In this document: piece after piece, positions 1 through 64,000 of the stretch | Layout: each line of letters begins with the position of its first letter | How positions within the stretch are numbered: the stretch's first letter is position 1 | NCBI RefSeq assembly: GCF_000497045.1 | Contig: NW_015961964.1 | Location: forward strand, 62,001-126,000 | Direction: 5' to 3' | DNA: 64,000 bases | Source of the DNA: Kalmanozyma brasiliensis GHG001 | Taxonomy: Eukaryota > Basidiomycota > Ustilaginomycetes > Ustilaginales | The notes under the pieces: model-generated | What the model was told of the DNA's origin: nothing | The model's database searches: none | Seen by the model: the letters and a program-made list of their open reading frames with translations, nothing else | Made by a program: the position numbers and the translations under genes

Positions 1-520
1 AGCCGTCGTAGAAGGCTTTGAGGCCGTTCTGTCGTGCGGACAGTGGGATCTTGGAAGACGAAGGGTGGTCCTTGAAACCGATCTTGGGCGGCTGCGCACC
101 GACCAGCGACCAGTCGTTGCTGCTGCTTGCAGCTTTGGATGTGGAAGCGGCGCTCGCTGAGGATGACGACGGCGAAGCTTTGACGGCGGAGTAAGCGTTT
201 TTGGCTTTCTTGAGGGGAGGCGGAGACGCCGCAGTGCTGCTGGTGGCACTTGCCTTTGCTGCGGAAGTTGAGGTGCTCTGAGCGGGAGCCGCTCGCTTCA
301 GACCGCTCGACAAGGACTGAGAAGTGCCCGTGATGCTAGTACGAGTAGGCGCTTCGCCTTGAATACCAGCTCGGGTGCTGAGCGCTGTCGTTGATGTCGG
401 GGTGGTGTTTGGAGGGACTGGTTTGTGTGAGAAGGGGCAGAGCGTTCTGGTGGACTCGCACTCGCCCTTTGCGTGGTCAGGGCATGGCAGCTTGGCCAGC
501 AAGCCCAGCGGCTTGAACAT
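1..520 (-). CDS. REX3: RNA exonuclease 3-like protein, N-terminal part (cut by window edge)
   Basis: Reading from an ATG at 518-520, the frame is open for 173 codons to the left edge, so only the N-terminus is present. It begins MFKPLGLLAKLPCPDHAKGE, followed by a CPFSH motif. This Cys/His cluster (CPDH...C...C...H) is typical of the N-terminal zinc finger of the REX3/REXO1 DEDDh exonucleases that trim U5 snRNA, RNase MRP RNA and other stable RNAs. A long Ser/Ala/Thr-rich linker follows, then residues resembling the start of the conserved pre-exonuclease region (IPLSARQNGLKAFYDG). The catalytic domain lies outside the window, so the assignment rests on the zinc-finger motif and linker only. 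No intron is seen in the visible part. Confidence 0.6.
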   Translation of the reverse strand, partial: MFKPLGLLAKLPCPDHAKGECESTRTLCPFSHKPVPPNTTPTSTTALSTRAGIQGEAPTRTSITGTSQSLSSGLKRAAPAQSTSTSAAKASATSSTAASPPPLKKAKNAYSAVKASPSSSSASAASTSKAASSSNDWSLVGAQPPKIGFKDHPSSSKIPLSARQNGLKAFYDG

Positions 521-785
521 GTTCAATGGTCCACGCTGCTCTTGGTGGATTCAGTCGTCGACGGAAGACGAGAAGAAGAAAGGAGAGCATGCACGACAAA
601 GTGGAGGGACATGTGCAGTGCAGCTCAAACACAAAAAAATGTGCTTCCAGGCAAGCAGAAATTGTGAATGTGAGAAGATCCCCCTTTCTACTGTCACACT
701 GTCACACAAGTTCATCATTCGCAAAGGTCATGCTACATCATACGAAGGCAAGCAAGATAGCATTGATAGCAAGCCGGTCACAGAT

Positions 786-2039
786 CTAAGCCCTAGCGCG
801 CATCTCAATGTTGAAAGTCGTCCAAAGAGCTTGGACGATGGTCATGCCGAACATCCACTTGCCCGTAGCTGGCTGCCACTTCTGCTTGTATGTCTTGCCC
901 ATGGGACAGCCCTCGGGGGCCTGTTCGCCCTCCTTCACCTTGATTGTCCTTGCTGGCATCCGCTCGTATCCGTAGTCTTCTCCTGACGCGGTCGTCCTCA
1001 CACCGGGCAAGTCTCGCTCAACGCTCCCTGCCATCTCGCGAAGATCCAGCACCTTGCCTCCAAACACATTGAGCATCAGACAGCAGCTTCCGGATCCGAT
1101 CAGACTCTGCACCACATTCGAGCTGTACTGTCGATTGCGCTTGCGCGATTCGGCGCGACGGACGCAGACGGCCTCGGCAAAGTCGCGGTCCGTCATGTCG
1201 TCCTTCAACTTGCCGTGCTTGAGGTGGGCGGGGAACCAGCGGTCGATCATGTCCTGGTGGGGGCGCGTCATGGCGGTGCGATCCTGCTTCCAGTCGGCGA
1301 GGAAGTAGTCAGGACGCAACAGACTTGCATCGTGTTCGATGATGTTGGCGATGCCGATCGACTCGAGGTCAAAGACGTGACCGCGATCGCTGAACGTGGA
1401 GAAGAGCGGAGAGTAGAGCTGCAGTGCCATGGTGGGTGCGATGTTGAAAGCTCGAGAGATGGCCACCACCATCTTGGAGGCAGCCACCTTGCGACCGGAT
1501 TGGTGGATCAGGCCATGGGTCGCGAGCACGTTGAGACCTGGACAAGGGCATCTGCTGTCCTCGTCTTTCGCAGGGTACGGCTCGGTCCACTCGCCCTTGT
1601 GTCCGATTCCCTCCCAGGTGGCCCAGTCACGGATCCAGTCGTTCTTAGGCTTTCGGCAGTACAGCTCGTGATGCAGCCTCTGGTCTTCCTTGTAGTTCGT
1701 GAGAAGGTTGTAGAGGTGGATCAGGCGGCAGAAGATGTGCGTCAGCGGCCACTGCGCAAACGGAGGAGGACTGGTAGGCGAGAAAGCAGGAGGCACGCAG
1801 TTCTCAGGAAGCGGTTTGATGATCTTGAGCTTGATGAGAAGGCGGTGTACCAGATTGAAGCCCGTCAGCCAGAAGTCGACCAGGAAGATGAAGACGAGCG
1901 CAATGTTGACCGTCAGCTGAGGACGGTTCTGCTGCATGAGTTGAGCGGTGAGGCGGATCATGGACGAGTTGGACTTGTGCATGTGATGCGCCTCATCGCG
2001 CTGGCCCTTGGCCATCGCCTTCGTCCTTGCCGGAGACAT
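786..2039 (-). CDS. Heme-thiolate peroxidase (chloroperoxidase/peroxygenase family)
   Basis: This is a single-exon 417-aa protein; the start chosen is the first ATG, at 2037-2039. Two family signatures are visible. The first is a Pro-Cys-Pro triad at residues 165-167, whose Cys166 should be the axial heme ligand. The second is an EHD acid-base motif at about 235-237, followed by Ser. The order and spacing fit the Peroxidase_2 family, which includes chloroperoxidase, unspecific peroxygenases and the stcC/dotB-type secondary-metabolism oxidases; these oxidise substrates with H2O2. Unusually, the first ~160 residues contain a hydrophobic stretch (about 42-75) that looks like a membrane anchor rather than a cleavable signal. 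Substrate unknown. A TATA-like element lies 62 bp upstream. Confidence 0.85.
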   Translation of the reverse strand: MSPARTKAMAKGQRDEAHHMHKSNSSMIRLTAQLMQQNRPQLTVNIALVFIFLVDFWLTGFNLVHRLLIKLKIIKPLPENCVPPAFSPTSPPPFAQWPLTHIFCRLIHLYNLLTNYKEDQRLHHELYCRKPKNDWIRDWATWEGIGHKGEWTEPYPAKDEDSRCPCPGLNVLATHGLIHQSGRKVAASKMVVAISRAFNIAPTMALQLYSPLFSTFSDRGHVFDLESIGIANIIEHDASLLRPDYFLADWKQDRTAMTRPHQDMIDRWFPAHLKHGKLKDDMTDRDFAEAVCVRRAESRKRNRQYSSNVVQSLIGSGSCCLMLNVFGGKVLDLREMAGSVERDLPGVRTTASGEDYGYERMPARTIKVKEGEQAPEGCPMGKTYKQKWQPATGKWMFGMTIVQALWTTFNIEMRARA

Positions 2040-3135
2040 TGTCAAGTGAGTGGGGTGGGGATGATAGAGAAGGGGAGCCTACGACGAAGCGCGGCCGGTA
2101 GTATATGTATTCACATCTGTCTGGGCAGCCGACACAGCAGCCGTTCTGTCAGCAAATGTGTGAAACAAGCGCTCTTGTCGGTGCACGCCAGGAGGAAGAC
2201 CAATGAATGCTAACGCCGGATGTGCCTCAAAGAGTCTCTGGTCACTGTACTGCATTCGTCGAAACAAGCTTGATGCTAGAGCCAACGAACAACGAGGAAT
2301 TGCACGAGCGCAGGCTGGATTGCAGCCCCGACGCGCGGGCAAGACAGAAGGTGGGGACAAGGTCGCGAAACCCTGCTTTGGACCCTGACCAAGCGAGACT
2401 CGTTCCTGCGCCAGCTGAATGCGAACCACGAGGTCCTTGTAGCTGCGCTTTTTGTGCGGCCTTCCATCGCTATACCAAACAGCTGGGCAAGGGAGCCAAG
2501 ACTCAGAGCACGAGGGATGAATTACAGAACGGCACAAAGGGGCCAATTTGGTGTCTGCCATTCGGGGAGAGCGCGCCGAGAAGCTTCCCGTGGTCACGGT
2601 ATGGTACGTAGCGAGGTTGAATGATTCAATCTCAGCTCGATAACTTCTAGAAATGCTCGGACGCTCTTGATCCATCCAGTCGTGGCACTCGCGCACTCTA
2701 CTCGCGACTGCGGCGAGCAGCGACACATCTCAAAGCCTGTGTTTGATAATGCTTGAGGTTGTTGCAATGATACTGGAACAAGTGCAGCCGAATGAGATCG
2801 ATGATACTGGCGGTTGAGATGGTGGACAGCGACTTGGCCGGAAAGGAACGTAAAAATGACGGAGATGCTCTGTGTTTCTCCCCGGCATGCAGCTCGTATG
2901 CAACGCGGGACCTCAAGTCTTGTTTTTGTGGCTTCTTTCGACCGTCGTCCGCTCTCCCTGTCAAGCCTCGCAACAGCCTGGCTGGAGACGTCCCCTTACC
3001 CGCTCGCTCAACGGCGCGTAAAGTGGCAGAGTGGAAGCGCTCGGCTATGTTCTCGTTGGCATTGAGCTGGAACAGGACGAAGGCTCGACGTTCGACCCTC
3101 TTTGCCCCACATCGCCTCAATGCAGCAATGCTTGC
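2040..3135. other. Non-coding stretch upstream of the peroxygenase gene
   Basis: About 1.1 kb separates the peroxygenase start from the end of the small putative secreted-protein gene. Open frames of 100-215 codons exist on both strands, but none shows a recognisable domain, signal peptide or clear splice pattern. The part nearest 2040 should be the peroxygenase promoter; I see nothing else I can support. Confidence 0.4.
2101..2112 (-). promoter_or_regulatory. TATA-like element of the peroxygenase gene
   Basis: On the minus strand this reads GAATACATATAC and lies 62 bp upstream of the peroxygenase ATG. The same 12-mer occurs 88 bp upstream of the maltase ATG (5434-5445). Position and A/T content suit a TATA box; function is inferred. 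Confidence 0.35.
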
Positions 3136-3372
3136 CTATTCGAAGAAAGCTGCATGACTGCAAATGGGTCCGCTGCAAGGAGCTGTGACATGCTTGACGA
3201 TGGGCGCTTGCTGAGCTCTTTCGACCCTCGCGTATGGACGCAGATCGCTCCGATTGACCAGAGGCACTGCTTCGATTCGCCCATCGATCGGGGCTGCCAA
3301 AGACGTCGCAGCGAAGCATACAAGCGTGACTGCCAAAAAGGTGAGTCGGACTGGAGTGACCTGCTTGAACAT
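3136..3372 (-). CDS. Putative small secreted protein (78 aa)
   Basis: From the ATG at 3370-3372 the frame encodes 78 residues. It begins with a short basic region and a hydrophobic core (RLTFLAVTLVCFAATSLA), then a likely signal-peptidase site before APIDGR. The mature part is about 53 residues with a CSGPIC pair near the end and no recognisable domain. The frame is open a further 38 codons upstream, but that part lacks signal-peptide character, so I prefer the internal ATG. Small secreted proteins are common in smut fungi, where some act as effectors. Nothing here shows such a role. A chance open frame cannot be excluded. Confidence 0.35.
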   Translation of the reverse strand: MFKQVTPVRLTFLAVTLVCFAATSLAAPIDGRIEAVPLVNRSDLRPYARVERAQQAPIVKHVTAPCSGPICSHAAFFE

Positions 3373-3639
3373 GGTGAAGGTGATGTGATGTGATGTGTGT
3401 GAGGCACTAGAAGCGGTAAGCCAGTGACAAAGGCTTGCTGAGCGTAACAAAGGACAGGCGAGGCCTCGACCTCTTATCCCTGTCATTCGTAGCCTGCCCT
3501 CCGCTTTGCAGAGTCATGAGCAGCAAATGAGGCCCACACGCTGCTTCATTACTGTATCTCAGAGCCACTGGCCACCGACAGTCCGTCAGGTGAGAGACAA
3601 CTTCATTTGATGATGTGGCTCGATAAATTGTGGGTCTGA

Positions 3640-3888
3640 TCACATGCCAAGCCGTACAACACCTGCGCCAATACAGCCCACGCCAAAGACGACCAAAGTC
3701 GCGCCCCACAATGGCCTCGCTTTGACCCCACTCGGTAATGGAGAGCGGCGGAAGGTGCCCATGCGATAGGCTTCCACAAATGAGTAAGCGCCGAGGCCTG
3801 ACATGGCAGCAAAGCCTGTCAATCGACAGGCGAGGCAGTCAGATCCCGGTATGCGTTGAGTTGCCGCCGTGGTCGGAGTCTCGAGCAT
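3640..3888 (-). CDS. DMAC1-like (DUF4536) small mitochondrial membrane protein
   Basis: The 82-aa protein carries the DCLACR motif at residues 17-22, followed by a glycine-rich hydrophobic helix (about 25-40) and a second hydrophobic helix near the C-terminus (about 63-80). This Cys-x2-Cys-Arg plus two-helix layout is that of the distal membrane-arm assembly complex protein 1-like family (human DMAC1/TMEM261), whose human member helps assemble complex I. It lies just downstream of MIC10 on the same strand, so two small inner-membrane genes are in tandem with about 370 bp between them. The call rests on the Cys motif and topology. Confidence 0.6.
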   Translation of the reverse strand: MLETPTTAATQRIPGSDCLACRLTGFAAMSGLGAYSFVEAYRMGTFRRSPLPSGVKARPLWGATLVVFGVGCIGAGVVRLGM

Positions 3889-4257
3889 CGAGCGAACGCG
3901 GTACTATGAAGCGACAACAAGAGGAAGGGAAAGAGGGCAAACCCCGGTCAACACAGCCGTTCTCATATCAAGCTGGAGCATCATCCGTCTCAAGCGGTGC
4001 GAGAGCGGGTCAATCGAGGTCCAAGCCAGGCCCGAGGAGCGACATTGCGCGGTGTTCGTGCAACATACTCGCGTCGACGAGCTCTCTGCGCTGCAGAGGA
4101 CTCGCAATCCGAGCTGGACCGTATGTCACTCCACGTTTGGCCCGATGCCGACCCGTTCTCGCTTGCGGGAAGCTTGCGATTTTAGACAGCTTTGTATTGG
4201 ATCGCCCGACTGTAGCACAGGTAGGCGGATGCTGACGGTCGATGCTTCGGACCGTAT
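3889..4257. other. Intergenic between MIC10 and the DMAC1-like gene
   Basis: These 369 bp hold the 3' flank of MIC10 and the promoter of the DMAC1-like gene. No convincing gene or regulatory motif was recognised. Confidence 0.4.
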
Positions 4258-4931
4258 CTAGACTCTGCGCACCTTGTCCTCGAGCTTCTTGGCCTCAGCC
4301 TTGGCCGAGTCGAGAGCCTGCTGGCCCTTCTGTTCCGCCTTTTCAACCACGCGAGCGCTCTTGTCCTGCGCCTTGTCGAGACCTTCGGAAGCTTGCGTCT
4401 TGGCAGCAGAGAAGGCTTCACCCGCCTTTTGTTGGATCTTTTCGAAAGTAGTCTGGGGTGCCGAGCTGGTGGCCGAAACCGAGGTGGTGGAAGAGGATGG
4501 AACGACGCGGACGCCTGGCACGGCGACAGGGTTGAACGAGCGCTCGCAATCAGTGTATGCGGAACCAAGACCGAAGCCGGTGCCGAGCCATACTGGGAAG
4601 GCTCGTCCTGTTGACGGCGTGAGAAGTATGGAGGAATAGGGTGAGCAAAGGACTCAGTCGGTTTTCGAGGCGTCGCGCTACACTTACGTCGGAAGAGGAG
4701 GACAGAAAGGACGACACCGGCAGAGAATCCGATACCGGTCTTGACTACTGCATTGCTGATGCAAAGGTCAGTCTGTCGACATCGCAGAAGTAGGCGCGAA
4801 GTAGAGGAAACGTCAGCTCGTCTGTGCTTCTATTGTTCGTAGTTCGTGAACCGCTGCGGGCTCACCTTCTGCGAGATGATGTCCTCGGACGACACCTTGG
4901 TGCTGGACGCGGAGGCCTTTTGTGACGCCAT
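4258..4931 (-). CDS. MIC10: MICOS complex subunit MIC10 with a long C-terminal helical tail
   Basis: Three exons (4931-4866, 4772-4688, 4607-4258) join into 166 aa. Both introns are GT-AG, 93 and 80 bp. Exon 2 encodes TDLCISNAVVKTG, followed by a glycine-patterned membrane segment; exon 3 continues with a second one ending in GSAYTDCERSFNP. These are the two hairpin membrane segments of MIC10, which oligomerises in the inner mitochondrial membrane to bend it at crista junctions. MIC10 is usually about 90-100 residues. Here about 70 extra residues follow, rich in Ala, Lys, Glu and Gln, and predicted as an amphipathic helix resembling apolipoprotein or LEA repeats. The splice model is supported by homology on both sides of each junction. 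Confidence 0.85.
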
Positions 4932-5532
4932 TGTTGCTGCCTACGACGTTTGTTAGAAGCGATTGGTGGTGGATCAAGAAGAGACTGAAGTGGATGAGCC
5001 GTGCGGTGTCGAGACCAATCTCAGTTCTTCCAGCGACTCTTTCCGAAAAGCAGCGCAGCGCCGCGCCCGACTGCGATCAGCCCAGCCAACTAGCCAGCCA
5101 AAACCTCCACTCGATTGTCGGCCGACACGATGACACGCGTCGGATTTTCGCATCCATTCAGGCTGTTAAAGTCCTTTTCTCGCTGCTCGCTGTCCAACTC
5201 GGCATTGGTGTCTTGGCTCGACCGAGCTGGGACCGGACATGCAAAGCCCCTCGAACATCGGTCAATTCCGAGCTGACGAGCAGGACAGATGGCTGTCTCG
5301 GTAGGGGCTCGGTCGCCATCTTGAGCATGTGCAGCGCAGGCCCCCGCAGGTCCTCCTCCCTCGGCAACAAACAGCCTCAAGATTGTGGGGCCGGATCAAA
5401 GCTTGCCGTTGCTTGCGCACGGCCTTGATAACCGAATACATATACCTTGCAACAAGAACCACCATCGCCCCACACTTTTCGCTGACTACATCACTTCCAT
5501 CACAACAGCCCGCCGCTACGACATTGAGCGAA
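4932..5532. other. Divergent promoter region, MIC10 / maltase
   Basis: 601 bp separate the two divergent starts. A TATA-like element lies 88 bp before the maltase ATG. The maltase frame is open upstream of its ATG, but only through codons without an ATG, so I treat that as leader. Confidence 0.5.
5434..5445 (+). promoter_or_regulatory. TATA-like element of the maltase gene
   Basis: GAATACATATAC, 88 bp upstream of the maltase ATG and identical to the element 62 bp upstream of the peroxygenase ATG on the other strand. Functional role inferred from position. Confidence 0.35.
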
Positions 5533-7293
5533 ATGTCGGCGAAAGACGCGCGCACTTTCTGGTTCCGCGATGCTGTTGTCTATCAGATCTGGCCTGCATC
5601 GTACAAAGACAGCAACAACGATGGGATCGGGGACATCCAGGGAATCATCTCGACGCTCGACTATGTCAAGAGCCTCGGCGTGAACACGATCTGGCTGTCG
5701 CCCATGTATGACTCGCCTCAGGTCGATATGGGCTACGATATCTCGGACTATCAAAACGTGTATCCGCCATACGGCACGCTTCAGGATATGGAAGAGCTGA
5801 TTCGCGAATGTCTCGCGCGTGGCATCAAGCTGATCCTAGACCTCGTCATCAATCATACTTCCGACCAGCACGCTTGGTTTCAGGAATCGAAGAAGAACAA
5901 GGACAATCCGAAAAGGGACTGGTACATCTGGCGTCCTGCCAAGTACGATGCAGAGACGGGCGAACGCATCCCACCGAACAACTGGAGGGGTGCACTGAAC
6001 CAGTCTGCTTGGACGTGGGACGAGGCAACACAAGAGTACTACCTGCACTTGTTCACGCCGCAGCAACCGGATCTGAACTGGACCAACGACGAGTGCAGAC
6101 GCACTCTGTACACCGACACGATCGAATTCTGGCTCAAGAAGGGAATCAATGGGTTCCGCGTTGACACGGTCAACCTGTACAGCAAGCCGATGGACTTCCC
6201 TGATGCTCCCATCACGGATCCGGATGCCAAGTGGCAGATCGGCGACAGTGTCTTCTGCAACGGACCAAGAATGCACGAGTATCTGCAAGAGATGGGTGCC
6301 ATCTTTGCCAAATACGACGCAATGACGGTCGGCGAGCTTCCTGCAACGCCAAACGTCGAGGATGTGATCCGCTATATCTCAGCAGAACGCAGCGAGCTGA
6401 GCGAGATCTTCCAGTTTGACATCTCGATCCTGGGACGAAGCGCGGCCGACTTCTATGCAACACACCCTTACACGCTGAAAGAGCTGAAAGAGGTGGTCGA
6501 GAGGTGGCAACGCTTTGTCGAGGGAACGGATGCTTGGCCGACGGTGTTCCTGGAGAATCACGATCTGCCGAGAGCGATCAGCAAGTACGCTTCGGACAAG
6601 CCCGAGCACATCGCAGCAAGCGGCAAGATGCTTGCGCTCATGGAGACCGGGCTGACAGGAACGCTGTACCTGTATCAAGGACAGGAGATCGGCATGACAA
6701 ATGTGCCGACGACGTGGAGTCACGAGGAGTACAAGGATGTGATTGCCATCAACTACTATCGGGATGCAGCGACACGCTCAAGCAACGATCCGACCGTTCT
6801 GAAGAAGACGCTTGAAGACATCAACAGGCAGGGGAGAGACAATGCCCGCACGCCGATGCAGTGGACCGCGGCTTCCAATGGTGGATTCAGCACGGATGCG
6901 AGCACGGTGCCATGGATGAGAGCCAACGACAATTATACGAGCATCAACGTGGCTGCCCAGGAGGACGATGAGGAATCGGTGCTAGCATTCTACCGCAAGG
7001 CACTAGCGGTGAGAAAGCAGTATGCCTCGTTGCTGGGCAGGGGCGAGTTCAGGCTGTTGGAAAGGGACGATCAACAAGTGTTCAAATATGTCAAGATTGC
7101 AGAAGGCGGGAAGGACGGTGATGCTGGAGCGAGGGCTTTCGCTGTGCTCAACTTTTCCGACATGCCTCAAGAGTATCAAGTGCCAGAAGAAGCGGGGGGC
7201 AGCAAAGCCAGGGTGCTTCTCGGCTCGCTAGAGGACGGGCAGCCAGGCAAGCTGCGAGCGTGGGAAGGGAGGATGTACGTCTACGAGCCTTAG
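5533..7293 (+). CDS. Alpha-glucosidase (maltase/isomaltase type, GH13)
   Basis: Single exon, 586 aa, starting at the ATG before SAKDARTFWF. The N-terminus has the GH13 (beta/alpha)8 landmarks VVYQIWPASYKDSNNDGIGD and DMGYDISDY. Catalytic residues are visible: nucleophile Asp211 in GFRVDTVN, acid/base Glu268 in TVGELP, and transition-state stabiliser Asp344 in ENHDLPR. The length matches the ~580-residue intracellular yeast maltases and S. pombe Mal1. There is no signal peptide, so it probably hydrolyses imported maltose or related alpha-glucosides in the cytosol. No sugar transporter is adjacent. Whether it prefers alpha-1,4 or alpha-1,6 links cannot be fixed from sequence alone. Confidence 0.93.
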   Translation: MSAKDARTFWFRDAVVYQIWPASYKDSNNDGIGDIQGIISTLDYVKSLGVNTIWLSPMYDSPQVDMGYDISDYQNVYPPYGTLQDMEELIRECLARGIKLILDLVINHTSDQHAWFQESKKNKDNPKRDWYIWRPAKYDAETGERIPPNNWRGALNQSAWTWDEATQEYYLHLFTPQQPDLNWTNDECRRTLYTDTIEFWLKKGINGFRVDTVNLYSKPMDFPDAPITDPDAKWQIGDSVFCNGPRMHEYLQEMGAIFAKYDAMTVGELPATPNVEDVIRYISAERSELSEIFQFDISILGRSAADFYATHPYTLKELKEVVERWQRFVEGTDAWPTVFLENHDLPRAISKYASDKPEHIAASGKMLALMETGLTGTLYLYQGQEIGMTNVPTTWSHEEYKDVIAINYYRDAATRSSNDPTVLKKTLEDINRQGRDNARTPMQWTAASNGGFSTDASTVPWMRANDNYTSINVAAQEDDEESVLAFYRKALAVRKQYASLLGRGEFRLLERDDQQVFKYVKIAEGGKDGDAGARAFAVLNFSDMPQEYQVPEEAGGSKARVLLGSLEDGQPGKLRAWEGRMYVYEP

Positions 7294-7912
7294 AAGTCTC
7301 TCTCGTGGCAGAACGCAGGAACGACATCGCGTGCTTTGGCTCATCGCGCGCGACCGGTCAAGCATGTCAAACTGAACTTCCGAGATTTCTTCTCAAGCGG
7401 TGGCGGCAATTCCACCTGTCAAAAAATCGTTTTCTTCTTGACGAAAATCACGTCAAAAAATCAATTTGGAAGCCAGCCCGTCGGCCAACTTCCCGATGGT
7501 CCCGCCGCCGCTCTTTTCGCCGTTTCGGGTTTGGCTTTTGGCTCTGCCGATTCCTGAGCCATCCTTTGTCAACCTCTTTTCTTGGGTTGTTCACACGCCG
7601 CTTGCCTCTGTGGCATCGAGCCAATCGTAGTCAGCCGTGTTGATGCGCAGCAATGTTTGACAGCCTCGCCCTGCAGGATCTCGCATCAATCGAGCACGCC
7701 ATCGACCTGAGCGTTGACGAAAGTCGATCCCACCACCCTTTTTTTCCGTTTGCTGCCATCAAACCTTAGCATGTGTGACGGAGAGCCACATGGCTAAAGC
7801 GATGGCACCTCGCACCAAGACTATTTATCAACGCCTTCCTGAACTCTCCCCTCTTCGCACGACCACCATCTAGCCCGCTGAGATCCCACACGCTCTGAGA
7901 GCTGTCCTCAAC
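7294..7912. other. Intergenic between maltase and amino-acid permease
   Basis: 619 bp holding the maltase 3' flank and the permease promoter. The sequence CTATTTATCA about 92 bp before the permease ATG is a weak TATA candidate that includes one GATA core on the reverse strand. No gene is supported. Confidence 0.4.
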
Positions 7913-9748
7913 ATGTCGAACAGCATCGACAACCCAAGTCACGACATTGTTGTCGACCAGACTCCTGCTGCTCGACCGCAAATGGCCGCCAACTTCTCCG
8001 ATATCTCCACCAAGACGGACAAGCATGACGGCGATTCGTCGCTCTCAAAGATCGAGTCCAAGACTACTGCTACCGACTACGGCTCGGCCCACCCGCCCAT
8101 TTCCGATGCCGCTCTCCAGCAAGTCCGTTTGCGCCGTGCATTGGGCGAGCGCACCATCCAGATGATCGCTCTTGCAGGCACCATCGGCACTGGTCTCTTT
8201 CTCGGTTCAGGCAGGGCACTCGCAAAGGCCGGTCCTCTTTCCATCCTCATCTCGTACTCGATCGTCGGCGCCATCGTATACCTCACCATGATCGCCCTGG
8301 GTGAGATGTCGACCCTCATTCCAGCTTCGGGTGCCTTCGGTGTCTTCAGCACCCGATTCGTCGACCCGGCATTCGGCTTCTCGGTCAATCTCAACTACGC
8401 CATCAACGATGCCGTCAGCGTGGCTGGCGACTTGACCGCTTGCCAGATTCTCCTTCAGTTCTGGGTCTCGAACGATGTCTTCCCCGGCTGGGCTCTCTCG
8501 CTCATCTTCCTCACTTTCCTCATCTCGGTCAACGTCATCTCGGTTCGTGGCTACGCCGAGCTCGAGTATCTCCTCTCGCTCCTCAAGATCTGCACCATCA
8601 TTATCTTCATCATCTGCGGTATCATCGTTAACGCTGGTGTCAACGACACCAACTCGTACCTCGGTTTCAAGTACTGGACCATCGGTGACGCTCCCTTCGT
8701 CAACGGCTTCCCCGGCTGGGTCTCGTCCTTTGTCACCGCTGCATTCGCCTTTGGCGGTGTCGAGTCGCTCACCGTCACCGCTGGAGAGACGCGCAATCCC
8801 GCCAAGACCATCCCCAAGACCATTCGCAATGTCTTCTGGCGTATCATCATCTTTTATGTCCTCGCCCTCTTCATCATCGGTATCGACATCCCCTACAACA
8901 CCCCTGGTCTCAAGACCAAGAATGCCGCCACTTCGCCTTTCACGCTTGTTTTCCAGCAGCTCGGCTCGAACGTGGCCGCTAGCTTTATGAATGCCGTCGT
9001 CATGACTTCAGCTCTCTCCGCAGGTAACCACGCTCTCTACGCAGGAACTCGTGTGCTCTACGGTATGGCTGTCAATGGTCAGGCGCCCAAGATCTTCGCC
9101 ACCGTGTCCAAGAGCAGCCGTGTTCCGTGGGTCGCCCTCGCCTGCATTGCCAGCGTTTCTGGTCTCTGCTTCGGCTCCAGCTATATCGGCGCCGGTGACC
9201 TCTGGAACTGGCTCCAGAACCTCGTCGGTGTCAGCAATCAGGTCGCCTGGGCCTCCATTGGCTTCTCCTCAATTCGCTTCCACAAGGCCATCAAGAAGCA
9301 AGGCAAGGAGTCGCTGCTCGTCTACAAGAACTGGACCCAGCCTTGGGGCCCCTACGTCGTCGTCATTGGCTCTGTGCTCATGATCCTCGTCCAGGGCTGG
9401 ACCGCCTTCACGCCCTTCAGCGTCTCCGACTTCTTCTCGTACTATATCGAGATCGGATTCTTCGCAGTCGCCTATCTCGGATGGAAGCTGTGGAACAAGA
9501 CCAAGATGGTGCCCATCGAGGAGATGGATCTCTACACCGACACGTTGCAGTACGAGAAGGACCTCAGGAGGAAGCGCCGCGACCTCATCAAGGAGGGCGC
9601 TGGCGACAAGCTGCCCGTGCTGCTCGAAGACGAAGAAGAGCAGGAGGAGGAAGAACGAGAGGAGGCGCACCAGGAGGAGGTGCAAGTCGACAAGAAGCAA
9701 AAGTACAAGGCCATCGCTGGCAGGGCTTCTCAGTACCTCTGCTTCTAA
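7913..9748 (+). CDS. Amino-acid permease (yeast amino-acid transporter family)
   Basis: Single exon, 611 aa. After a hydrophilic N-terminus of about 75 residues comes the family hallmark RRALGERTIQMIALAGTIGT, then a GLFLGSGRAL stretch in the first membrane helix. About twelve hydrophobic helices follow and the C-terminus is acidic and charged. This is the AAT/YAT branch of the APC superfamily (Gap1, Dip5 and relatives), which imports amino acids with protons at the plasma membrane. The N-terminus has many Lys, Ser and Thr, typical of ubiquitin-controlled permeases. Substrate specificity cannot be assigned. It is convergent with the purine permease, 111 bp between stops. Confidence 0.93.
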   Translation: MSNSIDNPSHDIVVDQTPAARPQMAANFSDISTKTDKHDGDSSLSKIESKTTATDYGSAHPPISDAALQQVRLRRALGERTIQMIALAGTIGTGLFLGSGRALAKAGPLSILISYSIVGAIVYLTMIALGEMSTLIPASGAFGVFSTRFVDPAFGFSVNLNYAINDAVSVAGDLTACQILLQFWVSNDVFPGWALSLIFLTFLISVNVISVRGYAELEYLLSLLKICTIIIFIICGIIVNAGVNDTNSYLGFKYWTIGDAPFVNGFPGWVSSFVTAAFAFGGVESLTVTAGETRNPAKTIPKTIRNVFWRIIIFYVLALFIIGIDIPYNTPGLKTKNAATSPFTLVFQQLGSNVAASFMNAVVMTSALSAGNHALYAGTRVLYGMAVNGQAPKIFATVSKSSRVPWVALACIASVSGLCFGSSYIGAGDLWNWLQNLVGVSNQVAWASIGFSSIRFHKAIKKQGKESLLVYKNWTQPWGPYVVVIGSVLMILVQGWTAFTPFSVSDFFSYYIEIGFFAVAYLGWKLWNKTKMVPIEEMDLYTDTLQYEKDLRRKRRDLIKEGAGDKLPVLLEDEEEQEEEEREEAHQEEVQVDKKQKYKAIAGRASQYLCF

Positions 9749-9859
9749 GTTACACTCGAAACGACGGGCTCACTTGACTTCGTTCTAAAATTTTGTACAT
9801 TGAGGGTGGCCTACATCTACTCTATGAACAGCAACATCGTAATGGGATATTCGCACGCT

Positions 9860-11683
9860 TCACTTGCTTCCAAAGAACGTTCCAGGCTGGTTCCACCTCT
9901 TCTGTGCCTCTTCGCCGCTCTCGAGATCCGGCAGCTGAGAAGTGGCCCCGTCCGAGACTGGGTCGACCTTCGAGTCAGTGCCAGCATTCGACGAGACGTC
10001 GTCGTCCACCGCCGCTGGCACCTCGTCCTCCATCTCTGCTGGCAGCACAGCGTTGAGCAGGATGGCAAGCACACTGGAGATCAAGTACGGCTCCTCGACG
10101 ATCAACACGATCGCCTGAATCAAGCCCTTGAGGCCGGCGTTCGACCCCTTGTACGTGAAAAAGTACGAGAACCAGCTGGGCACGGTCAAGCTGGCCAGTC
10201 CGAGACTCATGCCCGCGGTAGCAATGAAGCGTGCTCGTCGATCCCATTTGGCGTACGCCATGATGCGGATACCTGCTACGGCGACCGAGCCAAACAGGAA
10301 GGTGGTGAATCCGCCGAGGACGCTCGATGGCATGGCGACAAAGAGCGACGAGAACTTGCCGATGACGCCCATGAGGAAGAGGATTGCAGCGCATACGAAA
10401 CCTGCGGTACGAGACGCGTTGCGCGTGAGCGAGATGACACCGGAGTTCTGCGAGAACGTAGTGAGAGGCGGAACCATGGCGAGACCAGCGAGCGTGGCAG
10501 AGATCGAGTCGGCCAGCATACCGCCCTGAATGCGCGACTCGAACTCGGTACCGTCCATCGGCAGGCGGGACGCATCGCACGAAGCAGTCACGTTACCCAC
10601 CGTCTCGGCGACAATGACGATGTACGCTGCGAGCAGCGGCAGGATCAGCTCCGGCTTGATGCTCAGCGGGTAGGTCTTGGTCCACAGGAACGAACCCGTA
10701 GGAGCTTTGGCGATGGTGGCAGAGTTAAAGTAGCCAGTGGCTGCTGCGACGATCATGCCCACCACGAGACCGACAAAGACCGATGCGGACTTGAGGAACG
10801 GACTGCCGAAGATCTCGCACAGGATGATGGTGGCGAACGAGACGAAGCCGAGTCCGATGAGAGGGGCTGAGCCCCAGTACTGAGTTCGGCTGCCGATGGT
10901 GCACTTGATAGCATGGTTGGTGGCGCAAGGACCAGAGCCGCCGGCCCAGTTCGTGATGCCCGACTTGACGAGCGAGGCACCGATGAGGGTCAACATCATA
11001 CCAACGATGAGGGGAGGGAAGAGCTTGCGGATAGCCTTGGGAGGGATGAACGCCATAAAGATGGCAATGATACCACACAAGCAGCACGTGCCCAAGAACG
11101 CACCAATGCCCTGTGGACAAGGCAGCTTGACTCCGTTGGCGCCCACGGGGCAGTAGCCATTGGCATAGCTCTGGCTGAAGAAGGAAAGTGCGATCGAGAT
11201 GGTTGCGAAACTAGCGCCGGTGACGCTGACAATACCGGTGCCGAGGTAGTACTTTGTCTTGAAGAGACGGCTGCGAGAGACTTGCAGAGCTGTGCCGAAC
11301 GCACACCAGATCAGGGTGGAAGCGATGAGGAACTGCGTGTCGCTCTGTCCCAGGTTGGCGCCTGCACTACCGCCGATGAGGAGAGGAGGAGTCACCACAC
11401 CACCAACCATGGCCAATGAATGCTGTAGCCCCAAAACGATAGCAAGGAAGATTGGCAGCTTTGCGTCGACCGAGTAGAAGGGCAGGCTGTTTGCTGAGGG
11501 CTTGCAGACGAAAGGAATCGTTGGCGTGAACAGGGCGACGTAATTGTGGTCCCCAAACCATGCTTTCTTGGTGCCGAGCGCTCGAACTCCTCGTTTTACC
11601 TTGCCGATGAGGGAACGAGAAGGCGAGGCGGGAAGGGAGGCGAGGCTGCCCTCCTCGACCGTGATCGAAGGCTTGTTCTCCAT
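9860..11683 (-). CDS. Purine permease, NCS2 family (UapA/UapC-like)
   Basis: Single exon, 607 aa. It shows the NCS2 features: an early LGLQHSLAM helix with the conserved Gln-His, and the signature QNSGVISLTR in the region that in Aspergillus UapA forms the substrate filter. There are about 12-14 hydrophobic segments and charged cytoplasmic ends. UapA and UapC are proton symporters for uric acid and xanthine (UapC more broadly purines) at the plasma membrane; that substrate range is inferred here. The promoter carries four GATA cores within 37 bp. This fits nitrogen-metabolite control, since UapA is regulated by the GATA factor AreA in Aspergillus. Confidence 0.9.
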   Translation of the reverse strand: MENKPSITVEEGSLASLPASPSRSLIGKVKRGVRALGTKKAWFGDHNYVALFTPTIPFVCKPSANSLPFYSVDAKLPIFLAIVLGLQHSLAMVGGVVTPPLLIGGSAGANLGQSDTQFLIASTLIWCAFGTALQVSRSRLFKTKYYLGTGIVSVTGASFATISIALSFFSQSYANGYCPVGANGVKLPCPQGIGAFLGTCCLCGIIAIFMAFIPPKAIRKLFPPLIVGMMLTLIGASLVKSGITNWAGGSGPCATNHAIKCTIGSRTQYWGSAPLIGLGFVSFATIILCEIFGSPFLKSASVFVGLVVGMIVAAATGYFNSATIAKAPTGSFLWTKTYPLSIKPELILPLLAAYIVIVAETVGNVTASCDASRLPMDGTEFESRIQGGMLADSISATLAGLAMVPPLTTFSQNSGVISLTRNASRTAGFVCAAILFLMGVIGKFSSLFVAMPSSVLGGFTTFLFGSVAVAGIRIMAYAKWDRRARFIATAGMSLGLASLTVPSWFSYFFTYKGSNAGLKGLIQAIVLIVEEPYLISSVLAILLNAVLPAEMEDEVPAAVDDDVSSNAGTDSKVDPVSDGATSQLPDLESGEEAQKRWNQPGTFFGSK

Positions 11684-11780
11684 TGTCGGTCGGACTCAGG
11701 CCGTAAGCGGAGCGAGAAAAGATGTTGCGGTGTGGTTGGAGGGTGGAGAATGCATTTCTTCTTCTTCAAGAAGTCGTTTG

Positions 11781-11788
11781 TTATATAC
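11781..11788 (-). promoter_or_regulatory. TATA box candidate of the purine permease
   Basis: Reads TGTATATAA on the minus strand, about 98 bp upstream of the permease ATG and directly downstream of the GATA cluster, as expected for an ordered core promoter. Confidence 0.45.
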
Positions 11789-11806
11789 ATCGATGGGCTT
11801 TGTTTC

Positions 11807-11843
11807 TATCAGGTTGATAGCTATAGCTATCGGCGGTAAGATA
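11807..11843. promoter_or_regulatory. GATA-factor site cluster with a 16-bp palindrome
   Basis: Four GATA cores fall in 37 bp: TATC at 11807, GATA at 11816, TATC at 11828 and GATA at 11840. The middle two are the arms of a perfect palindrome, GATAGCTATAGCTATC (11816-11831). Paired GATA sites are the usual targets of AreA/Nit2-type nitrogen regulators. The location about 125-160 bp upstream of a purine permease supports nitrogen control; binding is inferred. Confidence 0.55.
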
Positions 11844-12655
11844 GAGGAGCATGTAGGTGCGTGTAGCCACATGGTCGGCTGCATGTCTCGCTTGTCGGCT
11901 ACAGTAGCGAGATTGTGCGGCTCGCACGAGCGTGCCTGACAGTCTTCGTGTACATTAGCGCGGAGGAGCGTGTCGCTGGTGTCCCCGCAATGGACAGCCT
12001 CGGAGAAGACCGAGAGCGCCTTGCGCTATGCTCGTGCTCGACGAGGCCTTTTGTATAATCTCGAATGTCTTTCGCTGTGATACAGTGCAAGCATGCCAGG
12101 CAGACCATAGTGCTAGCGGAGCGAGGGGCCATTGTGGTCCCTTCCTTATCAGCGGAGGAGCCACGAGACCGAGAGGTCGAGACCACGCTGATGGAGAGGG
12201 CCTTGCAGCTGAACACCTCGGTAGAACCTCGAAGATTGCCAAGACTCGCGGCTATCTGTGAAATGAAATGGCGCGGGAGCCTGTCAGAATTTGCCCTGCT
12301 GATAAGCGCCCGCAGGTTGAGAGGCCACATGGCAAACTCGGCCGTGCCTGACAGGAACCGCGTTATCTTTGCCGCTCAAGGGTCCGCGCCCGCGGTATTT
12401 CCTGCAACGGCCGGGTTTGCGCTCCTTCCGAGCCTCGGGTCCGCGAGTGAGTACGACAGCTGCTCCCCCACGCTGAGGAAGCAGACGATGCATATCGCGC
12501 CTTTGGAGGTGCGAGAGAACTCGGCCGTGCCGCTCGGCCATGTCCGTCTGCGGTGAGAGCTCACTAAAACTTAGCTGTCACGCACGGGTCAGGCATGAGT
12601 CGTTCGACAAAGTTCATTCATCATTAAAGCAGGGATGACTGCTCGACGCTGTCGG

Positions 12656-13690
12656 CTACAGCTCGATGTGAAGGGGGGTCTGAGGCGTGGGCGCAGCACC
12701 CATGCGATGGTCCTCGACGTGCGTCAGGTGTACTAGCTTTTGCCAATCAGGCAATGGCTCGCAGGTCCTGACCCGAGAATTGCCGACTTGCTGCCTTTGA
12801 CAGCCCGTTGCTGCGAAGATCGTCGAAGGATATGTCAGCTTTCAGAGCCCATCCTGATCCAAAGCTGAGTGAAGGAATAAACTCACGGCACGGAGCAGTC
12901 TCGTTGAACTGGTGCTTGAAAAGCTGGTCAGTCTCGTCCGTCAGAACGTTTCCAAGCCTGCAAGATAAAACATGTGATCGCCGTCAGAAACGTGAGAGAC
13001 GGTATCATGGTTAACATCGCCACTTACATCAAGGTAGCATGGCCAAATGAATAGCTCTTCTCAAGCACCAGATTAGAAGGGATGTAGATCTGGTTGCGAC
13101 CGTCTGTAATGCGAAGAAGAACTCGTCAGCGATGGCAAGCTTGGTCGTCGCGGCCTTCTGCTTCTTGACTTACTCTCGGCGATAGTCCTGACGCTGGTTC
13201 CATAAATGACCTCTTTGAAGCCGGACCATCGAATGGCGCTGAGGCACATCGTGCACGGCTCGGCGTTTGTGTACAAGCTAAAGTCTTTCCATGCTGCCAG
13301 AATCTGTTGCGGCGAGAGGCCCTTCTTTTGCAGAACGTTCGTGCAGTGCTGAATGGCTGTGATCTCACCATGCTGTGTTGGATCACCTGTTGATCCGACA
13401 CGATTCGCAATCGCGCAGATGAGCTCGTTCGCGGTTGTATTGACGATGGCGGTTCCGAATGGCGCCTGTGGGCAGGGGTGAGACACTGGTGGGTAGTAGA
13501 TCGCAGAGTTGGCGAGGCGCATCCAGTGATCGCGATCCGCAGCAGGAACAGAATTGATCGAGAGTCCGGAATGAAATTCGGGATGAATGTCCTCCCTGCA
13601 GCCCGCTGCTTGTGTGGCCGCGAGCAAAGCAAGCGCAAATGTCGTGACGAGCATCTTGAATTTGCAGAGGCTGGTCATGGTGGTGGTCAT
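12656..13690 (-). CDS. Secreted cytidine/deoxycytidylate-deaminase-fold enzyme
   Basis: Four exons (13690-13174, 13103-13028, 12957-12887, 12810-12656), introns 70, 70 and 76 bp, all GT-AG, give 272 aa. A signal peptide (KMLVTTFALALLAATQAAG) precedes the mature chain. The zinc-binding deaminase signature is complete: His107-Gly-Glu109 (zinc ligand and proton shuttle), then Cys146-x2-Cys149 in EPCTMC. The exon junctions preserve the family order through SFGHATLM and the following helix. Relatives include guanine, cytosine and tRNA adenosine deaminases, so the amine lost could be on a base or nucleoside. Secretion is unusual for the fold and implies an extracellular or secretory-pathway substrate. 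It shares a 511-bp GATA-rich divergent promoter with the dioxygenase gene. Confidence 0.8.
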
Positions 13691-13895
13691 GAAGCTCGTT
13701 CTCTTCAGGAAGACTTTAAGGAGCAGAGGACCTGATCCTGCCCGTTTCGGAACAGAGATTGACCTCCGGAGATCGACGACGAAGACGCAGCCGTAGCAAA
13801 GCTGGAAGGTCGGACGACTACAGCTAGCAACTGGACCCTGAACGCACAGCGTAGTCTTGACGAGAAGTTTGACGTGCATATGCGCGTCTTCTGAA

Positions 13896-14032
13896 GATAA
13901 CGGCGCCGCGGGAAGTCCGCGCCTGGCAAGCCTTGATTTATCCATTGATATGTTGACGATTGCTTCGGACCTCACACAACAATTTGACGCCGCACTGGAA
14001 GCATGGAGTCGTGTATCACACTCTCGGATATC
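13896..14032. promoter_or_regulatory. GATA core cluster in the divergent promoter
   Basis: GATA at 13896, TATC at 13939, GATA at 13947, TATC at 14014 and the palindrome GATATC at 14027-14032, which counts on both strands. The density is above chance (a core on either strand is expected about every 128 bp) and echoes the cluster before the purine permease. Regulation is inferred. Confidence 0.4.
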
Positions 14033-14107
14033 GCCGACCGCCTCAGCGTCTCATCACTCTGCTGTAACGTACGTCTGTGAGGCGAGCGAGCCAGCCAGCC
14101 AGGAGGA

Positions 14108-14113
14108 TATAAA
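14108..14113 (+). promoter_or_regulatory. TATA box of the 2OG dioxygenase gene
   Basis: TATAAA, 94 bp upstream of the start codon and just after a GGCT-type tetranucleotide run (14089-14100). Confidence 0.5.
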
Positions 14114-14201
14114 TCGGCCCCCGGGTAACCAGCGTAGACCCGTCTCCCATCAAGTCCTCGACACAACCAAAGTCAACAAGACCAAGCTCAAGACATTCAT
14201 C

Positions 14202-15310
14202 ATGACGATCGCTTTTGAGACCGACGACCAGACCTCGGTGCCCTGCATCTCGCTGCACGACTTTGAGCAGCGTCGAGCCGAGATTATCGACGAGCTTATG
14301 GATGCAAGCACCCGCATCGGCTTCTTGTAAGTGTACCTTCCAGTCGTCTTCCCGTCAATAGGCAGCACGCTGATCAGTTTCATCTTGTACTAATCAGCAC
14401 GCTCTGCAACCATGGAATTCCGGCGGAGCAGATTCGGGACGCTTTCGCACTCTCGCAGGAGTTCTTCGCTCTTCCAGACGACGTGAAAGCTAAGACGCCG
14501 CTCAATGGCAAAAACATGGGCTGGGAGAAGGGAGCTCAGATCCGACCTTCCACCGGCACTGCTGATCAAAAGGAGTCGATGCAGCTGCAGTTTGCTCGTA
14601 TGGAGGGCATCTGGCCATCTGACGAGGACCTTGCTGGCTTCCGCAAGCGAGCTGAAGCCTTCATGGCTGCAGTCCAACAGCTCAGCGTCAAGGTCATGGA
14701 ATGCTTTGCCGAAGGCCTTGGTCTGCCGCTTTCGACATTCACAGAGGGTACAGTTGATCCGGGTGTCGGTGACTCTCAGTCGACTCTCCGTCTGCTGCAC
14801 TACCACAGCGTGGAAGGCAAAGAGTTCGGCGACAAGTTCTGGCGAGCAGGCAGCCATGCCGACTTTGACGTGCTCACCATGCTTTTTCAACGCGACGGAG
14901 AGGGTGGCCTGGAGGTTTGCCCGGGCCGAGAGGTAGTAGGCGATTTCGGCCACGGCAACGTCTGGAAGAATGTCGAAGCGAGGAGCGACAGGATCGTATG
15001 CAATATCGGAGACCAGCTGATGAGATGGTCTGACGACCGGCTCAAGTCCACATTTCACAGGGTCAGGCTACCAAAGCAAGGCGAACCAAGGGGCCCGCGA
15101 TACTCGATCGCCTTCTTCAACCAGGCACGCAGCGACATTGTGATTCAAGGGCCTGGCAAGAAATACCCGCCTATCACGGGCGCCGAGTTCATCAAACAGG
15201 CCCTGGAAAGGAACAAACTTGGCATCGCCGCAGGCAGCTTGCCTACTGCCCCATCAAAAAAGGGGGAGTTGGCCGCAGCCTCTGCTTCCGCTTCCGTGGC
15301 CGTCAACTGA
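14202..15310 (+). CDS. 2-oxoglutarate/Fe(II)-dependent dioxygenase (isopenicillin N synthase-like)
   Basis: Two exons (14202-14326, 14398-15310) joined over a 71-bp intron with a TACTAAT branch site give 345 aa. The N-terminal DIOX_N part reads RIGFFTLCNHGIP across the junction. The iron triad is present: His195 and Asp197 in SHADFD, and His262 in STFHRV. The 2OG-binding Arg276-x-Ser278 follows in PRYSIAFF. The overall frame, including LRLLHYHSV, is that of the fungal group that contains thymine 7-hydroxylase and gibberellin- or flavonoid-type oxidases, so the substrate is open. Neighbours, a purine permease and a deaminase, make a nucleobase substrate worth testing. The C-terminal 30 residues are Ala/Ser-rich. 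Confidence 0.88.
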
Positions 15311-15424
15311 GCGATCAGCTGCTACGTAGCCTTGAATGTTCTGTCTTTCTCTGATTCGGTAGTGGCATTTTGATTGCAGATTCTCCTTGTGTGAAAGTGC
15401 GTGACGACAGGCAAGCTAGCAGTT

Positions 15425-16774
15425 TCACCAATCGTCGTCAGATCCCTCTTCGTCAGAGTCACCCATGTTCTCCTTGCGCTGACTGAGAGCCGCAGCAAGA
15501 GCACTGGCGAGATCGCCATCACCTCCACCGGCGTCAGGCGAGTCGGCACCCGATGCAACAGCGGCAGCTCCGGCACCAACAGCAGCACCAGCAACACCGC
15601 CAGCGACCGCAGCCCTGCCTGGCGCAGGAGGGGCAGAGGCATCCGTCCGTTTGAGATTGTGCACGCTCTTACCTTGAATGGATGCAAGCAGCGCATTGCG
15701 GCCATCCTGAGGTGGCGGCAGAGGCGCCGAACTGCCTGCGGGAGGGGGCGGGGGAGGGGGAGGTGGGCCACCACTACCACCCATAGGCGGTGGAGGTGGC
15801 GGAGGCGGAGGGGCGGCGCCGCCTGCTGCGGGCCGCATGGGCGGAGGCGGTGGGGGCGGTGGTGCGCTGGATCCAGCTGGAGCGCGCGAGGGTGGCGGAG
15901 GGGGCGGAGGTGGAACAGCTGCAGCTCCCGCACCTGAGCGAGGAGGCGGTGGTGGTGGTGGCGGGGCAACTGATGATGCCGAGGCGGTGGACGCTGTAGC
16001 AGCGTGGCGGGACCGGGGTGCGGGAGGAGGGGGCGGCGCCTTGCGCTTGCTGGTCGGGGCGGGAGGCGGGACTTTCTTTGCTTTTGGAGCCGCAGGAGCG
16101 GCTGGCTTGGCAGCAGCGCCTGGACCGCCTCGCTTGCCGACAAAGTCTTTGATGAAGCTCTCGTTCTGACGAATGTCCTTTTCGCTGATTCCGAGACTGC
16201 CGAGCTGCTCCAAGAGCGCTTGCCAAGTTGGGTCGACGTTCTCCGAGCTGAAGCCGTGCTCCGCCGAGAAGCCCATGTGAGCTACATGCTTGAAGCCTGA
16301 GGGCGCGCCGATCATCGACTTGTCGATCTTTCCACTCGAGCTGGCCTTCTTCTTCTTGGAACTGGAAGAGCTAGATTTGGATTTGGCATACTTGGAGCGA
16401 TTGTTAACTTTCTTGAAGAGGTCGCTCGCCTCGCTCTCGTCTGCAAAGGAGAAGCCGATCAAGCACTCATCGCCTTCGAATGAGTGGAAGAAGGTGCGGT
16501 CTTGGTTGTACTGAAAGCCCTCGTAAAACTCGTGCTCCCAGATGACGCCGCGGGTGCCTTTGAGATCGACCACCTTGAAGTAAAAGGTGGCTTTGACGAG
16601 GTCACGAACAAAGACGATGGCACCCTCAACACCTGCGTAACTCCATTGTGATGGAGCTGGATGAGCGGCATAGACGCGACCGACGGTAGCCATGATGATC
16701 TTGTTGCTGGAAGAAGGGATGGCCGACTTGACCTTGGACTTGTCCGAAGACGAGATGGTGGACGAGGAGGGCAT
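15425..16774 (-). CDS. WASP-family actin nucleation promoter (Las17/Wsp1 homologue)
   Basis: Single exon, 449 aa. Domain order is complete. A WH1 (EVH1) domain spans about residues 28-135 (YAAHPAPSQWSYAGVEGA onward). A short CRIB/GBD-like segment follows near 175-200 (GAPSGFKHVAHMGFS). A long poly-proline region covers about 250-370. A WH2 motif starts at GRNALLASIQGK, then an acidic tail ends in DDDW, the Arp2/3-binding Trp. The protein should activate Arp2/3 at cortical actin patches and endocytic sites. Its ATG (16772-16774) lies 3 bp after the stop of the PIG-Y frame on the same strand. A second in-frame ATG at codon 28 precedes TVGRVYAAH and is an alternative start. Confidence 0.93.
   Translation of the reverse strand: MPSSSTISSSDKSKVKSAIPSSSNKIIMATVGRVYAAHPAPSQWSYAGVEGAIVFVRDLVKATFYFKVVDLKGTRGVIWEHEFYEGFQYNQDRTFFHSFEGDECLIGFSFADESEASDLFKKVNNRSKYAKSKSSSSSSKKKKASSSGKIDKSMIGAPSGFKHVAHMGFSAEHGFSSENVDPTWQALLEQLGSLGISEKDIRQNESFIKDFVGKRGGPGAAAKPAAPAAPKAKKVPPPAPTSKRKAPPPPPAPRSRHAATASTASASSVAPPPPPPPPRSGAGAAAVPPPPPPPPSRAPAGSSAPPPPPPPPMRPAAGGAAPPPPPPPPPMGGSGGPPPPPPPPPAGSSAPLPPPQDGRNALLASIQGKSVHNLKRTDASAPPAPGRAAVAGGVAGAAVGAGAAAVASGADSPDAGGGDGDLASALAAALSQRKENMGDSDEEGSDDDW
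15740..15767 (+). other. G-quadruplex-prone G-run in the WASP proline codons
   Basis: The plus strand (non-coding for WASP) has runs of 3, 5, 5 and 5 G separated by single bases, then GG and GGG. This satisfies the usual four-run G4 pattern. It is the complement of CCN proline codons, so it may be a by-product of coding. Confidence 0.45.
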
Positions 16775-16777
16775 GGC

Positions 16778-17092
16778 TCACGAATGGCGGTAGTGCTTCT
16801 CTCCCGTCCAGCGAGCGATGACGATGTAGGTGGTGAGGGGGATCAGCAGAGGTAGAAAGAAGATGCAGCTGTAGGGAAAGCGAAGATAGATGGGACCTTT
16901 CGATGCTCCGTCGGAGTCCGCTGGAATGAAGAGCGGGATCACGCCGATGAACAAGAGCAGCAGGCTGAACGAGACCAGGATAGAGCTGTCCCGCAAGAGT
17001 GTTCTTGGGTCGTCAGATGTGATATCGGCGACCCGCGTCGGATTGATCGAGAAAGAGTGTTGCCTTGTTCGTTGCTTGTCCTTTGTGTCCAT
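16778..17092 (-). CDS. PIG-Y/Eri1-type subunit of GPI-GlcNAc transferase
   Basis: 104-aa single-exon protein. Two membrane helices are visible, about residues 38-58 (ILVSFSLLLLFIGVIPLFIP) and 72-93. The C-terminus TGEKHYRHS resembles the ending of human PIG-Y. PIG-Y is a small regulatory subunit of the ER complex that transfers GlcNAc to phosphatidylinositol in the first step of GPI-anchor synthesis. The ORF is immediately upstream of WASP: its TGA is followed by GCC and then the WASP ATG, an arrangement that suggests one transcript. Identification rests on topology and the C-terminal motif. Confidence 0.65.
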   Translation of the reverse strand: MDTKDKQRTRQHSFSINPTRVADITSDDPRTLLRDSSILVSFSLLLLFIGVIPLFIPADSDGASKGPIYLRFPYSCIFFLPLLIPLTTYIVIARWTGEKHYRHS

Positions 17093-17692
17093 TCGTTGGG
17101 ATCTCTCCAGCCAGGTGGAGGTGAGCAGAAACGTCGTGTGCGGAAGCTCTCTCCTACGCTACGCTTGAGCCGCGAGCGAATAAGGCAAGCCGGCAAGGAC
17201 GCTGTTCTCTGTAGATCGTGGATGGAAAGCAAGGTGATCTGGAGAGTGCCGAGCAGATGGTGGAAGGATGGTAGAAATGCCGGCGACTGCATCAATTCGA
17301 TGCGTGTGCGTTCAAAGCTTGGGCCATCCTGCACTGCCTTTCTCGATTGCATCACACTACTCTGCCAGACTGAGCCCTTTTTCTGCGGTAAATCGGGATA
17401 AATCTCAAGAGTGTCTGTGTGGAGTTGTCGGCTCACACCTCTGAGGAGTAACAAATCGCAAGCATCAGAATCACACTCAGATCATCACCACTGCCTTCAC
17501 CACCACACTCTCATCGACCATCATCCCGACCGTTCCGCATCGACGCTTCATTGCGCAAGCTCCCTCTCACCGATCGTCCCCAGGCGACTTCTCGAGACCC
17601 TCATTGCTGCGACTGTTTTCTCTCGACGTTCTCGATCAGATTCGCACTTCCATCTCGTCACAAGTGGTTTCGCTCCGAGCATTTCAGAAGCC
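17093..17692. other. Divergent promoter, PIG-Y/WASP and UBC13
   Basis: 600 bp between divergent starts, with a pyrimidine- and CATC-rich leader before UBC13. No specific motif recognised. Confidence 0.4.
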
Positions 17693-18352
17693 ATGTCGCT
17701 CCCCAAACGCATTATCAAGGTGAGTAGCATCATTATCGATACATCACCAAGGCCTCTTGACGCTGAATTATGTTCCTTCGACAACAATTTGGCCGTATGC
17801 AACACGTATTGATTGCCTTCGCCCAAACTCCCTGCAGGAGACCGAGAGGCTTATCGCCGATCCAGCGCCTGGTATCAGCGCGACGCCCCACGAAGACAAC
17901 TTGAGGTACTTTGACGTCGTCATTTCGGGTCCGTCGCAGAGCCCTTTCGAAGGCGGTGTCTTCCGTCTCGAGCTCTTCCTTCCCGAGGAGTACCCCATGT
18001 CGGCGCCAAAGGTCCGCTTCCTCACCAAGATCTACCACCCAAACATCGACAAGCTTGGCCGCATCTGTCTGGACATCCTCAAGGACAAGTGGTCTCCTGC
18101 TCTTCAAATTCGCACCGTCTTGCTCTCAGTCCAGGCGTTGCTGTCCGCACCAAACCCGGACGATCCGCTTGCTAACGACGTGGCTGAGCACTACAAGAAG
18201 GACGAGAAAGGGTAAGTCGCTCCTTTACACGCTGCCTCCAGCGAGAATCGTTCAAGAGCAGCCAGCTGACATTGAAGTTCGCTCCTGAATTGTATTTCGC
18301 TTGCAGAGCCATCGAGGTCAGCAGACAGTGGACAGCGTTGTATGCCAAATGA
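17693..18352 (+). CDS. UBC13: Ubiquitin-conjugating enzyme E2, Ubc13 type
   Basis: Three exons (17693-17719, 17838-18211, 18307-18352) with GT-AG introns of 118 and 95 bp give 148 aa. The UBC fold is complete: [30 protein letters not shown] and [15 protein letters not shown], with Cys86 as the thioester site. The end, [13 protein letters not shown], matches the Ubc13 C-terminal helix. Ubc13 pairs with an Mms2/Uev protein to make Lys63-linked ubiquitin chains in post-replication DNA repair and signalling. Close to the family's ~150 residues; the tiny first exon of nine codons is typical of basidiomycete E2 genes. Confidence 0.93.
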
Positions 18353-18477
18353 TCTGCTTCATTCAAAGTCATGTGATTGAGCGATCACCTACAGCATCAG
18401 TGGGCAAGCAAAGACAATTCTACGTTACCGAGCCATAACAGTCCGACTGAGCGTGCCCATTGAGCCTGCCTGCTTCA

Positions 18478-20526
18478 TCAGGTTTGGATCATGCTGACGA
18501 TATCCTCGAACTTGGTTCGCGAGATCTGCAAACCGCCGCTTCCCTCCATCTCGGGCACGATCGGGTCCTCGTCCGTGCCGTCCAGCATCTCGCGTGCGGG
18601 ATCATTCGCATCGTTCTCCAACAAGGGCAGCCGAATCGAGCCCCCGTTTCGCGCCTTCCTGCTTTCGTAGAACGCAATCCACATCAGAGGTGCCGCGAAC
18701 AGTACCGACTGCACCGAGTGATTAATCCTGGCGTAGGTTTCGTGCGACACCACCCACTCGAGGGGCGCAATCACAAAGGCTTCCAGCAGGTTGAAAGGTG
18801 GCAGGTAGACGAACTGGTCAGGCGCCCTGACCATGGAAACTACCTTCTGGCAGAAGAAAGCTGCGTACACCTCGTCTGCTGAGTCGACCACGTCGCTGTA
18901 CGCCGTGCCGAAGAAGGCGATCAGGATGTTGAGCAGGATCACCGCAGTGACAAAGCAGTACGCGTAGTACAGGATGTGCCCATACGGATAGCCGAATGCG
19001 TCCTCGCTCGTCAGATCAAAGTCGGCGCCGCCCAACACGGACTGTGTTAGCAAGTCTACGATCTTGACCACAACATTGTCGACTCGAGACTCGTCGGCGG
19101 CATCAAGCGCCAAAAAGGCGTGACCAAAGCCGACCATGACCAAAGCCAGCAGCGTGAAGAAGATGGCACTCTCCTTGAACATGCGAAGGATGATGACCGT
19201 CAATGTGCCAAAGTAGACGAATCCGTCGAACACCTTGAGGAGCTGCACCCAGATGAGCGGAGCCACGCAGGCCAAGAACTGGAACGCTCGCAGCTCGTAC
19301 GACTCTGCCCTCTTGCCGTGAGCCACAAAGCTGGCCACGCGGAAGCAGAAGGAGACCAGCAGCAATCCATCGGTGAAAGCGTCGATGATGGTCCAGAACT
19401 CGATGGCGCCCACTCCACCCATCTTGAACACGCGCGTTGCGTCCTCGAAGAGGTAGCCCGCCGCCATGACCCAAAGGATGCCTTCGAACAGATCGAACTC
19501 CTTGAGCGTCCTCGTTTGCACAGTGAAGATGGCGAGGAAGAAGATCCACAGGATGATGTTGGTGATGTACGAGTATTTGGGCACGCCCAGGCGCGAAGGG
19601 TGGAAGTGCGACAAGAATGCGCCGTCTTCCTTTCTGTCGTAAGGGACAAAGTAGGTGTAGCCTTGCGGAGAATACCTCTGTACGAGGGACCCGTCCCAGA
19701 TGGCTTGCGTAGCCCTTCTTGCCTCGATCGATGCTAGCACTGGCACGCAGTTCTGATCGATGGCCGCTTCCAGCGCTGAAGTCGGGATGGCGACGTCGCC
19801 ATCGCTCTCGTAGCGTCGGAACTTCTTCGTCAGGCACATGTGGTAGCTTCCTGCGCTTTTCGAGCCTTTCTCGTAGGTGCTTCTCTCGATGTGTGCGACG
19901 AGACGTTGAACCAAGACTTCGCAAGCCACCATTCTTTTTCGGTTGAGACCATGATCCAGCGGCTGTTTCTCAGCATCCCGTTCGAATGATTTGCGTGCCT
20001 CCATCAGCGCGTACGGTACAGCATCTCCGAAGTCGCCTCCGAGCTCGTGAAATGCTGAGACAACCTTGACATCGATCAAGCCCTCCGAGCTTGTGATTCG
20101 TTCCTCGTCGATGTCGCGATCAATGAGTCGCGTAACCAGCGACCTGGTTCGGCGGATTAGGGCCGAGATGATGGCAGGATGCACGTCAAGTGCGGCGTCC
20201 AGCTGCCGCAGAGGCTCGTGAGAATCTGTTGATGCCATCATGCACGAGCGAATGCTCTCTCGCTGCGCTGCAGTCGTAGTAGGCTCGGTGGATGATGGAC
20301 GCTGTAAGTCGACAGAATGTGTGGTTGGTATCGCTGATTGATCGTTGCACAGACCAAATCGGATCTTCGGAAAGTCACATGCCTCACTTGGTAGACCCTT
20401 TCTCGCTTTCTTCTTCTTGACCTTTTTTTCCGGGTGGAGGCTCGTTGGGATCACCCGACTTGGCTCGGCCTTCTCGACCGATGCAGTTTGCCCACGCTGC
20501 CTTAAGCACAAGCGTCTCGTTAGCAT
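18478..20526 (-). CDS. YVC1: TRP-type cation channel (vacuolar Yvc1 homologue)
   Basis: The open frame from the ATG at 20524-20526 encodes 682 aa; a second ATG pair at codons 96-97 (about 20241) is a plausible real start. A soluble N-terminal region leads to hydrophobic helices from about residue 320 (NIILWIFFLAIFTVQ onward). The polycystin/TRP pore region follows: LALVMVGFGHAFLAL, then the LLTQSVLGGADF pore loop and the last helix, VTAVILLNILIAFFGT. An acidic C-terminal segment follows. Yeast Yvc1 releases Ca2+ from the vacuole on osmotic shock. The first ~95 residues contain a Lys-rich run and are the least certain part. It is convergent with UBC13, 125 bp between stops. Confidence 0.85.
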   Translation of the reverse strand: MLTRRLCLRQRGQTASVEKAEPSRVIPTSLHPEKKVKKKKARKGLPSEACDFPKIRFGLCNDQSAIPTTHSVDLQRPSSTEPTTTAAQRESIRSCMMASTDSHEPLRQLDAALDVHPAIISALIRRTRSLVTRLIDRDIDEERITSSEGLIDVKVVSAFHELGGDFGDAVPYALMEARKSFERDAEKQPLDHGLNRKRMVACEVLVQRLVAHIERSTYEKGSKSAGSYHMCLTKKFRRYESDGDVAIPTSALEAAIDQNCVPVLASIEARRATQAIWDGSLVQRYSPQGYTYFVPYDRKEDGAFLSHFHPSRLGVPKYSYITNIILWIFFLAIFTVQTRTLKEFDLFEGILWVMAAGYLFEDATRVFKMGGVGAIEFWTIIDAFTDGLLLVSFCFRVASFVAHGKRAESYELRAFQFLACVAPLIWVQLLKVFDGFVYFGTLTVIILRMFKESAIFFTLLALVMVGFGHAFLALDAADESRVDNVVVKIVDLLTQSVLGGADFDLTSEDAFGYPYGHILYYAYCFVTAVILLNILIAFFGTAYSDVVDSADEVYAAFFCQKVVSMVRAPDQFVYLPPFNLLEAFVIAPLEWVVSHETYARINHSVQSVLFAAPLMWIAFYESRKARNGGSIRLPLLENDANDPAREMLDGTDEDPIVPEMEGSGGLQISRTKFEDIVSMIQT

Positions 20527-21841
20527 GGTTTAGACTTGGCGCCTAAGCTATAGCGTGGCTTCGGCAATCCATGGTACGCTCTTGTCTGTCTAGAGTGCAG
20601 CAGGCGCACTGTGAGTCTGCTCGTGAACGTACAAGCGCAACTAACTTATGGCAAAATGTGTCGAGCGTGGAGGCTCCTCGTGCAAGTCCGCGTCTTCAAC
20701 CCCAGATCCGAGCGGTCTGGAGCCGTTTCTAAGACCACAGAAGGGTGGCCCCTTGCCTTCTCTTCGCATTGGTGCTCGTGGGGGTCGTCGTTACTATGCA
20801 CCCGTGTCGACGAGGCTGATGTTGTTCTGACGAGCAACGTGCCGCCGAGCTACCCTCTCGAGCTGCACGATCTGAGCAAAGCAATCAATCGGATGACGGA
20901 CTGCAAATGAACAACATGCTGGCTGCTCTCGACTGATCACAGAGCTCATTGCTCGCCAAATGACCGAAAAAAGCACGAATCTCGACACAAGTCACAGCCA
21001 AATGTTGCTGGCCACATTTGGCATCGCCGAATTTTATGACGATGTTTTCCTTTGTAGCAAAGCGTACAGTCATTAGGCTCCGCTCTGAACGAAATATTCG
21101 TTGACAAAATGACCGAAACGGTGAAAATTCGAGGCTGTTTGCGCAAACAATAATCCAGTCAACGTCAACTTTTTCTGACTTGACTCTTGTCTGTGAACAA
21201 AATGATGCATAACTTATCCTGAAAAGACCAAGGCATTTTTTTCCGACGCTCCAACAAAATCGAGAGAGCTGGCGAGAGCAACTCGACGAAAGCAACCGGC
21301 CCCCTACCAAAAACATGATTGCTGCCCTTCAATCCGACTTCAGTTGATAACTTGCCCAACGGCGCGTCAAGTCATCACTGAATCGGCGAAGACACATAGA
21401 TTCTTAGAACTCGATGACAAAAAATATCACAATCTGGACTCTCACGGCATTGCCCTCCTAATCTGAGCCAAATGACTGCTGAAGTATCGCATCGACCTGG
21501 ATAGTTGAGTGCAAGCATGGTTGTTGCATTGAGCGGTATAACACCCGAGCTCCGGCCAATCAGCGAGCATACCCCACACCGTCACTGATAAGGCTTGATA
21601 GATAAGGAAGGCGCACCCGAGACATTCATGGCGGGAAGAACTCGGCTGAGAAAGCGATACCCGCTTCTTCACCATCATCACCAACAACACCACCATCCCA
21701 GTCTCGTGGATCAACTGCCTCGGGATCGTCGAGAAGGCGGAACGAACATCTCTGCGCCTGCCGCGCAAGTTCAAGCAAGACAGGTCTGCAGCGGCAGTCT
21801 CACGGTCCGGCAGCGCTGCCTTGTCGAGCAGGCGATGCAGG
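20527..21841. other. Long divergent intergenic, YVC1 / Zn2Cys6 regulator
   Basis: 1.3 kb, comparatively A/T-rich between 20940 and 21450. Contains a 12-bp direct repeat (AAATGACCGAAA at 20958 and 21107), the second copy overlapping a CCG-N3-CGG motif. No supported gene. Confidence 0.45.
21113..21121. promoter_or_regulatory. CCG-N3-CGG motif, candidate zinc-cluster binding site
   Basis: CCGAAACGG within the symmetric ACCGAAACGGT, upstream of the Zn2Cys6 gene. Paired CGG half-sites are the usual targets of dimeric zinc-cluster factors, so autoregulation is possible; not shown. Confidence 0.3.
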
Positions 21842-24800
21842 ATGATGACAACGGCAAGCTCCATCGCCGACGAGTCCGAGCCAGCTCTCGTTCCGTACAA
21901 GAGGAGCCAGCGTCCATCCTGGTCTTGCACTGAATGCGCCCGTCGCAAGATACGATGTGACAAGAAGGTGCCATGCCAGTCATGCGTCAAGCGCGGCAGG
22001 GCCGAGCATTGTCGGCTCGAAGGATCCTCGTACGATCTAGCAGGCCCATCTTCTCAGAGGATCGACGCAGCCTCTGATCAGCAGATCGCCGAGACGGAGT
22101 CGATTGACGCGAGCTCAGTGCCATCTGCACCTCGTCGACGGCCCTCGTCTGTCTTCGGCGTCCAAGCAAGCTCGAGTCAGCCAGCCCAGGATGGAACGGA
22201 CATCTTCCTGCGGGGCCTTTCAAGATTGCAGATGCAGCTGGACCGGATCGAGCAGCGCCTCGAACAGTCAGCGAAACAGGACGAGTCCATTGAAGACGTC
22301 AAGGCTAGACTCAATGACGTTGAGGACGTTATCTCTGTCCTAGGTGAGAGTCGCGCAAGCTGGGCAGGAAGCGAGCGTGCCTCGACCGCCAACGCTGGCA
22401 ATGGCGAGACACCTCGGACCGATGCGGCAAAAAGCCCGCCAAGGGTCAGAATCAATCCTCATGCAGCGTCTGTACAGACCAGGCAGCCGAACAGCAATGT
22501 CGCAGCAGCGCGGCCACAAGGGCGCAACGCGGAACTTGCCTCCACCGATGCAGCCACAACCCTCGAGTTTCTCACGCTCGGCAAGGACAGGAGACGCGAT
22601 GTGGACTTCGATATCAGTTCCTCAGACAGCGAAACGGAGCAAGAAGGGCAGGACAGGCACGGAGTTCGAGGGGGTCGGCGAGGCCAAGGCTCGATCCCCG
22701 GCTCCAAAGCCTCAGTGTCGATCGATTCCGCGGCAGTTGGCTCAAGTGATGTCTCTGCGGAAGGAGGATCTCGTATGCTGAAACACCTACGACGCGGGCT
22801 TCCAACTCGCGTGGTCTCTCGCATAGAGCGCCTGCTCGGATCGCATCCCGAAGATCTGCCGCCAGCCAACCTGCTGGCGAGGCCTGCTTCTAAACCTGTC
22901 ACGGATGGTGTCAAAGCTGCGTCGCTCTCCCCTTCTGCCATCCGCCGGATTGTCAAAGTCGCCCAAGAGATTGGCGCCTGGCAGCACTGCTGTGTCCACT
23001 TTCCTACCTTCGAAAGGGAGGTTGAAGCGTTCGTGGCGATCGCGGTCCCGGAGAACGGCAACACCGAGTACGAAGGGTATCGCGCGATCGATCCTGCGTG
23101 GCTGTCCCTCTTTTACGTCATATCCAGCATCGCCATCCATCAAATGTCGGAAGAGGAGGGTGCTTTTTGCGGTCTCGAGGCGGAAGCAGAGCGCATGCGG
23201 ATTGCTTCTACCCTTCTTCACGCAGCAATGGACTCACTCTCGCTGGCCGACTACCTGGTCAAGCCCTCAGTCTACTGCTGTCAGACCATTGCGATCCTCT
23301 GTGTCGCAGGCCACAACATCTGTGGCAGCGATCTGCTCACATCGCTCCTTGCGATCGGCATCAAGACCGCTCAGACGCTCGGCCTACACGCGCTGGGTCG
23401 CACCGCCAGATTCCTGGAAGCGTGTGCAGTCCAGCGCGATCAGGTGCTGCATCGTGCCGGCGTCCGCTCCAACAACGCAGGCTCCTGCCGTCTCCCTGAC
23501 GAGTCGCCGAGGCAATTTGCGATCTGGAAGAAGCGCATCATCGATCTCGAAGTTGGCAAACGGGTCTGGTGGGCCTTCACACAACAGGACTACTTTGCCA
23601 TCCCGTTCAGCGGATGCTTCTCCATCGTAGAGGGCCAGTATGACACTCCGTTGCCGCACAACTGCTCAGACGAAGATCTGGAAGAAGGCCGTCTGATCAA
23701 CCGCGAGGTCAATGTGCTCACCGTCGCCTCCAAGCAGCGTTTCACCTGTCATGTCGCAAAGATTGTGTGCGACTTCTTCGAGGACCTCAACAAGACGCGC
23801 GAGACGCCTTCCTTGTCGCTAGTCCAGCATCATGAGGATCGTTTGCGCTTCGTCACGGATCGCTTCAAGGCTTGCCTCGTTCCGACACAGTCGGCATCCA
23901 CACAAAGCACTCACGCGGCCCTGCCGAGCTTCACTACGGTGTTGCAACACTACCTCTTCATCTCGGTGCAGCACAAGATCCTAGTGATGCATCGCGCTTT
24001 CCTGTCTCGGGATGTATCGGCCGAAGAGCGGGCACTGTCGCACAGCGCGTCCATCGAGACGGCTCGAGGCGTTCTGCACGAGCTCGAGCGCGGACTTGGG
24101 CTCAATGTTGATGGGGATGACAGCACTCAGCTTGATCTGCAGTCGCGAGTCCACGGCGGAGCGCTGTGGACCATCCCCTACCACTCTGTCGCCGCTGTCA
24201 CTATCCTGGCGCTGGACATGTTCCAGCCAGCCTCTCATCCAACGGAAAGAGCCAAGCGAAGACAAGAAGTGAAGCGCGCACTCGAAGCAATAGGCCGTTT
24301 CACTCGCAAGAGTGCCATCGCTCGTCGGGGCTGTCAATTGCTGTCAGACCTCCTGGCAGAAGGCGAACGCTACGATCGACGACCTGCACAGCCCCGAAAA
24401 CGCAAGGCAGCGGACGGAGTGGATTCGGTTCTCAAACGTATCCGGCTGCCCGAGGACGAAGACGAGCCGCAACAGAACCAGCAGACCTCGACCCCGAATC
24501 AGACCCGTGGCCAGAACACTCAGAGTGAACCTGCTCTGGAGGCCAGCTGGTTCTCGCACTTCAATCATAATTCTGTGCGCTCGGACGTATCCTCTGCTGT
24601 GTTGGACGGCACCTCGCCAGACTCTGAACGCTTTGGTCTGCTGCCCACTGCTTCGTTCGGCTATGGGTCGACCAACTTCAATCCACTTGCCGGCAATTCA
24701 ACGTCTCGCGCTGCAAATGTCGCCTCGTTTCAGCTTGGAGAAGCGGCCAACTCGCTTTCGAGCATGTTCATGTCATACAATAATGACCCGAGCGCGGTAT

Positions 24801-25129
24801 CAACGCATGACACCAGCCCCGCTGGCACATCACGCTATGGCATTCAGGAAGCGGGAGAAGCAACACGAAACGGAACGACGTGGAAGGACGACTTTGGCAC
24901 GCCTCTCAGCAGCGAAAATGCGACTTCAACACTGGCTTGGCCAACAGCTCAGCCAAGCATGTCAATGGAAGGCGTGCAAGCGGGCAGCATCGCGGGCATG
25001 AATCTCAACATGCCGCAGCAACAGCTGGCTCAGATTCTGCCGGCGCTCGAGTCCATGCCAGACGTGTGGAAACTGTTTGATGGCACGTTGGGCCAGAGTT
25101 TGGTTGCATTCGAAGAGAGCGGGTTCTGA
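21842..25129 (+). CDS. Zn2Cys6 fungal transcription factor
   Basis: Single exon, 1095 aa from the first in-frame ATG. The zinc cluster has six cysteines (29, 32, 39, 45, 48, 57) in C-x2-C-x6-C-x5-C-x2-C-x8-C spacing, followed by a linker and a short coiled coil (about 120-165, LSRLQMQLDRIEQRLEQ) for dimerisation. A fungal_trans middle homology region spans about 350-650. The C-terminal 250 residues are Ser/Gln/Asn-rich and could activate transcription. It probably binds CGG pairs in the nucleus. Target genes and inducer are unknown; the neighbouring genes do not form an obvious pathway. Confidence 0.9.
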   Translation: MMTTASSIADESEPALVPYKRSQRPSWSCTECARRKIRCDKKVPCQSCVKRGRAEHCRLEGSSYDLAGPSSQRIDAASDQQIAETESIDASSVPSAPRRRPSSVFGVQASSSQPAQDGTDIFLRGLSRLQMQLDRIEQRLEQSAKQDESIEDVKARLNDVEDVISVLGESRASWAGSERASTANAGNGETPRTDAAKSPPRVRINPHAASVQTRQPNSNVAAARPQGRNAELASTDAATTLEFLTLGKDRRRDVDFDISSSDSETEQEGQDRHGVRGGRRGQGSIPGSKASVSIDSAAVGSSDVSAEGGSRMLKHLRRGLPTRVVSRIERLLGSHPEDLPPANLLARPASKPVTDGVKAASLSPSAIRRIVKVAQEIGAWQHCCVHFPTFEREVEAFVAIAVPENGNTEYEGYRAIDPAWLSLFYVISSIAIHQMSEEEGAFCGLEAEAERMRIASTLLHAAMDSLSLADYLVKPSVYCCQTIAILCVAGHNICGSDLLTSLLAIGIKTAQTLGLHALGRTARFLEACAVQRDQVLHRAGVRSNNAGSCRLPDESPRQFAIWKKRIIDLEVGKRVWWAFTQQDYFAIPFSGCFSIVEGQYDTPLPHNCSDEDLEEGRLINREVNVLTVASKQRFTCHVAKIVCDFFEDLNKTRETPSLSLVQHHEDRLRFVTDRFKACLVPTQSASTQSTHAALPSFTTVLQHYLFISVQHKILVMHRAFLSRDVSAEERALSHSASIETARGVLHELERGLGLNVDGDDSTQLDLQSRVHGGALWTIPYHSVAAVTILALDMFQPASHPTERAKRRQEVKRALEAIGRFTRKSAIARRGCQLLSDLLAEGERYDRRPAQPRKRKAADGVDSVLKRIRLPEDEDEPQQNQQTSTPNQTRGQNTQSEPALEASWFSHFNHNSVRSDVSSAVLDGTSPDSERFGLLPTASFGYGSTNFNPLAGNSTSRAANVASFQLGEAANSLSSMFMSYNNDPSAVSTHDTSPAGTSRYGIQEAGEATRNGTTWKDDFGTPLSSENATSTLAWPTAQPSMSMEGVQAGSIAGMNLNMPQQQLAQILPALESMPDVWKLFDGTLGQSLVAFEESGF

Positions 25130-25301
25130 TGACGCCTGACAATGACAGCAATACAATCGTCTTTGTGACCAGGCTCCTGCAGTGTGGAGATTTGCGCACT
25201 CTCGGTCTGAATGATGTCGAGAGAGCGGGGGAGAGAGCGGGGGAGACGACGATCACGATCTGATTGGATCAAGTCGTGAGGCAGGCGTCCGGTGCGAGGA
25301 A

Positions 25302-27821
25302 TCAATGCTTCGCATTGTCCCTCGCAAGCTGAACTTGCTGAGCCACTGCATGCGCGACCTCGTCCCAGACTTCGGCATCGCGATACGGCCTTTCGTAGGT
25401 TCCTGTGCCGGCGCCGAGATTCTCGATTGCGCTTTGGCCGAGGCTAACGCCAAGGCCTGGCACGACGACATCGCTCGACGTCCGACCCTGCCCATTTGCA
25501 GCCGAAGCTTGCCTCGGGGCGGGCTCAAAGTCGAGCGCATCAGGGGGATGGAACCAATAGTTGAGTGCCATGTGCACCTTGCTGGATTCTTCTGTCGGAT
25601 CATCGGGATTCTGCTGCTCGTGCAGAGGCGGCAGTGACGAAGATGTGACTTCGTGATACCAGCTTGCGGGGAGGTAGAGCATCTGGCCTGGCTTGAGGTA
25701 TACTTCGATCGGCAGTGGACATTCCGGCGGGAGCGAGTACGGCTCTGACGCTGGGGTTTTCTTCGTGCGCGAGCCGGCAGCTCCGTTGCTTTCCCTCGGC
25801 ATAGGGCGAGAAGGATCGTCGGGGATGCCGAGACAGCGGTGCAAGACGTGCGGTGGAATGCGCGAGAAGCTCTGAGGCTCGTTCTCTTCGTCCGCATCTG
25901 CAGCAGATGATGCTTGAGCATTGGAGTTCTCGTCGGCCATTGCGAGGAGGCGGGCAAGCTCAGCCTCCCCTTCGTCGACGTCTCCAAACTCCGAGCCCGA
26001 ATCCGCACCGAAGAAGCCTGGTTCGTCTGATTCATCCTCTTCGTCCCCTCCTTCGCTCGACATTGAGTCCTGCTCGGGGGTGCCGCTCTGCTCAGTCCGA
26101 GACGCTGTGTCTTCGAGGCCAGATTGCAGCTCATCGGCGTTAGTGTCATCGACACGAAAGGCAATTTTGACTCGCTTGACGGGACTGCGCGAATGATCTG
26201 ACTCGACAGTGTCCGACTCGTCCTCTGCTTCTTTCCCGTCGTGGGAGGCATCTTCTCCTTGCTCCGAAGAGCTCAGATCCTTGCGTTTGCGGGACAGTCC
26301 GTTGACCATTGGTGACAGCAAAGCATCGGGATCTGTCTCTTCGTCTTCCGAGCGCGACTGCCCTCGAGAATCCGAAGCGCTATGTCCGTCCGTCTGCTGA
26401 GCGCCATCCGAGTCCTCATCAGATTCGTCGGCCTCTGAACGGGAGCTCTGTTCTGCGTCACGACGATCCGGCTCAGCGACACTTTCGAGGTATGCACGCA
26501 ATTTGTCGACAGAGTCCGCATCGCCGGCAAGAGCAGCCAGTCCGATCGGTTTCATGGGAGCAGGAAGCGAGTCCAACAACCGGCGGGCCTGATCATCGTC
26601 GTCATCCTCGCCATCCGCACGGTCCTCGTCGTCCTCGACATCGTCTGACTCTTCTTCGGATGTGTTGATGAGCTGATTGCCGTTGGAATCCACAAGACCG
26701 CTGAGAATATCGTCGATATCGGCGTTGCTGTCATCGTCGTAGTCTGCATCGTCGTCCGAGGTGTCTGCTTCATGGTCAATGCCTTCTTCGTCCATGCGAC
26801 AAATGCGGAGCTCAGCTTCGGCTTGGAGAAGAGCTTCTTCTGCGAGCTCCTGCGCCCTGGTCTGCTTAGCTTTGCCCTTGCGTTGACTCTTGAGGCGGGA
26901 TCCTTCGCCAGCATCAGCGGCAGCGCGTTCGTCGATTTCCTGCTTGATGCGAAGACGAGCTTTGCGGCGCCATCTTGCGGCATCCGAGGGCACGAGACCG
27001 TCTGGACGAATGGGTAGCCGCAATTTGCGACCAGGCACGGGCACATAGGCTGGGATCTCACCAGGAGGTGTGTAGACGATGAGACCGTTGTGATGCACCC
27101 TGTCGATGAAGCCGCGAGGATGAAGATAGCGATGCGCTGAGGGTGGGAAGAGGAGAAAGCGTTTGTAGCCGGAGAGAAGGACGTAGAGGTTATCATGAAA
27201 ATCGTGATGCAACCCTGAGCTCTTGCCTTCCTTGCTGTTGCCTAGCCACAAATTGCACTGTTGGAGAACGAGATTACCAAGCAGCTGCGGTTTGGAAGGG
27301 AAGTCGTTGGAAAGCGCATTGGTAGGTGCCGGAAGCACATTGTCAAGCTCCGGCTCACTATCGCTGTCGTCCGATTCGAAGTCGCGGTCTGAGTCGGGTT
27401 TGGCTGAGGACGATGGGATGGGTTGGTCCTGCTCTCCGTCTTCGACGTACTGAGTGGTGAGATACCACTTGCCTGCATCTCTTGAATCTTTGAGAATGTC
27501 GATGAACTCGGCGAATTTGACTTTCTTTCGTTTGACCGAGGTGCCAAAGTGACCTGCAGCGGGATGAACGGGTTCGATCTTGACGGGCACCTGTCCAGCA
27601 ACTGAGCTGAGATAATCGAGATCGGACCATCTGGAGGCGTTCCAGTCGGCATCTTGAGGGTGTCCGTCGATGATGACGGGGCGACGTTTGCTAATAAAGT
27701 GCGCCCACATATCGGCGGTCGAGATGCTGCTCTTGACCTGAACGATCCTCGGGTCGGCTTCAAGGGGCCGCCAGCCTTGGTAGGCGTCGAGATGAAGCGG
27801 GAGCGGAGGTACTCTGAACAT
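25302..27821 (-). CDS. JMJD7-like JmjC oxygenase with a large acidic insertion
   Basis: Single exon, 839 aa from the ATG at 27819-27821. The frame stays open upstream to 27956, but only through non-ATG codons. The N-terminal 260 residues match the JMJD7-type cupin: SKRRPVIIDG, SSGLHHDFHD with His205-x-Asp207 as iron ligands, then NLYVLLSGYKRFLLFPP. The jelly-roll resumes only at about 700 with PGQMLYLPASWYHEV, which carries the distal His ligand. About 400 residues in between are Asp/Glu/Ser-rich with basic patches, probably disordered. JMJD7 hydroxylates lysine on DRG GTPases in animals; that role here is inferred. The acidic insert could bind histones or basic proteins. Confidence 0.8.
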   Translation of the reverse strand: MFRVPPLPLHLDAYQGWRPLEADPRIVQVKSSISTADMWAHFISKRRPVIIDGHPQDADWNASRWSDLDYLSSVAGQVPVKIEPVHPAAGHFGTSVKRKKVKFAEFIDILKDSRDAGKWYLTTQYVEDGEQDQPIPSSSAKPDSDRDFESDDSDSEPELDNVLPAPTNALSNDFPSKPQLLGNLVLQQCNLWLGNSKEGKSSGLHHDFHDNLYVLLSGYKRFLLFPPSAHRYLHPRGFIDRVHHNGLIVYTPPGEIPAYVPVPGRKLRLPIRPDGLVPSDAARWRRKARLRIKQEIDERAAADAGEGSRLKSQRKGKAKQTRAQELAEEALLQAEAELRICRMDEEGIDHEADTSDDDADYDDDSNADIDDILSGLVDSNGNQLINTSEEESDDVEDDEDRADGEDDDDDQARRLLDSLPAPMKPIGLAALAGDADSVDKLRAYLESVAEPDRRDAEQSSRSEADESDEDSDGAQQTDGHSASDSRGQSRSEDEETDPDALLSPMVNGLSRKRKDLSSSEQGEDASHDGKEAEDESDTVESDHSRSPVKRVKIAFRVDDTNADELQSGLEDTASRTEQSGTPEQDSMSSEGGDEEDESDEPGFFGADSGSEFGDVDEGEAELARLLAMADENSNAQASSAADADEENEPQSFSRIPPHVLHRCLGIPDDPSRPMPRESNGAAGSRTKKTPASEPYSLPPECPLPIEVYLKPGQMLYLPASWYHEVTSSSLPPLHEQQNPDDPTEESSKVHMALNYWFHPPDALDFEPAPRQASAANGQGRTSSDVVVPGLGVSLGQSAIENLGAGTGTYERPYRDAEVWDEVAHAVAQQVQLARDNAKH

Positions 27822-28694
27822 CTTGACGAGAGCGGGGCTGGGCTCAGCGAATATACTGGCCGACGCTGACCCCCAAGGTCTTGGTGATGTGAGCCGAGGC
27901 TGAGCTAGGGGCTTGAAGGCATCGCTCTGAAAGCAGGAACGGGCGACCGAGTGCAATCAGACAGACCACGGAAGAAGCTGGAGACGCGGCTGTGGACAGA
28001 GTACTGAAGAGCTGTGGCTGCACTTGCGATGGAGTGCAGTGTGTGTTGCTGAAGCAGAGACAATGATGCGAAAGGACTAGGATGGGGTGTCTTTTGAGGA
28101 GGGGAGGTTGACGAGATAGCGACACGCTGTGGCTCAGTTTTTTTGGATTTGAATGCAGAACCGTGCAGACTCTGATGACTTTTCAGAGAGAAGCTTAATT
28201 TTCCAACTGCGCCGTCTCTCTCTCGCTCTCACCGCCCTTTTCGAAGATTGGACCCTGACCTGTCCTGACCTGTAAGTATGCGGCTGGACGCCGCGCGACC
28301 ACCGATTTGACCCTCATCGGTCCAGATCCAATTTCGATCTCACAGGAAGAAAAAAGACTGCGGCGGTACCACTTCAAATTTTCGCTTGGATCAACAACAG
28401 CAGATTGGCTTGATTCTCACCTTGCTTCTCTCTGATCCACCATCACAGTCATCGCCATCATTATGATGCTCAGCTAGGCTTTGGCTTTGCGCCCAGTCAT
28501 CATCCATATCAGGTCCCTTGTTGCCACGCTCGTTCACGCTCCTTCTCATTTCACGCCCCTTCCGCAGGTCTTTTCATCTCGTTGCTCGTTCGCAGTTCGT
28601 TCGCCCGCCCTCGCTCGCCTAGTCTCCGTTCCTCGTCGCTTCGCCCATATACCCGGAACCGCTTCCCTTCCTCTCGCTCTTCCCAAACAACACA
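27822..28694. other. Divergent promoter, JmjC gene / TFIIE-alpha
   Basis: 873 bp. The TFIIE side carries a long CT-rich leader with repeated CGTTCG-like runs before the ATG. No gene or specific binding motif was supported. Confidence 0.4.
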
Positions 28695-30002
28695 ATGTCC
28701 AGTAAGACTGCTCTCGGTCGTGCTGGTCACGACTCCGAGGTCAAACTTGCTAGCGAAGAGCAGCTTTCCACTATTCGCAGGATGGCCCAGATCGTCGCAC
28801 GCATCTTTTACGAAGATCGACACATTGTCCTCATGGATCAACTCGTCAGCATCACCGTCCTGCCTGCTGACGTACTCGCGCACCGCTTGGGCATTCAGGT
28901 CAAGGAGCTTGCCGCGCTCTCATCCAAGCTCTTGGAAGACAAGCTCGTCTGCACATTTCGCAGGAACGAGATCAGAGATGCTATCACAAATCGCAGTGTT
29001 CCACGCACCTATTACTATCTCGACTTCAAGCTCTTCCTCGATGTCACCAAATGGCGCATGATGTCTATCCGTAAAAAGATTGACACTCGTCTGCGCAACG
29101 AGCTAGACAACAAAGGTTATGTCTGCCCTCGATGCAAAAACTCGTACTCAACGCTCGAGGTCGCGCATTTGCTCGACATCTTTCGCAACGTGTTCGTCTG
29201 CGAGACTCCCGGGTGTAGCACCGAGCTGGTCGACAACGAGGAAGCCGAGGATGTCAAGAGGAGCAAGGACAGCCTGATGCGCTTCAACGAGCAGCTCTCT
29301 ACCCTGCTCGGAGGTCTTCGTCGCACTGAGGGCATTACGCTGCCACCGCTCGATGTTGGCGCGTGGCTAGCTAAGCACGCTGCCTCGCAGCCTTGGTTCT
29401 CCAGCCGATCCGAAGATGCTTCTGTTGCGCCTTCGTCCTCGACCGTCAATGGGGCGCCCGCCCTGCAGGTGGATCTCGCGTCGAACGACCCGGCAGCCGA
29501 AGCGGCACGTCGACTCGCCAAGCAGAAAGCCGAAGACGAACAGCGAAAGCAGAACGCTCTGCCAGCATGGCATCTTGCAAGTACCGTCAGCGGCGAGCAA
29601 ACGGCACTCGGCCGCAAGCAGCAGCGCAACCAGTCTTCTAATGGCTTTGACGTCGAGGACCGCAAGGACGACGACGACGGCGATGATGACGACTACTACG
29701 CGCAATATGCTAGTCTTCAGACAGCAGAAGCAGCGGCAGCGTCGTCTTCCAAGCCTAGTCAAGCACCTTCTGTGGACGAGGAAGAGTTCGAGGACTTCGA
29801 ACCAGTCACGCAGCCTCCAGACGATGCGGGTACGCAGCGAAAGCGATCACGGTCTCCGTTGGTCACCGGTGGCGAGAACAAGCGTGCCAAGGCGACAGCG
29901 CCAGAACAGCACGGGGAGTCGAGCGGCACTGCTCCTGCGGGCGCGGGTAACGGTGGCGATGATGACGACGACGGCATGGACGACTTTGAGGATGTCGTGT
30001 AG
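28695..30002 (+). CDS. TFA1: Transcription initiation factor TFIIE subunit alpha
   Basis: Single exon, 435 aa. The N-terminal winged-helix domain (about residues 25-115) includes VLMDQLVSITVLPADVLAHR and RTYYYLDFKLFLDVTKW. The zinc ribbon follows: Cys144-x2-Cys147, then 21 residues, then Cys169 and Cys174. The first pair and the 21-residue gap match TFIIE-alpha, but the second pair is spaced by four residues instead of two. The C-terminal half is disordered, with acidic clusters (DDDDGDDDDYY) and ends in an acidic DDDDDGMDDFEDVV stretch that in other species contacts TFIIH. TFIIE recruits TFIIH to the RNA polymerase II pre-initiation complex. Confidence 0.9.
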   Translation: MSSKTALGRAGHDSEVKLASEEQLSTIRRMAQIVARIFYEDRHIVLMDQLVSITVLPADVLAHRLGIQVKELAALSSKLLEDKLVCTFRRNEIRDAITNRSVPRTYYYLDFKLFLDVTKWRMMSIRKKIDTRLRNELDNKGYVCPRCKNSYSTLEVAHLLDIFRNVFVCETPGCSTELVDNEEAEDVKRSKDSLMRFNEQLSTLLGGLRRTEGITLPPLDVGAWLAKHAASQPWFSSRSEDASVAPSSSTVNGAPALQVDLASNDPAAEAARRLAKQKAEDEQRKQNALPAWHLASTVSGEQTALGRKQQRNQSSNGFDVEDRKDDDDGDDDDYYAQYASLQTAEAAAASSSKPSQAPSVDEEEFEDFEPVTQPPDDAGTQRKRSRSPLVTGGENKRAKATAPEQHGESSGTAPAGAGNGGDDDDDGMDDFEDVV

Positions 30003-30852
30003 CAGCTCATTCCGAAGCGCAACATGTTGTGTTGCTTCGGTTTATCGCAGACTCTTGATTGTGCTGACCTATTGAACCTCTCCCCGACCATGAGCATCTT
30101 TCCCCACTCTCGATTCTTCCTTCCCTCACTCCTTTTCATCCCTTTCCCTCTGTCCTTGCACATCAAGGTACACATGCTGGGTCTTAAGAGCACCGAGTCT
30201 TGGAGTTCGTCGCTTTGCGGCTGCGCTCCCGTGACCGGGGTTTGAGTCATAGCCTAGCGACAGCAACACTCTTTTTCATCTAGTCTGGATTCGTCGCGCT
30301 CGCTGCTGCCTCATCTTGATGGGGACTGTGATGGCAAGCGCGGCGAGCTCCTCTTGTAGGAGCGATAGCACTCTGGCGTGCTTCGGCTCTGTTGCAACTA
30401 AAGATGCAGCCCGGCTTGGTTGTTCAGGACCGTCGGTTACCGTCTGCGGAGGTCATCAGAGTTGCCGGGAGTATCTCTCTTTGAGCCGCGCTCCCGAGCT
30501 AGAGTTGCTTGAAGTCCAGGTCTGTGAAGACATTTCACACACCTCGCCTCCCTTGCATACCCAACCTCGTCAAATGAGGCCTGGTGGGAACAGCCTCTGT
30601 TTCTGAGTGTCGTTCTTGCAATACATCAGATTTCGGTCCAAAAAGGATCATGAGCAGCTCCACGTCAGACATGGCACCTCACGTTTGGAAGGTGTTTTTG
30701 TTGAAAGCCGCCGTGACGTGTTGAGAAGAAATGCGAAGACCCTGAAATCTGGAACTGCACGGCCCACCTCTGATCTTGTGAGCTTGCCTTCTCCCCCCCA
30801 AAGCAGAGACACACCATTCCGCTCCTTCGACGGCGATATCTTGCGCAAGAAG
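30003..30852. other. Intergenic between TFIIE-alpha and ALG7
   Basis: 850 bp in tandem orientation. The ALG7 frame is open from about 30607 but has no ATG before 30853, so I treat it as leader. An upstream exon spliced into this frame cannot be excluded. Confidence 0.4.
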
Positions 30853-32478
30853 ATGACATCGCTCGCAACGACAGCCTTGGTGCTGCCGCTTGGCACGCTC
30901 GCCTTGGTGCTGCCACCATTGCTACAGCTCGAAGTCTCCGAGCTCCACTACGCTCATGGTCCGATGTGGCCCCCATTCCGATGGCTTTCCGAGCTCTTCC
31001 TTTCCTCGCGACCATCCAGGCTCACGACGATACTCGATCTGTTAGTACCCTTCAAGCATCGGCAAACAATCCTGTACTACGATGATGCATTCCCTGGCCT
31101 GTTTGCGGCGACAGGACTCTCGTTGATAGGCTACTGGGTGACCAGCATGGCCATCGCTAAGACCAAGGACGTCTTCTTCGCCCGCGGATTCAAAGGTCGA
31201 GATCTGCTCAAGAACAAGCCAGAGCCGATTCCCGAGAGTCTCGGTCTGCCGACAGCAGCAGTGTATATGGCGTTGCTCTTCCTCTTCACCCCTTTCCGCT
31301 ACTTCTCCTCTCGGTTGCAAGGGGTTGTCAAGACGGGCGACGACTGGGAAGGCCGTATGGACGGCAGAGGTGGATTCCCGCATCACGAGCTGGCGAGCTT
31401 CCTTTCGGCACAGCTCTCCTTCCTGTCAGCGATCGTGCTCGGATTCCTCGACGACGTCTTCGACATTCGATGGAGGTACAAGCTGCCCATTCCGATCATC
31501 TCGAGCATCCCTCTGCTGATGGTGTACTACGCAGGCGGTGGAGGCACCTCGGTTGTGGTCCCTGGCTGGCCTGGGTTCCTGCGTCAGTGGATCGGATCAT
31601 CCATCTTGGAGCTTGGTCCACTGTACTACCTCTACATGTCGCTCCTCTCGACCTTCTGCACCAACAGCATCAACATTCTCGCCGGGATCAACGGCGTCGA
31701 AGTAGGTCAAGCGCTGGTCATCTCGATCTCGCTCTGCATCAACGATCTGCTGTACCTCGACTCGCGCGCGGGCATGGCGGGTTCGCGCTCGAGCAAGGAG
31801 CTGCTCCGACGCCATCTGTTGAGTCTCTACCTCCTGCTGCCGCTGACGGGGGTGTGCATGGCCCTGCTGTCGTGGAATCGCTACCCGGCGCGGGTGTTTG
31901 TCGGCGACACCTTCTGCTACTTTGCCGGCATGGTCTTTTCCACTGTCGGCATCCTGGGTCATTTCAGCAAGACGGTGCTGCTCTTCTTTGTGCCGCAGAT
32001 CTTCAACTTCGTGCTGAGCTGTCCGCAGCTGTTTGGCCTCGTGCCCAACCCACGGCATCGAGTGCCGAGGTTCCACGCGGAGAGCAAGTGCTTGTATCCT
32101 TCGATTCAGTACTTTGGCTCGGGTAACGCTGCCGAGGACGAGAAGCTTCCGAATACATCGTTGAAAGCGCTTCGCCCGGCAAGCATGCTGTCGACGATAG
32201 TGCTCAAGCTTCTTTCCGCAGTGCGGCTGGTACAGCTCGACTACTATGACGAGCCAAAACGCAGGATCAAGAGCACGACGAATCTCACCATCCTCAACGC
32301 CATCCTCGTCTTCCGAGGCGTGCGTCACCTGCCCAGCGCCAAGGCCGGACAGACGCCATTCACAGGTCCGCATATCACTGAGTATGGACTCTGGGTCCAC
32401 ACGATGATCATCCAGATTGCCGGTTCATGTCTGGCATTCGCGATCCGATACTGGGTCGCCTCAGTAGTCTTCCCTTGA
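30853..32478 (+). CDS. ALG7: UDP-GlcNAc:dolichyl-phosphate GlcNAc-1-phosphotransferase
   Basis: 541 aa from the first in-frame ATG; single exon. It is a multi-pass membrane protein of the GT4 polyprenyl-phosphate transferase family. Signature loops are present: KGRDLLKNKPEPIPESLG after the first conserved helix, FLDDVFDIRWRYKLPIP with the catalytic Asp pair, and CTNSINILAGINGVEVGQ. ALG7/DPAGT1 performs the first step of N-glycan precursor synthesis on the cytosolic face of the ER and is the tunicamycin target. The family is about 410-450 residues, so this protein carries extra N-terminal sequence (about 85 residues before the first conserved helix) and a longer final loop. Confidence 0.92.
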   Translation: MTSLATTALVLPLGTLALVLPPLLQLEVSELHYAHGPMWPPFRWLSELFLSSRPSRLTTILDLLVPFKHRQTILYYDDAFPGLFAATGLSLIGYWVTSMAIAKTKDVFFARGFKGRDLLKNKPEPIPESLGLPTAAVYMALLFLFTPFRYFSSRLQGVVKTGDDWEGRMDGRGGFPHHELASFLSAQLSFLSAIVLGFLDDVFDIRWRYKLPIPIISSIPLLMVYYAGGGGTSVVVPGWPGFLRQWIGSSILELGPLYYLYMSLLSTFCTNSINILAGINGVEVGQALVISISLCINDLLYLDSRAGMAGSRSSKELLRRHLLSLYLLLPLTGVCMALLSWNRYPARVFVGDTFCYFAGMVFSTVGILGHFSKTVLLFFVPQIFNFVLSCPQLFGLVPNPRHRVPRFHAESKCLYPSIQYFGSGNAAEDEKLPNTSLKALRPASMLSTIVLKLLSAVRLVQLDYYDEPKRRIKSTTNLTILNAILVFRGVRHLPSAKAGQTPFTGPHITEYGLWVHTMIIQIAGSCLAFAIRYWVASVVFP

Positions 32479-32873
32479 CACCGGTACTCGAGTCACGCAA
32501 TCGCAGCATGCCTTCTCAGAACAGTCCTTCTCGCATCATCGCCTTGGTGCAAATTGAGTCGAGAAAGTGCGCACACCCTTTGAATCGAGGAAAAGCGAGA
32601 ATGATATTGACAAGCAGCTTCCATCCAGGTTGAGACGAATGAAAGCAATGAGACAGAGTATACAAGCCAAATGGGGTAAAATGAAACAACGGAGCATCCG
32701 AAGGTAAGAAATAGACAGAATGGAAAAGGAGGGGATGATTCCGGACGATTGCAAGGCCTGGTTGAGGGAAGAATATCGAATCGGAAGCTCCTGGGATATC
32801 AATAACGTAGCCGATCATCTTACGACTACAAGGGCTGTAACCGAGAAGATGATCAAGAAGCTAGAAAAAGTCC
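32479..32873. other. Convergent 3' flanks, ALG7 / SLM1
   Basis: 395 bp between two stop codons. A/T content rises near the middle, consistent with 3' UTRs and polyadenylation regions. No gene seen. Confidence 0.4.
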
Positions 32874-34696
32874 TTATGCCTCCTTGACCTCGGTCTCGGC
32901 GGCCTTCTCCTTGCCAGCGGACGAGGCGCTGCGGTTGAGGCCGTCCTGCGAAGGCTCACCGGCCTGAGCCGACTCGCCCTTCTTCTCGAGGAGGTAGCCG
33001 TTGGAGCCGACCTCACCCTGGGAAGCGGCACCGCCAGTGTAGGCAGGGACCTCCTCCTCCTTGGTGGCCGAGGCCGAAGTGCTAGCACCGGCGAGGGCAG
33101 GGGCAGCGGTGTGGTGCTCGTTCTCGTTCTCGGCCTCGGCGTACTCCTCGTCATCCTCCTCCTCGATGGAGCTTCCGTCCTCCTCATCCTCGTCCTCCTC
33201 CTCGGAGCGGTAACCGGCGGCACGGACGGCGGCGGGCACGATACCGGAGCGGTCCATCTGCTCCGAGGTGGTGAGGTAGACCTTGGAGAGCTGCTTGATG
33301 TCGTTCCACCACTCCATCATCTCGTCGTGGCTACGAGCGCGGAAGGTGTAGGCGTGCTCGCGGCCCATGCCGAGGCTGGCGAGACCCTTGGAAGCGACAG
33401 CCGACTGGTTGCCCGTGACCTTGCGACCCTCGATGTGGAACTTGTGGCTCTTGGCAGCCATAGTCGAGGGGGGACCGAGGGTGCACTCAGGCAGGAAGAG
33501 CGAGAGTTCGGGCTGAGGGTGCTTGGTGGGGTCGGACGAACCGTGCTCGTGGAGGTAACCGGCGGGAGTGAGAACGTAGAAGGATTCCTTGTAAGTCTTG
33601 GTGAAGCGCTTCTTGCGCTCGAGGATGCCCTGGTGGACGGGGATGACCGAGGGGTCGTCCTTGCCGGGGTAGTCGATGGTCTCGGGGTTGCGGAGAGGGG
33701 TGTCGGGGTCGAGGAGGTGGTCGGAACGGGCGGCAAAGGCGATCCACTCCGAGTTGGGCTGGAGCGAGCGCATCTGGACGCCGAGGCTGAGCCAGGTGTC
33801 CTGGACCTGGGACGACATGCGTCCGGACCACTCGTCGAAGGTCTGCCAAGCGCTCTGGATGGAGCGAACGATGCCCTCCTCGAAGTGGGCCGAGTTCTGC
33901 TGCATGATGATGATGGACTTCTGGAGAGCGTTCTCCTCGTTGACCTGGCGCTGGAGCTGGCGGAAAACACCCTGGTTAGCAGCGTAAGGGTCCTCACGAG
34001 CGGTGACGCTCATGGGGGTGTTCTTGAGGAGAGTAATGGAGCGGGCGAGCTCGGTGATCTGCTTGGTGGACATCTCGCGCTCCTTGGCAACCGAGTTGGC
34101 GAGCTTGCCCGTGTCCTGCTGGACATTCTTGATGTGAGCCTTGATCTCGGAGCGAAGCTTCTGGAGGTGCTGAACGATGGAGCCCTCGACGGTCTTGGCG
34201 AGGTTGGCGTGGTGGTCGGCGATGACACGGGTCTTGTCACGGATGCCGTAGTAGATGTCCTGAATGCCGTCCTCGCCGAGGAACTGGTTACCCTCGCGGA
34301 AGGGGACCTGGATGACACCGCCGAGCTTGGTGAGCTCCTTGGCAGTGTTGTACTCGATATCGGCGATACCCTCGAAGTAGCTGATGAGCTGCTTGGTGAT
34401 GTGCTTCCAGCCTGCGGAGAGAGGGAGGAAAAGGAACAGAAATATCGAAGAGTCAGTGTCTCGTCCTTGTTAGCGGCTTTGCGACCTGGTTGGCAATCCA
34501 ACGCCCTTCTGTTGGACGGATGGCAGGGTTTCGTGAGTGAGTGAGACTTACCAGTGAAGCGCTCAATGAGAATGTCCGAGGGACGAAGCTCGTGAGGGCC
34601 GGTGTTCTTCTTGATGAGGGAAGCGTTGCGGCTGGCGACGGTAGACTTCCTGCTGACCGAGGTTCCCCTGGTCATGGTGGAGTGTGCGTCGGTCAT
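32874..34696 (-). CDS. SLM1: Slm1/Slm2-type PH-domain protein (TORC2/eisosome effector)
   Basis: Two exons (34696-34552, 34411-32874) with a 140-bp GT-AG intron give 560 aa. Across the junction the protein reads LIERFTGWKHITKQLISYFE. An F-BAR-like coiled-coil region spans about 50-270. A PH domain follows at about 330-450 (HQGILERKKRFTKTYKESFY to SHDEMMEWWNDIKQL). An acidic C-terminal tail comes next. Slm proteins bind PI(4,5)P2 at plasma-membrane furrows and pass membrane-stress signals to TORC2 and actin. The long open frame on the opposite strand at 33111-34544 is a coding shadow. Gene-level identity is good; Slm1 and Slm2 are paralogues in budding yeast, so the name stands for the family. 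Confidence 0.87.
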
Positions 34697-36163
34697 TGTG
34701 ATAGATGGACGTCGACGACGTGGGTTAAGAAAATAGGTGGTGGTAGTAAGAACGACAAACGGCGAGCAACGATAAAGCTGGGCCGGATGGATAGGGGTAT
34801 GATCGTTCGAAGTGACGGGTGATGATGGTGAAGAGGGAAAGGTGACGGCGAAGAGAGGTGCAATAAAGGTGTTCCAAGCCGATACCGAGAGAGGTCAGTC
34901 ACCGGGCACGATTACAGAGAGAGCGAGAGACAGGCGAACGGGTGGATGGTTCGAGAGAAAAGACAGGCCATGTGCCTCAATTTGGTGACGCAACAAGGCA
35001 AGAGCGCTCTGGCTGGCTGGCTGCCTCCACCCCCGTTTCTCAGTTGGCAGTCGATCAGCAACGCATTGGCCGCCTTTGTCATTTTTGGCCTATTTTGGAC
35101 TATTTTCGAGGCAGCAGAGGGCGACAATCAAGCAACCTTGCGCGGAAGTCGAAATGCCGGCAGAGGTGTGCGATGACGAAGGCACGGACGCCCACCTCCG
35201 ATTTCTCGAATTGGAACCGAGGCACTTGAGCAGTGTGGTCCAGGTTTAGAAGCTTTCGACTTTTGTGAGTCTCAACGTGTGGATGCGTCTGGCTGGCTGC
35301 AGTCACTCTGATTTTGCTGCTGCTCACCAGCTTGGCCCTCTTGGTATAGATCCACGGCACAGCACAGCGCACAAGAGCAGCCCGTCAGCATGAAACAGCA
35401 AGCACGTTGGCTCGCTCCTGTCTCTCGTCCTTGAGGCTCAGTTGGATACAGGGTCGGTCACCTTCGATCGCAGCAAGGAAAGGGTCAGAAGAATCGAGGG
35501 TCCACGGTCCCTATGGGTCTGGCCGCTCTTGCCGTATCTTTTCTTCTTCCTCGAGGCAATGTCGATCCTTTGACGCCCTTGGGCCTAGACCTACCAAAGT
35601 TGCCCGCTTCGACGGCTCTTTCGCCCATTCCCACGGTGGATGCATGCCTCATCACCATCTTTGGTTCTTTGTCCTTCAGCTCGACATGTGGCCCTCACGT
35701 TGGAACAGATGCGGTATCATTATGAAGGCAATCAATGGCTCACGGGCCGAACAATCGCTGTTGTAACGGCATTTGCATGTCGCACAACAGCCAAGCAAAC
35801 GCACTTTGAGCTTGGTGTAGAGACTTTGGCGTGACGTAGCTTGGCATGGTCTGCTACCGGCTTGGCTGGCTCGGGGTCCTGTTCCGCTGCGGTCTCCTGC
35901 TATTTTCGGTCTGTTTGTCGCGCCTTGTCTTGCGGTCGGCTGTGCTGGGCTCGGCCTCGGCTGGATTTTAGTGGGAAAGCGCTTTTGCAGATCCCCTCGC
36001 TTGCACGCCTAGCTCAACTTAGACCTGAAGCAACGCCAGCCTCGCCTCGGCGACCAAAACAAGCACCGGCTCGGGCAGACAAACATCCTTCAAAGCGATG
36101 AATCACAAGCACAGAAGGCTCTGGTGGGCTTCGCTGGGTGCTCTGGACAGACTAGGTGTCGCA

Positions 36164-36207
36164 TTTTTGGCCCGATTTTCCAAGCCCCCTTTTTGGCTCT
36201 GATTTTC
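36164..36207 (+). repeat. Imperfect direct repeat TTTTTGGCYYKGATTTTC
   Basis: TTTTTGGCCCGATTTTC at 36164-36180 and TTTTTGGCTCTGATTTTC at 36190-36207, differing by one indel and one substitution. A further ATTTTTGGCC lies at 35081 and ATTTTGGC at 36483. Possible repeated protein-binding site in the RDH54 upstream region. Confidence 0.4.
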
Positions 36208-36461
36208 GCCCGCTTCCTTTTAATTTCCTTTGGTCGAAAATGGCCAACGCTTGTTGCGACCTTGATAGCTGCTCCGTCCATCGTCGGCTGGAGGTAGCTC
36301 GGAATCCATTCGATTCCAAGGCTGCAGCTTAGGCTGTATAGAGGCATAGACAAGCTCGCGAAGAGCTCTTAGCCTGACACGGAACGAGGAGGCAGTCAGA
36401 ACAAAGGTCGTTCACAGCCAACGATCCCCTAGAAGCAAGCAAGCTCAGCAGCTTGAGGCTC

Positions 36462-36467
36462 ACGCGT
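36462..36467 (+). promoter_or_regulatory. MluI cell-cycle box (ACGCGT) upstream of RDH54
   Basis: ACGCGT, immediately extended as ACGCGTCGCGTAAA, 204 bp before the RDH54 ATG. MBF-type factors bind ACGCGT upstream of G1/S DNA-replication and repair genes in yeasts; the role here is inferred. Confidence 0.4.
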
Positions 36468-36670
36468 CGCGTAAAGAGGTGCATTTTGGCTCCAGACCAA
36501 CACCTTTTCTGAATTTGAGGTTTGGCTGAGTTTTGTGATTTTGATTGGGAGCAACACTCGAAGCTTCTTCTTGCAAAGTCACTCGAGGCTCAGTCACGAA
36601 CCCATCATCGCTCTTACCTCCATGGCACCTCGATCAGCAACAACATAGGCCCAATTTCTGACGAGCCACC

Positions 36671-39600
36671 ATGGCTTCCGACGGTCAGCCTTCGGCGCTG
36701 CATACGCCCGCTCGTCCAAGAGGTACGCTGGGGCTCAGACGCACTGCTCCCTCTGCCATCGCCAGCACCAAATTTGCGTCGCCATCTTCAATCGCTACCG
36801 CCACCTGCAATGATACCGCCAATCCAACAAAGAGGGCAAGACTGGTGCTTCCAACCCAGCAAGGGGACGCCGACGACGCCGACGCATCCGAGCACTTGCC
36901 AATCGGAACAGTCGCTGCCAACGAAACTCCCGCTTCACATACCTTCTTGCTCAGCCGCAATACTTCCAATCAGGGCATCAATGGCTCTCCTGGAACGAGT
37001 TCAACCAATGCGATTGCCGGCTCATCCAGTCGAAACGGCCCTTACTACCTCTGCACCTGGAGGAAGCCACAGCACAAAAAGCACAAGACCTGGGATGGCG
37101 ACGCACTGCTCGTTGTCAAAGACGGAGGCGAGCGTTGTGCCCTCATCTGCTCCGAGACAGGCAAGGACCTCGTCACATCAGCTCGCTTTGCGTTCAATCG
37201 CCTTTCCTCTGGCGACGAATTGGCGCTCGGTGGCAAGGAAATCGAGATCGATCGCGAGATCGATCAAGCAGAATACCGCAAGATGGTCGCGTTCACTCGA
37301 GGCGAGCTCTCACCCGTCAAGAAAGGCCCTCCTCCGACTGCTATACGTACGCCAAAGCCTTTCGTTGCACCAATCCGACGTTCCGCTATCAAACCTGTCG
37401 ACATTAATCAGATTGCACCTGCTCGAGCAGAAACCTTTTACGGCAAACCAGCTCCAAAGCCTTTGCCTATCGATCTCGATGACGACGCGGCCACCTCGCG
37501 CTCTGCTAGCCCATCTCGTGTCAGCGGTCTCATCAACCCCGGTCAAGGCAGGAAGGCCCATCCTCGCTTCGATCCCGACGAGCCAGGCGCCATCGTCATG
37601 AAGAGACCCGACAGAGGGCATCAAAAGCGAAACAATCCAGACAATCGTCCGATAGTCGATGTCGTGCTCGATCCGCATCTCACCAAGGCATTGCGACCGC
37701 ACCAAGTCGAGGGTGTCAAATTCCTCTACGAGCGCACCATGGGTATGCATGCAAATGGCGAAAAGGGCAAAGGTGTCATCCTGGCAGATGAGATGGGTCT
37801 CGGAAAGACGCTCCAGACCATCGCGCTCATTTTGACCCTCATGAAGCAGAACTGCTACTACACGTCCAAATCCTGCACCGTCGAACGCACCGTCATAGTG
37901 TGTCCACTTACGCTCGTCAACAACTGGAAGCGCGAATTCCGCAAGTGGATCGGCACCAACTCTCTCAATGTCCTCTGCATCGACGAGGGAAGAGGCCGAG
38001 AGGATGTCGAGCGATTTGCCCGGTCCAGGGCCTACCACGTCATGGTCATCGGCTACGAAAAGCTTCGAACGTGTATGGACATTGTCAAGACTGCACAGCC
38101 GCCTGTCGATCTGATCGTTTGCGATGAAGGCCACAGGCTCAAATCCAAGGACGCTCTGACCACCATGATGTTCGACGAGCTCTCGGTCGAACGCAGGATC
38201 ATCCTGTCAGGAACGCCTATTCAGAACAATCTCTCCGAGCTCTACGCCATGATCGACTTTGTGGTTCCGGGCATGCTCACCAGCCCAGAGAGCTTCAAAG
38301 CAACCTTCGAGGAGCCCATCATCCGCTCGCGCGCCAAGCACTGTTCGCCGCACGACAAGGCTACTGGCAAAGCACGCCTCTCTGCGCTCATGGTCATCAC
38401 CAAAGACATCATTCTCCGCCGTACCGCCGACCTTCTCAGCAAATTCTTGCCGCCAAAGAAGGAGATGGTGCTCTTCTGCAGCCCGAGCCAGGAACAGATT
38501 CGTATCTACCAGTCCATCCTCGGGTCCAGCGAGGTACGCTCGCTGCTGCGTGGCGACGCTGGTAATGGGCTTTTGCAGATCGGCGTGCTGCGAAAGCTCT
38601 GCAACACTCCCGAGCTCTTGCTCAAAGATACGGAGTCAAGCGCCGAGACGCCTACTAAGGCACTCGTCGGCGACCTCACACGCTTCTTCCCGCCCAACTT
38701 TGTGCGCAATGAAGCGAGATTCAGCGGCAAGCTCATCTGCGTCATGAACTTGCTTGAGACGCTGAGAGCACAGACGGACGACAAGGTGGTGCTCGTCTCC
38801 AACTTCACCAGCACTCTGGACGTGGTCGAGTACATGATGAGGAAGAAGCGGTACTCGTATCTGCGACTTGACGGCAAGACGCCGCAGGACGAGAGGATGG
38901 CCATGGTCAACCAGTTCAACCGCGAAGGCGTCCACAACTCGTTCGTCTTTCTACTGTCTGCGAAGAGCGGTGGTGTGGGTCTCAACCTAATCGGTGCCAA
39001 TCGTCTGGTGCTCATCGACTCGGACTGGAACCCGTCGACCGACCTGCAGGCCATGGCACGTATCCACAGAGACGGACAGAAGAAGCCATGCTACATCTAT
39101 CGACTGCTGCTCTCCGGCACCATGGACGAAAAGATCTACCAACGACAAATCTCGAAGCTCGGCTTGTCGGACTCGCTCATGAACGCACAGAAGAAAGCCA
39201 CCTCGGACACATTCTCGCAAGAGGAACTGCGCGACATCTTCACTCTGCATCTCGACTCGAGCTGCATCAGCCACCGACAGCTGATCTGCGACTGCGACGG
39301 CAAGGGAGGCAGCGCTACCGCCAACAAGATCGGACCAGCCGAGCTGGATACGCTCAACAGCAGCCAGAGCTCGATCAAGAGCGAAGATGATGAAGAACTG
39401 CCAGGCTTCATTGCCGCATCGCAGCATATTGTGGATAAAGCGGCGGCGGACAAGCTCGAGAGACGCAAGAAGCTGCTCGCGCTGTACAAGTGGGCGCACT
39501 ACGACTGCGTGCAGCATCCGGACGCATTTGTCGAGGACGAGATCGTGGCAGGTCTCATCCGTAAGGCTCGACGAGAGGGCCAGTCGAGGGGGGCTGGCCC

Positions 39601-39856
39601 GTCACGCATCAAGGCGGAGCCGGTCGATGAGTGGAGCAAGGGCATGCAGGACCGAGGCGACGATCTGTTCTTTTCAGACGCCTCTGATGCGGAAGTGCAT
39701 CTGGACGGTGAGGATGCTGCAGGATTTGGCGAAGACGACTTCCGACTGGACGAAGTCGAAGCAGGCAGGATCTTGTTTGTGTTTGCAAAGAACTCGGACC
39801 AGACGACGGACCAAGCGGCATCGCCGACGGCGACCAGTCCGCCAGCTCTCGACTGA
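36671..39856 (+). CDS. RDH54: SNF2-family recombination protein, Rdh54/RAD54B type
   Basis: Single exon, 1061 aa. An N-terminal DUF2439-like region (about 122-210, YYLCTWRKPQHKKHKTWDGD) is typical of fungal Rdh54/RAD54B and absent from Rad54. The ATPase follows: motif I DEMGLGKTLQT near 374, motif II DEGH near 485, motif III SGTPIQNNLSEL, and helicase-C motifs SAKSGGVGLNLIGANRLVL and QAMARIHRDGQKK. The protein translocates on duplex DNA with Rad51/Dmc1, remodelling strand-exchange intermediates and removing recombinase in mitosis and meiosis. The C-terminal 100 residues are acidic. The promoter has an ACGCGT box. Confidence 0.92.
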   Translation: MASDGQPSALHTPARPRGTLGLRRTAPSAIASTKFASPSSIATATCNDTANPTKRARLVLPTQQGDADDADASEHLPIGTVAANETPASHTFLLSRNTSNQGINGSPGTSSTNAIAGSSSRNGPYYLCTWRKPQHKKHKTWDGDALLVVKDGGERCALICSETGKDLVTSARFAFNRLSSGDELALGGKEIEIDREIDQAEYRKMVAFTRGELSPVKKGPPPTAIRTPKPFVAPIRRSAIKPVDINQIAPARAETFYGKPAPKPLPIDLDDDAATSRSASPSRVSGLINPGQGRKAHPRFDPDEPGAIVMKRPDRGHQKRNNPDNRPIVDVVLDPHLTKALRPHQVEGVKFLYERTMGMHANGEKGKGVILADEMGLGKTLQTIALILTLMKQNCYYTSKSCTVERTVIVCPLTLVNNWKREFRKWIGTNSLNVLCIDEGRGREDVERFARSRAYHVMVIGYEKLRTCMDIVKTAQPPVDLIVCDEGHRLKSKDALTTMMFDELSVERRIILSGTPIQNNLSELYAMIDFVVPGMLTSPESFKATFEEPIIRSRAKHCSPHDKATGKARLSALMVITKDIILRRTADLLSKFLPPKKEMVLFCSPSQEQIRIYQSILGSSEVRSLLRGDAGNGLLQIGVLRKLCNTPELLLKDTESSAETPTKALVGDLTRFFPPNFVRNEARFSGKLICVMNLLETLRAQTDDKVVLVSNFTSTLDVVEYMMRKKRYSYLRLDGKTPQDERMAMVNQFNREGVHNSFVFLLSAKSGGVGLNLIGANRLVLIDSDWNPSTDLQAMARIHRDGQKKPCYIYRLLLSGTMDEKIYQRQISKLGLSDSLMNAQKKATSDTFSQEELRDIFTLHLDSSCISHRQLICDCDGKGGSATANKIGPAELDTLNSSQSSIKSEDDEELPGFIAASQHIVDKAAADKLERRKKLLALYKWAHYDCVQHPDAFVEDEIVAGLIRKARREGQSRGAGPSRIKAEPVDEWSKGMQDRGDDLFFSDASDAEVHLDGEDAAGFGEDDFRLDEVEAGRILFVFAKNSDQTTDQAASPTATSPPALD

Positions 39857-39948
39857 TCTCGATCCAAATCACATCGTTCACGCGCTACCTCCGAACAATC
39901 TATGCAATCGCATCGGCTTTCGCCTTCTTCTATTCATGCACATCTACG

Positions 39949-40767
39949 CTACGCAGGAGGAGGGTAGAGGCATCGACCCTCCATACCACCATCTACCTGC
40001 AGATTGACGCCCGTCACATGGCCGCTGAGGTTGGGACTCGAGAGCACCAGAACCTGTCTAGCGATATCGGCGGGCATGGCCACCTTCTGCAACGGGGTAC
40101 TTGCCAATGCCCTGGCCCTGACCTTATCGTCTTTGATGGTCTCCTCTGCCAGAGGCGTGTACACCCAGCCGGGGTTGACCGAGTTGACTCTACCGCGAGG
40201 GGCGATCCTGACAATCTCGTTCTTGAGCGTGGGCACGAGGCCGTACATGAGCGCCGATTTTGTCGAGGCGTAATCGCCGTGGTCATGCTCACCAAACTTG
40301 CCTGCTGTGCTGCCGATGAAGCAAATGGACGCGGGGTCGGTGACGGCGGCAGACTTGTTCTTGAGAGCGGAGAGGAAGGAGCGGACGAGGAGGAAGGCGC
40401 CGTCGAGGTTGACAGCGTGCGTGTTGCGCCATTGCGACAGAGTCATATCCGAGAGAGGGACCGCTTCGACGGGCCAGATGCCGTGGTTGACGACGAGGAC
40501 TTGGACAGGAACGCCCTGCTTCGCTTCGGCTTCCTCGAAGAGTCGCTCGACATCGGATTCGCTCGTGACATCGGCTTGGAGTGCAACGACGTCGGCGACG
40601 GAGCTGAGCTCACGAGGCGTGGTGTTGTAGTGCGCCGTCACTTTGGCGCCCGCAGCGAGAAAGGTCTTTGCGGTTTCGAAGCCGATGCCTCCCGACGCGC
40701 CGGACACTAGAACGTGCACACCGGTCAGACCAAAGTCGAGCGGCGATGATGTCGACGAGGACGACAT
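39949..40767 (-). CDS. Short-chain dehydrogenase/reductase (FabG-like)
   Basis: 272 aa from the ATG at 40765-40767; the open frame continues upstream only through leader. Classical SDR features: the cofactor motif GASGGIG at about 23-29, NHG near 94-96, catalytic Ser153, and Tyr166-x3-Lys170 in DYASTKSA. The C-terminus GHVTGVNLQVDGGM is the usual SDR ending. An Ala after DFGLTGVHVLVSG and the HYNTT segment suggest NADP preference (inference). Such proteins reduce 3-oxoacyl or other keto groups; the substrate is unknown. It is convergent with RDH54, 92 bp between stops. Confidence 0.88.
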   Translation of the reverse strand: MSSSSTSSPLDFGLTGVHVLVSGASGGIGFETAKTFLAAGAKVTAHYNTTPRELSSVADVVALQADVTSESDVERLFEEAEAKQGVPVQVLVVNHGIWPVEAVPLSDMTLSQWRNTHAVNLDGAFLLVRSFLSALKNKSAAVTDPASICFIGSTAGKFGEHDHGDYASTKSALMYGLVPTLKNEIVRIAPRGRVNSVNPGWVYTPLAEETIKDDKVRARALASTPLQKVAMPADIARQVLVLSSPNLSGHVTGVNLQVDGGMEGRCLYPPPA

Positions 40768-41236
40768 GATGAGCAATATCACTAAGAAGCGATGTAGGGA
40801 TGAGATGGTAGGATCAGAAGATAACGACACGAGCAAGAAGAAAACGAATGGTCTTTGCGTTTCTTCCCCACATTTAACCTTCTTTTTTTGTCGAAGTGGA
40901 CGTGTTTGATTGCCGGTCACGCGAGCTGAGACAGAGGCTCAAAAAGGGTCAGCTGAGCCTCAGTCTCCGCAAGCGGCGGCAAAGCGCGAATCGCAGTCGA
41001 TCCTTTTTCGGTTCTGTTCGGTTAGCAAACGCGCCTTTTTCCACAGCCGGATGGACCGAGGACCGAGAGCGTTCCCTGCTCTTTCACATCGCTTTTCCAC
41101 TCGTGCGAGGCATGCGTGCATGTCACTTAGCTCCTTTTCCTCTCTCTCTCACACCTTCCACATACATCACAGCTCACACACGGAGTAGCTTGTGTCGAAT
41201 TACACAAGCTGGCTTTTCCTCTCTAGGCGGGCAACC
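40768..41236. other. Divergent promoter, SDR / Sec14-domain gene
   Basis: 469 bp. The half near the Sec14-domain gene is rich in CACA/CTCT. No ATG lies in frame upstream of 41237. No specific motif supported. Confidence 0.4.
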
Positions 41237-44200
41237 ATGCCGTCGGTGCAAGAGCTCAAGAGCAAAAACGCTCGCGCCGTTCAGGAAAAGCATCTCGATC
41301 TCGTCGGCAAGTACAAGACGCACTATCCTGCCGTCGAAAAGCTTCACAAGCTCGCCAAAGAACAAATCGTCGATGATGTGGCCTCGCAGCTCGACCTCAA
41401 CGAGGAAGGCAAGGCACGCGTTCTCCTCTACCTCTCCGACTTTGCCAATCTCTTTCGATTCTACCGCCGCTCGAGGTACGACCACGACCAGGCCATCAAC
41501 CTTCTCAATGCTACCCTGCTTTGGCGTATGAGGACCGATCTGGATCTCTTGTCGCTCTCTTCGCTCAATCCGCTCTATGTGACACCGCCGCCACCCAACC
41601 CACCGCTCTTCTGGGTCAACAGCCACTTCAGAGACTTTTACGGACGACCATGTGGGATCATCAACCTCCGCAGCGTCGAGAGGACAGCAGAGGGAACACT
41701 GGATCAGATCAAGGAGTACATCGTAGCGTGTATGGAGATGATGCGTAGATATGTCGCCGACCTCTACCGCGCTAGCACAGATGGGCAACAAGGCGACAGC
41801 CAAGAAGGCATGATCCTGCAAGCATCCATAGCCATCGATCTCGCATCCAGCGGCATGGCCAACCTCGAATTGGAGCTGCTCCCTTTCCTGCTTGACCTGC
41901 TCAAGAACCATGTGCCAGGCATGGTCGGTGCCGTTTACATTCTCAACTATGGTTGGGTGCACGCCGGTATGTGGGCGGTCATCAAGCGAGTGCTACCGCA
42001 GCAAGCACTAGCCAAGATCTTCTTCCCTTCGTACGAAGAGCTTAAAGAACACTTTGACGCCAAAGCCATCCCAGCGTGCTACGGTGGAGAGCTAGACGTC
42101 GCAGTGGAGAGCTCGACGAACGATGTTCTGCGCAAGTATGGTCGTCCTCGACGCGCCTCCAATGCTACTCCCGCTGCCAGTGCTTCGACACCTCCGCACA
42201 GCCCGGGAGTATCTCGTCACATCAGCCGCAACAACTCATACGACAGCATCTACGAAGTCTTCTACAGCGCCGATTCCACTCCTTGGGCGAGTCGTCCCAT
42301 CACACCACGACACAGCGAGCCATCGACACCTCGCGGCAACGGCTCCGACGTCAATGCTGCCGCAGGCCTCAAGATGACCCCGAGCGCAGCGCGCAAGTTG
42401 AAGCATCTGCAGATGTCGAGGGGTGACTTGTCAAGCGCAGCAGAGAGCGCACATCTAGGAGGCAGATCTCGGTCAGGGTCGGAACCCAAGATCGTCGATG
42501 GCCGGGCGGTGGGTTTGAGTGTGAGCGTCGGAGCATCGCCGTACGCGACACCTAGCATCACACCCGTTGGCCCACTGAGTCCGCGGGTGACGCGAGCTCG
42601 AAACCCGGATCGACACGTGCGCTTCTCGAGCGATCGCTCGGAGTCGCCTCCTCGTCGGGTCGGAGCAACGAGCAACTTCACGCTCTACCTGCCCGAAGAG
42701 GACGAGGAAGCCATCCTTCCGTCCGAGAGCGAAGACTCCGATGCCAGCGGCAAGGACGGCGAGCTCCCACCCACACCTGCTCCCAGTGGCCTGCTGAATC
42801 GTCTCCGTCGACTCTCGGACTTCACCTCGTCCGGCAACCCACCCAAACCCGTCAGCGACACGCCCACAGCCGACGGCACAATCATGTACATCGAACCCTC
42901 CTCCCCTCGCCTCCAAGTAGAGCTCTTCGACGAACCACCACTGCAGCACGTCCCGCACACGTTCCTGTCACACCGCACCCGTCGGTCCAAACGCGACGGG
43001 CTTGTCTCGCCATACAACGCCAACAACCCCTTCTTTGGCTACCCCGCCATCCAGCCCACTGCACAAGAGGCCACTTTCCGGCTCAATCGCAGCGCCACAC
43101 CTCAGCACCTGCACTCGCGACGTCGCAAGCGCGATCTACTGCGGACACTGACGTACCTCTTCGTGCTGAGGATTCTGGCGTTCCACCGAAGATTAAGATG
43201 GAGGATGTCGCTCGTGTGGCGCGAAGCAGCACGCACATTGAGTGTCGGCCCGCGCGCTGCCGGCGCAGGCGAAGGGGAGGACGACTTCTGGAGAAACCTG
43301 GACATGAGCCGTCTCTCGGCCGTGCAGGAGGACGAGCGACGAGCGAGGGAGAAGATGAACAAGAGCCAAGGACCAGTGGGCAAGATGGTGAAGAAGCTGA
43401 TGGGCGCCGTGGTGCTGTTGATGCTGCTCAGACCGGAGTGGAGGCAGAGGGCGATGGTTCAGGTGTATGCCACCTTCGGGTCGATGCTGGGTCGAAGAGA
43501 CGCAGGAAACGAGGTAAACTGGGACGAGTGGGACCAGAGCGGTGTAGCAGCCAACTCGACCGCCAAGCAAAACAGAAGCTGGACGGGGATGCATCTTCGC
43601 CGGCGGATCGGCTTGAAGGCCAACGTCGACACGAAGGGCGTTCCTCCGGTCACCACGGCTGCTGCCCCTGGCAAAAGCGGCAAGAACTCCCGCGCTGTCA
43701 ACCCACTCGCCGTCGCGGGCGGCCTGATCTCAGCCGCCTCGCTTGCCTACCTTCTCTATACCTACCTCACCCCCTCTTCGGACCCGAACAAGGACGATGA
43801 CGACGACGTTGCCTCTCGGCGCACCTCGCTCAAACCTACGCCCTCCAATCGCGTGCGACCATCCCTCTCTCTCTGCCTTTCGCCTCCCTTCGCCCGGTCC
43901 CCCGAAAACATCGCTGGCCTGCGCACGCTCCTGCACGCCATCTGCCCGGTGTTCGTCGTGCACCTCATCGTGCCCGGATCCCCCGATGACGAGCTGTCCG
44001 CGTCCATCGCCAGCCTCAGCGCCACCCTTGGTCCGATCCGGGACTTTGACGCGCGTCGCGTGCTCGAGTACACCCAGCCCGCCGGTCGATTCGCCCTCTC
44101 CCGAGCGCTCGCGTGCGATTGCCACGTCGAAGTAGCGCTACCGACAAGCGAGGAGAGCGGCACAGTGACGGAGTTGATGAAGGTTAAACGCAGTTGTGGG

Positions 44201-44407
44201 CTGGTGGTGTTTGCGAGTTTTGAAGGTGGGGAGGGTGGAGGAAGGGCGGTGTTGGCGGAGCTGAGAAGGGTTGCTGAAGAGGCAGGAGCACCAGGGAAGG
44301 ACGCTCCGAATGGCATGCGGGCGTTTGACCTGGGTGCCAGTGCCGAGGCCGAGAGGTGGAGGGTGCTGGGTGTCAAGCTGGGCGAGTTGAGGGAGGGATG
44401 GAAGTGA
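41237..44407 (+). CDS. Sec14 (CRAL-TRIO) domain protein with a Pex22-like C-terminal region
   Basis: Single exon, 1056 aa from the first ATG. A CRAL-TRIO N helix set and lipid-binding domain span about 30-300: CGIINLRSVE, GMVGAVYILNYGWVHAGMW and FFPSYEELKEHF. About 330 Ser/Pro-rich residues follow, then two hydrophobic/basic helices near 632-655 and 715-745. A clear membrane helix at about 820-842 (NPLAVAGGLISAASLAYLL) leads into an alternating alpha/beta region (870-1056) containing CPVFVVHLIVPG and LEYTQPAGRFALSRAL. Sec14 proteins exchange phosphatidylinositol and other lipids between membranes. The tail resembles the anchor plus Rossmann-like domain of the peroxin Pex22; that resemblance is by eye and could be coincidental. 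Confidence 0.8.
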   Translation: MPSVQELKSKNARAVQEKHLDLVGKYKTHYPAVEKLHKLAKEQIVDDVASQLDLNEEGKARVLLYLSDFANLFRFYRRSRYDHDQAINLLNATLLWRMRTDLDLLSLSSLNPLYVTPPPPNPPLFWVNSHFRDFYGRPCGIINLRSVERTAEGTLDQIKEYIVACMEMMRRYVADLYRASTDGQQGDSQEGMILQASIAIDLASSGMANLELELLPFLLDLLKNHVPGMVGAVYILNYGWVHAGMWAVIKRVLPQQALAKIFFPSYEELKEHFDAKAIPACYGGELDVAVESSTNDVLRKYGRPRRASNATPAASASTPPHSPGVSRHISRNNSYDSIYEVFYSADSTPWASRPITPRHSEPSTPRGNGSDVNAAAGLKMTPSAARKLKHLQMSRGDLSSAAESAHLGGRSRSGSEPKIVDGRAVGLSVSVGASPYATPSITPVGPLSPRVTRARNPDRHVRFSSDRSESPPRRVGATSNFTLYLPEEDEEAILPSESEDSDASGKDGELPPTPAPSGLLNRLRRLSDFTSSGNPPKPVSDTPTADGTIMYIEPSSPRLQVELFDEPPLQHVPHTFLSHRTRRSKRDGLVSPYNANNPFFGYPAIQPTAQEATFRLNRSATPQHLHSRRRKRDLLRTLTYLFVLRILAFHRRLRWRMSLVWREAARTLSVGPRAAGAGEGEDDFWRNLDMSRLSAVQEDERRAREKMNKSQGPVGKMVKKLMGAVVLLMLLRPEWRQRAMVQVYATFGSMLGRRDAGNEVNWDEWDQSGVAANSTAKQNRSWTGMHLRRRIGLKANVDTKGVPPVTTAAAPGKSGKNSRAVNPLAVAGGLISAASLAYLLYTYLTPSSDPNKDDDDDVASRRTSLKPTPSNRVRPSLSLCLSPPFARSPENIAGLRTLLHAICPVFVVHLIVPGSPDDELSASIASLSATLGPIRDFDARRVLEYTQPAGRFALSRALACDCHVEVALPTSEESGTVTELMKVKRSCGLVVFASFEGGEGGGRAVLAELRRVAEEAGAPGKDAPNGMRAFDLGASAEAERWRVLGVKLGELREGWK

Positions 44408-44588
44408 AGCAGCCGCACACGGGTTGGAGAGGGAGAACATGCATTGCGACTGGGAAATGGGAAATGACAGTGATTGTGGAAATGTGCGATGTTTGACGAT
44501 GTGAGAACGAGCCAATAAACGTCTGCAATGGATTCGAGGACACGAGTGAGAAATCGGTTTCCCCAACAGCAGGGCAGCGAGCGCGCGG

Positions 44589-46520
44589 TCACCGCTGCTG
44601 ACTGTGTCCTTCAAACTGACCTCCGCCTGCGCCCAACCAAAACGGCTGCTCCCCACCGCCGACGGCGCCAGGTGGAGCCCGTGGCTTTCCAAGATTCAAC
44701 CTGAGCCCACCGCCGTCCTCGGGAGGACTCGGGCTCGGCGTCCGCGGTCCACTGTTGAGCGTATCGAAAGAAAACGACACATCACCACTCTGCGGCTGCG
44801 ATGGCCAAGAGAGGTCGGGAAGCATGTTGGCAAAGGACCAGTTTTCCAGGCCGAGTGCGTTGTATTGTGGCGCTGAAAAGTCTTGTAGGACGGGAGCTGG
44901 ATAAGCGAAAGCATGAGGTGGGGGAGGGTAGTAGAATGCAGCTGGATCGGGATGGTGGTGCTGAGTAGGGAATGATGGGTCGATGATGGTCGAGGCGGTG
45001 AGCGGAGTGACTAGGCCGTTGACCTCGGTGAACGGGAACAAGGCTGGTGGCCAAGGTGAAGCGTTGGTTGGACAAGCTGAGCCGGTGGTGTCATGACCGA
45101 AGTCTGAGGACGTGGAAGGGAAGGCTGAGAACGAGTGCGACCGCGGCATGGCAACGCCGCCGCCAAAAGACGATGCGGCGTGGTTGGCGACGAGTCCGAG
45201 ACCGATCGGGAGCTGACCGTGTGGCGTGCCAAACGCATCGCCCGTCGACGAAGATGGAGCGTGTGGGAGCGGTCTCGTCGTCACCTCTGCACTCGAATGG
45301 CTGCTGGCGATACTGCGTCTCTTCTTCCCAACGTCGACACCACCCGTTGAATTGGACTTGACCATCGCGCTCGCCCGTCTCTTCTTGCCCTTTCCACCCT
45401 CGTTCACATTCTCTGGAGTGACGCCCGTCTCCTCCCCCATCCCGTCATCCACCCCGTCCCACCCAACCAACGTACTCACTCCCACCCTCACCTCCCCCTC
45501 CTCCCCCCTCTCCCTCAACCCCTCCTCCTCCCTCGCCACCCTGTACACATCCATCAACAACGCCGCCTTATCCGCCCGGATCAGCGCCACCACCTCGGCG
45601 GTGGCCAACTGCAGTCTCGCCACCTTCACCTTCTCACTGCGCAAAATCGTCAACAGCAACGTGTTCCTCTCGGCCTTCATGAGGTGGTCTGGCTCTTTGT
45701 GTCGGACTCCCTCGGGCCACCAGCTGGGTTTACCGGACTCGCCCTTGTTGTATGGGCAGCGGGTTTGCTTTTTGGGCTCGATGATCTTGATCCACGCCTT
45801 GGCGACGATTTTGCAGACGGATTGTTGAAGTTGGGCGAACCGCAAATGGAGGAAGGCGGTACGGGCGGTGAGGTCGGGAAGGACGATGTGAAGGGTTGGA
45901 GTGGTCGGACCGGCGGGACGCGGTTGTAGGGAGGTGGGACGCGGGAGAAGAGGCGTGGACGAGCGCGGCGGGTTGAGATTGGTGAGAAAGAGCGGTGCGG
46001 ATCGAGGTTCGTCGATGCGAGTTCGGAGGAAGTGCTGGTTGGCGATGGCGGTGTTGAGCGGTGCCGGTCGCTTGCCCTTCCCTTTGGTGGTCTCAGCTTG
46101 ATCCAGCACACTGTCCATGTCTGGCACTCTGCCCTTGGTCACATCGAGAAACACATCATCCTCAACATCACCCCGACTCTCGTCGTCTTCCTCGAAATCC
46201 CACGACTCCTCGCGCCTCTTCTCCATATCCTCACCCGCCCTCGCGCCGAGCACCAACCCCCTCGCCTCCGCCGCAATCCCCTCCATCTCCTCGCCACTCC
46301 CTCCTTTCCCAAACCAACCCCCCAACCGGTTTTGAAAAGCCTCACTCGCGTACGTCTCCACATCCCCCCTAGCGGACACCCACATGATGGCGAAATGAGA
46401 CCCGTTGATGTACGCCGCCTTGCCGAGCGCCCGCAGGATCTGGTCGCGTTTGGCCTTGAAGTGGCGCTGCTGCCGAGCCGGGGAGGCGTACGGCTCGGTT
46501 CGCGTTGGAATTCGGGGCAT
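44589..46520 (-). CDS. Divergent MADS-box (SRF-type) transcription factor
   Basis: Single exon, 643 aa. Residues 16-60 follow the MADS-box pattern. RQQRHFKAKRDQIL corresponds to the basic DNA-binding helix with its F-x-KR core. KAAY and the hydrophobic strand FAIMWVSARG follow, ending in ETYAS, where SRF/MEF2 proteins have a Y-x-S strand end. Several canonical residues differ (no GRKK start, RAL in place of KKA), so binding specificity may have changed. A second strand-like region appears at 195-330, and the C-terminal half is Pro/Ser-rich. No other family fits as well by eye, but the match is weak enough that a profile search is needed. Confidence 0.5.
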   Translation of the reverse strand: MPRIPTRTEPYASPARQQRHFKAKRDQILRALGKAAYINGSHFAIMWVSARGDVETYASEAFQNRLGGWFGKGGSGEEMEGIAAEARGLVLGARAGEDMEKRREESWDFEEDDESRGDVEDDVFLDVTKGRVPDMDSVLDQAETTKGKGKRPAPLNTAIANQHFLRTRIDEPRSAPLFLTNLNPPRSSTPLLPRPTSLQPRPAGPTTPTLHIVLPDLTARTAFLHLRFAQLQQSVCKIVAKAWIKIIEPKKQTRCPYNKGESGKPSWWPEGVRHKEPDHLMKAERNTLLLTILRSEKVKVARLQLATAEVVALIRADKAALLMDVYRVAREEEGLRERGEEGEVRVGVSTLVGWDGVDDGMGEETGVTPENVNEGGKGKKRRASAMVKSNSTGGVDVGKKRRSIASSHSSAEVTTRPLPHAPSSSTGDAFGTPHGQLPIGLGLVANHAASSFGGGVAMPRSHSFSAFPSTSSDFGHDTTGSACPTNASPWPPALFPFTEVNGLVTPLTASTIIDPSFPTQHHHPDPAAFYYPPPPHAFAYPAPVLQDFSAPQYNALGLENWSFANMLPDLSWPSQPQSGDVSFSFDTLNSGPRTPSPSPPEDGGGLRLNLGKPRAPPGAVGGGEQPFWLGAGGGQFEGHSQQR

Positions 46521-47838
46521 CGTGATCGTTTGGATCGGTGTCGATGCGATCGTCGTGATGACAAATAACCTCGATGGCGGTGATTGTGACTCGCGATGAA
46601 GCTTTTCGGTGGATGATGCAATTCAGTGTGCGTAGAGGGGGCGACAAGAAGAGAATACGAAGAGGCGACGCTGTCGTTGCGCTACGTCATGAGGTGATTG
46701 TCGATGAGTGGTTGTCGAGCGTGAATAATGCTGCTGCAAGAAGATTGAGATAGCAATACCAATAATGTCGATACAGATGGAACAGCTAGGTGTAGGGCAT
46801 CGTACACGATGGAACAGTGAAAGATGAAGAAATAGAGAGGGAAGGAGAAAAGAACGAGAAGAAGAAGATGATGATGATGACGAACCAACCAGCAACTCTA
46901 ACGACAAGGGCAACACCTTCACGAGTTGAGACGCCTTCTCTTCCGCCATCACGGCTGATGTTGTGATGGATCGGTAGAAGAAGCGAGCTGCCCGACCGAA
47001 ATACCAGCGCGAAGCCTTGGCAAGCGAACAACACAAGCCTACGGGACAGCAACCCTTCAGCAGCGAGCTGTTTCGGACAACGCAAGGTCAAACACACCGA
47101 GGAAGTGAGTGGCGCCCGTCCAAGAGCGATCTTCCAGGAATGCAGTTCGTGTCGTCATCCACCCGAAGAAGAGGGACCGGTGCCCTGCTCTGGGAACGAC
47201 TGTGTGAGCGTAGTGGAGAGGGGGCAGGGAGGGGCGATACTTGACAGCCGACCCCGTCTCGCCGTCGACACGCGGGGTCGGAGGGAAAATTTGTGGGAGA
47301 GCTGCAAGGGAGAATTTCGCAAGTGTGTATGCGCAGTGCATTCCCGGCGCCCTCATTCCTGAGCTTGTAGGCAGACGACTTTGCAGCCCACTTCTCTGGG
47401 CTTTCTCGGAGAAGCGTGCTGCCTGCAACGAGGCGGCCTGACAGCATCGTTCGGTTGGCGGTGAGCAGCGGCGTGCAGAGGGGGGAGGTGAAGACGGGTA
47501 GAGAGGCAGTCAACTGCATTCCACGGCAGTCTGTTCTCAAGGGAACATATCTCGGGTTTAATCCCAGGCCTGCTTTGCGCTCCCACCTGTTCGACTGGTG
47601 GAAGAGTGCCCATCTCGCCAGCGCCTGTCTGTCTAGTAGTGTTGATCTTCCAATCTGCCGCCTTTCCATGAAGCCGATCGACGCTCGAAGTGGCACTCAA
47701 ACATTCTACTAGTGTCCGCTCAGCTTCTCATCTTCGCCGCCCAGATCCAACCGCCACACACGGCATCCCGAATCGATGCGAAACGATTGCCAGAACGAAA
47801 ACGGTACAAATACAATGCGCGCCAACGGTGAAACCCCC
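46521..47838. other. 1.3-kb region upstream of the MADS-like gene
   Basis: Should hold the MADS-like gene promoter and the TFIIA-gamma 3' flank. Minus-strand open frames at 47057-47428 (123 codons) and 47088-47696 (202 codons) overlap each other, with no domain I recognise and no obvious splice model. A CATCATCATC run near 46870 and a long CT tract lie in the leader. Confidence 0.45.
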
Positions 47839-48435
47839 TCACTTGGACGTGCTATCGGCCATCTTGCAAGCGACGATCTTGACCTTGTCGACGTCGAGGA
47901 TGTCGGCATTGTCGAGCTTGAGTGTCGCATTGCGCACGCGGAATGTCCAGACCTCTTCGCAGAGACGGTAGTCTTTTAGGTGGCCCTGTTTGCGCCCAAC
48001 GTTGCATTCGAGTGGAGAAGGGAGTCAGGGCGGGGCTTCGACGGTGAGGAAGTGGAGTGTGGAGAGGGCGAGGCCGTGAAGAGGGTGGAAAGGAGAGGAG
48101 AGGTGGTTGGGAAGAAGAGGGGGAGGGTGCGTACCTTGAGCTGGCTCTTAGCCTTAACATTCTTGCCCAGGTTGGTAGCGATGGCCTTGTCGAACTCGTT
48201 GAGCACGCGCATGGCGAGGACGGGGTTGATGTGACCTGACTGGATGAGTTCGTCGAGCGCATCGGTGAGCTGCATGCCGATGCTGTGCGTCGTCAGATAA
48301 TAATCTTGGTCAGCGAGAGTCCTGGATCGCTGGTGGGAGCGCGAGGACTAAAGGGAAAGGAGTGATGGGAAGGGCTTACCTCGACCGGCGATACAGCTCA
48401 TAGTAGAGCTGCTTGGAGTTGCTCGTCGACGCCAT
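47839..48435 (-). CDS. TOA2: Transcription initiation factor TFIIA small subunit (gamma)
   Basis: Three exons (48435-48380, 48282-48135, 47985-47839) with GT-AG introns of 97 and 149 bp give 116 aa. The N-terminal helix bundle is QLYYELYRRSSIGMQLTDAL, then HINPVLAMRVLNEFDKAI. The C-terminal beta-barrel strands are HLKDYRLCEEVWTFRVRNA and VDKVKIVACKM. This matches Toa2/TFIIA-gamma over its whole length (about 110-122 residues). It joins the alpha/beta subunits to stabilise TBP on the TATA box. Reading frame and homology agree across both junctions. Confidence 0.93.
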
Positions 48436-48950
48436 GATGCTCTTCCCTCGCGGCGATCAAGCCTGTGCTGCGGTACCGTGTCCTTGAATCGCAGTCGTAG
48501 TCTGAGTCGAGTTGAGCGACAGCAGCGAGGACGAAACAGCGAAGGAAGGAGGATAGACGATGACCGTTCAAAGCAAAAGAGCAACACCCAAAACCCTAAG
48601 TTGAGAGCGGCGCGTAACTCAGCTCTCTACATTTTTTCCGGCCGTAAAAATCTCGCCCCGCACACCTCCACACAGACGCACAAAAGCGGGGTTGGTCCGA
48701 GCGGAATGTGAATCTTTCTACTAGCTGACAGGATGATGCAACACCCCAGCCGGACTACTATCTTATCTTTAGCATCCATTCCGGCTTGAGGAGCTCGCTA
48801 ACGAAAGGATTCTGACGTCGATCGCCGGTTCGGCGAATACGCAATCCACTCGCCTGGACCGCCCAGCTTCGCCTCTATAAGATCATCATCCATCGTCTCA
48901 CCCGCCCCTCATTCCCACCACATCATCCTACGCCTCAAGCACACTTCACC
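48436..48950. other. Divergent promoter, TFIIA-gamma / DJ-1
   Basis: 515 bp between divergent starts, with a TATAAG box 75 bp before the DJ-1 ATG. Nothing else recognised. Confidence 0.4.
48876..48881 (+). promoter_or_regulatory. TATA box candidate of the DJ-1 gene
   Basis: TATAAG 75 bp upstream of the ATG, in a GC-rich context, which makes it stand out. Confidence 0.45.
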
Positions 48951-49604
48951 ATGGTCTCCGCGCTCATTCTCATCGCCGAAGGAACCGAGGAATCGGAATA
49001 CACCATCGTATACGACGTCCTGGTTCGCGGGTCCGTCTCGGTCTCCTCGGCTCTCGTCGGGTCCTCCTCCACCTCTGCCGACCCAGCCAACCCGCACTCG
49101 GCCGCTTACGTCACCTGTTCGCGCGGGGTCAAGATCGTCCCCGACCTGCGTCTGCCCGATCTCGAGGGCGGAAAAGCGCTCGAGTACGACGCACTCATCA
49201 TCCCCGGCGGCGCCAAGGGGGCTGAGACGATTAGCAACAACGAGGATGTAACCAAACTCATCGCTGCCATGTATGGCAAGGGCAAGGTCGTCGGCGCCAT
49301 CTGCGCCGGAAGTCTGGCGATTAAGGAAGCGGGGATCGGAAAGGACGCTGCTATCACCAGTCACCCGAGTGTCAAGGCGGAGCTGGACAAGGAGTACACG
49401 TATAAGGAGGAGAGGGTCGTTGTTGCCGATAATTTGGTCACCAGCAGAGGACCGGGCACTGCGTTCGAGTTCGCACTGACGCTGGTGGAACAGTTGGTAG
49501 GCAAGGAGAAGAGGGACGAGATTGAGGGTCCACTCATCCTGCCTAGCGGAGCGACGATTGGTCACGCGCAGAGCTCGCCCGATGAAGTGACTCCAAAGGA
49601 GTGA
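48951..49604 (+). CDS. DJ-1/PARK7-like protein of the DJ-1/PfpI family
   Basis: Single exon, 217 aa. It starts with the strand and acidic turn SALILIAEGTEESE, where Glu16 corresponds to the DJ-1 glutamate that lowers the nucleophile pKa. The nucleophile elbow is VVGAICAGSLA with Cys118, followed by TSHPSVK, whose His matches the DJ-1 position 126. NLVTSRGPGTAFEFAL completes the fold. DJ-1 proteins act against oxidative and carbonyl stress as glyoxalase/deglycase-like enzymes or chaperones. About 20 extra residues lie in the loop after the first helix (VGSSSTSADPANPHS). No targeting signal is seen, so probably cytosolic. Confidence 0.9.
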   Translation: MVSALILIAEGTEESEYTIVYDVLVRGSVSVSSALVGSSSTSADPANPHSAAYVTCSRGVKIVPDLRLPDLEGGKALEYDALIIPGGAKGAETISNNEDVTKLIAAMYGKGKVVGAICAGSLAIKEAGIGKDAAITSHPSVKAELDKEYTYKEERVVVADNLVTSRGPGTAFEFALTLVEQLVGKEKRDEIEGPLILPSGATIGHAQSSPDEVTPKE

Positions 49605-49732
49605 AGCCCAGCAAAAGCACAACGAGTCTCATCGCAATGTCAGCTCATACCCCTCAAATCCCAGCAAAGAGTGCTTGTGCGTTGGACGGTGCGAGGGCAC
49701 GGCAAGCAGTGTATTCCTGAAGACAGAGCGTT

Positions 49733-51041
49733 TCATCGTGCCGACCCGTTCTTCTTGGCATCCTTGCCCTTATCCCACTCCTCATCCTCGCCTCCGCCAC
49801 CCCAACTCCAACTATCGCCACTCTTCCTCCGATCACCTTGGCTCATGAGCATCCCAAACACGCCCACTGCACCCGGCACACCCCCTAAGACGGGACTCGC
49901 CGTCCTCCCATGCCCATCTGAGCTACTGCTCGACAGACTCGCCCTCCTCACCCCCTCCTCCTCCACCCTCGTCGGCTGCAAATTCGGCGACCGCCTCGAC
50001 CCCCCACCTGCCGCCTTGTACCACGGCGAATCGTTCGACGCCTCCTCCAACTGGATCCCCGGCGTTTTCGCCGTTGGATTCAGCTCCTCGATCGTCATCG
50101 CATTGCCCAATTTGCGCTCTGCTTCGCGGAGCAGGTCCGAAGCGTTCTCCCGCGCCGCCTGGAGTCGTTTGGTGAATATCGAGGCGAAGCTGCTTTCGCC
50201 CGTCTTGTCGGAGCCTGTTAGCGAGCCGAGGATGGATGTGCGACTGCTCCTCTGCGGCTTCGGCGGTGTTGGCGGCGCAGTGGGGAGCGGGGTAGCAATG
50301 CCATTGGCGTCCACGGTGAAACCCAGCGCGCGACTATCCCGGTCCGCAAGCGAAGCCAATCTGCCCTGCTTCGGTGCCGAGGTGATGGTCGTATTGGGAC
50401 TGGTTGATCTGGATCTCGTCCCCACCGCGGGAGACCGTGGCGATCGAGGAGAGACAACGTCCGATCCTTCCTCTTCCAACACCCCCAGTCCTGTCGGGCG
50501 CAACATGCCGTCGACCGCCACCGGCGGCGGCGCGGCTTTCCGTCCCTTCTCCGCCACGGCTGGTGCGTCAACAAGGCTGTCCAACAGGTTGTTGAGCTGC
50601 GTTTTGAGATTACTGGGGAGTCGGGAGGAGAGACTGTTCCACGCGTCGACAGCGACGTCGCTCGTACTCGATGATGAGCCGTCCCGTCGATGTGCGCCGG
50701 TGGAGGGCGGGGCGGAGTAGGCGAGTTCTTTGGTGGCTAGCCGTTGCCAGGTGGTGCGAAGCTGGTGAAGTTGCGCTTCGGAGGTGGAGAGCTGTTCGCG
50801 GAGCTCGAAACAGTGGCGTTCTTTTTCGGCGATGAGCCGGAGCAGGTCGTGCGAGGTGCTGGGGAGCGAGTCGTCCGAGCTGAGGCTGAGACGGGTTGTG
50901 CGTGCACCGGACTGCGCAGGATCGTGCCGGATGAGGGAGAATATGAGCAGAGGAGGACGTGTCAGTCGACAGGTTTCCCCACAGCGGAGCTACGAACGAC
51001 GAGCCAGATCGTTGGGATGGAGAAGAGGGAAAGGGAGACAT
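49733..51041 (-). CDS. Coiled-coil protein of unknown function
   Basis: Best model: a 48-bp first exon (51041-50994, starting MSPFPSSP), an 82-bp GT-AG intron, and a second exon (50911-49733), giving 408 aa. A coiled coil spans about residues 35-75 (HDLLRLIAEKERHCFELREQ). A short helical segment SLPSNLKTQLNNLLDSLVD lies near 110-130. A second helical part at about 255-290 (FTKRLQAARENASDLLREA) is separated from it by Ser/Pro-rich sequence. I do not recognise the family. It lies 58 bp downstream of YAE1 on the same strand. The first exon is inferred from splice signals and phase. Confidence 0.65.
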
Positions 51042-51099
51042 ACAGCCTCGGGTCTAGTGGCAGTCGATGCCCTGCCTTGCTGTCCGCACTGCCTGACGA

Positions 51100-52202
51100 T
51101 CAAAGCTGTGACGTCTTGAGACCGAGCATTTCGCGCACCGACCGCAATCGCTGCTGGAGGCTCTCGAGAATCTGCTCTCTCGCGAGCTTCTCTTGCTCTG
51201 TCTCGCGTGCTACCTCCTTATCAGCCCCTTCCTGATGCTCTCTTTCATGCTCCATCGCCTCGTAATCCGGCTCCGCCAATGTCCCCAGCGTGACTGTATC
51301 GAGTTCCTTCGCCAGCTGTCTGAGCTCTTCCTTGGCTTCCTCCAACCTCGGGCTCGCCAGCAACGGCAACGACGACGAGCCACCGCCAGCACCGGCAACA
51401 TTCGCACCACGCGCACGGCCCATCCGACTCCTCCCCGCAGCACCAGACGAAGCAGAGGTCGACAAGGAGACAGCTCCGCTAGCGGAGGACGTAAGAAGCA
51501 GCAACGCCGCTACCTGACCGCGCACGATCCCGACTCGACGACCCAGAGCAGCACCTACCTCGTTGAACCCCTGATCGAATCCGGACTGGAGCGTGCTCAG
51601 CTTGCCGGCGGTGATGCCTTCTCGGTAGCCTGTCTGTTGTGCGCAAAAACCCAAAGGGTGAGTCAGTCTACATGATGAAAGGGATAGAGGAGCGAGGGGA
51701 GAGGACGTACGTCGTTGAACAGGGCCTCTACTTTGGCCGAATCGCGCTCCGCCATGGTTTTGGTCGGGAGCGAAAATGACGCATCTTCCTCGCTCATCAA
51801 CCAGTCGTCTGCGTCGGAGCTCGCACCTTGCGATGCTTGCGACGGTTTGCGTCGTAGGCTGCCGGAGGTGGCTCTGCTGATGGAGCCAGTGCGTGTCCGA
51901 CTCGAAGCAGACGAGGTGGAGGGATTCCGACTCAGCCCTTCGTCCGCTTTGACGCTGGTCGCTGGCGAAGCGATGTATGTGATGCTCGAGCGTTGGCCTC
52001 TCCTCGGCGTGTCGGTGGTCGGTGGCCCTGAGGGAGTGGAGCTGGAAGCGACGGGTTGCGAGCCAAGATTGAGCGGTTTGGGGAAAGCTTGTCGTGAAGG
52101 GGTGTTCGCGGTGGGTGTCGACGCTGATGCCCATTCCGACTGGTCCATTTGTGGTGTTTTGAGGGCTGATGGCCCAGCAGTCTGCTGCTGCGATGCGTCC
52201 AT
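51100..52202 (-). CDS. YAE1: Yae1-domain protein (Yae1/Lto1 cytosolic Fe-S adaptor)
   Basis: Two exons (52202-51711, 51633-51100) with a 77-bp GT-AG intron give 341 aa. Across the junction the protein reads VEALFNDTGYREGITAGK, the start of the Yae1 domain. Glycines then recur every four residues (the deca-GX3 motif) through TLQSGFDQGFNEVGAALGRR. Yae1 works with Lto1 to bring the ABC protein Rli1 to the cytosolic Fe-S assembly machinery. Yeast Yae1 has about 140 residues. Here about 160 disordered Ser-rich residues precede the domain and a Glu-rich coiled coil follows. An upstream in-frame ATG at 52326-52328 would add 42 residues; I prefer the ATG before DASQQQ. Confidence 0.8.
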
Positions 52203-52606
52203 CTTCGACTGTAATACCGTGCCAGCTCTGATGTCGAAGGGAAGGCAGCGTGCCGGACAGATGATGTCGCTGATCGAAACCTTAAAAAAGTGTCGCGAGG
52301 CGGCAGATGTCTCACAGACCGAAGCCATTTTTTCGCGTCATGGATGTCAGATTGTCCTCACCACCACTTTTGCAAAAAATGTCCGGGTGGTCGCGGCCGA
52401 GAAGAAATTGTCCAGAGTGCGATCGTCTCACATCGCGCTGTGCTGCCGTGAAATTTAAGTGAGAGTGCGGTGAGCTTCGGAAGCGAAGCAAAGCTGGTGA
52501 ATTGGAACATCTGTGCCCAACGCTCGCCATCTGCTCGATATCGCTGTCGTCGTTGTTGGCTGTTGCTGCTGTCCACCACCATCACACCTTCATAGACTCT
52601 GTCATC
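52203..52606. other. Divergent promoter, YAE1 / ATP synthase subunit k
   Basis: 404 bp. The YAE1 frame stays open to 52328, so part of this may be coding if the upstream ATG is used. No other feature recognised. Confidence 0.4.
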
Positions 52607-53142
52607 ATGTCGTACACAATCGCTGGTAAGTAGCACATACGCACATCGACATCCAACGACATCGCATCTCGACAGCCGCCTCGAACAGCAACGGTCGTTG
52701 CCATCAATGTGGATTACTAGATCTACTTCGAAATACAATACCGAACAACCCGCTGACCATCTCGACATGCATCTCGTCTCGGGCCACCTCGAATCGCTGC
52801 TGTTCCGACACCTGCAGGCCGCAAGATCCTCAACGAGCACATCGCCCTCGCCGTCCTCGGCACGTACGGTGTCATTGCTGCTACCCAGATGGGCGGCTCC
52901 AAAGAGGCCAAGGCGTCGGTCGCCTCGCCCGACTCCAAGGCCAACGACCCTCCTATCAACGCTTCCAGCTCGTAAGTTTGCACTCGCTCGAGCATCACAA
53001 GGTCTCACGATGAAATGACTGACTTTTGGCCCCTGCAATCTGTGTTGTGAACGGATCGGATGACGCAAATAGCGACGAGGAGGCCTTCATCAAGCAGTTC
53101 CTCGCCGAGGCTGAGGGCAAGGACGGCGAGCGTCTCGTTTAA
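52607..53142 (+). CDS. ATP19: Mitochondrial F1Fo ATP synthase subunit k
   Basis: Three exons (52607-52625, 52818-52971, 53073-53142) with introns of 192 and 101 bp give 80 aa. After MSYTIAGRKILNEHIA comes one membrane helix (LAVLGTYGVIAATQMGG), a short linker, and the conserved acidic end DEEAFIKQFLAEAEG, which resembles DEEKFIENYL in yeast Atp19. Subunit k is a small membrane protein of ATP synthase dimers in the inner mitochondrial membrane. Frame and homology hold across all junctions. Its short exons make it easy to miss. Confidence 0.82.
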
Positions 53143-53360
53143 AGCAAATCTTGCACAACATCCGCATGCACCTTCACAACCATGCGATGCAATCCTAACA
53201 CAATACAGGACACGCTGCAGCATCGCTCTCTCATCTGATGCAGCCATTCAGGCAGCATAACCCTTCTCAGACGCCTGCGGTCTCGACATGACAGATGAAA
53301 TATTCCAGCGGGCAAGCGATAGTGATACAGAGATTGCTGTCGTCCACAGAGCTTTCCACA

Positions 53361-55460
53361 TCAGATCCTCGACAGATCCCTCCCCCAGATGCCTCTCTTG
53401 ACATAATCGGTCAGCAACAGCATCCTCGTGCGCATACTGACACTTTCGCTGAGGTAGAAGCTCCTCCAGGCGTACATGGCTATCAACCCACCGGCGAAGC
53501 TGCCTCCCGGAATCGGCAGATCGAATGCCGCTGCATTGCCGATATACGCCAGACTGCCCAAGTTCTTGTAGCTGAACGGCTTGTACACCTCGTCATCGAC
53601 GTCCTGCACCTCCTCGGCGGTGTGCGGGTGCATGTCGCCCCCTTCGTCCCTTCGCTTGGCGAGCTTGTTGAGCTTGTTGCCCAAGTAGTGGCCTTGCTGG
53701 GCCGCGACCTGGGCCGTGGCGGGCAGAGCCGTCATCTTGTTACCCGTCTCAATGAGTACGTTGGCAATCTCGTTGAGATTGAGCTGACCATCCTTGTCCG
53801 TATCGTACTCGTCAAACATCTCGCGCAGCTTGGTAAAGTGTTTCGAGGCGATGGGGAATTTGTGCCTGATAGCCTTGGCGAAGGTTTCGAATTCGGCGTA
53901 CGAGAGACGACCATCCTTATCCTTGTCGTACCGATCGACGAAATCGTACAGGTAGTCGATGAGACGGGTGTCGATGGTGGATGCGTCACCGAGAGCGTAC
54001 ATCGTACCGAGGGGGGCGCCTTTGACGCGAAGATGCGAGTCGATCTGCAACGCTTTCAGGTGCGATTGGTTCGGCAGAATTTCCGTGACACGCTTGGTGA
54101 ATGGGCTCATGGCGATGCCCGTCGACCAAAGCGTGAAGCCCGAAGGAACTTCGAGCTCGCTCACCTTGCCCGTCGAATCCTTGGTCGTATACACCACCCG
54201 ATCCGGTTCCACACTCTTCACCCGCGCATTGACAATCACGTCCACCGCATCGCGCGCAAACTTGGCCTCGGCATACTCGGAGATCTTCTCCGAGTACGTG
54301 TTGAGAATGTGCTCGCGCGATTGGATGAGATGCACCTGCGCCTGGGAACGGAGCACCTTGGGGAAGTAATCGAACACGTCCTCGTTGATCATGTCCGAGA
54401 TCTCGGCCGCGGTTTCGACACCGGTAGGACCGCCGCCGCAAACGACAAAGCTGAGTAAGCGCTTGCGTTCCGCCTCGGTGGTGGTGGGCAGGGAAGCGAT
54501 CTCGAGGTTGTCCAGGATGTGGGTTCGGATCTTGCGTGCATCACCGATGGTTTTGAGGTGGAAGCAGTTTTCCAGACCGGGAACGCCGTGCGAGGCAGTG
54601 ACGCTGCCGACCGCGACGATGAGCCGGTCGTAGGGGACGTATATGCTTTTGCCCTTGGTTTCTTTGCGTTCGCTTGCACCCGAGGCGATGCCGCAAAGCG
54701 CTTCGCCATCCCAGTCGTCACCGCTAATGACGTTCACCTCGAGCAGACGCTCCGAGCCGCCCTGGTAGACCGGCTTGTCGTCGCCCATAATGACGTCGAC
54801 CGCATAGCCCTGGATGTAGTGACCGTGAACGCGAGCGAGCAGCTTGCGGATCGGTTCGATGAGCGATCGCGGCTCGACCGTTCCCACCGCAGCGGAAGGA
54901 AGCAGCGGGTTGAAGAGGTAGTAATTGTTGGGCGAGATCAAGGTGACGTTGTACTTTTCCGGATCAAGCGACTTGAGCAGACCGACGGCAGCCCAACCAC
55001 CTCCGACAATGACAAGCCTCTCCTTGCCGGCGAGCTTCTTGCTCACCTCGTCCTGCTCATCCTCGGCGTAGGAGGTGAGGACAGGCAGGTTCTTGGGGCC
55101 GCCTTTCTTGGGCGAGAGCGCGAGCGGATGAAGTGGCACCTTGTCTACGTGCGCCTCGCGATACGTGAGCGCATCGTGGGCGAGGATGATGCCGGTGGTA
55201 GCGGCGAGACCAAAGACGATGGAGCCGATGGTGTAGCCTGTGAAGCGAAGGGTCTTGCTGATGATGCCTCGCTTCTTGGGTGAGATAGCTTGAGCCGCTT
55301 CGTTGAGCGGTGTGGATGCGCTTGCCGATCGAGCGGAAGAGGAGAAAGCGGAGCGGGCACCGCCCTGGAGAATCAATGATCGTGACACATTGGCTGGGAG
55401 CACTCTTGCACTCGCTCCAGCCCGGAGAGGGAGCATCGAGCAGGTGCGTGCGACGACCAT
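53361..55460 (-). CDS. NDE1: Alternative NADH dehydrogenase with EF-hands (external NDH-2)
   Basis: Single exon, 699 aa. A mitochondrial-type presequence rich in Arg, Ala and Ser comes first, then a membrane helix (about 72-92). The FAD site ERLVIVGGGWAAVGLLKSL is near 148-166 and the NADH site LSFVVCGGGPTGVETAAEI near 340. Two EF-hand loops follow at about 505 (DKDKDGRLSYAEF) and 547 (DTDKDGQLNLNEI), both with acidic residues at the Ca2+-coordinating positions. A C-terminal membrane-associating part ends the protein. It oxidises NADH on the outer face of the inner membrane without pumping protons, probably Ca2+-stimulated as for Neurospora NDE1. Confidence 0.92.
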   Translation of the reverse strand: MVVARTCSMLPLRAGASARVLPANVSRSLILQGGARSAFSSSARSASASTPLNEAAQAISPKKRGIISKTLRFTGYTIGSIVFGLAATTGIILAHDALTYREAHVDKVPLHPLALSPKKGGPKNLPVLTSYAEDEQDEVSKKLAGKERLVIVGGGWAAVGLLKSLDPEKYNVTLISPNNYYLFNPLLPSAAVGTVEPRSLIEPIRKLLARVHGHYIQGYAVDVIMGDDKPVYQGGSERLLEVNVISGDDWDGEALCGIASGASERKETKGKSIYVPYDRLIVAVGSVTASHGVPGLENCFHLKTIGDARKIRTHILDNLEIASLPTTTEAERKRLLSFVVCGGGPTGVETAAEISDMINEDVFDYFPKVLRSQAQVHLIQSREHILNTYSEKISEYAEAKFARDAVDVIVNARVKSVEPDRVVYTTKDSTGKVSELEVPSGFTLWSTGIAMSPFTKRVTEILPNQSHLKALQIDSHLRVKGAPLGTMYALGDASTIDTRLIDYLYDFVDRYDKDKDGRLSYAEFETFAKAIRHKFPIASKHFTKLREMFDEYDTDKDGQLNLNEIANVLIETGNKMTALPATAQVAAQQGHYLGNKLNKLAKRRDEGGDMHPHTAEEVQDVDDEVYKPFSYKNLGSLAYIGNAAAFDLPIPGGSFAGGLIAMYAWRSFYLSESVSMRTRMLLLTDYVKRGIWGRDLSRI

Positions 55461-56240
55461 TTCGAATGAGCTGGACGGGAAGCTCGATCAGGAGCAAGGC
55501 TGCTCAATAGCTCGGATGAAGGGATCCTGAACGGCAATTGGGAGAGCGGCTGAACGATCGACACGAGGGTTACTAGGATGAGGAGCGAAGGATAAGAAGA
55601 AAGGATATGAACCAGCTTCTTTTGACGATGAAATGAGCCGTGGGTTTGAGTCAAACAAGTTCCTTCGGAAGGGTCCTCCGAGATGACATGTGTCTGTCTC
55701 TCTTTGCCGACAGGGCAGGGCGCGCATTCCTTGGAATGGCACACCAAGTCATCCTGTCTCAATCCTGCTTCATTTCAGGCTTGCTGACATGGGAAGACCT
55801 GCACAATCTGCAAGGCTGCAGCCGGATGACGCACAGACTCGAACCACGCTCAGAATTTTTAGCCAGATTCTCGGATGCTGATGGCCGATAACGATGGATT
55901 TTCGCAAAGAAATCTGATCCGTCGACGTAACACCATCTTTGTCCAACTGGGTCACGGCCGACAGACCCTAGAGACCCTTGCAGCACGGCGAAGACGCGTG
56001 GAAGGCTCAGCTTTTTGTCTGCAAGGCTGTGTGTCGCGCCTTGAGCTAGGAAGAAATGCAGGTTGAGACAGCAGCGGGAAGACAAAGATCACGTTGAGAG
56101 ACAGAGAGAAACGAGATGTGTTGCTGTTAGTCTTGGCTCGGCATTCGGGAAGATTGCAGTTCGGCCTCGAAATCAGCACGGACAGCTTCATCTTTGTCGT
56201 TTGCTCACCACCACCCTCCAACGACTCAATTCCCGCAAAG
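55461..56240. other. Divergent promoter, NDH-2 / RER1
   Basis: 780 bp. The RER1 frame is open upstream of its ATG to about 56094, without an ATG. A tRNA-like GGTTCGAGTC run on the minus strand near 55840 does not fold into a T-arm. No gene supported. Confidence 0.4.
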
Positions 56241-56918
56241 ATGATGCGAGCGGACAACCCAGACGATGGGCTCGGCAGCTCGGCGCCACCGCAGATCGAG
56301 CAGTTCATCGCACACACCAACAAGCTCCAACAGCGATACCAGTCCTTCCTCGACGGCACCACACCGTATCCGCTCCAACGATGGGGAGCCACCGCGGGCC
56401 TGCTCTTCCTCTTCATGCTCCGCATCGTGCTCTCCCAGGGATGGTACATCGTGTGCTACGCGCTCTTCATCTACCTCCTCAACCTCTTCTTGGCGTTCCT
56501 CACGCCCAAATTTGACCCCTCCTACGAGCAGGATCTGGCAGAGCAGGATGTGGAAGAGGGCGAACCCGGGCTACCCACCTCCGCCTCGGCAGCAGCAAAG
56601 GGTCCCAGCGGCGGCGGCGGATTGATGAGCGGCGTCTTCGGTGGCAGCCTCAACGGTCAGAGCACAGACGACGAGTTCCGTCCTTTCATCAGGCGTTTGC
56701 CAGAGTTCAAGTTCTGGCACTCGGCCACCCAGGCCATCGTCATCTCCATCTTCTGCACCACCTCCAGCGCCTTCGACATCCCCGTCTTCTGGCCCATTCT
56801 GTTGATGTACTTCTGCATCCTCTTCACCATCACCATGAGGAGGCAGATCAAACATATGATCCGCCACAAGTACGTCCCCTTCGATCTTGGAAGGAAGACT
56901 GTCTACGGACGCAAGTGA
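56241..56918 (+). CDS. RER1: Rer1 family Golgi-to-ER retrieval receptor
   Basis: Single exon, 225 aa. The Rer1 order is clear: HTNKLQQRYQSFLDGTTPY before the first helices, then YLLNLFLAFLTPKFDPSYEQ, then DDEFRPFIRRLPEFKFWHSA before the second helical hairpin. The C-terminal cytosolic tail is YVPFDLGRKTVYGRK. Rer1 sits in the cis-Golgi, recognises polar residues in the membrane segments of escaped ER proteins, and returns them in COPI vesicles. Between the two hairpins there is a Gly/Ser-rich insertion (about 113-146) not present in yeast Rer1. Confidence 0.93.
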   Translation: MMRADNPDDGLGSSAPPQIEQFIAHTNKLQQRYQSFLDGTTPYPLQRWGATAGLLFLFMLRIVLSQGWYIVCYALFIYLLNLFLAFLTPKFDPSYEQDLAEQDVEEGEPGLPTSASAAAKGPSGGGGLMSGVFGGSLNGQSTDDEFRPFIRRLPEFKFWHSATQAIVISIFCTTSSAFDIPVFWPILLMYFCILFTITMRRQIKHMIRHKYVPFDLGRKTVYGRK

Positions 56919-57036
56919 TGCTCAACGGCAGCACACCTTCAGCCGACCACACACATCTCTCCGAGGGACACTTCCACAACTTGTAAATACAACGCAAAGG
57001 TAACCTTTACATCTATCCATTTCTAGATACATTGCA

Positions 57037-59013
57037 TCATGTTTCTGGCTTCTGTTCGAGCGACTCGAGCAACCGCATCAACCTCTGTCGACCAGTCCAT
57101 TCTCTGCCACCGTTGCGTACTTGCTCCCACTCATCCAGCAGGTCCAGGTCGACCGACCGAGCACCCAGATCAAAGATGCGCTGACAAGACCCCGGGCCGA
57201 CGCCTGCTTTGCTCGCCATGCGGCTCTGCATGCTACTGTGGTGATAGTCGTTCCTGTCTCCCTCTCCCGCCCGCTGTGCCTTCCCCTCCGCCTCGTCCAA
57301 TGGCTTCTCTTGAGCAGGCTGCTCCTCTTCGTCCAACGCAGCCATCGGCGGTGGCGAGAGGAACCTCGTTCCCCTAAGTGGCTCCGGAAAGTACTCCTGG
57401 TGCACCGGGTGCGCAAACCTCGGCTCGTACCTGTACTCCTTGCCGTACCCAATGTCGCGCATCAACTTTGTCGGTGCATTCCTGATATGCAGCGGAACAG
57501 GATGATTGTACGCTCCCTCCACGAGCGCCTTGGCCTTCTTCCAAGCGCGATACGATCGCGTGCTCTTCGGCGCCTCCGCAAGGAATACCACACACTGCGC
57601 CAGGTTCTCTCCGCATTCAGGTAAGCCGACGACCTGACAAGCCTGGTATGTGGCCGTCGCCATCTGCAGCGCTGGCAGCGTGTCGACGTCTTCCGAGGCT
57701 GCTACGATCAGACGCCGCGCAATGAACAGAGGGTCATCCCCGGAGCAGACCATGCGAGCGAGCCAGTACAGAGCGGCGTCGGCGTCCGAGCCCCGAATCG
57801 ACTTGTGCAGCGCGCTGATCGTGTCGTAATGCATGTCGCCGGTTCGGTCGTATTGCAGAGCGGTGCGTTTGAGGGCGGTTTTGAGCCGCGCGAGGTTGTC
57901 TGCAGAGTCAAGACCGGGGTCAGTGGTGGAGAGGGCGAGTTCGAGCGCACCGAGAGCTGTGCGTGCATCGCCGTCGGCCATGTTGGCTATCCATCGGATC
58001 AAGTCGTCGTCGATGTGACTCGCAATCGACGCCTCGGACTGATCCGAGGAGCCGAGCTCTTGCTGTTCGCGCTGGACGCATTTAAGAGCGTTGCGAAGCA
58101 CCTGGCTGCACTCGTCGACGCTGAGCTTGGTCAGCACAAAGACGCGCATCCTCGAGATCAGCGCGCTTTGCAGGCGGAAGGACGGGTTCTCGGTGGTGGC
58201 GGCGACCAGCACGATCTGCCCCTTTTCCACTGCGGGTAAGAAGACGTCCTGCTGAGCTCGGCTGAAGCGCTGGATCTCGTCAATGAAAAGCAGCGTCCGT
58301 TGACCGGTGAGCTGAAGGCGATGCAACGCTTCGTCCATGATCTTCTTGACATCGGCGGTGCCTGAATTTGCAGCTGAGATCTCGACGAATCGATGCGGGG
58401 GTGGGCCGTGTGACGATGAGGTCGACGACGTCGTGTGCGAGGCAGACTTGGCCAGAAGTCGAGCCAAAGTGGTTTTGCCTGTGCCAGGTGGACCCCAAAG
58501 GATCATAGAAGGGATCTTGCCCTGTCGCAGAAGCATCTTGAGCGGACCATTGACGACCTCGCTCTGGCCAACGTACTCTTCGAGAGTCTGAGGCCGCATC
58601 CTCTCCGCGAATGGTTTCGCTGCATCGATGCGACTTCGTGAGGACGATGGCACGGACTGCTGCACTTGATGGTCTGCATTCGGTGTACTGTGACCGTTTC
58701 CGTTCGACTCTGATCTATGACGCTTGGTGCTGTCATCGCCCGGCGGTGCTGCGTAGCTGGCGTGCTGAGGGGCCTGCATAGGAGACTCTGTCGGCCTTTT
58801 CAAGCCGCGAGGCGAAGCAGCTGTTGCTGACATCTTGTCCGGCGTTCGACTCGGAAAGATGCCATTCCATTGTTCCGACTTGACTGGCCTCTCGTTGCTG
58901 CTGCCAGAATGCTGTCCGCCGGAGAGGCAAGTGTCGAGGTGTGGATTGAGCTGCGAGAGAGGCAGCTTGAGTTGGCAGCTCGGGCATTCGACGAGGCTCG
59001 ATGACGAGCTCAT
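57037..59013 (-). CDS. MGS1: MgsA/WRNIP1-type AAA+ ATPase (Mgs1)
   Basis: Single exon, 658 aa from the ATG before SSSSSLVECPSC. An N-terminal UBZ-like zinc finger (residues 7-30, CPSCQLKL...HLDTC) probably binds ubiquitin. After a disordered linker, PFAERMRPQTLEEYVGQ leads into the AAA+ module, with Walker A GPPGTGKTTLAR near 172 and Walker B FIDEIQRFSRAQQD near 246. Sensor and arginine-finger regions follow, then the tetramerisation domain ending in GTRFLSPP. Mgs1/WRNIP1 acts at stalled replication forks, linking ubiquitylated PCNA to polymerase delta and damage tolerance, a pathway that also uses Ubc13. Confidence 0.92.
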   Translation of the reverse strand: MSSSSSLVECPSCQLKLPLSQLNPHLDTCLSGGQHSGSSNERPVKSEQWNGIFPSRTPDKMSATAASPRGLKRPTESPMQAPQHASYAAPPGDDSTKRHRSESNGNGHSTPNADHQVQQSVPSSSRSRIDAAKPFAERMRPQTLEEYVGQSEVVNGPLKMLLRQGKIPSMILWGPPGTGKTTLARLLAKSASHTTSSTSSSHGPPPHRFVEISAANSGTADVKKIMDEALHRLQLTGQRTLLFIDEIQRFSRAQQDVFLPAVEKGQIVLVAATTENPSFRLQSALISRMRVFVLTKLSVDECSQVLRNALKCVQREQQELGSSDQSEASIASHIDDDLIRWIANMADGDARTALGALELALSTTDPGLDSADNLARLKTALKRTALQYDRTGDMHYDTISALHKSIRGSDADAALYWLARMVCSGDDPLFIARRLIVAASEDVDTLPALQMATATYQACQVVGLPECGENLAQCVVFLAEAPKSTRSYRAWKKAKALVEGAYNHPVPLHIRNAPTKLMRDIGYGKEYRYEPRFAHPVHQEYFPEPLRGTRFLSPPPMAALDEEEQPAQEKPLDEAEGKAQRAGEGDRNDYHHSSMQSRMASKAGVGPGSCQRIFDLGARSVDLDLLDEWEQVRNGGREWTGRQRLMRLLESLEQKPET

Positions 59014-60034
59014 CTTGGACGGTGTCTCGGTTACTGGTAGTCTACAGGCCACATGATTCGCTCCGCTGGAGGGTGCGAGCGAGCGACCAGCGCGATTTGA
59101 TAGGAAGCCAGAAAGAAAGGTGCAGTATGATATGACGGCGGTGAGAAGAAGCAAAGCTCAGTTTTGGCGCTTTCAAGGGTCCAAGGGTCTCGTGTCTGAT
59201 GTGCCAAAATTGTGCCGGTGCGCTGCCTCGAGAATTTTCGTGTCGCGCCTCCACACAACGAGCAGAAATTCATGATTGTTAGGTTGAGAGACAGCTTTCT
59301 TTCATCTCCTCATAGAGCAGCAAAAGACGAGCAACGCAGCCAGAGCAGACGCTGACTATCAGAGCAATGCAGCGATGACATTCAAGATGTACATGTGATA
59401 TGCACCCGCTGATGGTGAACGGGGCAAAGCAGGGAATGACTTGTCGAACAGAGAGCAAAAGAGAGCAAAGGAATGTACAACGAGAACTTGCGTCCTAGGT
59501 CATTGGATCGCCAACGAAGGGCGTACCTCTACCTACGACGCACCCATTCCCATCGTCGCACCAACAGGCAGCCCCTTCCCTCCAAAACCCCCGAAACGTC
59601 CTGCAAGCCCAACTTGCGTCGAACGAGAACAGAAGCGAGGAGAGAAAGAGAAGGCGTCGCCTGCTTATGGTGGTATGGATCTCCGTCCAGCATTACGGCC
59701 TCGTACGGTCCTCGGCGGTCCCTTCCGTAGAAAAGGATTGCCATGCGAAGAGGTGCTTTTATAGTAGACGGGGTGCGTACCCCCTCCTAAAGGGGTACGA
59801 CTTAGCGTTAAGGAGAAGAAGGAAGGAGCAGCACGACCAAGATCAACTTTTGAAGCTCTCAAATTTTGCTGTCGACCCTCACCAACAAGATTTCTCTGAG
59901 GGCTTGTCGGCCGGAAAATTTGGAGCAGCCTCGACCTCGTGATCAGGGTCCAGCTGAGCCGTGCTTGACATGCCCACCTTGTCAAGCTCCTTGCACCACT
60001 CGCCAGCAATAGGGAGGCCCTCCAACCACTCGCC
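59014..60034. other. 1-kb divergent promoter, MGS1 / U2SURP
   Basis: Contains the CCCCT/AGGGG hairpin at 59776-59799. Open frames of 85-128 codons on both strands lack recognisable features. Confidence 0.4.
59776..59799. promoter_or_regulatory. Inverted repeat with two STRE-like cores
   Basis: CGTACCCC and GGGGTACG form 8-bp perfect arms around the loop CTCCTAAA. The sequence also contains CCCCT and AGGGG, the stress-response element core in inverted order. It lies about 235 bp before the U2SURP ATG. It could be a binding site or a small hairpin; function unknown. Confidence 0.4.
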
Positions 60035-62350
60035 ATGTCGTCCGGTGGCAACAGCGGCTACACAAGTCGGCCGTCGAGGCTGTCTCGCGTCGATCTGGGC
60101 GCTGACGACGACGAAGAGCTCGACTACTCCGAACAAGCTGGCCCGAGCAACCCTGGCAGGCACACGGCTTCCAAATCACATCCGTCTTCTCGATACGATC
60201 CAAGGAGGTCTATTGAAAGGTCACGCCGCTCATATGACGATTTGGACGAATCTCCGAGCTACAGGCCATCTTACGATTGCCATTACCAGGAGCAGGGATC
60301 GTCTCGATCTCCTGCAGTACCGAGGACCAGACGTCCCAGCAGATCGCCATCACCGCAGCCAGACAAGGACGTGCTCGCCTACATCCGTGCGCAAAAGGAG
60401 TCAGAGACTTCCGCGTCCAAAGGAGAGCTTGAGCTCGCAGAACAGCTCAAGAGGGACAAATTTCAGCATGGCGCTGGCAAGGTCAAATCGCGCGTGCAGA
60501 AGGAGAGAGAAGCCGAGGAGAAGAAACGCAAGCAGGCGGAACAAGATGCTGCCAAGGCGTACGATGAGTTCGTGGCAGCGATGGGCGCTGACGAAGATCA
60601 GGACAGCAGCAAGCGAGCTCGTGGTCAACCGACTCGCTCAAAGCCAATGGGCTTCGTCGCGGCTGGAGGGGGAGCGTATGTCGGGTCAAGGTCAGAGCCA
60701 GTCAAGCCTATCGAGCCACCACCCGAGCAGCAGAGCGAGGCTACACAACCCAGCAGCTCAGAGAAAGCATCGCTCAAACGAGTCAATGCTGCTTTTGGCG
60801 ACGACTCGAGCGGTGACGAAGCATCTGCATCCAACTCTCATCCGCCTCCCACGCGACAAGAGCCACAACGCAAGCGACAAGCCATGTCCTCCTTCCTCAC
60901 CGAGCTGCAAAGCGAACAGGCACAACGCGAATCCCGGCTCTCTGACCTCGCTTCCACCACCAACAAGTCCATATCTACGCTGCTAGCCAACGAGACGCTC
61001 GCCAAGCCCGGCTCTCGCGATCTCGCCTCCGATCCGCTCACCACCAACATCTGCATCGTCACGCTGCCGCTCAATGTCGACGAGCGCAGTGTCGGCGACT
61101 TCTTCCGCGCTTGGGGCGACATTGCGACTGTAAAGATCATGTGGCCGAGGGGAGAGCAGAGGGAGAGAGCGACCGGCTTGACCGGGTTCGTAGCGTTTAT
61201 GACACGAGCCGAGGCCGAACAGGCATTCAAGGAGGCCGATGGGGCCACATGGGCCGGGGTGAGGCTCAAGCTGAGTTGGGGCAAGGCGATGCCTCTCCCA
61301 TCTCGAGCAATGTATCCTCGGTCGACAGATCACAAGAGGGAGGAAAAGCAATCGGGTGACAGCAGAGATAGCGGGAGGGGTGCCAGCAAAAGCAACGCCC
61401 CCAAACTCATCATCCGTCATCGACGTTCCGGCGCAGGCGTGGACGAGCAGAGGCAGCACATCCGAGACAAGGTACGACAAGACTGTCCGGAGATGCAACG
61501 TCTTTTCATCGAAACCGTCGCCTCGAGGATCCGCAGCAATGGCGCCCACTTCGAGCACATCCTACGCGAGCGAGAAGCGGACAACCCCAAGTTCGCCTTC
61601 CTGTTCGAACAAGACTCTGTGCTGCATCACTACTTTCGCCTGTGTCTGGACGAGCACTACCTCCCTGTCGCCCTCGACAACGACGAAGAGCAAGACTTTG
61701 ACGATGCAGGCAGCGACGCTCTCTACTCGACCGATTCGGGCGAGGAATCCGAGACCAACCGCATCAGCCTCAATCGCAGCACAACTTCGCACACACCTCT
61801 CTCCCCGCTCGCCCGACGCCGCCTCTGCGCGATGCTGCGCAGCCTCACTCTACGTCGCGAGCGCATCGCCCGAATCACAGCTTTTGCCATGGACCACGCC
61901 TCAAGCTACCCCACCGTCGTCCGCCTCCTCGCCACCTCGCTCCTCCAGCCTTCCACACCAATCCCGCGCAAGCTCGCCCGCCTCTACGCGCTCAGCGACA
62001 TCCTTCACAATTCCGGATCCCCCATCTCCAACGCCTGGCGATACCGCGCCGCTCTGGAAGCACAGCTACCCCTCGTGTTCGCACACCTCGGCCAGGTCGC
62101 AGCGAGCTTTGCGGGGAGGATGAAAAGGGAGGAGTTCAGGGGGAAGGTGATTGGCGTGTTGGAGGTGTGGGAGGGCTGGATTGTTGTGGGACCGCATGTG
62201 TTGGAGAGGTTGAGGCGGTTGTTCGATCGTCCGCCGATGGTCAAGAGCGCGGTGGAGGAAGAGGATCTGGATGGGGAAGCGCTCGACCCTGCACAGCCTG
62301 CACAGTCGAACAGCATCGAAGAAGAGGATCTGGACGGAGAAGCACTCTGA
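60035..62350 (+). CDS. U2 snRNP-associated SURP-domain protein (U2SURP/SR140-like)
   Basis: Single exon, 771 aa. A disordered Ser/Arg-rich N-terminus contains an Arg/Lys/Glu-rich helix (QKEREAEEKKRKQAEQDA). An RRM spans about 335-420 with RNP-like NICIVTLPLN and TGLTGFVAFMTRAEAEQAF. A SURP domain spans about 472-545 (RLFIETVASRIRSNGAHFEH). A CID-like helical domain follows at about 585-735 (CAMLRSLTLRRERIARITAF). The acidic C-terminus repeats EEDLDGEAL twice. This domain order is that of U2SURP/SR140, a U2 snRNP-linked splicing factor in the nucleus. It is convergent with ALDH7, 43 bp between stops. Confidence 0.88.
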   Translation: MSSGGNSGYTSRPSRLSRVDLGADDDEELDYSEQAGPSNPGRHTASKSHPSSRYDPRRSIERSRRSYDDLDESPSYRPSYDCHYQEQGSSRSPAVPRTRRPSRSPSPQPDKDVLAYIRAQKESETSASKGELELAEQLKRDKFQHGAGKVKSRVQKEREAEEKKRKQAEQDAAKAYDEFVAAMGADEDQDSSKRARGQPTRSKPMGFVAAGGGAYVGSRSEPVKPIEPPPEQQSEATQPSSSEKASLKRVNAAFGDDSSGDEASASNSHPPPTRQEPQRKRQAMSSFLTELQSEQAQRESRLSDLASTTNKSISTLLANETLAKPGSRDLASDPLTTNICIVTLPLNVDERSVGDFFRAWGDIATVKIMWPRGEQRERATGLTGFVAFMTRAEAEQAFKEADGATWAGVRLKLSWGKAMPLPSRAMYPRSTDHKREEKQSGDSRDSGRGASKSNAPKLIIRHRRSGAGVDEQRQHIRDKVRQDCPEMQRLFIETVASRIRSNGAHFEHILREREADNPKFAFLFEQDSVLHHYFRLCLDEHYLPVALDNDEEQDFDDAGSDALYSTDSGEESETNRISLNRSTTSHTPLSPLARRRLCAMLRSLTLRRERIARITAFAMDHASSYPTVVRLLATSLLQPSTPIPRKLARLYALSDILHNSGSPISNAWRYRAALEAQLPLVFAHLGQVAASFAGRMKREEFRGKVIGVLEVWEGWIVVGPHVLERLRRLFDRPPMVKSAVEEEDLDGEALDPAQPAQSNSIEEEDLDGEAL

Positions 62351-62393
62351 TCACTCGCACACACATCTATCTCGAAAACCAATCGAACTGACA

Positions 62394-63986
62394 TTAAGCA
62401 TCAAACGTTACACCCTGAGCAAGCGCCACCTTCCCACTGTAGTTGACCGTACTCGTCGCCCACCTGCAGTACTGCTTCCACGCATCACCACCGCACTCCC
62501 TACCCCAACCGGTCGCCTTATTGCCCCCAAACCCGGCACCCACCTCGGCACCACTCGTGCTGACATTGACATTGACAATGCCGCAGTCGCTACCGAGCGC
62601 GCCCTGCCAGGCGCCAATGTTGGTCAGGGCCGAGGTGAACAGGCTGGAGCTCAAACCTTGACGAACGGAATTGTTGAGCGCGATGGCCTCGTCGAGCGTG
62701 TCAAAGACGGCAATGTTGAGGATGGGAGCAAAGACCTCTTCGTCGAAAACGGCCGAGGTGGAGGAGGAAGGCATGGTGATGGCGGGCAACACGTAGTTGC
62801 CCTTCCCCTCAAGGTGCGTAGGCAGCCCAGTAGCAGATGGCGATTCGGGTCCGAAAAGAACCTTGCCACCGCTCGAACGGATGCTGTCCAGCGTCTCCCA
62901 GTACTTCTCCACTGCAGCCTTGGAATGCAGCGGACCACATAGAATACCACTCTGCGTAGGATCCCCAATCAGACCCTTGGTCTGCAGACTCTGATAGAAC
63001 TTGACCAGTCTTTCGCAGAACCGATCCGCAATGCCGCGCTGCAACAACAGCCTCCTCGTCGTCGTACACCTCTGACCAGCCGTACCCACCGCAGCAAACG
63101 CCACACCAGTAACGGCCAGCTCGAGATCCGCATCGTCCAGCACGATCGCTGCGTTGTTCCCTCCCAACTCCAGCAGAATCTTGCCCAACCTCCCCGCCAC
63201 GTCCTGGGCAACGATCTTGCCGATCTTCTCGGAACCCGTAAAGCTGGTCAACTGCACCCTGTCATCGCGGGTGAGACTCTGACCCGTCTCGACATCTCCG
63301 CAGACCAGTCCGACCAGTGCACCCGGCAACCCATGCTTCTGGAGCACCTTGACGATCAACTTTGTCGTGGCGATCGCGGTCAGCGGCGTAGTCGGGGAGG
63401 GCTTCCACACCGTCGCATTACCGGCGATGAAGCTGAGACAGAAGTTCCAGCCATGCACGGCAACGGGGAAGTTGAACGCGGTAATGACACCCACCAGACC
63501 GAGGGGATTGGGGATCTCATAGATCACATGGCCCGGTCGCTCGGAAGGGAGGACGTTACCTACGATGCTGCGCGACAGACCCACCGCCATATCTGCCACA
63601 TCGATCACTTCCTGCACCTCACCCCGACCTTCGGAGAGAACCTTGCCCATTTCGAACGAGATGAGCGCCCCGAGGGCGTCCTTGTGCGCGATGTAGGCCG
63701 AGCAGATGTCCTTCATGATCGCACCGCGATTTGGCGCAGGGAGGGCGGCAAAGGTGCGCTGGGCGGTGCGGGCGGCAGCGAGGACCGAGGAGACTTGGGC
63801 AGGTGTGGCCGAGGTGACCGTAGCAAGCGTGGCACCGGTGGCGGGGTTGGTCGAGGTGAGCGTGGAGGAGGTGGACTGGCCGTGCGACCAGGAGGTGCCG
63901 TCGAACACGCCTTCGATGCGCGAGCCGGGAGCGGGCAGGTCGAGCGCCGCGAAGACGGACTCGATGTTAAGAGGCGAGTTGGCCAT
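62394..63986 (-). CDS. Aldehyde dehydrogenase, ALDH7 (antiquitin) type
   Basis: Single exon, 530 aa. The ALDH fold is intact: the NAD site PNPLGLVGVITAFNFPVAVHGW, the glycine loop SFTGSEKIG, catalytic Glu near 274 in LELGGNNA, and nucleophile Cys near 304 in AGQRCTTTR. The C-terminal signature is GSDCGIVNVNVSTSGAEVGAGFGGNK. The combination GQRCTTTRRL and VNVSTSGAE marks the ALDH7 family, whose animal members oxidise alpha-aminoadipic semialdehyde in lysine breakdown. A role in lysine or other amine catabolism is inferred. Its start is 14 bp from the right window edge, so its promoter lies outside. Confidence 0.92.
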   Translation of the reverse strand: MANSPLNIESVFAALDLPAPGSRIEGVFDGTSWSHGQSTSSTLTSTNPATGATLATVTSATPAQVSSVLAAARTAQRTFAALPAPNRGAIMKDICSAYIAHKDALGALISFEMGKVLSEGRGEVQEVIDVADMAVGLSRSIVGNVLPSERPGHVIYEIPNPLGLVGVITAFNFPVAVHGWNFCLSFIAGNATVWKPSPTTPLTAIATTKLIVKVLQKHGLPGALVGLVCGDVETGQSLTRDDRVQLTSFTGSEKIGKIVAQDVAGRLGKILLELGGNNAAIVLDDADLELAVTGVAFAAVGTAGQRCTTTRRLLLQRGIADRFCERLVKFYQSLQTKGLIGDPTQSGILCGPLHSKAAVEKYWETLDSIRSSGGKVLFGPESPSATGLPTHLEGKGNYVLPAITMPSSSTSAVFDEEVFAPILNIAVFDTLDEAIALNNSVRQGLSSSLFTSALTNIGAWQGALGSDCGIVNVNVSTSGAEVGAGFGGNKATGWGRECGGDAWKQYCRWATSTVNYSGKVALAQGVTFDA

Positions 63987-64000
63987 CTTGGACGTGGAGG

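Follow-up and report, generated by a model that had tools for sequence, protein, structure and literature searches.

A frame for a PIG-Y-type protein and a frame for a WASP-type actin nucleator lie three bases apart on one strand in Kalmanozyma brasiliensis GHG001, a yeast-like fungus related to corn smut, which raises the question of how the second frame is translated. The earlier note on this DNA had offered two answers: either both frames lie on a single mRNA and WASP is translated by reinitiation or leaky scanning, or the PIG-Y gene contains the WASP promoter. A paper on Ustilago maydis states that eukaryotic microorganisms use monocistronic mRNAs (PMC7326815). From the sequence we infer one bicistronic mRNA, on which WASP would be reached by leaky scanning, and this reading is favoured over a promoter within PIG-Y or reinitiation with a probability of about 0.6. 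It is preferred because the PIG-Y start is weak, no ATG precedes that of WASP, the close PIG-Ys (15 of 15) are free of internal methionine and the two genes appear linked in three further sources. Of the two earlier answers, the leaky-scanning branch of the first is thus retained, while the internal promoter and reinitiation are considered less likely.

Organization of the locus

The window is the whole analysed stretch of 64,000 nucleotides (C17:62001-126000 of an assembly of 17.27 Mb in 26 contigs). The features of the locus are as follows.

16778..17092, minus strand: PIG-Y ORF, proposed first cistron (Pfam, single genome match, ATG count)
17090..17092, minus strand: PIG-Y start codon in a weak context, with C at -3 (context score -4.04)
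16775..16777, minus strand: GCC spacer between the PIG-Y TGA and the WASP ATG (direct reading)
15425..16774, minus strand: WASP ORF, proposed second cistron, with WH1, CRIB/PBD, a proline-rich region, a WH2-like stretch and an acidic C-terminus ending in W (Pfam and 28 aligned homologues)
17093..17692, no strand assigned: 600 nt separating PIG-Y from the divergent E2 gene, presumed to hold the promoter and the 5' leader
17693..18215, plus strand: divergent ubiquitin-conjugating (E2) gene with an intron, start MSLPKRIIK (start read directly; UQ_con exon)

The locus comprises two complete colinear ORFs, of which the first is short (PIG-Y, 17092..16778, 104 aa) and the second longer (WASP, 16774..15425, 449 aa), both ending in TGA. 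On the minus strand the PIG-Y TGA is followed by GCC and then by the WASP ATG; the three-base separation claimed before was borne out by direct reading and by the ORF listing. The two starts are 318 nt apart and their frames are identical. The divergent E2 gene, which we take to be UBC13, matched UQ_con with 100.8 bits over the exon 17997-18215. Beyond it, a 682-aa ORF on the minus strand (window 18478-20526) carries TRPY1/YVC1-type calcium channel domains.

Both proteins are what the earlier note had called them. The PIG-Y ORF matched Pfam PF15159 with 26 bits against a cut-off of 25, covering profile positions 3-69 of 69, and the protein is a predicted subunit of the GPI-GlcNAc transferase. 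The genome search found a single PIG-Y copy, the one adjoining WASP. The WASP ORF matched WH1 (87.8 bits, cut-off 22.4) and PBD, the CRIB domain (36.7 bits, cut-off 21.3); its WH2 match of 14.4 bits was under the cut-off of 23.1, and its C-terminus DSDEEGSDDDW is acidic as read by eye. A second, weaker WH1 domain (23.6 bits) was seen elsewhere in the genome in a 1095-codon open frame (G000 C22:371239-371556).

Homologues and annotated starts

The PIG-Y profile search gave 37 homologues, divided by similarity score into 14 close (P0001-P0011, P0132-P0134) and 23 distant ones (P0135-P0157). The close set includes P. flocculosa, Thecaphora frezii and Violaceomyces palustris; an NCBI source was given for 3 of the 14 and for none of the other 11, to which the designation Ustilaginomycete-type is extended by inference. 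Identity among the 15 close rows, own sequence included, was at most 65%, save for one pair at 82%. The PIG-Y of K. brasiliensis itself was not found among the database matches to PIG-Y, and the gene may be overlooked as a WASP 5' leader.

For WASP, 28 of the 120 listed homologues were aligned with the window's own sequence. Met-Pro opens the protein in all 29 aligned rows, out to Tilletia, and one Tilletia row has an extension ahead of it. In most close PIG-Ys a QRxRQHSFSINP-like block stands a few residues after the start. The starts of both proteins were judged right because of this conserved block and of the Met-Pro opening. Residue 28 of WASP, where K. brasiliensis has a second in-frame ATG (window 16691-16693), is Met in both rows of this fungus and Thr in the other 27 of the 29; since this Met is confined to the K. 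brasiliensis rows, a later WASP start is unlikely. The UniRef entry of K. brasiliensis GHG001 is 100% identical over the first 240 WASP residues. This model (P0012, 383 aa) is shorter than the open genomic frame of 449 aa and misses some of its proline-rich region, the shortfall being perhaps a mis-called intron.

Chance adjacency in the genomic background

The background was 264 kb of this genome (the window and C1:1-200000) with 80 long ORFs (300 aa or more). In 21 cases, PIG-Y included, an ORF of 50 aa or more ends -20 to +100 nt from a long ORF, so having a short neighbour is in itself common. Two of these 21 short neighbours had a codon score of more than 0.1, PIG-Y with 0.243 and one other with 0.267. 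When successive coding-like ORFs on the same strand were paired, disregarding opposite-strand ORFs lying between, 4 of the 121 pairs had a gap of at most 6 nt, PIG-Y/WASP among them. In one of the other three, the two abutting ORFs carry a Pre-PUA and a PUA domain (G000 C1:43417-44099, L007:3417-4099, minus strand); this pair is probably one gene split by an intron and thereby a false positive for tight pairs. In the remaining two the first ORF has no Pfam family, the start contexts are good (2.44 and 1.54), and 2 and 6 ATGs lie between the starts; for the 6-nt pair the Pfam scan covered the first ORF. PIG-Y/WASP differs from those two pairs in first-ORF family, start context and ATG content. 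At C1:192818-194499 (G000; L022:2818-4499), also on the minus strand, a 118-aa ORF that has no Pfam family lies upstream of a MoaA-type radical-SAM ORF, the two overlapping by 4 nt; with a good first start context and 2 ATGs in between, this pair is without the leaky-scanning signature.

Start contexts and the ATG-free stretch

Start contexts were scored by leave-one-out, WASP being excluded from training. The PIG-Y start scored -4.04, and only 1 of the 79 other long-ORF starts of this species was lower; C at -3, as at the PIG-Y start, occurred in 4 of the 79. The WASP start is better (-1.36), with 11 of 79 starts lower, and stands at the 39th percentile of 8172 ATGs. It is mediocre, where leaky scanning would expect a strong second start.

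No ATG in any frame is present in the 315 nt between the two starts, and upstream of PIG-Y its strand has the nearest ATG at -200. Among overlapping coding windows of the same length, 915 of 39,247 (2.3%) were ATG-free, and 6 of 80 long ORFs had no ATG in their first 318 nt; the 80-ORF set behind these figures and the ORF-pair statistics includes the WASP ORF. With the PIG-Y protein fixed, the chance of finding no out-of-frame ATG is 0.25. Judged by this genome alone, the lack of ATG counts as weak evidence.

Two further candidates were rejected. Splicing around the PIG-Y start was searched with two donor patterns from -300 to +330, which matched only GTGAGC at the junction. A short upstream ORF, MAQALNAHASN, lies on the PIG-Y strand (window 17093-17352), and the homologues P0007 and P0132 have upstream in-frame extensions opening with MAQAQ; a conserved upstream peptide was dismissed on the ground that the similarity between them is not significant (best E 1.8 and 6.4).

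Absence of methionine from the close PIG-Ys

Across the 15 close PIG-Ys (own and 14 others), 0 of 1536 residues were internal Met, two of the rows having been trimmed to the homologous start before the count. Core Met was found in 0 of 15 close against 10 of 23 distant PIG-Ys (Fisher p = 0.0027), in 0 of 15 against 9 of 21 with near-duplicates collapsed (p = 0.0046), and in 0 of 15 against 5 of 12 when the distant rows are restricted to those for which a PIG-Y domain was precomputed (p = 0.0098); these and the P values below are indicative only, as the rows are related by descent. The close set was delimited by similarity score, and P0135, the first row beyond it, carries a core Met; 13 of the 23 distant PIG-Ys are without core Met as well. 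Hydrophobic segments of 103 aa were without Met in 180 of 1227 cases.

A simple per-column model was used to estimate how many new Met states would be expected. For the 15 close PIG-Ys it gave 9.6 expected (7.2 when scaled to the Met frequency of this genome) with 0 observed, for the 17 close-group WASPs 4.1 with 4 observed, and for the 23 distant PIG-Ys 9.9 with 7 observed. The four PIG-Y rows with linkage evidence had 3.7 expected and 0 observed. In the same 15 rows Glu was also far under the model (7 against 23.7 expected, P 6e-5), so the P values of the Met model are again indicative only; the distant PIG-Ys are low in Glu and Lys too, and not in Met. Selection is the suggested cause of the missing Met.

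Linkage in relatives

The PIG-Y and WASP genes of Thecaphora frezii have adjacent locus tags (ACQY0O_001000 and ACQY0O_000999), both on a contig of 1,702,770 bp. In Violaceomyces palustris each gene is on a contig of 21,419 bp, and P0134 (PIG-Y) and P0027 (WASP) are each on a contig of 3,538 bp. Contigs of equal size were taken to be the same contig, and the calls concern linkage as such. When the six linked proteins were re-scanned, five passed the Pfam cut-offs, P0134 scoring 24.6 against 25. The pair thus appears linked in three further sources, which is evidence from 3 of the 14 close PIG-Ys, the other 11 being uninformative either way. No relative turned up when viral contigs and prokaryote genome contigs were scanned with the WASP profile.

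Proposed mechanism and competing explanations

In the preferred reading the mRNA would start in the region common to PIG-Y and the divergent E2 gene, and scanning 40S subunits would reach the PIG-Y AUG first. Given the poor context of this AUG, some subunits would initiate there and produce PIG-Y, and others would pass. With no further AUG in the next 315 nt, the passing subunits would arrive at the WASP AUG and produce WASP. The need for scanning through PIG-Y would have kept Met codons out of PIG-Y in Ustilaginomycete-type fungi.

An alternative, which appears unlikely, is that WASP has its own promoter, with transcription starting within the PIG-Y ORF or directly past the PIG-Y ATG, giving separate overlapping mRNAs, and that the ATG absence protects the WASP leader. 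There is no rule against such a promoter, it accounts for the ATG absence downstream of such a start, and in Agaricomycetes tandem genes that share a transcript have single-gene transcripts as well (PMC4503453). The distribution of Met along the protein bears on it. By thirds of PIG-Y, 4.0, 4.5 and 1.1 new Met were expected and 0 was observed in each; a leader that began inside the ORF would not cover the first third, yet new Met is absent there too (indicative P 0.018). Since Met is missing from the first third as well, the leader of WASP probably takes in all of the PIG-Y frame, and this result carries the most weight for the mechanism. A promoter within PIG-Y also does not predict the weak PIG-Y start, and the PIG-Y mRNA would need to end within WASP.

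Reinitiation on one bicistronic mRNA, with WASP translated after the PIG-Y stop 3 nt upstream, is regarded as rather improbable. The very short spacer is in its favour, as is the short fungal junction at IGG6, which reinitiates with the second ORF dependent on translation of the first (PMC10352335), and an 80S-mediated form is inducible in yeast (PMC11952965). Against this, permissive uORFs usually have fewer than 10 codons (yeast) or 30 (mammals), while PIG-Y has 104, although reinitiation after long ORFs is treated as a separate class in the same source (PMC5972666). Reinitiation moreover requires neither a weak first start nor the absence of ATG from the first ORF, the two features seen here.

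Plain tight packing, in which the adjacency arose by chance and the weak start and missing Met are unrelated to WASP, is very unlikely. Each clue alone is moderate in this genome, and the 13 distant PIG-Ys without core Met are in agreement with such a view; it is opposed by the linkage that recurs in three other sources, by the match of the clues to prior predictions of the leaky-scanning model and by the lack of a Met shortage in the close-group WASPs. That some PIG-Y-WASP fusion, with a membrane-tethered WASP, is formed by in-frame TGA readthrough or by a splice joining the frames is hardly credible, for although both frames are identical and the junction reads GTGAGC, which is donor-like, the PIG-Y C-terminal end RHS is kept at the same place (12 aligned rows and P0132-P0134) and the WASP Met-Pro is kept in 29 of 29 rows, which argues against it as the main product, and TGA-GCC is not known to be a readthrough context.

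Comparison with known systems

The leaky-scanning loci of green algae (PMC11291117; also PNAS 2025, PMC11892635) offer a likeness to the proposed bicistronic gene. Their signature consists of a short ORF1, a weak ORF1 start context and ATG depletion before ORF2 (PMC11291117). Common to both are a short ORF1 followed on the same strand by a longer ORF2, little space between the two, the weak ORF1 start and the ATG depletion. The algal arrangement is kept between species, and for PIG-Y/WASP an apparent linkage recurs in three other sources. The algal loci differ in gene pair and kingdom; their mRNA, ribosome occupancy and start-context effect were measured (PMC11291117), whereas PIG-Y/WASP is known from sequence alone.

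Among fungi, budding yeast YOR302W-CPA1 is a bicistronic transcript on which leaky scanning past the first ORF gives access to the second, and is thereby a fungal precedent; YOR302W regulates CPA1 by arginine-dependent stalling, whereas PIG-Y is a full enzyme subunit (PMC8573964). Polycistronic transcripts of Agaricomycetes carry several full ORFs in basidiomycetes, as proposed for PIG-Y/WASP, but those ORFs are similar in size with a mean spacing of 364 nt and the genes are also transcribed singly, against 104 and 449 aa and 3 nt here (PMC4503453); the main text of that paper has no occurrence of PIG-Y, Wiskott or Ustilago. The IGG1/IGG6 junction of Glarea lozoyensis likewise has very short intergenic sequence between two fungal ORFs but acts by reinitiation, and it was set beside PIG-Y/WASP by description, not by its letters (PMC10352335). 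In a smut, Ustilago maydis, UmEmi1-UmTER is one polycistronic transcript with two genes (PMC12506658); its second part, set free by processing, is telomerase RNA, while that of PIG-Y/WASP is a protein. A literature search of titles and abstract openings gave, among the matches listed, no report of the PIG-Y/WASP pair, and a search for UMAG_03687/03688 found nothing.

In mammals PIG-Y is the second cistron of its transcript. The fungal locus is unlike human PYURF-PIGY, with PIG-Y first and WASP as the partner. The earlier note had drawn this comparison, and the parallel holds in principle while the arrangement differs. PYURF-PIGY is listed among human bicistronic transcripts (PMC13303939), where PIG-Y shares a transcript with an unrelated protein, as is proposed for the fungus. 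A search of a paper on human PIGY (PMC4599673) found no mention of PreY, PYURF or bicistronic. Pending transcript support, PIG-Y/WASP would join the bicistronic genes already known in green algae and mammals.

Biological significance

A broader proposal, tentative and held at somewhat less than even odds, is that PIG-Y and WASP are an obligate two-protein gene in all Ustilaginomycetes. Every ribosome translating WASP would have to scan through PIG-Y, a need that would have purged Met from an ER enzyme subunit, and the weak start would set the ratio of enzyme to nucleator, possibly coordinating the anchoring of wall proteins with actin-driven polar growth. If the bicistronic reading is true, the locus would be an old bicistronic protein-coding gene in the fungal group whose model is U. 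maydis, and a downstream gene would be influencing which amino acids the protein encoded upstream of it contains. In smuts, deletion or tagging of one of the two genes may then disturb the other. Small first cistrons may also hide in annotated 5' leaders, a possibility raised by the absence of the organism's own PIG-Y from the database matches and by the NCBI source given for only 3 of the 14 close PIG-Ys.
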